Shown one piece after another: positions 1 to 24,780 of a DNA stretch of 24,780 bases (the stretch's first letter is position 1; every line of letters begins with the position of its first letter). This DNA is from Calditrichota bacterium. GTDB taxonomy: Bacteria > Calditrichota > Calditrichia > RBG-13-44-9 > J042. The position numbers and the translations under genes were made by a program. The stretch covers positions 1 through 24,780 of the forward strand of contig JAADJD010000011.1 of the NCBI GenBank assembly GCA_013150955.1, read 5' to 3'. The notes below the pieces were generated by a model. That model was not told where the DNA came from. It made no database searches and saw nothing but the letters and a program-made list of their open reading frames with translations.

Positions 1-41
1 ACCGTTTCAACGGTTTGGGTTGTCTAATTCGCACAACGGGT
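1..41 (+). repeat. REP-like palindromic sequence, copy 1
   Basis: This 41-base stretch recurs at 18289-18329 with only two differences. It holds two small hairpins in a row: ACCGT pairs with ACGGT, then GTTGT pairs with ACAAC around a loop containing CTAATTCGC. Paired short hairpins in intergenic DNA are typical of REP elements mobilised by RAYT (Y1-type) transposases, but no such transposase is in the window, so that link is an inference. The left edge of the element may lie outside the window. Confidence 0.55.
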
Positions 42-45
42 AATT

Positions 46-262
46 GTATTTTATTATTTTATTGGTGTTAATTTGTGTGATTCGTAGGCTATTGATAATT
101 TGGGTTTATTATTTTTGTTCGTGTGAATTCGTGTCATTCGTAGGCGAATGCATAATCTGGATTATTTTTATTAGTGCTCATTCGTGCAATTCGTGGTCTA
201 CTGCATCATCTGGGTTTGTTTGTGCTCATTCGTGCAATTCGTGGTCGAACGCATATTCCGGG
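46..262 (+). repeat. Stack of right ends of the dispersed element family
   Basis: Four successive copies of one end motif lie here. Each reads roughly ATTCGTG, a short variable part, ATTCGTGG or ATTCGTAGG, then a TGCATAATCTGGG-like block. The same end occurs singly at the right border of complete elements elsewhere (for example near 8455 and 18056). The interiors and left ends are missing. The ORF that spans this stretch is repeat-derived and is not a gene. Confidence 0.7.
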
Positions 263-303
263 ATAGAACCGGTGACGGATGTCGATCTGGCCACTCGATC
301 TGT

Positions 304-1632
304 TTAGTTTATTTTCGGGAGTAGCTGACGAATGGTTTGCACCATGTTTTCCCGCGAAACCGTAATTTGCTCTCCGGTCTCCATCTGTTTGATATTGACC
401 TGATTGGCCTGTTGTTCATCCGGCCCGGCAATCACCACCAGGGGAATGCCCTTGTCGTTAGCCAGTCCGAATTGTCCCCGCAGTTTGGATTTTCCGGTGT
501 ACAGATCCGTACGGATCCCGGCTGCACGCAATTCGCGGGCAATGGCGATGGAGTAGGGCAGGGTGTTCGGATCGAACACCGTCACCAGCACCTGAACCGG
601 CGTCCGCAGGTGAGGCGGGAACATGTTTAGCTCTTCCATTACCGTGATGATGCGTTCCAGTCCAATGGTGGTGCCGGTAGCCGGAAAATCCTGCCCGGAG
701 AACAGGCCAATCAAATTGTCATACCGGCCACCACCGGTAATGCTCCCGATGCGCGGTTCACGAACCACCGTTTCGTAAATGGGGCCGGTGTAGTAATCCA
801 GTCCCCGGGAGAGGTACAGGTCAAACTGGACGAAATCTTCGGGAATCTGGTAAAGGGCCAGGTATTCGAACAATTCCTGCATTTCCCGAATGCCCTGTTG
901 TCCCACCTCGCTGGCCTGTAGATGCGCGGCGGTCTGTTGCAGGCGGGTGGCGTTGTCTCCGGATGTGGAAAGGATGTCCAGAATGCGCTGCACAGCCTCG
1001 GGCGAAATCTCCCGCTTCAATAGTTCTTCCTTCACTCCCTCCATGCCAATCTTGTCCATCTTATCGATGGCCCGGCATACTTCCAGCTCTTTTTCCATGC
1101 CTGCGCCGGAGACTTCGGTGATCCCGAATAAAATTTTTCGATGATTGATGCGAATGGTAAATTGACGGAAGTTCAGGGATTGGAGCACTTCGTAAATAAT
1201 GGCGATGATTTCGGCATCGGCCAGCATGGAGGGACTGCCCACGATGTCCACGTCGCATTGATAAAATTCCCGGAAGCGGCCTTTTTGCGGCTTATCGGCG
1301 CGCCATACCGGCTGAATCTGATAGCGCTTGAAGGGTTTGGGAATCTGTGGATACATGGCCACCACGCGGGACAGCGGGACGGTTAAATCGTACCGCAAGC
1401 CCACTTCCCGATTGCCCCGATCGGTAAACCGGTAGGTCAGCCGATCGGCTTCCTCACCGTATTTACCGGACAGGGTTTCCCATAGCTCGATGGTGGGTGT
1501 TTCCAGGGGTTCAAACCCGTAACGTTCAAAAATCTCCTTTATGATGCTGATAACGTAGTTGCGCTTGACCATCTGCTCGGGCAGAAAGTCCCGTGTTCCT
1601 TTGTAGATGCGCGGTGTAATTTTTTTACTCAC
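304..1632 (-). CDS. hisS: Histidyl-tRNA synthetase
   Basis: Charges tRNA-His with histidine in the cytoplasm (class II aminoacyl-tRNA synthetase). The 442-residue protein has the normal length. The N-terminal YKGTRDFLPE segment is typical of the family. Motif 2 is the region around FKRYQIQPVWRADKPQKGRF. The histidine-specific motifs LSRGLDYYTGPIYE and GGGRYDNLIGLF follow, and motif 3 is GTTIGLERI. A C-terminal anticodon-binding domain follows from about residue 340. Translation starts at a GTG (1630-1632) placed by an AGGGGAG ribosome site about 8 bases upstream. The gene ends at the repeat stack at 46-262. It is a housekeeping gene with nothing unusual. Confidence 0.98.
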   Translation of the reverse strand: MSKKITPRIYKGTRDFLPEQMVKRNYVISIIKEIFERYGFEPLETPTIELWETLSGKYGEEADRLTYRFTDRGNREVGLRYDLTVPLSRVVAMYPQIPKPFKRYQIQPVWRADKPQKGRFREFYQCDVDIVGSPSMLADAEIIAIIYEVLQSLNFRQFTIRINHRKILFGITEVSGAGMEKELEVCRAIDKMDKIGMEGVKEELLKREISPEAVQRILDILSTSGDNATRLQQTAAHLQASEVGQQGIREMQELFEYLALYQIPEDFVQFDLYLSRGLDYYTGPIYETVVREPRIGSITGGGRYDNLIGLFSGQDFPATGTTIGLERIITVMEELNMFPPHLRTPVQVLVTVFDPNTLPYSIAIARELRAAGIRTDLYTGKSKLRGQFGLANDKGIPLVVIAGPDEQQANQVNIKQMETGEQITVSRENMVQTIRQLLPKIN

Positions 1633-1919
1633 TGGTCACTCCCCTTATCATTCGGTTTTTCTGGTGTTGCACAAGAACAGCTCGATTAGTCACCGGGTGC
1701 TGGCTGTTCCCATGGTTTTTCTTTCTTTTGCCGGGGAACCTGGAAAAACAGGCCGTTTGCAGCGGAGGCATTCGTTGTTTCCGTTCCATGCCCCGAACGG
1801 CCAGTAATCGTTCAACCGGTTCTCTTGTGATTCGAATTCCATTCATACCCCATCCAGCCATTTCGGTTCCCCCGTTCACGGGGAGTTCTGGCCCTTGCTC
1901 CGTATTCATACCCACCTGT
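1633..1919. other. 287-base gap without a recognisable gene
   Basis: This gap lies between hisS and the cytochrome-like gene, both on the minus strand. Open frames cross it on both strands, but their predicted proteins have no recognisable domain and their starts lack a ribosome site. No tRNA, dispersed element or clear terminator is visible. Confidence 0.5.
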
Positions 1920-2330
1920 TCAGTTCTGCGTGTTTGCCCCTTCTTGAATCCAGGTTCGAATGGCCCGGATTTTATTTTCGGGCAACTGCCCCCGCTGGAA
2001 AGGCATCCGCGGCGTATCGCCAAAATTGTCCAGCAGCAGCCGATACAGCAGGCTGTGATCCGGATCCTTGGGAATCACCACCAGCCCCGATCGCCCAATA
2101 AACGTGGGTGTGGCCGTCTCCAGATCCAGCTCCGCTGCGGGTCGGGCACCGCGATGGCAGCCATCCTCAGCGGCACAATCGCTTAAAAAAATAGGATGGA
2201 TGTGCCGGGAAAAACTCAGGTTTTTCTCCGGGTATTCCAGTGTCTCCTCCGGTTGGGTACCGCTGGTGCATCCCCAGTGTCCTCCCAACAGAAGTAAAGA
2301 AATCAAAATCCAGAATGTGAAATAGTTCAT
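1920..2330 (-). CDS. Small cytochrome-c-like envelope protein with atypical haem motif
   Basis: A 136-residue exported protein. Residues 1-22 form a hydrophobic signal segment (LISLLLLGG) ending in HWGC; the cysteine could be lipidated, but the lipobox is not canonical. The rest resembles the compact cytochrome-like domain of Planctomycetes and Bacteroidetes surface proteins: an HIHPIF start, a Cys...CysHis haem-type motif, LDLETA, PDHSLLYRLL, and a closing IRTWIQEGA. The haem motif reads CAAEDGCH, with five residues between the cysteines instead of two. The usual ribosome site is weak (GCGGGA next to the ATG). The gene is divergent from the diguanylate cyclase at 2467. Its redox partner is not evident. 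Confidence 0.75.
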   Translation of the reverse strand: MNYFTFWILISLLLLGGHWGCTSGTQPEETLEYPEKNLSFSRHIHPIFLSDCAAEDGCHRGARPAAELDLETATPTFIGRSGLVVIPKDPDHSLLYRLLLDNFGDTPRMPFQRGQLPENKIRAIRTWIQEGANTQN

Positions 2331-2466
2331 TCCCGCAAACCGGTTTTCGTGTTACCATAGTATCTTAAAAATCAAAAAAACCAAAAATTCTTAAAAATTT
2401 AAAAATTTTGTCCGTATATTTAAAGCATAATTAATATTTTAAGCCAACTTGGGGATGGGTTTGTCC

Positions 2467-3990
2467 ATGACGCGGGAAGGTACTCGTTTACGCCGGAAAC
2501 CCCGTATTTTAATTGTCGATGACGAAGAAGCCGTTCATAAGTTGATTTCGGCGTATCTCAATCGCCAGGGTTATCAGGTCGAAAGTTGTCTGGACAGTCA
2601 GAAAATTATTGAGAAGATTGACGAGATCGAGCCCGATCTCATCTTGATGGATTTGATGATGCCCAATCTGGATGGCATCAGCGCGACCCGCCGCATTCGC
2701 AATCTGGAACGGCATTCCTACCTGCCCATCATTGTGGTGACCGCCCGGAAGGAGATCAAAGAAATGGTGGCCGCGCTGGAGGCCGGGGCCGACGATTACA
2801 TCACCAAACCGTTTGAATTTGAAGAGCTCACGGCGCGCATCAAAAACATGCTGCGCCTGAAGCGCCTGCAGGATCGCCTGGTGCAAAAGACCGCCGAGCT
2901 GGATGAGGCCAATCAGCAAATCGGACGCCTGAACCATGTGCTGGTGGAAACCAATAAACAATTGCAGAAAAAGATCTACGACTTTCACAACCTGTTTGAA
3001 ATTAGCTTCCGGGTGATGGGGCAGTTGGAGCTGCACCAGTTGATCAACCAGGCATTGCTCAATATTCTGGGATTGTTTACCACCCGCAGCGCCATGTTGA
3101 TGATGGTAAGCCAGGAAGATAACGATGTGTTTGAGGTGATTGAAGCCAAGGGATTTTCTCAAAACCAGTTGCAAAAATTTATTATTTACCGCCACGATAA
3201 GCTGATTCATTATCTGGAACTATTAAAGCAGCCGTTTCAGATTCGGGATGTGAGTCGGGAGTTTCAGGAGATTATTCCCGTTCTGAAGAATATGGGCATC
3301 GAAGTGGTTTCGCCGCTCTTTCGGAACGAGGAGATTGTGGGACTGATCTGCCTGGGGCCGAATATTCGGAATCAGGAGTACAGCGAGGACAATCTGGAAA
3401 CGCTGGCCATTCTGACCAACATGCTTTCCGTGGCGCTGCACAATGCGCAGATGTATGAGCACATCAAGGCATTGTCTTACACCGATGGCATGACCGGTCT
3501 GCACAACTATCGCTTCTTCCGGCTGCGTATTAAGGAAGAAATTGCCCGTGCACGCCGTGATGGCTCGCCCGTTTCCCTGCTGATTCTGGATGTGGACTAT
3601 TTCAAAAATTACAACGATACGCTGGGACATCCCGCAGGGGACGATGTGTTGCGCAAATTAAGTTCCATCTTGCGAAAGTCCGTGCGTGATAACGATATTG
3701 TGGCCCGATACGGAGGCGAAGAGTTCGCCATCATTCTACCGGGAACGGACATTGATGGGGCATTGTCCCTGGCTGAACGTATTCGCAGCAAGGTGGAGCG
3801 GACGGCATTTTACAAAGAGGAAATTCAACCCAATGGGAAAATCACCGTGAGCATCGGGAGTGCAACCTTTCCCCGCGATGCGGTGACGGTGGAAGATCTG
3901 GTGATTGCCGCGGACAGGGCCCTTTATCAGGCCAAATATTCCGGACGGAACCGGGTGGTTCAGGCACAAGAACTTGTTGAGAAAGAATGA
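2467..3990 (+). CDS. Response regulator with GAF and GGDEF domains (diguanylate cyclase)
   Basis: Expected to make cyclic di-GMP from two GTP when its receiver is phosphorylated. Numbered from the ATG at 2467 (507 residues): the receiver domain spans about 12-130, with acidic pair D18/D19, phospho-acceptor D62, T92 and K114 all present. A coiled-coil linker follows to about 185, a GAF-like sensor to about 330, then a GGDEF domain. The active motif is GGEEF at 416-420. The RDND at 407-410, five residues before it, matches the product-inhibition I-site RxxD. No ribosome site fixes the start: TTG 2449 and ATG 2455 are in frame and possible. The stop overlaps the bshA start by 4 bases (ATGA). The cognate histidine kinase is not in the window. 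Confidence 0.95.
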
Positions 3991-5108
3991 AGATCGGGAT
4001 TGCGTGTTATCCCACCTACGGGGGCAGTGGGGTGGTGGCCACTGAGCTGGGCAAGAACCTGGCCCGGCGGGGACACGAAGTCCACTTCTTTTCCTACGCC
4101 CTGCCGTATCGTTTAAACGAATTCCTGGAAAATATTTTTTTCCACGAAGTGGAAGTGCCCCAGTACCCGCTATTTAAGTATCCCCCGTATGCCCTGTCGC
4201 TGGCTACAAAAATGGCCGAAATTGCGGTACACGAAAAGCTGGATTTCATCCATGTCCATTATGCTATACCCCATGCGATTTCGGCGTACCTGTCGCGGGA
4301 GATGATTGCCGATCAGCACACAGTCAGGATCATCACCACGCTGCACGGTACGGATATCACCCTGGTGGGGGTGGATCCCTCGTTTATGCGGATTACCCGT
4401 TTTGGCATCAATCGCAGCGATGCGGTGACGGCCGTTTCTCAATTTTTAAAGGAAGAAACGGAACGCACATTTGAACCCAAAGTCCCCATTCACGTAATTC
4501 ATAATTTTATTGAGGAGCATCCCCTGCAGGAGCAGGTTTGTGGGCATTTAAAGGAGCGCCTGGCACCGCACGGGGAGCCCATTCTGGTGCACCTGTCGAA
4601 TTTCCGTCCGGTAAAGCGGGTGCTGGATGTGCTGGAGATTGCGGCACGGGTGCGCCGGAAGCTGGCGGTCAAGCTGCTCTTCATCGGCGATGGGCCGGAT
4701 CGCTCCCTGGCCGAGCAAAAGGCGCGGGAATTAAAAATGGAACAGAATGTCATCTTTCTGGGCAAACAGGAAAATATTTACCCGTTTTTAACGATTGGCG
4801 ATGTGTTCATCATGCCCAGTGCGCTGGAGAGCTTTGGTCTGGCTGCACTGGAGGCCATGAGCTGCGGCGTCCCCTGCGTGACCAGCCGGGTGGGAGGATT
4901 GAAAGAAATTATGCGGGATGGCATCACCGGATTTACTGCTGAGGTTGGGGATGTGGAAACCATGAGTGAGCATGTGCTGCACATTCTTCAAAACCCGGAT
5001 TTAAAACAGCGCCTGTCGCGCTCGGCCAGGGAATACGCGTTCGATAATTTTCACGTGGATCGCATCATCCCGCAGTATCTGGCGCTGTACGAATCGCTCC
5101 AGTCGTGA
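3987..5108 (+). CDS. bshA: N-acetyl-alpha-D-glucosaminyl L-malate synthase (bacillithiol step 1)
   Basis: A GT4-family glycosyltransferase that joins UDP-GlcNAc to L-malate, the first step of bacillithiol synthesis. The 373-residue protein opens with [20 protein letters not shown], the nucleotide-sugar-binding glycine loop characteristic of BshA. It continues with [26 protein letters not shown] and [13 protein letters not shown]. The C-terminal Rossmann half has the retaining-GT4 signature [20 protein letters not shown] around 4814-4875. Length and motif order are normal. The ATG overlaps the cyclase stop, so the two are probably co-translated. bshB and bshC are not in the window. A weak hairpin terminator candidate follows at 5125. 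Confidence 0.95.
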
Positions 5109-5124
5109 AGGCAGGTTTTTGCAG

Positions 5125-5144
5125 AACCGACGCTTTTCGGTTTT
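5125..5144 (+). terminator. Weak hairpin after bshA
   Basis: AACCGA at 5125-5130 pairs with TCGGTT at 5137-5142 around a six-base loop, followed by a short T run. It is only 17 bases past the bshA stop, where an intrinsic terminator would be expected, but the stem is short and A+T-rich. Confidence 0.35.
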
Positions 5145-5187
5145 ATCCAGCAGAAAAATTTTGTATATATAAGTTCCATGACGGTTG

Positions 5188-5206
5188 AACCGATAATCGA
5201 TCGGTT
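5188..5206 (+). promoter_or_regulatory. Inverted repeat upstream of the formiminotransferase-like gene
   Basis: AACCGAT at 5188-5194 and ATCGGTT at 5200-5206 form a perfect 7-base inverted repeat with a 5-base centre. It lies just downstream of an A+T-rich TATATATAA stretch and about 50 bases before the gene start. It could be an operator or an RNA hairpin; nothing further can be said from sequence. Confidence 0.3.
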
Positions 5207-5253
5207 TATGCAATAAAGATGGTTACTTGGATTTGTAGCGGAAGGTGCATCTT

Positions 5254-6321
5254 TTGGATTTTAAACAGATTCAAAAGGAATTCTTTGTATTAACGGTGAA
5301 CTTTTCGGAGGGGAGGGATCCCCGTCGGATTGATGCCGTGGCGTGCAAGGTGGATGCCATCCGGGATGGCATTTTGTTGATGGTCAAGCCCAACGAACGC
5401 TACAATCGCACGGTCATTTCGCTGGCCACCCGCCTGGATAAGCTGAAACCCGCCGCCCTGACCATTGCCCGCGCGGTGAAGGACAATGTGGACATGCAAA
5501 AGCACCAGGGAGCGTACCCACGTCTGGGTGCCCTGGACAACATGGCGGTGATCCCATTGACCTTTCGGAATTTACCGCTGGCATCGGTGGTAGCGCGGGA
5601 TGTGGCCGAGCAGCTGGGACGGGAATTTAAGATGCCGGTCTATTTGTTCGGTGCTGCGGCTACCCGCCCGGAGCGGAAGGAAATCCAGTTTTTCCGCCAG
5701 TACCAGTACGAACAGTTGCCGGAATTGCTGCACCAACCCGACTGGCAACCCGATTTTGGCCCCCGGAAGTTTCATCCGCAGCTCGGAGCAGCACTCATCG
5801 GGGCGCGGTTGTTCTATTTAACCTTTGCCATCTATCTGGATACCGAGGAAATTGAAATCGTCGAGCGGTTTGCCCAGTCATTTACTCACTTTGAGGGCGT
5901 AAGTGAGGAAAATGCTTCCGAACTCGACGAAAAGCCATTCAAAATTCGAAAACTGGAGATCCTGCGGCACGTGTCAACGCTGGTGGATCTGGTATCCCAT
6001 CAGCGCATGGTGCGCATCATCTGCAAAATTAAGGATTATCAGCAAGCGCCCCTGCACGAGGTGTATGAGTTGCTGGAAAAAGCCTTCAACCGGATCGGGA
6101 TTAAATTAATTGGTAGCCAGATCTTTGGGTTCATTCCCTCAGAAGTGTTGATTCAGGCAGGGCGTTACTTTTTTAAGGGAAAGTCATTGCGGCATATGGA
6201 CGAATTGCGCTTCCTGACCCTGGCAGTAAATCGTCTCCGCGTCGATGCCATCGAACCATTCGACCGCAATTTGCAAATTCTGGAATGGTGCATCCGCAAT
6301 GCGCTGTTGATCGAAGCATAG
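5254..6321 (+). CDS. Glutamate formiminotransferase-like protein with substituted active site
   Basis: Related to the formiminotransferase domain of FTCD, which moves a formimino group between formiminoglutamate and tetrahydrofolate. Family hallmarks are the N-terminal VNFSEGRD, NRTV, DMQKHQGAYPRLGALD, PVYLFGAAA and a DFGPRKFHPQLGAALIGAR stretch opening the second subdomain. Against the porcine enzyme as I recall it, the catalytic histidine of GEHPRMGALD is Tyr88 here, and the acidic DVDAG loop is replaced by MVKPN. It may therefore bind folate or do something else. A TTG start at 5254 is preferred because GGAAGG sits 8 bases upstream; GTG 5245 is the alternative. At about 355 residues it is slightly longer than the bare domain. 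No histidine-degradation genes are adjacent. Confidence 0.8.
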   Translation: MDFKQIQKEFFVLTVNFSEGRDPRRIDAVACKVDAIRDGILLMVKPNERYNRTVISLATRLDKLKPAALTIARAVKDNVDMQKHQGAYPRLGALDNMAVIPLTFRNLPLASVVARDVAEQLGREFKMPVYLFGAAATRPERKEIQFFRQYQYEQLPELLHQPDWQPDFGPRKFHPQLGAALIGARLFYLTFAIYLDTEEIEIVERFAQSFTHFEGVSEENASELDEKPFKIRKLEILRHVSTLVDLVSHQRMVRIICKIKDYQQAPLHEVYELLEKAFNRIGIKLIGSQIFGFIPSEVLIQAGRYFFKGKSLRHMDELRFLTLAVNRLRVDAIEPFDRNLQILEWCIRNALLIEA

Positions 6322-6557
6322 GACATAAAATTAAACCATTTCCATCCTGGAGACGTTTAAGGAGTGACTTTCGGAAAAAACGGGAAAGTGAGTGAGCGGG
6401 GGGAAATTTATTGAAATTGATGGTAATCATATTTAAATTTTGTCAAACTTACTAATTTTAAGAGATTTAAGATTTGTGAAAATGGAATAAAAGGTTGAGT
6501 TTATCCGAAAATTACCGAATAGAATAAAAAAATACATAAACAGGTTTTGAGGGGATT

Positions 6558-7109
6558 ATGATTGAAGTAAAAATTAACGGTCTGTTTTTAACCCAATCAC
6601 AGGCCAGCGGTGTGATTTTAAAGGAGATCCATGGAGAGCGCACCCTGCCCATCATCATCGGCGAGTATGAGGCGCAATCCATTGCCCTGGGATTGGAAAA
6701 CATTAAGCCCCCTCGTCCCATCACCCATGATCTGACCCTGCGGATTATCGAGTCCCTGGGGGGACAGATCGAGCGGGTTATCGTAACCGATCTGCGCAAC
6801 AACACCTATTATGCCATCATTCAGATTCGACGAAAAATGAAATTGTACGAAATTGATGCCCGGCCCAGCGATGCCATTGCTCTGGCCGTCCGTCAGAATA
6901 TACCGATCTATGTGGAAGAGGAAGTGATGCGCAAAGGGGCGTATACACCGGACGAAATGCAGGAACTGGACGAGACCCCCATCGATCTCAAACAAAATCG
7001 ACTGGAACAACTGAAAAAAGAATTGCAGGAGGCTGTCGAAAAAGAGGAGTATGAACGCGCTGCAAAAATCCGCGATGAAATCAAAAAATTAGAATCCCGC
7101 CAATCTTAA
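6558..7109 (+). CDS. Bifunctional nuclease family (DUF151) protein with UVR motif
   Basis: 183 residues. Residues 1-135 form the DUF151/BFN domain: IEVKINGLFLTQSQASGVIL, then LPIIIGEYEAQSIALGLE, ITHDLTLRIIESLGG and the strongly conserved IDARPSDAIALAVRQNIPIYV. Residues 150-180 form a UvrB/UvrC-type helical hairpin (LKKELQEAVEKEEYERAAKI), usually a protein-protein contact. Plant and bacterial members have been reported to have nuclease activity, but most are uncharacterised. The ribosome site GAGGGG lies about 5 bases before the ATG. The MBL-fold gene starts 15 bases after the stop, so the two are probably co-transcribed. Confidence 0.92.
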   Translation: MIEVKINGLFLTQSQASGVILKEIHGERTLPIIIGEYEAQSIALGLENIKPPRPITHDLTLRIIESLGGQIERVIVTDLRNNTYYAIIQIRRKMKLYEIDARPSDAIALAVRQNIPIYVEEEVMRKGAYTPDEMQELDETPIDLKQNRLEQLKKELQEAVEKEEYERAAKIRDEIKKLESRQS

Positions 7110-7124
7110 CCGCGAGGACATAAC

Positions 7125-8033
7125 ATGCCGAAAGCAGAGTTTCGAATGAAAATTTATGGGGTACGCGGTAGTTATCCACCCACCAATGGGTTCGCCACCC
7201 ATTTTGGAGTCAACACCACCTGCATCCGCTTTGATATCGGCAAACATCTGATCGTCTTCGACGCCGGCACCGGCATCATTAACCTGGGAAACGATCTCTT
7301 AAAAGAAATCAAAAATGGAAATTCCCGGCAGAACCTCTGGAAGATCCATCTTTTCTTTACCCATCTACACATCGATCATTTGATGGGATTTCCGTATTTT
7401 TCCATGATTTACATTCCCCAGACGGAACTGCACCTCATATCCCCCAGGATTCTGGTATACTCGCTCAAAGATTCGCTGGAAATGTTGATGAGTCCGGCGC
7501 TTTTTCCGGTAACCATGAACGAATTGCCCTCGCGGAAGATTTTTCATGATCTGGCGGAAAATCGTGTGGTGTTTTTTCTGGAGGACGATTTTCAGATCGT
7601 GCACGTCACCGATGCTCCTTCCGTTAAAAACTGGATCGGAAAGATTAGCTGTATCCGGAATTACACACATCCCAAAGGCGGGACATACATTTACAAGGTT
7701 GAATTTCAGAACAATCATTCGGTGGTTTTTGCCACCGATGTGGAAGGATTTGTGGGAGGGGATCAGCGCATCATCAACTTTGCCCGCGGTGCTGATATTT
7801 TGATCCACGATGCGCAGTACACCCTGCGGGAGTACGAGATGTTTCAGGGATTTGGACACAGTACGTATGAAATGGCCTGCGAGATTGCCAAAAAAGCCGA
7901 AGTAAAAAAGCTGCTGCTCTTCCACCACGATCCCAAGCACGATGACGCGGAGCTCTCCGAACTGGAAATGAAAGCGCGGGAAATTTTCCCGGAAACTTAC
8001 ATGGCTTCGGAGAACATGGAATTTAATTTTTAA
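7125..8033 (+). CDS. MBL-fold metal-dependent hydrolase (RNase Z / cyclic phosphodiesterase-like)
   Basis: A 302-residue metallo-beta-lactamase-fold enzyme. The N-terminal IYGVRGSYP and the following VNTTCIRF are typical of the RNase Z/PqsE-like branch that hydrolyses phosphodiesters. The metal-binding motif is HLHIDH at residues 80-85. Further ligands are likely D205 in FATDVEG and the histidines of LLLFHHDPKHDD near 267. A long insert between about 100 and 165 separates the two halves. The substrate cannot be named: it is not a tRNA 3' nuclease by length, and no cyclic-nucleotide gene is next to it. The start ATG follows GAGGACA. It is co-directional with the DUF151 gene 15 bases upstream. 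Confidence 0.88.
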   Translation: MPKAEFRMKIYGVRGSYPPTNGFATHFGVNTTCIRFDIGKHLIVFDAGTGIINLGNDLLKEIKNGNSRQNLWKIHLFFTHLHIDHLMGFPYFSMIYIPQTELHLISPRILVYSLKDSLEMLMSPALFPVTMNELPSRKIFHDLAENRVVFFLEDDFQIVHVTDAPSVKNWIGKISCIRNYTHPKGGTYIYKVEFQNNHSVVFATDVEGFVGGDQRIINFARGADILIHDAQYTLREYEMFQGFGHSTYEMACEIAKKAEVKKLLLFHHDPKHDDAELSELEMKAREIFPETYMASENMEFNF

Positions 8034-8050
8034 ACCGGCAACACCCCGGT
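8034..8050 (+). terminator. Possible short terminator after the MBL-fold gene
   Basis: ACCGG pairs with CCGGT around a seven-base loop immediately after the stop codon, followed only by CTTT. The position is right but the stem and T run are weak. Confidence 0.25.
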
Positions 8051-8123
8051 CTTTAAGGCCGTTCCCATATTTCACCCGATTCCCACTCGGCGTCTTCCTC
8101 TTATCCCCACACCTTGAGCTTAA

Positions 8124-8455
8124 CCCAAATAATGTATTAAACCGCGAATCACACGAATGAAACCAAAAAATATCTACACAATCGCGAATAAACTCTGGAA
8201 CACATTTTCATCCAGACACAATCCAAAATATTTTATCCCAAATAATGCAATAGCCTACGAATGACACGAATTAACACCAAAAAAAATAAAATGCACTGGA
8301 TTCTATCTGGATGAGAATGTTTTCCTGGATATATTCGCTATTTTGTTGATTTTATTCGAATTCATTCGCGTGATTCGTGGTTTAACGCATTATCTGGGTT
8401 TATTGGTTTTATTTGTGTTCATTCGTGGTATTCGTAGGCGTATGCATAATCTGGG
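8124..8455. mobile_element. Dispersed inverted-repeat element with a second copy nested inside it
   Basis: The outer element starts CCCAAATAATG at 8124 and ends in ATAATCTGGG at 8455. Its two ends are imperfect inverted repeats of each other over nearly 40 bases. It is split after TTTTAT (8231-8236) by a complete inner element at 8237-8398 in the opposite orientation. Past the inner element the outer sequence resumes with TTGGTTTTATTTGTG, as in the less interrupted copy near 18005. TTTAT flanks the inner copy on both sides (8232-8236 and 8399-8403). No transposase ORF exists inside, so this is MITE-like. The 107-residue ORF that starts here is not a gene. Confidence 0.75.
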
Positions 8456-8547
8456 CTTAACGGACAATTTGTGGAGAATTCAATTGCTGCTGGTGTTTTT
8501 CGTTGCCGATGATTATTTTGCACCGTTCAAAAAGAAAGGAAAAGATG

Positions 8548-8991
8548 ATGTTCCAGCGCATCCTGGTGGCTGCAGATGGGAGTCGCTCGGCGTTCCTGGC
8601 GGCACGCAAGGCGATCGCTTTAGCTGCTCAATTCAGTGCCCGGTTAAAAATTGTGGTCGTCATTGATCAACGGGTGTTTTATATGCCCCACGACATCATC
8701 CCCGACAACAGCCCCTTTTTTAAGATTCTGAAAGATTTGCGGAAGGGTGCCGCACAAATTTCTACCCGCATCGAAAAGGAAGCTCAATCGGCAGGACTGA
8801 CCCACGTGGAGGTGGAGATCCTGGAGGGAACGGTGGTGGACGAAATTCTGAACGCTGTCCGTAATTTCAAATCGGATTTGCTCATCATCGGTGCCATCGG
8901 TAAGACCGGGGAGAGTCGGGGAGTGCTGGGGAGTACGGCACAGGCCCTGGCGGTGCAGGCGCCCTGTTCCATCCTGATCGTTCGCCAGTGA
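8548..8991 (+). CDS. Universal stress protein (UspA family, ATP-binding type)
   Basis: A single-domain Usp of 147 residues, the usual length. It opens MFQRILVAADGSRSAFLAARKA and closes with the nucleotide-binding signature G-2x-G-9x-G-S (residues of GAIGKTGESRGVLGS), then APCSILIVRQ. This is the ATP-binding rather than the UspA-proper type. The start is set at the second of two adjacent ATGs because AAGAAAGGA lies 7 bases before it; an in-frame upstream ATG at 8503 lies next to repeat DNA and is unlikely. Such proteins bind ATP or AMP and help cells survive starvation or redox stress; the partner is unknown. Confidence 0.93.
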   Translation: MFQRILVAADGSRSAFLAARKAIALAAQFSARLKIVVVIDQRVFYMPHDIIPDNSPFFKILKDLRKGAAQISTRIEKEAQSAGLTHVEVEILEGTVVDEILNAVRNFKSDLLIIGAIGKTGESRGVLGSTAQALAVQAPCSILIVRQ

Positions 8992-9127
8992 GGAATATTC
9001 CGGGTAGAATGCCGGGGAAAAGGAAGGTGGAAAAAATACCATCAATCGTCTCCAGGAAATTGGATTCCGGATCTTCACCATCCAGTAAAAGTGTTTGAAA
9101 GGTTTATTTCGAAAAGGAGGCAGGGGG

Positions 9128-9220
9128 ATGGAGAGCACGGATCGAATTTTTAAAAAACGGGAGACGGGTGATACGGGACGGGGAATCGATAAAAGCGGGG
9201 AGCAGATTTGCCATGTTTAA
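9128..9220 (+). CDS. Possible 30-residue leader ORF overlapping pyruvate kinase
   Basis: ATG at 9128 is preceded by AAAAGGAGG with a 7-base spacer, the strongest ribosome site in this part of the window. The frame runs 30 codons (MESTDRIFKKRETGDTG...) and stops at TAA 9218-9220. That overlaps the pyruvate kinase start at 9213 by 8 bases (ATGTTTAA). Such an arrangement would couple pyk translation to the leader. The peptide is basic and polar, with no recognisable domain. It was too short for ordinary gene calling, and translation is inferred only from the ribosome site and overlap. Confidence 0.5.
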   Translation: MESTDRIFKKRETGDTGRGIDKSGEQICHV

Positions 9221-10643
9221 ACGGACGAAAATTGTCGCCACCCTGGGCCCGGCAACGGCGTCGCGAGAGATGATTGCGGCGCTCATCCGCGCGGGGGTGG
9301 ACGCCTTCCGGTTGAATTTTTCCCACGGAAACTACCGGGAACATGCCCGTTTTATTCGCTGGATTAAACAGGAGCGGGATGCGCAGGGGAAGGCCGTGGC
9401 CATTGTGCAGGACTTGAGCGGCCCGAAAATTCGTGTGGGCAGCCTGACCCGTGGCAAGGTGCATTTGCAGGAAGGCTCCCGCGTGGTGTTAAACGCCGAT
9501 CTGCAAATCTCTGACGGACAGGAAATTCCCGTAACCTATTCCGGTTTTGCACAGGACGTGCGTCCCAATACTCGACTGCTGCTGGCGGATGGCTCGATTG
9601 AATTGAACATCGTTCGAGTGGAGCCGCCCAGGGTGTACGCGGATGTGGTGGTCGGGGGTGAGTTGAGCTCTCACAAAGGCATTAATTATCCCGAAGGCAG
9701 TTTTAATCTACCGGCTTTAACGGATAAAGATCGGGAAGACCTCAAGTTTGGTCTGGAACACGGGGTGGACGTGGTGGCGCTTTCCTTTGTGCGCACGGTT
9801 CAGGATATTGAAATGGCCCGCCAGGTGTGCCAGGAGATGACGCGCCAGGTGCCGCTGTATGCCAAGATCGAAAAGCACGAGGCGGTGAAGAATTTTCTGG
9901 ATATTGTGCAGGCCGCCGATGGGGTGATGGTGGCCCGCGGCGATCTGGGCGTGGAAATCCCGCTGGAAGAAGTGCCGCTGGTGCAAAAACAAATCATTCG
10001 CCTGTCCAATTTACACGGTAAGCCGGTCATCACCGCCACTCAGATGCTACTGTCCATGGTGGAAAATCCCCGACCCACACGGGCGGAAGTGACCGATATT
10101 GCCAACGCCATCCTGGATGGAACCGATGCCATCATGTTATCCGATGAAACCGCGGTGGGCAAATACCCCATTAAAGCGGTGGAAATGATGTCCCGCATTG
10201 CCCGCCAGACGGAACGCAACTTTCCCTTTTACCGCAACTACATGGACATGGAAATGGCCATTTCCCAGACCCGCCAAATTCCCGAATCCATTTCCCACAG
10301 CGTGGTGCAGCTTTCGCGGGATTTAAATTCGCGGATCATCATCTGTCCCACCACCAGCGGCTTTACCGCCCAGATGATCTCCCGTTTTCGGCCGCAGGCA
10401 CTGATCTACGCCTTAACCCCGGAAAAGTCGACCCTGTACCGGCTGGCGTTGCTGTGGGGAGTCTTTCCGCGGTACCTGCCCTACAAAAAGCATACCTCAC
10501 GATTGTTCCAGACGGCACTGGAAATGGCTCACAAGGAAGCCCTGCTGGATGAGGGCGAGGCCTATGTCATTACCGCCGGATATCCCTTTGGAACCGGCCG
10601 AACCACCAATCTGATAAAAGCCGGAAGGTTTCGGGATATTTAG
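9213..10643 (+). CDS. pyk: Pyruvate kinase
   Basis: Catalyses phosphoenolpyruvate + ADP to pyruvate + ATP, the last step of glycolysis, in the cytoplasm. The 476-residue protein (numbered from ATG 9213) opens RTKIVATLGPAT and has RLNFSHG at 33-39, DLSGPKIRVG, the active-site loop AKIEKHEAV with catalytic K218, and VARGDLGVEIP. The nucleotide and metal site TATQMLLSMVENPRPTRAEVTDIANAI is around 272-300, followed by the C-terminal allosteric domain. Length is normal. An upstream in-frame GTG (9168) is less likely: it lacks a ribosome site and would add 15 residues of no known family. The likely start overlaps the leader ORF at 9128-9220. Confidence 0.97.
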   Translation: MFKRTKIVATLGPATASREMIAALIRAGVDAFRLNFSHGNYREHARFIRWIKQERDAQGKAVAIVQDLSGPKIRVGSLTRGKVHLQEGSRVVLNADLQISDGQEIPVTYSGFAQDVRPNTRLLLADGSIELNIVRVEPPRVYADVVVGGELSSHKGINYPEGSFNLPALTDKDREDLKFGLEHGVDVVALSFVRTVQDIEMARQVCQEMTRQVPLYAKIEKHEAVKNFLDIVQAADGVMVARGDLGVEIPLEEVPLVQKQIIRLSNLHGKPVITATQMLLSMVENPRPTRAEVTDIANAILDGTDAIMLSDETAVGKYPIKAVEMMSRIARQTERNFPFYRNYMDMEMAISQTRQIPESISHSVVQLSRDLNSRIIICPTTSGFTAQMISRFRPQALIYALTPEKSTLYRLALLWGVFPRYLPYKKHTSRLFQTALEMAHKEALLDEGEAYVITAGYPFGTGRTTNLIKAGRFRDI

Positions 10644-10989
10644 GTGCTGCGGTTGGAAGAATGGATGGCTCGACAGGCAGAAGTGGCGGTATTTGCCATT
10701 TCCGTTTCATCCCCGAAAAAATCCCGATGCGGTTGAACCCGGATAATGGCTTAGACCATGAATGACACGAATTAACACAAATAAAACCAATAAAATGAAT
10801 TGGATTTTGTCTGGATGAAAATGGGTTCCAGGGTTTATTCGCGATTTTGTTGACATTTTTGGGTATCATTCGCGTGATTCGCGGTTTAATAATTATTTGG
10901 GTTTCATGCATTATTTGAGTTTAAAGGAGTGCTCGGCATCGTGAAGGATTTTTCTTGCTAAGATAATGCCAATTCGCTAATTTTCTTTG
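10644..10989. repeat. Gap holding a dispersed inverted-repeat element (10738-10901)
   Basis: The element starts CCCGGATAATGG at 10738 and ends in ATTATTTGGG at 10901, again with imperfect inverted-repeat ends (ACCATGAATGACACGAATT against ATTCGCGTGATTCGCGG). A partial extra end follows to about 10921. The flanks, 10644-10737 and 10922-10989, contain no recognisable gene. The minus-strand ORF over this stretch is repeat-derived. Confidence 0.7.
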
Positions 10990-12384
10990 ATGAAGAAACT
11001 GAAACGAAAACAGGAAATCGTTCTGGACATCGAGAAAGTCGCCTTTGGAGGGCAGGGGATTGGCCGAATGGACGACTTTGTGGTGCTGGTGGATCAGACC
11101 CTACCCGGCGACCGGGTGCGGGCGCGGCTGCGCAAGGTGAAAAAGAATTATGCCGAAGCCTTTCCCATCGAGATTCTGGAAGCCTCCCACCTGCGCATCG
11201 AAGCCCCCTGTAAGCATTTCGGGTACTGTGGAGGCTGCAAGTGGCAGAACGTGCCCTACACGGTTCAGCTGAAGTTTAAAAAAGCCCACGTCCTGGAATC
11301 ACTGGAGCACATCGGCAAAATCTCTCCGGAAACGATTCACGATGTGCTGCCTGCACCGCAAATTTTCGGGTATCGCAATAAAATGGAATTTTCCTTTTCC
11401 GATAATCGCTGGCTAACGCCAGAGGAGCTGAATCGGCCCGAAATCAAGAAAGATTTTGCCCTGGGATTTCATGTCCCCCGCTTTTTCGATCGCGTCATCG
11501 ACATCGAGAAATGCTGGCTGCAGAGCGATCTTCTGAATGAGATCCTGGACTTTTCCCGTTCTTTTTTCAGAAACTCCGGCATCCCGGTGTACCATCTGCG
11601 CAAGCATGAGGGCATCCTGCGATATCTGATGCTGCGCCAGTCTTTTGCCTTCGAGGAAGTGATGGTCAACGTGGTCACCGCGGAAAATATCGTGGATCGA
11701 CTGAAACCATTCAGTGAGCAACTGGTGAAACGGTTCCCGCAGGTGGTGAGCGTGGTGAACAATGTGAACACCCGTTCCGGACAGACGGCGTTTGGAGAGC
11801 AGGAATTTCTGGTATACGGGCGTCCCACCATTCGCGAAAAGCTGGGAGATTTCATTTTCGAAATCTCGGCCAATTCCTTTTTCCAGACCAACACCCTGCA
11901 GGCGGAAAATCTGTACCGGATTGTTGCCGAATACGCCCGGTTGCAGGGTCACGAAACCGTCTGGGATATGTATTCGGGTACCGGTACCATTGCCATATTT
12001 CTGTCCCCTTATGCCCGGCAGGTCATTGGATTCGAACTGGTGGAAAGCGCCGTCGAAGACGCCCGCCGAAATGCCGAATTGAACCGCATTGCCAATTGCA
12101 CCTTTGTGCAGGGGGACATTCGTACCCGGATGAAGGCGTATCAGCATGCGCCGCCGGATGTGGTCATCTGCGATCCGCCCCGTGCGGGAATGCATCCGGA
12201 TGTGGTGCAATTTTTAAAACAGCTGCGTCCCGAACGGCTGGTTTACGTTTCCTGCAATCCCACAACCATGGCGCGGGATCTTGGGGGATTGATCCCGTTT
12301 TACCGGCTGGTGGAAGTGCAGCCAGTGGATATGTTCCCCCATACGCATCATATCGAAAGCGTGGCACGGTTGGAGCGGAAATGA
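10990..12384 (+). CDS. rlmD: 23S rRNA (uracil-5-)-methyltransferase, RlmD/RumA type
   Basis: An SAM-dependent methyltransferase making 5-methyluridine in rRNA. Numbered from ATG 10990 (464 residues): an N-terminal TRAM RNA-binding domain covers about 5-65. Four cysteines for a 4Fe-4S cluster follow (C74, C80, C83 and C175). The SAM-binding motif is DMYSGTGTIAIFL near 325-337. VICDPPRAGM comes next, and the catalytic nucleophile is C422 in YVSCNPTTMARDL. The presence of TRAM favours RlmD or RlmCD over RlmC; the exact uridine cannot be told from sequence. No clear ribosome site precedes the start, and TTG 10987 is also possible. The stop overlaps the next methyltransferase by 4 bases. Confidence 0.92.
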   Translation: MKKLKRKQEIVLDIEKVAFGGQGIGRMDDFVVLVDQTLPGDRVRARLRKVKKNYAEAFPIEILEASHLRIEAPCKHFGYCGGCKWQNVPYTVQLKFKKAHVLESLEHIGKISPETIHDVLPAPQIFGYRNKMEFSFSDNRWLTPEELNRPEIKKDFALGFHVPRFFDRVIDIEKCWLQSDLLNEILDFSRSFFRNSGIPVYHLRKHEGILRYLMLRQSFAFEEVMVNVVTAENIVDRLKPFSEQLVKRFPQVVSVVNNVNTRSGQTAFGEQEFLVYGRPTIREKLGDFIFEISANSFFQTNTLQAENLYRIVAEYARLQGHETVWDMYSGTGTIAIFLSPYARQVIGFELVESAVEDARRNAELNRIANCTFVQGDIRTRMKAYQHAPPDVVICDPPRAGMHPDVVQFLKQLRPERLVYVSCNPTTMARDLGGLIPFYRLVEVQPVDMFPHTHHIESVARLERK

Positions 12385-12962
12385 GAAAGTTGAGTTTTGA
12401 GGAAATTACCCGGCTGCGTCCCACGCCGGACGCATTGAAACGGATGCCCCGTTTGCCGGTCATCACCGTGCTGGATAACATCCGCAGTCTGTACAACGTG
12501 GGCTCGATTTTTCGAACCGCCGATGGCGTGCGCATGGAAGCCCTGTATCTAACCGGCATCACCGGCTACCCTCCGCGAAAGGAGATTGAAAAAACCGCAC
12601 TGGGGGCCACCGAAACCGTTCCCTGGAAATACTGGAAGGATGCGCGCCAGGCCGTTCAACAGCTGAAGCAATCTGGCTACACCATCCTGGCTCTGGAACA
12701 CACCACGGAAAGCGTTCCCTATTCGGAAGTGCAGTATCGTTTCCCTCTGGCACTGATCCTGGGGAACGAAGTGTTCGGGGTTCAGGACGAATTGTTACCG
12801 CTGGTGGACGCGGCAATCGAGATTCCCATGCTGGGGGCAAAGCAATCCCTGAATGTCAGTGTGGCGTTTGGGGTGGTTGCATATCACCTGCTCAATGTGT
12901 ATTTTTCCATCAATCCGGCATTTGCCGTGGCGGAAAACGAGGGAACTAACATAGGGTTATAA
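12381..12962 (+). CDS. SpoU/TrmH-family RNA 2'-O-methyltransferase
   Basis: A SPOUT-fold methyltransferase of 193 residues. It carries motif 1 (VLDNIRSLYNVGSIFRTAD, with the conserved Asn and Arg), motif 2 (LALILGNEVFGV) and motif 3 (IEIPMLGAKQSLNVSVAFGVV), which together build the trefoil-knot SAM site. It has no extra N-terminal RNA-binding domain, so it could act on tRNA or rRNA; the target is not determined. The real start is the ATG at 12381, overlapping the rlmD stop as ATGA with GGAGCGG upstream; the frame is open further upstream but only as a shadow of rlmD. The next gene starts 6 bases after its stop. Confidence 0.92.
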   Translation: MRKLSFEEITRLRPTPDALKRMPRLPVITVLDNIRSLYNVGSIFRTADGVRMEALYLTGITGYPPRKEIEKTALGATETVPWKYWKDARQAVQQLKQSGYTILALEHTTESVPYSEVQYRFPLALILGNEVFGVQDELLPLVDAAIEIPMLGAKQSLNVSVAFGVVAYHLLNVYFSINPAFAVAENEGTNIGL

Positions 12963-12968
12963 TATTCC

Positions 12969-14444
12969 ATGCCAGAAACGATCTTCATAGGTGCCAGACA
13001 GGATACCGAAGCCACCAAAATTTCGGAAAAATTAACCCGTACCGGTCTGATTACCCACCTGTTTGACAACGTGCGTCGGTTGCAGGAATGGATGGCCGAT
13101 GAGCTGCCCGATGTGCTGGTACTGGATCGGGATTTTTTCCACCAGCTGGAAGGGGATGCGGAGTTTGTGCAGAACATCCCGACCGTGGTGTACGGCAGCG
13201 GCATCGATCTGGGAGAGCGGGTGCGCCTGTTCGATAGCGGCGTGCGCGAGGTAGTGGACGCTACTGAAGAGCTGCCCGAGCGGGTGGCAGAGATTACCCA
13301 GATGGTTTTAAACCGTGCCCGGCACCTGCGTCCCTTACGGCAGAAGCGATTGACCTACGGAACGCTAAAGGTGTTTCCGCTGGGGGATTTGCTTCAGAAT
13401 GCCATTCTGGAATCCAAAAATCTGATCATGAAGATTCGCATGGACGGCTGGAATGCCAAGCTGCAGGTATTTCAGGGGCGACTGGTGCGCGCGGAAGCAC
13501 CTCACCTTTCGGGCATCGATGCGCTGCTGAAAGCCATGTTTTTGCCGGAAGGCACCTTTACCATCCGGGCGTTTGAACGGCACGAGGAAGTGACCACAGA
13601 GTTCCCATCGACCTTTGCTTTAATCGCAGAAGCCCGCTTTGAACATCAGAAAGTGCAGGCGTTTGTTCGCGCATACGAAATGGAGAATCCTTCCCTGCGG
13701 GTGGTGGAGCCCTTTCCGCAGAAGGTGCCGGATGAGCTGAAACAGTTGCTGGAGGCCATCAAGCGGTATCAACACTTTCGGGAAATCCTCATCAAACATC
13801 CGGCGCCGGTCTGGCGAACCTTCAAGCAGCTGGAATGGCTGATCCGGGAAGGCCTGGTGCAGGTTGCCCGTGAGGAAAAGCGGGTGGATCGGTTGCAGGA
13901 TCAGGATATTCAATTCCTTCGCCAGCATCTGTTCCCGGAGAACGTGCAGGAAGGCAAGATCATTGTGCTGGGACTGCCCACCTCTGGCAAAAGCGATTTG
14001 ATTCGAACCTTCGCCGGGTTGCAGAAAAGCCAGGTCAAGACGGTGCAATCGCTGGACTTTACCCGGATCCGATTGGCCAACGATTTGCGCCTGTCCCTGT
14101 TTGGCGTCTCCATCGAAGAATACTTTCAGCCCATCCTGGAAAAAATCTCCGAAGGCGTGTTGGCGATGATCTTTCTGGTGGATTATCAGCGTCCCGAACG
14201 TTTTGAATACACCAAATACCTCTTCCACCAGTTCATTCAAAACTATGATGTACCCTTTGTTGTGGGGGTGACCAACTGGGAGGATGGTGCCGAGGATGCC
14301 GTCAGGCGGGTGCGGGAGGCCCTGGAAGTACCCGACGCCCTGGAAATCCTTCCCGTACAGGTTACCAACTTTAAGGATTTGCGAAATTTGATTTACAATT
14401 TGCGAAATTACACCCGATTGGAGACCGAGGAAAAAAATGCTTGA
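12969..14444 (+). CDS. Pseudo-receiver + DUF4388 + small GTPase-like protein
   Basis: A 491-residue three-part signalling protein. Residues 1-115 have a receiver-like fold (DVLVLDRDF with D53) but lack the N-terminal acidic pair and the conserved lysine, so phosphorylation is doubtful. Residues about 120-205 match the DUF4388/PATAN type (LKVFPLGDLLQNAI, LQVFQGRLVRAEAPHLSGIDALL). Residues 330-480 form a Ras-like GTPase domain: P-loop GLPTSGKS at 335-342, then VLAMIFLVDYQ. The guanine-specificity motif is degenerate (TNWED at 435-439 instead of N/TKxD). It resembles small GTPases that act with MglA-type polarity or chemosensory systems. It overlaps the next gene by 8 bases and belongs to the run beginning at rlmD. 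Confidence 0.85.
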   Translation: MPETIFIGARQDTEATKISEKLTRTGLITHLFDNVRRLQEWMADELPDVLVLDRDFFHQLEGDAEFVQNIPTVVYGSGIDLGERVRLFDSGVREVVDATEELPERVAEITQMVLNRARHLRPLRQKRLTYGTLKVFPLGDLLQNAILESKNLIMKIRMDGWNAKLQVFQGRLVRAEAPHLSGIDALLKAMFLPEGTFTIRAFERHEEVTTEFPSTFALIAEARFEHQKVQAFVRAYEMENPSLRVVEPFPQKVPDELKQLLEAIKRYQHFREILIKHPAPVWRTFKQLEWLIREGLVQVAREEKRVDRLQDQDIQFLRQHLFPENVQEGKIIVLGLPTSGKSDLIRTFAGLQKSQVKTVQSLDFTRIRLANDLRLSLFGVSIEEYFQPILEKISEGVLAMIFLVDYQRPERFEYTKYLFHQFIQNYDVPFVVGVTNWEDGAEDAVRRVREALEVPDALEILPVQVTNFKDLRNLIYNLRNYTRLETEEKNA

Positions 14445-15588
14445 CCTGTTGATTTATCTGCGGCAGGAGAATTATCGCCCGGAAATTAACCGCGTTTTTC
14501 CGGAAACCGAATATCAGGTGACCATTGCCAGCGATATGGAACAGGTGGTGCAGCGTTGCCAGGAAGACCTGTACGACCTGACGCTGGTGTGGGCAGAAAG
14601 CTATGATGAAATTGCCGATTTCCTGACCGTTTTAAGCATCCATAAATTCGATTATTTGCCGGTGATTGCCGTCTTGCGCTCGCCGGAGGAAGTGCCTGCC
14701 GTGTTAACCCTGCCCATTGCAGACTACGTGGTGTTGCCCGTCTCCCGTGTGGAGTTCTTTGCAAAAATCCGCTACGTGCTGCAGGATCTGGACATTCAGT
14801 CCACCGTGCTGGAAGGCATGAACTGGCAGGGCAGCCTGCAGGAATACAATCTGGTGGATTTGATCCAGATGGTAGAATCTGGCCAGAAGGATGCCATCCT
14901 GTTGATGCAGTACGGGGACAGGCAGGGAGAATTGTTATTTCGCCAGGGGAAGCTCATTCAGGCGAAGTATCAGGATCTGACCGCACAGGCGGCGGTGTTT
15001 AAACTGGGATTCTGGTCGCAGGGCAATTTTCAAATTAAATTTTCCCGATTGCCTTCCATGGAAGTGCAAATCAAAGAATCCAATCAGGAAATCCTGATCC
15101 AGTTGATCCAGAAGCTGGCCGAACAGGAACGCCTGATGGAGGAACTTCCCTCGTATTTTGATGAGATTGTGGTGAATCCCCTGGTGCAACCCAATCATTT
15201 AACGCCCATTCAACAGCGCATTCGGGAATTTGCCGCCCATCCCACCACCATTTTTGAATTGTTAATCTCCTTGCCGGAAGACGATCGGGATTTGTTAAAG
15301 GAATTGAAGGAGATGATGGAAAAGGGATGGATCGGACGCCGGCAGGATATTGAAAAGCTGGTTATCGAGGAAGAACGGAAGAGCAGCCTGAGTAAGCTAT
15401 TCTCTTCGATTTCTTCCATTTTCAAGCGGCGCCAGGTGGTGCAATACGAAGAGATGATGGCCGAAGAAGCCGAGATGGAATTGCGAATCCCGCGCCTGCT
15501 GGTGAAGCGACGCTATCTGTCGGAAGCGGATCGCCAGTTGTTGAGTCGTGCATTTCAAACGGCACATTCGTCCGCGAAAAGAGAATAA
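14437..15588 (+). CDS. Pseudo-receiver + DUF4388 protein
   Basis: 383 residues, apparently a paralogue in layout of the upstream protein but without the GTPase. Residues 1-118 look like a strongly degenerated receiver: the phospho-acceptor region reads YDLTLVWAES without Asp, and the end reads DYVVLPVSRVEFF with Val in place of Lys. Residues about 128-215 are DUF4388 (WQGSLQEYNLVDLIQMVESGQKDAILLM, GELLFRQGKLIQAKY). Residues 235-310 look helical and winged-helix-like (PIQQRIREFAAHPTTIFELL). A charged tail follows (SSLSKLFSSISSIFKRRQ). The start overlaps the previous stop (ATGCTTGA), so the two are probably co-translated. Likely a scaffold or effector for the neighbouring GTPase; this is inference. 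Confidence 0.82.
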   Translation: MLDLLIYLRQENYRPEINRVFPETEYQVTIASDMEQVVQRCQEDLYDLTLVWAESYDEIADFLTVLSIHKFDYLPVIAVLRSPEEVPAVLTLPIADYVVLPVSRVEFFAKIRYVLQDLDIQSTVLEGMNWQGSLQEYNLVDLIQMVESGQKDAILLMQYGDRQGELLFRQGKLIQAKYQDLTAQAAVFKLGFWSQGNFQIKFSRLPSMEVQIKESNQEILIQLIQKLAEQERLMEELPSYFDEIVVNPLVQPNHLTPIQQRIREFAAHPTTIFELLISLPEDDRDLLKELKEMMEKGWIGRRQDIEKLVIEEERKSSLSKLFSSISSIFKRRQVVQYEEMMAEEAEMELRIPRLLVKRRYLSEADRQLLSRAFQTAHSSAKRE

Positions 15589-15674
15589 ATCAGTCGGATT
15601 AATGAATTGTGGAATCCCTGGAGCATCGGGAATGATTGACAAGCAGGGAAGAAGCCGATAGAGAGAGCCAGGAG

Positions 15675-16190
15675 ATGGAAATTTACGAAACACTATTTGT
15701 CCGGAATGGATTTGAGAAGAGCCTGGAAATTTTTAAGGTCTTGCCGGTCGATCGGCAGGAAATCATGGGCGTGTCTGTTTACCGCTATGAGGTGAACAGT
15801 TCCCTGGTGTTCCTGATTTATGATCTCAATCTGGAAAACCCGTTCTCGCCGCAATTATTTGATCATTTACAGCCGCATTTGAATGGCCTGGTGCTGGTGG
15901 CGCCAGAGGAAGTGGATGAGGTGGAGTTTTCGGGCAAAAGCTGGCTGGCGGGATTGCTGGAAGCCAGGACGGCGATTCCCACGGTGCTGGCGCTGCAGAT
16001 GGCGGATACGGCGTTTGCCTCCCTGGATGAAAGCATCCGGGAGCGGGGACTGTATCTGGGCCCGGCAGCACGACTGGTCTACTGGAACCCGGAGCATCCC
16101 GCATCCATGAAGAACATCTGGGAAACACTGTGGATGCGCATCGAGCCGGTGCGGTCGGAGGAGGCCTCCCGGGATGAAGGAAAAGGTTGA
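15675..16190 (+). CDS. GTPase-like protein without a P-loop, third gene of the DUF4388 cluster
   Basis: 171 residues, no named family recognised. The order of hydrophobic strands (SLVFLIYDL, NGLVLVAPEE, AIPTVLALQ, AARLVYWNPE) and a last helix (SMKNIWETLWM) parallels the second half of the GTPase domain in the protein at 12969. There, VPFVVGVTNW is followed by LEILPVQVTNFKDLRNLIYNL. No Walker A or N/TKxD is visible, so it would not bind GTP normally. ATG 15675 is chosen; TTG 15636 would add 13 charged residues. The ribosome site is poor (AGGAG directly abutting the ATG). It lies 86 bases after the second DUF4388 gene and before tRNA-Leu. Confidence 0.65.
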   Translation: MEIYETLFVRNGFEKSLEIFKVLPVDRQEIMGVSVYRYEVNSSLVFLIYDLNLENPFSPQLFDHLQPHLNGLVLVAPEEVDEVEFSGKSWLAGLLEARTAIPTVLALQMADTAFASLDESIRERGLYLGPAARLVYWNPEHPASMKNIWETLWMRIEPVRSEEASRDEGKG

Positions 16191-16230
16191 TTTGGACAGG
16201 CCGATCCTCTAAATTTGGCGGCGACGAATT

Positions 16231-16314
16231 GCGCGGGTGGCGGAATTGGCAGACGCGCCAGACTTAGGATCTGGTGCCCGAGAGGGTGTGTGGGTTCGAG
16301 TCCCACCCCGCGCA
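16231..16314 (+). tRNA. tRNA-Leu (anticodon UAG)
   Basis: A complete class II tRNA. The acceptor stem is GCGCGGG with CCCGCGC, the anticodon stem CCAGA with TCTGG encloses loop CTTAGGA, and the anticodon TAG is at 16265-16267. A long variable arm follows (GCCC-GAGA-GGGT), then T arm GTGGG-TTCGAGT-CCCAC. The discriminator base is A. CCA is not encoded (CGA follows), so it must be added after transcription. A dispersed repeat element begins 17 bases downstream. Confidence 0.97.
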
Positions 16315-16331
16315 CGAAAAATTGCATTCAT

Positions 16332-16496
16332 CCCGGATTATGCGTTAGACCACGAATGACACGAATTAACACAAATAAAACTAACAAAATCCATTGGATT
16401 AGATCTTGATGAAAATGTGTTCCGGGGTTTATTTCCGATTTTATGGATATTTCTGGGATACATTCGCGTGATTCGTGGTTTTGTGGATTATTTGGG
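16332..16496. repeat. Dispersed inverted-repeat element next to tRNA-Leu
   Basis: Starts CCCGGATTATGCG and ends GTGGATTATTTGGG, with the two ends imperfectly inverted (CACGAATGACACGAATT against ATTCGCGTGATTCGTGG). It is about 165 bases long, with no coding capacity. It supplies the first 18 codons of the open frame of the next gene, which is why that gene's upstream extension is not believed. Confidence 0.75.
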
Positions 16497-16523
16497 ATAA
16501 AAAGACGTCCTGGGAAATTTGTC

Positions 16524-17162
16524 ATGAAAATCGTATGGTTGATAGGATCAATCATCATCGGTGTTAGTTTTGGTTACGGTCAGGGAATGTATCTGGCGAA
16601 CGAAAATGGGCTGAGCGCAAGCATCGCGTATGGGCGGTTTAATTCGGATACGAAATTGGAATTATCCGGTTCATATTCACTAAAGGGTTACATTGATCTG
16701 TCCTATGCTCGATCTTTTATATTCGATAAAGAAAATTCCGAAAACGTTCAGAATGAGATTTTTACAAGAATTTACCTGTTTAAAAAGAGCCGCCTGTTTT
16801 TTTCCAGTGCTGTTGGTTTCGTATACCTGGAAGCGACAACTGACCTGTGGAAAAATTTCCCCTTTACATTCTTACGCAGGGGTCTGGCATTTCAGGGGGG
16901 CTTACATGTTGTCTTAAAAAATCAAAAATCGAAAAAATTAATTTCGTCGATTTTCTATCAGCATTCCAATCCTGTTGTGGAATATCGGACGCCACAGAAA
17001 AGCATTCTCAAGACATCGAGGGTTCGTTTGGTTATTTTTGAAGGGGCTGCTATTTATATGGTGGGACAAATGAGTTTCATCTTGGGCCCACGAATAAACC
17101 TGGATATTGATAGAGGCAGTATTTTTTATGGATTTAAATTTAGTGGCATGGTTAGACATTGA
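16524..17162 (+). CDS. Probable outer-membrane or secreted protein, unknown function
   Basis: 212 residues from ATG 16524. Residues 1-20 form a signal peptide (MKIVWLIGSIIIGVSFGYGQ, with cleavage plausible near GYGQG). The rest alternates polar and hydrophobic residues in short strands (LELSGSYSLKGYIDLSYAR, FFSSAVGFVYLEA, INLDIDRGSIFYGFKFSG) rich in Gly, Ser and aromatics. It ends near FKFSGMVRH, as small outer-membrane beta-barrels often do. No family is recognised. There is no good ribosome site. The open frame extends upstream to 16443 only through repeat DNA. The gene is more A+T-rich than those before tRNA-Leu and opens a low-G+C stretch that continues to about 21.8 kb. Confidence 0.65.
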   Translation: MKIVWLIGSIIIGVSFGYGQGMYLANENGLSASIAYGRFNSDTKLELSGSYSLKGYIDLSYARSFIFDKENSENVQNEIFTRIYLFKKSRLFFSSAVGFVYLEATTDLWKNFPFTFLRRGLAFQGGLHVVLKNQKSKKLISSIFYQHSNPVVEYRTPQKSILKTSRVRLVIFEGAAIYMVGQMSFILGPRINLDIDRGSIFYGFKFSGMVRH

Positions 17163-17400
17163 CCAAATGATTGAAAAATGCGCATCAACTTAGATATCAT
17201 ATTGTTGAAAGCCAGAGGAAAAATAGGCAGCCATCGCAAAACGAATTTTACGGTTTGTTTTTTGGATATAAATCTGGTTGTGTAACAGGCTATTTCAGAT
17301 GAAAAAATCATTTGGACAACTGAATTTTGTCGCAGGACAGGATCCCATTGTTGGAGTTTGTTAGAGCAATTTTTCTGGAAGAGCAGAACAAGCGGTCATT
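17163..17400. other. 238-base gap, nothing recognised
   Basis: A+T-rich sequence with short open frames on both strands and no recognisable protein, RNA or repeat. It separates the secreted-protein gene from the relic at 17401. Confidence 0.5.
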
Positions 17401-17740
17401 TTAAACTAAAATGACGTTTGGCACACGGCGTTCATCTATAGTGTTGACAATTCGAAGAACTGCTAAGGTGTACAGATGGCGGCTACGTTCAACATTATTT
17501 AGAGGTGCAGAAACAATTGATTTCCCGGTAAAAATCTGCTCTTGCACCCACTTTACAGAGGGAAAATCTCATCGTTGCGAAAAAGTTGTTTGTGTATATT
17601 TTTGAACAATGATGAAGCGTTTCGAAGCAATACAGGGATTTGATAAGTGGCATCATTCGACGGCTGAACCAATTTATCAAGATAAAGGACCAAGCATATC
17701 GATCAAGTTAACAGCTGACCTCGACAGCAATGGATAGTTG
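17401..17740 (-). pseudogene. Frameshifted relic of an unrecognised protein gene
   Basis: Reading the minus strand, one frame runs from about 17690 to the TAA near 17552 and encodes a natural-looking segment (LDKLVQPSNDATYQIPVLLR, then NIHKQLFRNDEIFP). One base of slip then continues into a second frame with KWVQEQIFTGKSIVSAPL and VERSRHLYTLAVLRIVNTID, ending at TAA 17401-17403. Further upstream a third frame offers VNLIDMLGPL before another break near 17690. At least two frameshifts are needed. The 5' part is cut off where a dispersed element begins at 17779. I do not recognise the family; a transposase or accessory-gene remnant is possible. Confidence 0.55.
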
Positions 17741-17778
17741 TTTCACTGCTTATGGAATGGGTGCCGATTGCAAATAAA

Positions 17779-18056
17779 GCCAAATAATGCGTTAAGCCAC
17801 GAATCACTCGAATGAATTCAAATCATATCAATAAAATAACGAATGTATCCGAGAAAACATTTTCATCCAGATAGAATCAAGTGTATTTTATCCCAAATTA
17901 TGCAATAAACCGCGAATCACACGAATGAAACCAAAAAATATCTACAAAATCGCGAATAAACCCTGAAACACATTTTCATACAGACACAATCAAATGTATT
18001 ATATTGGTTTTATTTGTGTTGATTCGTGTCATTCGTAGGCTATTGCATAATCTGGG
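17779..18056. mobile_element. Truncated dispersed element plus a complete copy inserted beside it
   Basis: A left end begins at about 17779 (CCAAATAATGCG) and runs to GTATTTTAT at 17891. A complete element then occupies 17892-18056 (CCCAAATTATGCAATAAACC to CATAATCTGGG). The junction after TTTTAT matches the position used by the nested copy at 8237. The outer right half is not found after 18056, so it has been lost. The first part abuts the gene relic at 17401-17740. Confidence 0.7.
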
Positions 18057-18149
18057 TTTAATGCTTCATACCGCATGATTTTGTGATCAAAATATACAAT
18101 TTTCAATTTTACTTGTTGTGCTATTTTTGGATAAAACCAGAATTTAAAA

Positions 18150-18329
18150 AACCGTTAAAACGGTTAATCATCAATCGGTTACATTATCCGTTCTCCTGGC
18201 TGAAGCCAGGAGTTCATAGAATTTCTCATTCATGAACATCCATATTTATCCCGGTGGACAACTTCTATAGTAATAAGTAAGTTATAGAACCGTTTTAGCG
18301 GTTTGGGTTGTCTAATTCGCACAACGGGT
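18150..18329 (+). repeat. Hairpin-rich REP/REPIN-like block, copy 2
   Basis: Four inverted repeats are packed into 180 bases: AACCGTT with AACGGTT (18150-18165); a perfect 8-base stem CTCCTGGC-TGAA-GCCAGGAG (18193-18212); TTCTATA with TATAGAA (18263-18289); and the 41-base sequence shared with positions 1-41 (18289-18329). No ORF is present. The layout suggests a REP-associated non-autonomous element, and transfer by a RAYT transposase elsewhere in the genome is inferred. Confidence 0.6.
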
Positions 18330-18389
18330 CAATTTTATTATTGAAAATTTACTCTATCTTTTTTATTCTTTAAAAAATTCGGGAAATTT

Positions 18390-18418
18390 TTGCAATTTAT
18401 ATTTGACATAAATATAAT
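18390..18418 (+). promoter_or_regulatory. Sigma-70-type promoter for the ClpP-like/ATPase pair
   Basis: TTGCAA at 18390-18395 and a perfect TATAAT at 18413-18418 are separated by 17 bases in a strongly A+T-rich region. The expected transcript start near 18425 leaves a leader of about 160 bases before the protease gene, including a second strong ribosome site at 18492-18498. No other gene lies between, so it most likely serves the two-gene unit. Confidence 0.6.
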
Positions 18419-18583
18419 AGACAAAAAATTCCATAAATTTTGATTTTTGTGGTCACGAAAAGATGTATCCATCCGCGCAATTTTTGTATTCAGGAGGTAT
18501 CCTCGTGCCTTAGATGGATTTATGCGCAATAAGTTTTGTTAATGTAGTGTACCAAATATTTTATTTCATAAGGAGTGTTCACG

Positions 18584-19120
18584 ATGTGGGAAGAAAGTCA
18601 ATTATTATCCCATCGCATTATTTTTTTGTCCCAACCCATCGATAGCGGCGTGGCTAACCGTATTATTAGCCAGCTGCTATTATTGGAGGCGGATAGTCAG
18701 GAAAAGCAAATTGATTTGTATATCAATTGCGGTGGAGGCTCCGTGAAGGATGGACTGGCCATTATCGATGCCATTCAGTGTTTGCATGCCCCGGTTAGTA
18801 CGATTTGTGTTGGGTTGGCGGGTTCCATGGCTGCCTGGATTTTAGCTGCAGGAAAACCCGGCCTGCGTTTTGCAACCCCCAATGCGGAAGTGATGATTCA
18901 TCAAATGTCCACCCATTTGCAGGGAGTAACAGAAGATATCCTGCGCTATAGTCAGCGATTGATGCGACTTCAAACCAGCTTGATAAACATGTTGGCGAAA
19001 TGGACCGGTCAGGATGTAGCGCGGATTCAGGAGGACATCCAGAAAGATTATTTTATGACCGCACAAGAGGCTTTGGATTATGGCATTATCGATAGCGTCC
19101 TTCAACCTGTAGACAAATGA
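18584..19120 (+). CDS. ClpP-fold serine protease lacking the N-terminal axial segment
   Basis: 178 residues from ATG 18584, placed by AAGGAG 8 bases upstream. The whole ClpP core is present: LLSHRIIFLSQPID, IDLYINCGGGSV, the nucleophile S81 in GLAGSMAAW, H106 in VMIHQM and D155 in QKDYFMTAQEAL. The spacings of 25 and 49 residues are those of E. coli ClpP (97/122/171). Differences are absence of the roughly 20 N-terminal residues that form the axial loops and gate, and NCGGG in place of NSPGG. A ClpP that works with ClpX or ClpA would keep the N-terminal loops. It is 15 bases upstream of a pumping-type ATPase, with no Clp unfoldase nearby. Likely a soluble ring-forming peptidase with a non-standard partner. 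Confidence 0.9.
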   Translation: MWEESQLLSHRIIFLSQPIDSGVANRIISQLLLLEADSQEKQIDLYINCGGGSVKDGLAIIDAIQCLHAPVSTICVGLAGSMAAWILAAGKPGLRFATPNAEVMIHQMSTHLQGVTEDILRYSQRLMRLQTSLINMLAKWTGQDVARIQEDIQKDYFMTAQEALDYGIIDSVLQPVDK

Positions 19121-19135
19121 AGGGAGGTTCCTTTA

Positions 19136-21778
19136 ATGAAGGGGGTAAGAAAACGGGGAGATGCCCATTTTCACGTCCACATTATCCCGGATCCTGATTC
19201 TCAACGGGTTCAGGCCGTAGCCGGATTAAGGCTAATTTCCTGTCCCATCATTCATGAGACAAATGAGTCGCTGGAACAAGTATTAACCCGTCGTTTAAAT
19301 GAACAGATGGATTTTTTGAATAGTCTATATTCCAATAATTCCAGGCGAACGTTTTCATTGCGATACATCAGTATGCCGGATAAAAACTCGGTGTCCCGGG
19401 GAAAAGTGGAAATTGTTTGCTGGATAAAGGAAACGATGGATTCCCGTAAGAAAGTAATCAAACACATGCAGCAATTCGGTGAAGAGGTAGAGACCATCAT
19501 TTACAGTATCTTACCTCATTACGAATGGTGCTGGCTTACTGAGGATGTATTTTACCAATACTGGGAGCCGTGGAATTTTGAAAAGGCAGATTTTAAAGAA
19601 ATTCGGCGCAGGGAAAGTTTAATTCTAAAAGAAACGATGAAACCGCGGCCAGTATTGGGTAAAGGGCGGCAATCAACGCAACCAGAATGGTCCGAAGAAG
19701 ATACGATTTATTTTGTCCATAATTTTATTCCTCAGTTAACCACCTTAGCCCGATTATTACGATTAATGTTGCTTCATTCGGAACCGGTTGTTTTTCAAAT
19801 AAACCTGCAACCAACAGAATTGCAGGAGCAGGAGGAGGCAGCCTTACAACACGAAATGGCAAAATGTGATACGGTAGAAAAAAATTATGCTGGACACGAA
19901 GCGTTTATCTCGCGCCATGCCCGGATTCTTTCCGATGTTTTATTAAATCAATGGATGCGCCTGCAGGATGCCCCTTTTTTAATGAATATTTTATTAGCCA
20001 GTCCACGGGCAATTCCACAATCTCTGGTAGAAGCTATTGGATCTGAAATTACGCAACCGGTTGGTATGATACAGGAATGGGAAGTTCCGGTGCAACCACT
20101 TTTTTTGCAAATGGGGGGATACGATGTGCTTCAGCCCAATACAGTGGAGGAACGAGAACAATTCCTCATCAATTTACAACAACTCATGTTTGTGCCCTGG
20201 GGTCCAACACTTGCTCCAGAATCTTTAAAACGGTTGCGTTATCTGGTAGATGCCCTGGAAGCCTCTGCAGCATTTCGCTTTCCCATTGCCGGCAATGAGG
20301 AATTGTTGGGAGTGGATGTTCGGTTAAATCGAACCCTTTCATTACCTGCGGAAGTTGCTCATTTGAATGATCCCGGTAATAAAAAGCGCCATTTGTTTGT
20401 CGGAGTTAATCGCCATCTGGGAAGGGAGGAACAGGTATTTATTGCTCAGTCAGACCGGCAGCAACATGTTTACATTATTGGTCAAACGGGTACCGGTAAA
20501 ACTACACTATTAAAGACCATGATTCTATCGGATATTGAGGCTGGTAGAGGTGTGGCTGTTATCGATCCTCACGGAGATTTATTTGATGAATTGTTGGCTT
20601 CCATACCTGACCATCGAATCGATGATGTCGTTGTTCTGGATCCCAATGATATCGACTATCCTGTGGGCATCAATCCCTTGGAATACCGTCATCCAGACGA
20701 GCGGTTTCATTTTATCCGGGAATTTAAAAGCATTATTTTAAAACTTATGAGGGATGAGTATGGTCCTGCTGGCCTCGAGATGTTAGGCCCTATTTTTTTT
20801 CAGCACGTGCAAATGAATTTATTGCTGGTAATGTCCAATCCGGAAAATCCGGGCACATTGATTGATTTAAATCAGATTTTTACTGTCCCCAATTATTATG
20901 TTCGGTTTATCCCCCCTAAGGTCAGTGATCCCCAACTGGATCAATGGATAAAGCATGTGTTACCTGAAGCTGATTATTTCGGGAGACCCCTTGGCGGAGA
21001 GTTACCTCTGGGCGATTATATGCGCAGTAAATTGGAGAATTTTTTGTTTGACCCCCGGATGCGCTTTATGTTTGGTCAACAGCACACCACCGTGAATTTT
21101 CGTCAAATCATGGATGAAGGGAAAATTTTATTAATTAATCTTGCAAAAGGAGAATTGACGGAATCAAATTCACGCTTTTTGGGCATGTTGCTATTGTCGC
21201 TGATTAATCAGGCGGCTATGTCCAGAGTGGATATCCCTCACTCCAGACGCCGCATGTTTTATCTGTATGTTGATGAATTTCAGGCCATTGCCACTGAGAA
21301 TTTTACCATTTTGCTTTCGGAAGCTCGTAAATTTGGCATTAGTTTGGTGTTGGCCAATCAGTTTGTTTCCCAGATTGAAAATGAGCGCATTATCCAGGCC
21401 TTATTTGGCAATGTGGGAACCCTCATTACTTTCCGCGTGGGCAATGAAGATGCCCGGCGATATCTGGCCCCTCAATTTCGTCCATACATAGATGCGCAGG
21501 AATTAAGCAATTTACCTAACTGGCATGCATTTGTGAAAACCCGGGTACAAGGGAATAGTGTCCGACCTTTCCTATTGCATACGGTATTGCCTGACCGGAA
21601 ACCGAATATTGAAACAGCCCGAAAAATTCGTCAGCTTTCGCGAAAAAAATATGGACGTCCCCGTAAAGAGGTGGAAAGTCAAATTGACTTGCAACTGAAA
21701 TATGTGCCACCCAGGGTGGACCGGGACACGATTCGCGAGATGATCAACCAGAAACAGGATGATTCATCAGATAATTAA
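19136..21778 (+). CDS. FtsK/HerA/TraG-type ATPase with a large unique N-terminal region
   Basis: 880 residues. ATG follows GGGAGG by 8 bases. Residues 1-430 have no recognisable domain (start GDAHFHVHIIPDPDSQ) and no transmembrane segment, unlike VirD4/TraD coupling proteins. The ATPase core has Walker A GQTGTGKT at 449-456, VAVIDPHGDLFDELL, and Walker B FYLYVDEFQA with D713/E714. It continues with LLSEARKFGISLVLANQ and LFGNVGTLITFRVGNEDARR, typical of the TraG/TraM-recognition branch. The tail is basic (RQLSRKKYGRPRKE). Relatives are hexameric motors that pump DNA or drive partner enzymes. Context (ClpP-like gene upstream, no relaxase or pilus genes) argues against conjugation. Codons are A+T-rich compared with the genes before 16.2 kb. 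Confidence 0.88.
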   Translation: MKGVRKRGDAHFHVHIIPDPDSQRVQAVAGLRLISCPIIHETNESLEQVLTRRLNEQMDFLNSLYSNNSRRTFSLRYISMPDKNSVSRGKVEIVCWIKETMDSRKKVIKHMQQFGEEVETIIYSILPHYEWCWLTEDVFYQYWEPWNFEKADFKEIRRRESLILKETMKPRPVLGKGRQSTQPEWSEEDTIYFVHNFIPQLTTLARLLRLMLLHSEPVVFQINLQPTELQEQEEAALQHEMAKCDTVEKNYAGHEAFISRHARILSDVLLNQWMRLQDAPFLMNILLASPRAIPQSLVEAIGSEITQPVGMIQEWEVPVQPLFLQMGGYDVLQPNTVEEREQFLINLQQLMFVPWGPTLAPESLKRLRYLVDALEASAAFRFPIAGNEELLGVDVRLNRTLSLPAEVAHLNDPGNKKRHLFVGVNRHLGREEQVFIAQSDRQQHVYIIGQTGTGKTTLLKTMILSDIEAGRGVAVIDPHGDLFDELLASIPDHRIDDVVVLDPNDIDYPVGINPLEYRHPDERFHFIREFKSIILKLMRDEYGPAGLEMLGPIFFQHVQMNLLLVMSNPENPGTLIDLNQIFTVPNYYVRFIPPKVSDPQLDQWIKHVLPEADYFGRPLGGELPLGDYMRSKLENFLFDPRMRFMFGQQHTTVNFRQIMDEGKILLINLAKGELTESNSRFLGMLLLSLINQAAMSRVDIPHSRRRMFYLYVDEFQAIATENFTILLSEARKFGISLVLANQFVSQIENERIIQALFGNVGTLITFRVGNEDARRYLAPQFRPYIDAQELSNLPNWHAFVKTRVQGNSVRPFLLHTVLPDRKPNIETARKIRQLSRKKYGRPRKEVESQIDLQLKYVPPRVDRDTIREMINQKQDDSSDN

Positions 21779-21812
21779 AAAAACAACCAGGATCTTTCCG
21801 TTAAGCAATAAT

Positions 21813-22000
21813 CCCAAATAATGCACTAAACCACGAATCACACGAATGAATCTTAAAATATCTACAAAATCACGAAAAACCCCGAAACAAAACTTCACCA
21901 GTATATAATTTTATTTGTGTTCATTCGTGTCATTCGTAGGCTATTGCTTAATCTGGGTTCATTTTGGATGCATTCGCGTGACTCGCGGTTTTAATACGTT
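21813..22000. repeat. Shortened dispersed element after the ATPase gene
   Basis: CCCAAATAATGCAC starts at 21813 and ATAATCTGGG or a close variant ends at 21957; the interior is about 20 bases shorter than in other copies. A second partial end (ATTCGCGTGACTCGCGG) follows to about 22000, abutting the CAP-domain gene's stop codon. No terminator for the ATPase gene is visible. Confidence 0.65.
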
Positions 22001-22010
22001 TTGCTCGGAA

Positions 22011-22700
22011 TTATCTTCTTACCTTGATCGCCCAGGCAACCATCCGGTGCTCGCCAAACTTCAGGTTCAGATAGTACCACCCGGGGATATCGGCCAGGCG
22101 AACCCGAAGGATTACATAAGGCGGCGCCAGGGTGGTGTGCAGCACCTGGCAGTTTCCCCGCCCTTTCGATGGCTCCGGACGTGCAGAATACGTATACGGG
22201 GTGAAAAAGATACGCGGTGGGCTTTGTTCCCACACCACCGGTTTCACCCAGATGCGAATGGTCACCTGCTGTCCGGTTCGCAATTGGCTCGTTTCCGGCA
22301 AATGGCAAATGTATTGAAGGTCTCCAAAAACCTGGGTCAAAAATACATAGTACGCGGTGGCCATTACCCCCACCCCAAGATGGGTATAATCGGGATGTAA
22401 TATATTTTCCCGATGTCCCGGGCTTCCCATGAGATCATGCACTACATTCCAGGCTTCATCGCGCAGGGCTTCCGCGGTGGTCAAAACAATGGGGCTGTCG
22501 GAATATAGGACAAGACAATTTTCACCCACAAAACCGTGATATTCGGGTGCGTGGTGCACCACCCTTTGGCCAACATCCTGTCCCCGGGAGTTGGTATGCC
22601 CCAGATACCCATGGCGGGCCATGTCCTGACAATGCTGGAGGGCGGTTTGTGCCAGACGATCGTCCCATTTCAGTACACCAAGCCGGTGCTGCTGGCGCAC
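22011..22700 (-). CDS. CAP/SCP-domain protein, probably 5'-disrupted
   Basis: 229 residues from a GTG at 22700. The CAP (SCP/PR-1/Ag5) domain covers about 1-130: LKWDDRLAQTALQHCQDMAR, YLGHTNSRGQ, VGENCL, then the signature MGSPGHRENILHPDYTHLGVGV. Residues 135-229 form a C-terminal beta-rich extension (VTIRIWVKPVVWEQ, WYYLNLKFGEHRMVAWAI). Bacterial CAP proteins are normally exported, yet no signal peptide is seen. The N-terminal first helix is cut: the frame continues upstream as WVFQETNA to a TGA at 22725-22727. Beyond that, in the same frame, 24 codons lead to an ATG with a GGGGAGG ribosome site. Reinitiation at GTG 22700 is possible (AGGA about 11 bases upstream), but a disrupted gene is more likely. 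Confidence 0.75.
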   Translation of the reverse strand: MRQQHRLGVLKWDDRLAQTALQHCQDMARHGYLGHTNSRGQDVGQRVVHHAPEYHGFVGENCLVLYSDSPIVLTTAEALRDEAWNVVHDLMGSPGHRENILHPDYTHLGVGVMATAYYVFLTQVFGDLQYICHLPETSQLRTGQQVTIRIWVKPVVWEQSPPRIFFTPYTYSARPEPSKGRGNCQVLHTTLAPPYVILRVRLADIPGWYYLNLKFGEHRMVAWAIKVRR

Positions 22701-22724
22701 GGCATTGGTTTCCTGAAAGACCCA

Positions 22725-22799
22725 TCAGGCCAGTATGCGGGCAATCTGGGGACGGGCAATCCCACGGCCAGTTAAGGGTAAGGGAATGGGTTTGTCCAT
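22725..22799 (-). pseudogene. Detached 5' end of the CAP-domain gene
   Basis: ATG at 22797-22799 with GGGGAGG four bases upstream opens 24 codons (MDKPIPLPLTGRGIARPQIA...) and stops at TGA 22725-22727. It is exactly in frame with the CAP ORF at 22011-22700, and the codons between encode WVFQETNA, which reads as the missing part of the first CAP helix. One nonsense change, or a sequencing error, would account for the break. Confidence 0.6.
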
Positions 22800-22828
22800 T
22801 ATACCTCCCCATTGGTTAAACCAGATGA

Positions 22829-22880
22829 CTCTCACCGGCAGGGAGAAACGGTGTAGTGCTCCTGCGGTGAGAGACATTTT
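22829..22880 (+). terminator. Strong hairpin followed by T-run upstream of the CAP gene
   Basis: CTCTCACCG (22829-22837) pairs with CGGTGAGAG (22865-22873). CAGG pairs with CCTG and AG with CT inside it, with two bulged G residues and a 13-base loop. ACATTTTTTG follows on the plus strand. This is the form of an intrinsic terminator for plus-strand transcription, yet no plus-strand gene lies upstream. On the minus strand it sits in the 5' leader of the CAP gene. Confidence 0.45.
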
Positions 22881-23020
22881 TTGATTTCAGAGCAATAAGG
22901 AATGAACCGGCATCTTGTGTTGACACCACGACGCGTTCATCATCGATGGCTTTAACGATGGAGAGAGTGGAAAGTTCTATTGGAAATGTAAAATTTCGGA
23001 TTGAAAGATTTCAACCTAAA

Positions 23021-23180
23021 AAGTGCAATAAACCGCGAATCACGCGAATGAAATCCAAAAATATCTACAAAATCGCGAATAAACTCCGAAACACATTTTC
23101 ATCCAGATCTAATCCAAGGTATTTTATTAATTTTATTTGTGTTAATTAGTGTAATTCGTGGTTCTAATGCGTAATCCTGG
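23021..23180. repeat. Dispersed inverted-repeat element
   Basis: Begins AAGTGCAATAAACCGCGAAT and ends near GCGTAATCCTGG, with the usual interior (ATATCTACAAAATCGCGAAT, TTTTCATCCAG, TTTTATTTGTG). The ends are somewhat diverged. 22881-23020 upstream holds no recognisable gene. Confidence 0.7.
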
Positions 23181-23290
23181 TTCAAGATTAGAAAATTAAA
23201 TTTTTTGGCATCAAAAATCCAGTATGGAAAAATCCGCCTGTCAAAATCAGGGTAACAAGCAGGGAGGCTTGTCGCACGATTTTTCAACGG

Positions 23291-23702
23291 GTTTAATCGC
23301 CTGTTGACAGGCGCATTCAAGGAAGAAGGGGCAGGGAGCAAGGGACAGGGGAAAATCCACCAAGCATCGATAATTTCCAACATCCCGGTCTTGGAGGAGG
23401 TCAATATTCTACCATTTGCCAAAAAAAGTATCTCACCAATCCAAACACCTGTCGACAGACCCATTTCAAACACAGATATCGCCGCGGCCGTCCGCGCCGC
23501 ACACAAGATGATGTCTCAATCGCCTGTCGACAGGCCCCATTCAAGGAAGAAGGGGCAAGGAGCAAGGAGCAAGGGACAAGGGAAAAATCTGGCAGACATC
23601 AACTATTGCCACCGACCCGGCCTTGTAGTAGGTCGATATTCTACTATTTGCCAAAACAAAAATTCACCTCTCCAAACACCTGCCGACAGGCACATTTCAA
23701 AC
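23291..23702. repeat. Duplicated long units at the old end of the CRISPR array
   Basis: Unit A (23291-23471) and unit B (23513-23702) each consist of a decayed CRISPR repeat, a segment of about 120 bases and another decayed repeat. The long segments are clearly homologous. Both open GAAGAAGGGGCA with AGCAAGGG-type heptad repeats, and both end with ATATTCTAC, ATTTGCCAAAA and TCACC blocks at matching places. A 41-base normal-size spacer (23472-23512) separates the units. Confidence 0.75.
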
Positions 23703-24131
23703 TTATACCAGAGTTTGCGAAAAGTCGGGTCTTCGGCCCGAAGTCTCAATCGCCTGCCAACAGGCCCATTTCAAACGATCACCCACCAGGACTATGACGG
23801 TCTACTGGCTGATTTGTCTCAATCGCCTGCCGACAGGCCCATTTCAAACAAAATGACACTTTGACTGTTATTTCTTATGCGAAGAGTCTCAATTGCCTGC
23901 CGACAGGCCCATTTCAAACGGCTTCGGTTTCGCTGGTCACTATTTTCTGAAAAAAAGTCTCAATCGCCTGCCGACAGGCCCATTTCAAACCGGCGCCATA
24001 TATGTTCCCAAAAACATTGAAGAAGTCTCAATCGCCTGCCGACAGGCCCATTTCAAACCACACTAGCAGAAGCTAGGCAACAACTTCATCATCGTCAGTC
24101 TCAATCGCCTGCCGACAGGCCCATTTCAAAC
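23291..24131 (-). CRISPR. CRISPR array without cas genes in the window, transcribed on the minus strand
   Basis: Six near-identical 34-base repeats start at 23743, 23816, 23886, 23957, 24025 and 24098, separated by spacers of 39, 36, 37, 34 and 39 bases. Four decayed repeats lie to the left (about 23291, 23438, 23513 and 23669). Each good repeat has an inner hairpin GCCTG-CCGA-CAGGC; changes in several copies fall in the loop (TTGA, TCGA, CCAA). Read on the minus strand the repeat ends GATTGAGAC, close to the ATTGAAAC end common in type I/III repeats. Together with the promoter at 24203-24231 and decay at the left, this makes the right end the leader side. The cas type cannot be stated. The 186-residue plus-strand ORF across the array is an artefact. 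Confidence 0.95.
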
Positions 24132-24200
24132 AGCGGCCTCTGAAACCCTTGTCCCATAACGCCTGAAACCCCGGTTTCCGAGGACCTCAACCGATTTTAA
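24132..24200 (-). promoter_or_regulatory. CRISPR leader (repeat-proximal part)
   Basis: This lies between the newest repeat and the promoter at 24203. It contains a perfect inverted repeat GAAACC-CC-GGTTTC (24165-24178) and a direct repeat CTGAAACCC at 24140-24148 and 24163-24171, 23 bases apart. It contains no ORF. Leader function is inferred from position, repeat conservation and promoter direction. Confidence 0.55.
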
Positions 24201-24202
24201 CC

Positions 24203-24231
24203 AATATACAAAATTTGCCCCAATTTGTCAA
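24203..24231 (-). promoter_or_regulatory. Consensus promoter driving the CRISPR array
   Basis: On the minus strand, a perfect TTGACA (24226-24231) is followed after exactly 17 bases by TATATT (24203-24208). Transcription would start near 24196 and enter the array at 24131 through a leader of about 65 bases. Confidence 0.75.
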
Positions 24232-24525
24232 GTTTCCGTTTGAAGTAAATCATTGTTTTTCCTGATGTTGGTGGTATGTCGAGGACCGTTTTTTCGGCAA
24301 TTAACCTATAGGTAATATTGTTTTTAGGTTCTTTTTTTTTAACATCTCCAACCCCACCGTTCCGATCCTCGACATTTTGAATGCTCCTGCGACGAAAGGT
24401 GAATGTAGGCAACCTGGTTCCCCGGGGAAGAGGGAATATGCCCCATCCCAATGCCCGAGGACCGCAAGCCGCAGATAGCGGGTAAACCCGGGTGAAATCC
24501 CAACCTTCCGGTCGTTTCCCATATA
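24232..24525. other. Non-coding flank beyond the CRISPR leader
   Basis: No believable gene. The sequence has T-rich runs and a 9-base inverted repeat, TGTCGAGGA (24277-24285) and TCCTCGACA (24366-24374), enclosing about 80 bases. CGAGGACC also occurs near 24179, 24280 and 24456. The minus-strand ORFs here have no recognisable domain and run into repeat DNA at one end. Confidence 0.45.
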
Positions 24526-24527
24526 AA

Positions 24528-24780
24528 CCCAGATTATGCGTTAGAACCGCGAATGACACGAATGAACACCAATAAAATAATAAAATGCATTAGATTGTGT
24601 CTGGACGAAAATGTTTTCCCGGATACATTCGCTATTTTGTTGATTTTATTCCAGATTAAGCAATAGCCTACGAATGACACGAATTCACACAAATAAAACC
24701 AATAAAATCCATTGGATTGTGTCTGGATGAAAATGTGTTCCATAGTTTATTCGCGATTTTGTCGACATTTTTTGGTTTCA
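24528..24780. mobile_element. Dispersed element interrupted by another copy, running off the window
   Basis: The outer element starts CCCAGATTATGCG at 24528. After GATTTTATT (near 24649) a second copy begins CCAGATTAAGCAATAGCC at 24650 and continues past the window edge. As at 8237 and 17892, the inner copy begins after a TTTTAT sequence. Confidence 0.65.

What the first reader, a model, noticed from the sequence alone, without database searches (positions are those of the whole stretch)
18584..21778. ClpP-fold protease paired with a pumping-type (FtsK/HerA/TraG) ATPase
Seen: two genes 15 bp apart behind one promoter. The first has a full ClpP triad with exact E. coli spacing but lacks the N-terminal axial loop; the second is a soluble 880-residue RecA-fold motor with a roughly 430-residue unknown N-terminal region. 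Known: HerA-type hexamers pair with NurA, Sir2 and other effector domains, several of them in anti-phage systems; ClpP normally needs AAA+ unfoldases. Inference: the motor may replace ClpX/ClpA as gate or feeder of the protease ring, giving a protease-armed defence or DNA-processing complex. A+T-rich codon use, flanking repeats, a gene relic and a CRISPR array within 2 kb fit an accessory, defence-like location.
Basis: partly seen in the sequence, partly recalled or inferred. Interest (0 to 1): 0.8.

Follow-up and report, generated by a model that had tools for sequence, protein, structure and literature searches.

The report
Divergent ClpP beside CRISPR-linked pumping ATPase
Two neighbouring, probably co-transcribed bacterial genes encode an unusual protein-cutting enzyme and a DNA-pump-type motor; the motor's nearest relatives sit beside CRISPR immune loci in other bacteria, which makes a role in defence plausible, but no other genome examined carries the two genes together.

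Summary
In detail: a 178-aa ClpP-family gene (18584-19120) and an 880-aa ATPase (19136-21778), 15 bp apart, each with a Shine-Dalgarno site. The ClpP keeps its triad, lacks the axial loop (in-frame stop just upstream) and has lost part of the pocket that grips ClpX/ClpA; it has the longest branch of 47 ClpPs compared. The ATPase has a TrwB/VirB4/DndH/HerA-type motor and no membrane anchor.

The pairing is not conserved.

Those six, all Chloroflexota, form a 100/100 clade with the window ATPase. Three lie 11-15 kb from Cas10 of a type III-B CRISPR operon, with vWA, tubulin-like and transglutaminase-like genes; two have CRISPR arrays within about 1 kb. Ours lies about 1.7 kb from an array, in a region absent from a sister genome behind the same tRNA-Leu.

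Best reading: an acquired accessory operon, probably defence-related, with a repurposed ClpP. That the motor feeds the protease is possible but unsupported.

The parts
16231..16315 (+). tRNA-Leu gene; its 3' end is where synteny with the same-genus genome G001 stops (window 16318)
18569..18571 (+). in-frame TAA just upstream of the ClpP start: no N-terminal axial loop can be encoded
   Evidence: sequence; ORF list
18570..18583 (+). Shine-Dalgarno (AAGGAG) and spacer of the ClpP gene
18584..19120 (+). divergent ClpP-family serine protease, 178 aa; triad S81 (18824-18826), H106 (18899-18901), D155 (19046-19048); pocket changes Y60D, F82C, L114T and further changes P66G, P124M, G126T, G127H, R170K in E. 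coli numbering
19121..19135 (+). 15-bp intergenic gap with the Shine-Dalgarno (GGGAGG) of the ATPase gene
19136..21778 (+). 880-aa soluble FtsK/HerA/T4CP-superfamily ATPase
19136..20335 (+). N-terminal region (residues 1-400), conserved in six Chloroflexota relatives, no known family; fold not resolved (pLDDT mostly under 50)
20312..21715 (+). motor domain (about residues 393-860): Walker A GQTGTGKT at residues 449-456, Walker B YLYVDEF at 709-715
23433..24132 (+). CRISPR array, repeat GTCTCAATCGCCTGCCGACAGGCCCATTTCAAAC, period about 70 bp, degenerate at its left end; about 1.7 kb from the ATPase; no cas gene on this contig

Best explanation
The two genes form a horizontally acquired, co-transcribed accessory module, most likely of a defence system. 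The ATPase is a soluble motor of the TrwB/VirB4/DndH/HerA type, from a clade whose other members are often found at type III-B CRISPR loci together with vWA, tubulin-like and transglutaminase-like genes. In this genome, which lacks the tubulin-like partner, a ClpP-derived protease sits in the partner position. It is a repurposed, ClpX/ClpA-independent peptidase whose activity is probably set by the ATPase's nucleotide- or DNA-bound state; the cleaved target is unknown. Shown here: gene structure, catalytic residues, motor fold, clade membership, CRISPR-linked context of relatives, accessory location. Inferred: co-transcription, physical coupling, defence role, and that the ATPase regulates the protease rather than threading substrates into it.
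For: 15-bp gap and separate ribosome-binding sites. Both genes are unique among 40 genomes of the phylum: every other ClpP there is about equally distant (50% identity or less), and only two partial motor matches occur. Both have low GC3. The region is absent behind the same tRNA-Leu in the sister genome. The motor tree puts the window ATPase in a 100/100 clade with six Chloroflexota proteins. In three of these (G933, G1073, G1053) Cas10/Cmr genes lie 11-15 kb away and CARF Card1-like genes are near; in G1073 and G1053 the ATPase is in one gene row with Tubulin_2 and transglutaminase-like genes. CRISPR arrays lie 0.4 kb (G1073) and 1.0 kb (G385) from the ATPase, and 1.7 kb in the window. The partner in relatives carries a conserved C/H/E transglutaminase-like site, so an enzyme of peptidase-like fold beside this motor has a parallel. 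ClpP pocket and axial-loop losses argue against use by ClpX/ClpA.
Against: No second genome has the pair. No cas gene was found in the 1.46 Mb of 4.07 Mb of this genome that I could read, and the second array found (contig C27) has no cas gene in the 12 kb read. The CRISPR link rests on related genomes, not independent events, and G869 and G771 do not show it (G771's contig is only 10 kb). ClpP's long branch (0.89 against a median of 0.10) could also reflect decay.
Confidence: 0.45

Rival explanations
1. Chance neighbours: an acquired, drifting ClpP paralogue and an acquired ATPase landed side by side in a variable region behind tRNA-Leu and have no common task.
For: Adjacency absent in about 130 loci with ATPase relatives. 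ClpP branch unusually long. A broken CAP gene and copies of a genome-wide repeat family nearby show a region of loose order.
Against: Same strand, 15-bp gap, good ribosome-binding sites, both frames intact, catalytic residues of both kept.
Confidence: 0.27
2. Motor-fed protease machine: the ATPase hexamer docks on the ClpP-like ring and threads protein substrates into it, replacing ClpX/ClpA.
For: The ClpP has lost the axial loop and parts of the IGF-binding pocket, so its usual unfoldases are unlikely partners, and a motor of a ring-forming superfamily is next door.
Against: No IGF-like loop outside the motor core and no C-terminal docking motif seen in the ATPase. Its fold relatives move DNA or secreted protein-DNA complexes, and none of its relatives pairs with ClpP. 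No complex was modelled.
Confidence: 0.13
3. The ATPase is a coupling protein of a conjugative or mobilisable element, and ClpP is cargo.
For: Best Pfam match is TrwB_AAD_bind; best fold matches are TrwB and VirB4. More distant relatives on plasmids sit beside replication-relaxation and conjugal-transfer genes.
Against: No N-terminal membrane anchor. No relaxase or secretion-system gene was recognised in the window or in the clade's neighbourhoods, though not every neighbour was scanned. No full-length clade member in 72,556 plasmid records.
Confidence: 0.06
4. Degenerating locus: ClpP is no longer an active protease and the pair is on its way out.
For: 25 of 70 well-conserved ClpP columns (residues 19-193) differ, including P124, G126, G127 and R170.
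Against: Triad, oxyanion glycines and open frame kept.
Confidence: 0.09

Closest known systems
ClpP (ATP-dependent Clp protease proteolytic subunit, PF00574)
   Same: whole fold by sequence, triad with E. coli spacing, oxyanion glycines, about 42-53% identity to ordinary ClpPs
   Different: no axial loop; Y60D, F82C, L114T in the unfoldase pocket; P66, P124, G126, G127, R170 changed; no AAA+ unfoldase gene beside it
Type IV coupling proteins (TrwB/VirD4/TraG) and VirB4
   Same: motor fold (VIA Z 27.3 to TrwB, 26.9 to VirB4); TrwB_AAD_bind match
   Different: no membrane anchor, no relaxase or pore genes recognised nearby, own N-terminal region
DndH C-domain and MADS mad8 ATPases (phage-defence motors)
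   Same: motor fold (DndH-C Z 26.6); best PADLOC hit mad8 2.2e-19
   Different: no dnd or mad companion genes seen; different N-terminus
HerA with NurA, Sir2 or DUF4297 (DNA repair and anti-phage pairs)
   Same: motor plus small enzymatic partner encoded next door; motor fold Z 20-23.5
   Different: lower similarity than to TrwB; partner is a ClpP-type protease, not a nuclease or NADase; pairing not conserved
vWA/tubulin genes linked to CRISPR loci (Altae-Tran et al. 2023, PMC10910872) and GTPase-tubulin conflict systems (Kaur et al. 2020, PMC7159879)
   Same: the ATPase's closest relatives sit in or near such gene sets beside type III-B loci
   Different: this genome has no Tubulin_2 gene; the passages found in the two main texts name neither a ClpP nor this ATPase family

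Membership tests
ClpP protease | ClpP family by sequence profile | tested here: met
   PF00574 212.8 bits, cut-off 20.2
ClpP protease | Ser-His-Asp triad | tested here: met
   S81/H106/D155, spacing 25 and 49 as in E. coli
ClpP protease | N-terminal axial loop | tested here: not met
   absent; in-frame TAA directly upstream
ClpP protease | hydrophobic pocket for IGF loops of unfoldases | tested here: inconclusive
   Y60D, F82C, L114T changed; L48, Y62, I90, F112, L189 kept: partly lost
ClpP protease | tetradecamer and peptidase activity | not testable with these tools
   needs purified protein
Type IV coupling protein (T4CP) | VirD4/TrwB-type motor | tested here: met
Type IV coupling protein (T4CP) | N-terminal membrane anchor | tested here: not met
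   maximum 19-residue hydropathy 1.2
Type IV coupling protein (T4CP) | relaxase and secretion genes nearby | tested here: inconclusive
   none recognised in the window or in clade neighbourhoods read, but not every neighbour was scanned and the contig ends 3 kb away
HerA-effector defence pair | HerA-type motor | tested here: inconclusive
   same superfamily, Z 20-23.5, but nearer TrwB/VirB4; N-terminal domain not resolved
HerA-effector defence pair | conserved adjacency of motor and effector gene | tested here: not met
   no ClpP beside any ATPase relative
type III CRISPR auxiliary module | clade members found at type III CRISPR loci | tested here: met
   3 of 6 clade members within 15 kb of Cas10; 2 of 6 within about 1 kb of an array; no formal background test
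type III CRISPR auxiliary module | type III cas genes in the same genome | tested here: inconclusive
   none in 1.46 of 4.07 Mb read; two arrays present

The most novel reading that the evidence does not exclude
A protease-armed, CRISPR-linked motor: the ATPase hexamer directly gates or feeds the loopless ClpP-like ring, so that a DNA-pump-type motor has replaced an AAA+ unfoldase in a phage-defence machine.
Probability: 0.13. Interest if true: 0.85.

Novelty: new variant of a known kind. Interest (0 to 1): 0.5.

Why it matters
ClpP rings are known to work with AAA+ unfoldases. A ClpP that has dropped parts needed for them and sits in an operon with a FtsK/HerA-type motor would be a test case for whether another class of motor can control a ring protease. 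Separately, the ATPase clade described here, placed at type III-B CRISPR loci with vWA, tubulin-like and transglutaminase-like genes, is a concrete candidate for a CRISPR auxiliary module and can be tested whether or not the ClpP link is real.

Tried and rejected
Searched viral contigs with the ATPase, the ClpP and two ATPase alignments: no clade member, only distant motors. Phage and plasmid records: only distant motors covering about half of the query or less. Plasmid ClpP relatives: the neighbourhoods read are clpP-clpX-lon sets or unrelated genes. A 180-aa ClpP frame in G156 looked loopless but is cut by a contig end. N-terminal region: no Pfam family, no solved relative by profile, and AlphaFold models with pLDDT under 50 there, so I make no statement on its fold. 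No second copy of the tRNA-Leu 3' end in the contig, so integration at the tRNA is suggested only by the synteny break. Repeats as island markers: rejected, genome-wide. Rfam found only the tRNA. A ClpP-HerA defence link in the literature library: none found.

Full report
OBSERVATION. The window is one whole contig (C34, 24,780 bp) of a 4.07-Mb, 99.7% complete genome. The ClpP-family frame opens at ATG 18584 after AAGGAG, with an in-frame TAA at 18569, and ends at 19120; the ATPase frame runs 19136-21778 after GGGAGG, 15 bp downstream. Promoter-like hexamers are within chance numbers. GC3 of the two genes is 0.49 and 0.42, against 0.60-0.67 for five neighbours.

THE CLPP. It matches PF00574 at 212.8 bits and solved ClpPs at E 2e-48. 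Against 46 ordinary ClpPs it keeps S97, H122, D171 (E. coli numbering), N64, G67, G68 and Q123, but lacks the axial loop (most of residues 1-20) and changes P66G, P124M, G126T, G127H, R170K and three positions of the unfoldase pocket (Y60D, F82C, L114T; position 60 varies in general). Its terminal branch is 0.89 against a median of 0.10. Every other ClpP in the phylum is an ordinary copy or a distant paralogue, none specifically related to it. In 385 genomes of a domain-wide sample the listed relatives are ordinary-length ClpPs at 43-53% identity.

THE ATPASE. No transmembrane segment. AlphaFold gives a confident motor from about residue 395 to 860 and no confident model of the first 395 residues. 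VIA-align ranks TrwB (Z 27.3), VirB4 (26.9), the DndH C-domain (26.6), DotL (25.6), then HerA (up to 23.5). PADLOC's best match is mad8, 2.2e-19. In the phylum only two partial motor relatives exist.

IS THE PAIR CONSERVED? A final tblastn of the ClpP against all fetched loci found no ClpP near any of them. Limits: some flanks are short because contigs end, only two candidates per genome were scored in the large samples, and nothing closer than 42% identity to the window ATPase was found, so a young, lineage-specific partnership is not excluded.

WHAT THE RELATIVES SHOW. A maximum-likelihood tree of the motor puts the window ATPase in a clade (100/100) with six full-length proteins of Chloroflexota, 35-42% identical, which share the N-terminal region as well. 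Neighbours: G1073 has the ATPase 4 bp behind a transglutaminase-like gene and a Tubulin_2 gene; G1053 has ATPase, vWA, Tubulin_2, transglutaminase-like in a row; G933 has the vWA-Tubulin_2-transglutaminase set 20 kb away on the same contig; G385 has it on another contig; G869 has a DO-GTPase2-like gene instead. The transglutaminase-like domain keeps its C, H and E residues in all four. Cas10 lies about 14.7, 11 and 13.3 kb from the ATPase in G933, G1073 and G1053 (Cas10, Cmr4, Cmr6 matches; positions), with Card1-like CARF genes nearby. CRISPR arrays lie 0.4 kb (G1073) and 1.0 kb (G385) from it; in the window the array begins about 1.7 kb downstream. For genomes of 2-3 Mb this is unlikely to be chance, but the genomes are related and I did no formal background test.

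CONTEXT IN THIS GENOME. Synteny with the same-genus genome G001 is continuous up to window 16318, the 3' end of tRNA-Leu, and then stops. No attachment-site copy was found. The repeats around the pair occur at least 62 times in the genome. Tubulin_2 is absent from this genome. No Cas10, Cmr4, Card1, vWA-partner or transglutaminase-partner relative was found in the 36% of the genome I could read, so the CRISPR link here rests on the array and on the relatives.

MECHANISM. Shown: intact catalytic residues in both proteins, motor fold, loss of features that ClpX and ClpA use, accessory location, CRISPR-linked clade. Inferred: one transcript; physical coupling; a defence role; the motor, perhaps after binding DNA or a signal, switching a repurposed peptidase. 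Direct threading of proteins by this motor has no support beyond adjacency. The chief rival is that the neighbours are unrelated.

KNOWN OR NEW. vWA systems with tubulin-domain genes at CRISPR loci are reported from a large screen (PMC10910872), and GTPase-tubulin conflict systems, and FtsK-type domains as occasional effectors, are described (PMC7159879). I found no report of a ClpP with such a motor in the library searched. I rate it a new variant of a known kind.

Noticed in passing
L257, L258, L259, L266, L268, L272, L275 (Anaerolineales-order genomes G933, G1073, G1053, G385): A recurrent gene set vWA - Tubulin_2 - transglutaminase-like protein (conserved C/H/E) with or near the T4CP-like ATPase; in three genomes next to type III-B Cmr operons and Card1-like CARF genes. 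Looks like a CRISPR auxiliary module.
   Followed up: partly
L304 (G000:C27) 2714 to about 4400: A second CRISPR array of this genome, repeat beginning GTCTCAATCCCCTCTGAATAACG, among housekeeping genes with no cas gene in the first 12 kb.
   Followed up: partly
   Followed up: no
window 16330-24772: Imperfect repeats of about 130-150 bp containing CACGAATCACACGAATGAA, a genome-wide intergenic family (at least 62 matches).
   Followed up: partly
L222 4608-8861: ATPase relative of 1,417 aa fused to RCC1 repeats and an RNA polymerase alpha C-terminal domain.
   Followed up: no
L102 4490-8995: More distant ATPase relative of 1,501 aa fused to tetratricopeptide repeats (Anaerolinea).
   Followed up: no
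L073 (CP079755.1, 'Klebsiella grimontii' plasmid): Carries spoVA, spore-germination genes and a Firmicutes-like clpP: probably contamination or a misassigned record.
   Followed up: no
L069 6001-6525 (Vibrio parahaemolyticus plasmid record): An unannotated divergent ClpP-like frame between hypothetical genes, near secA.
   Followed up: no
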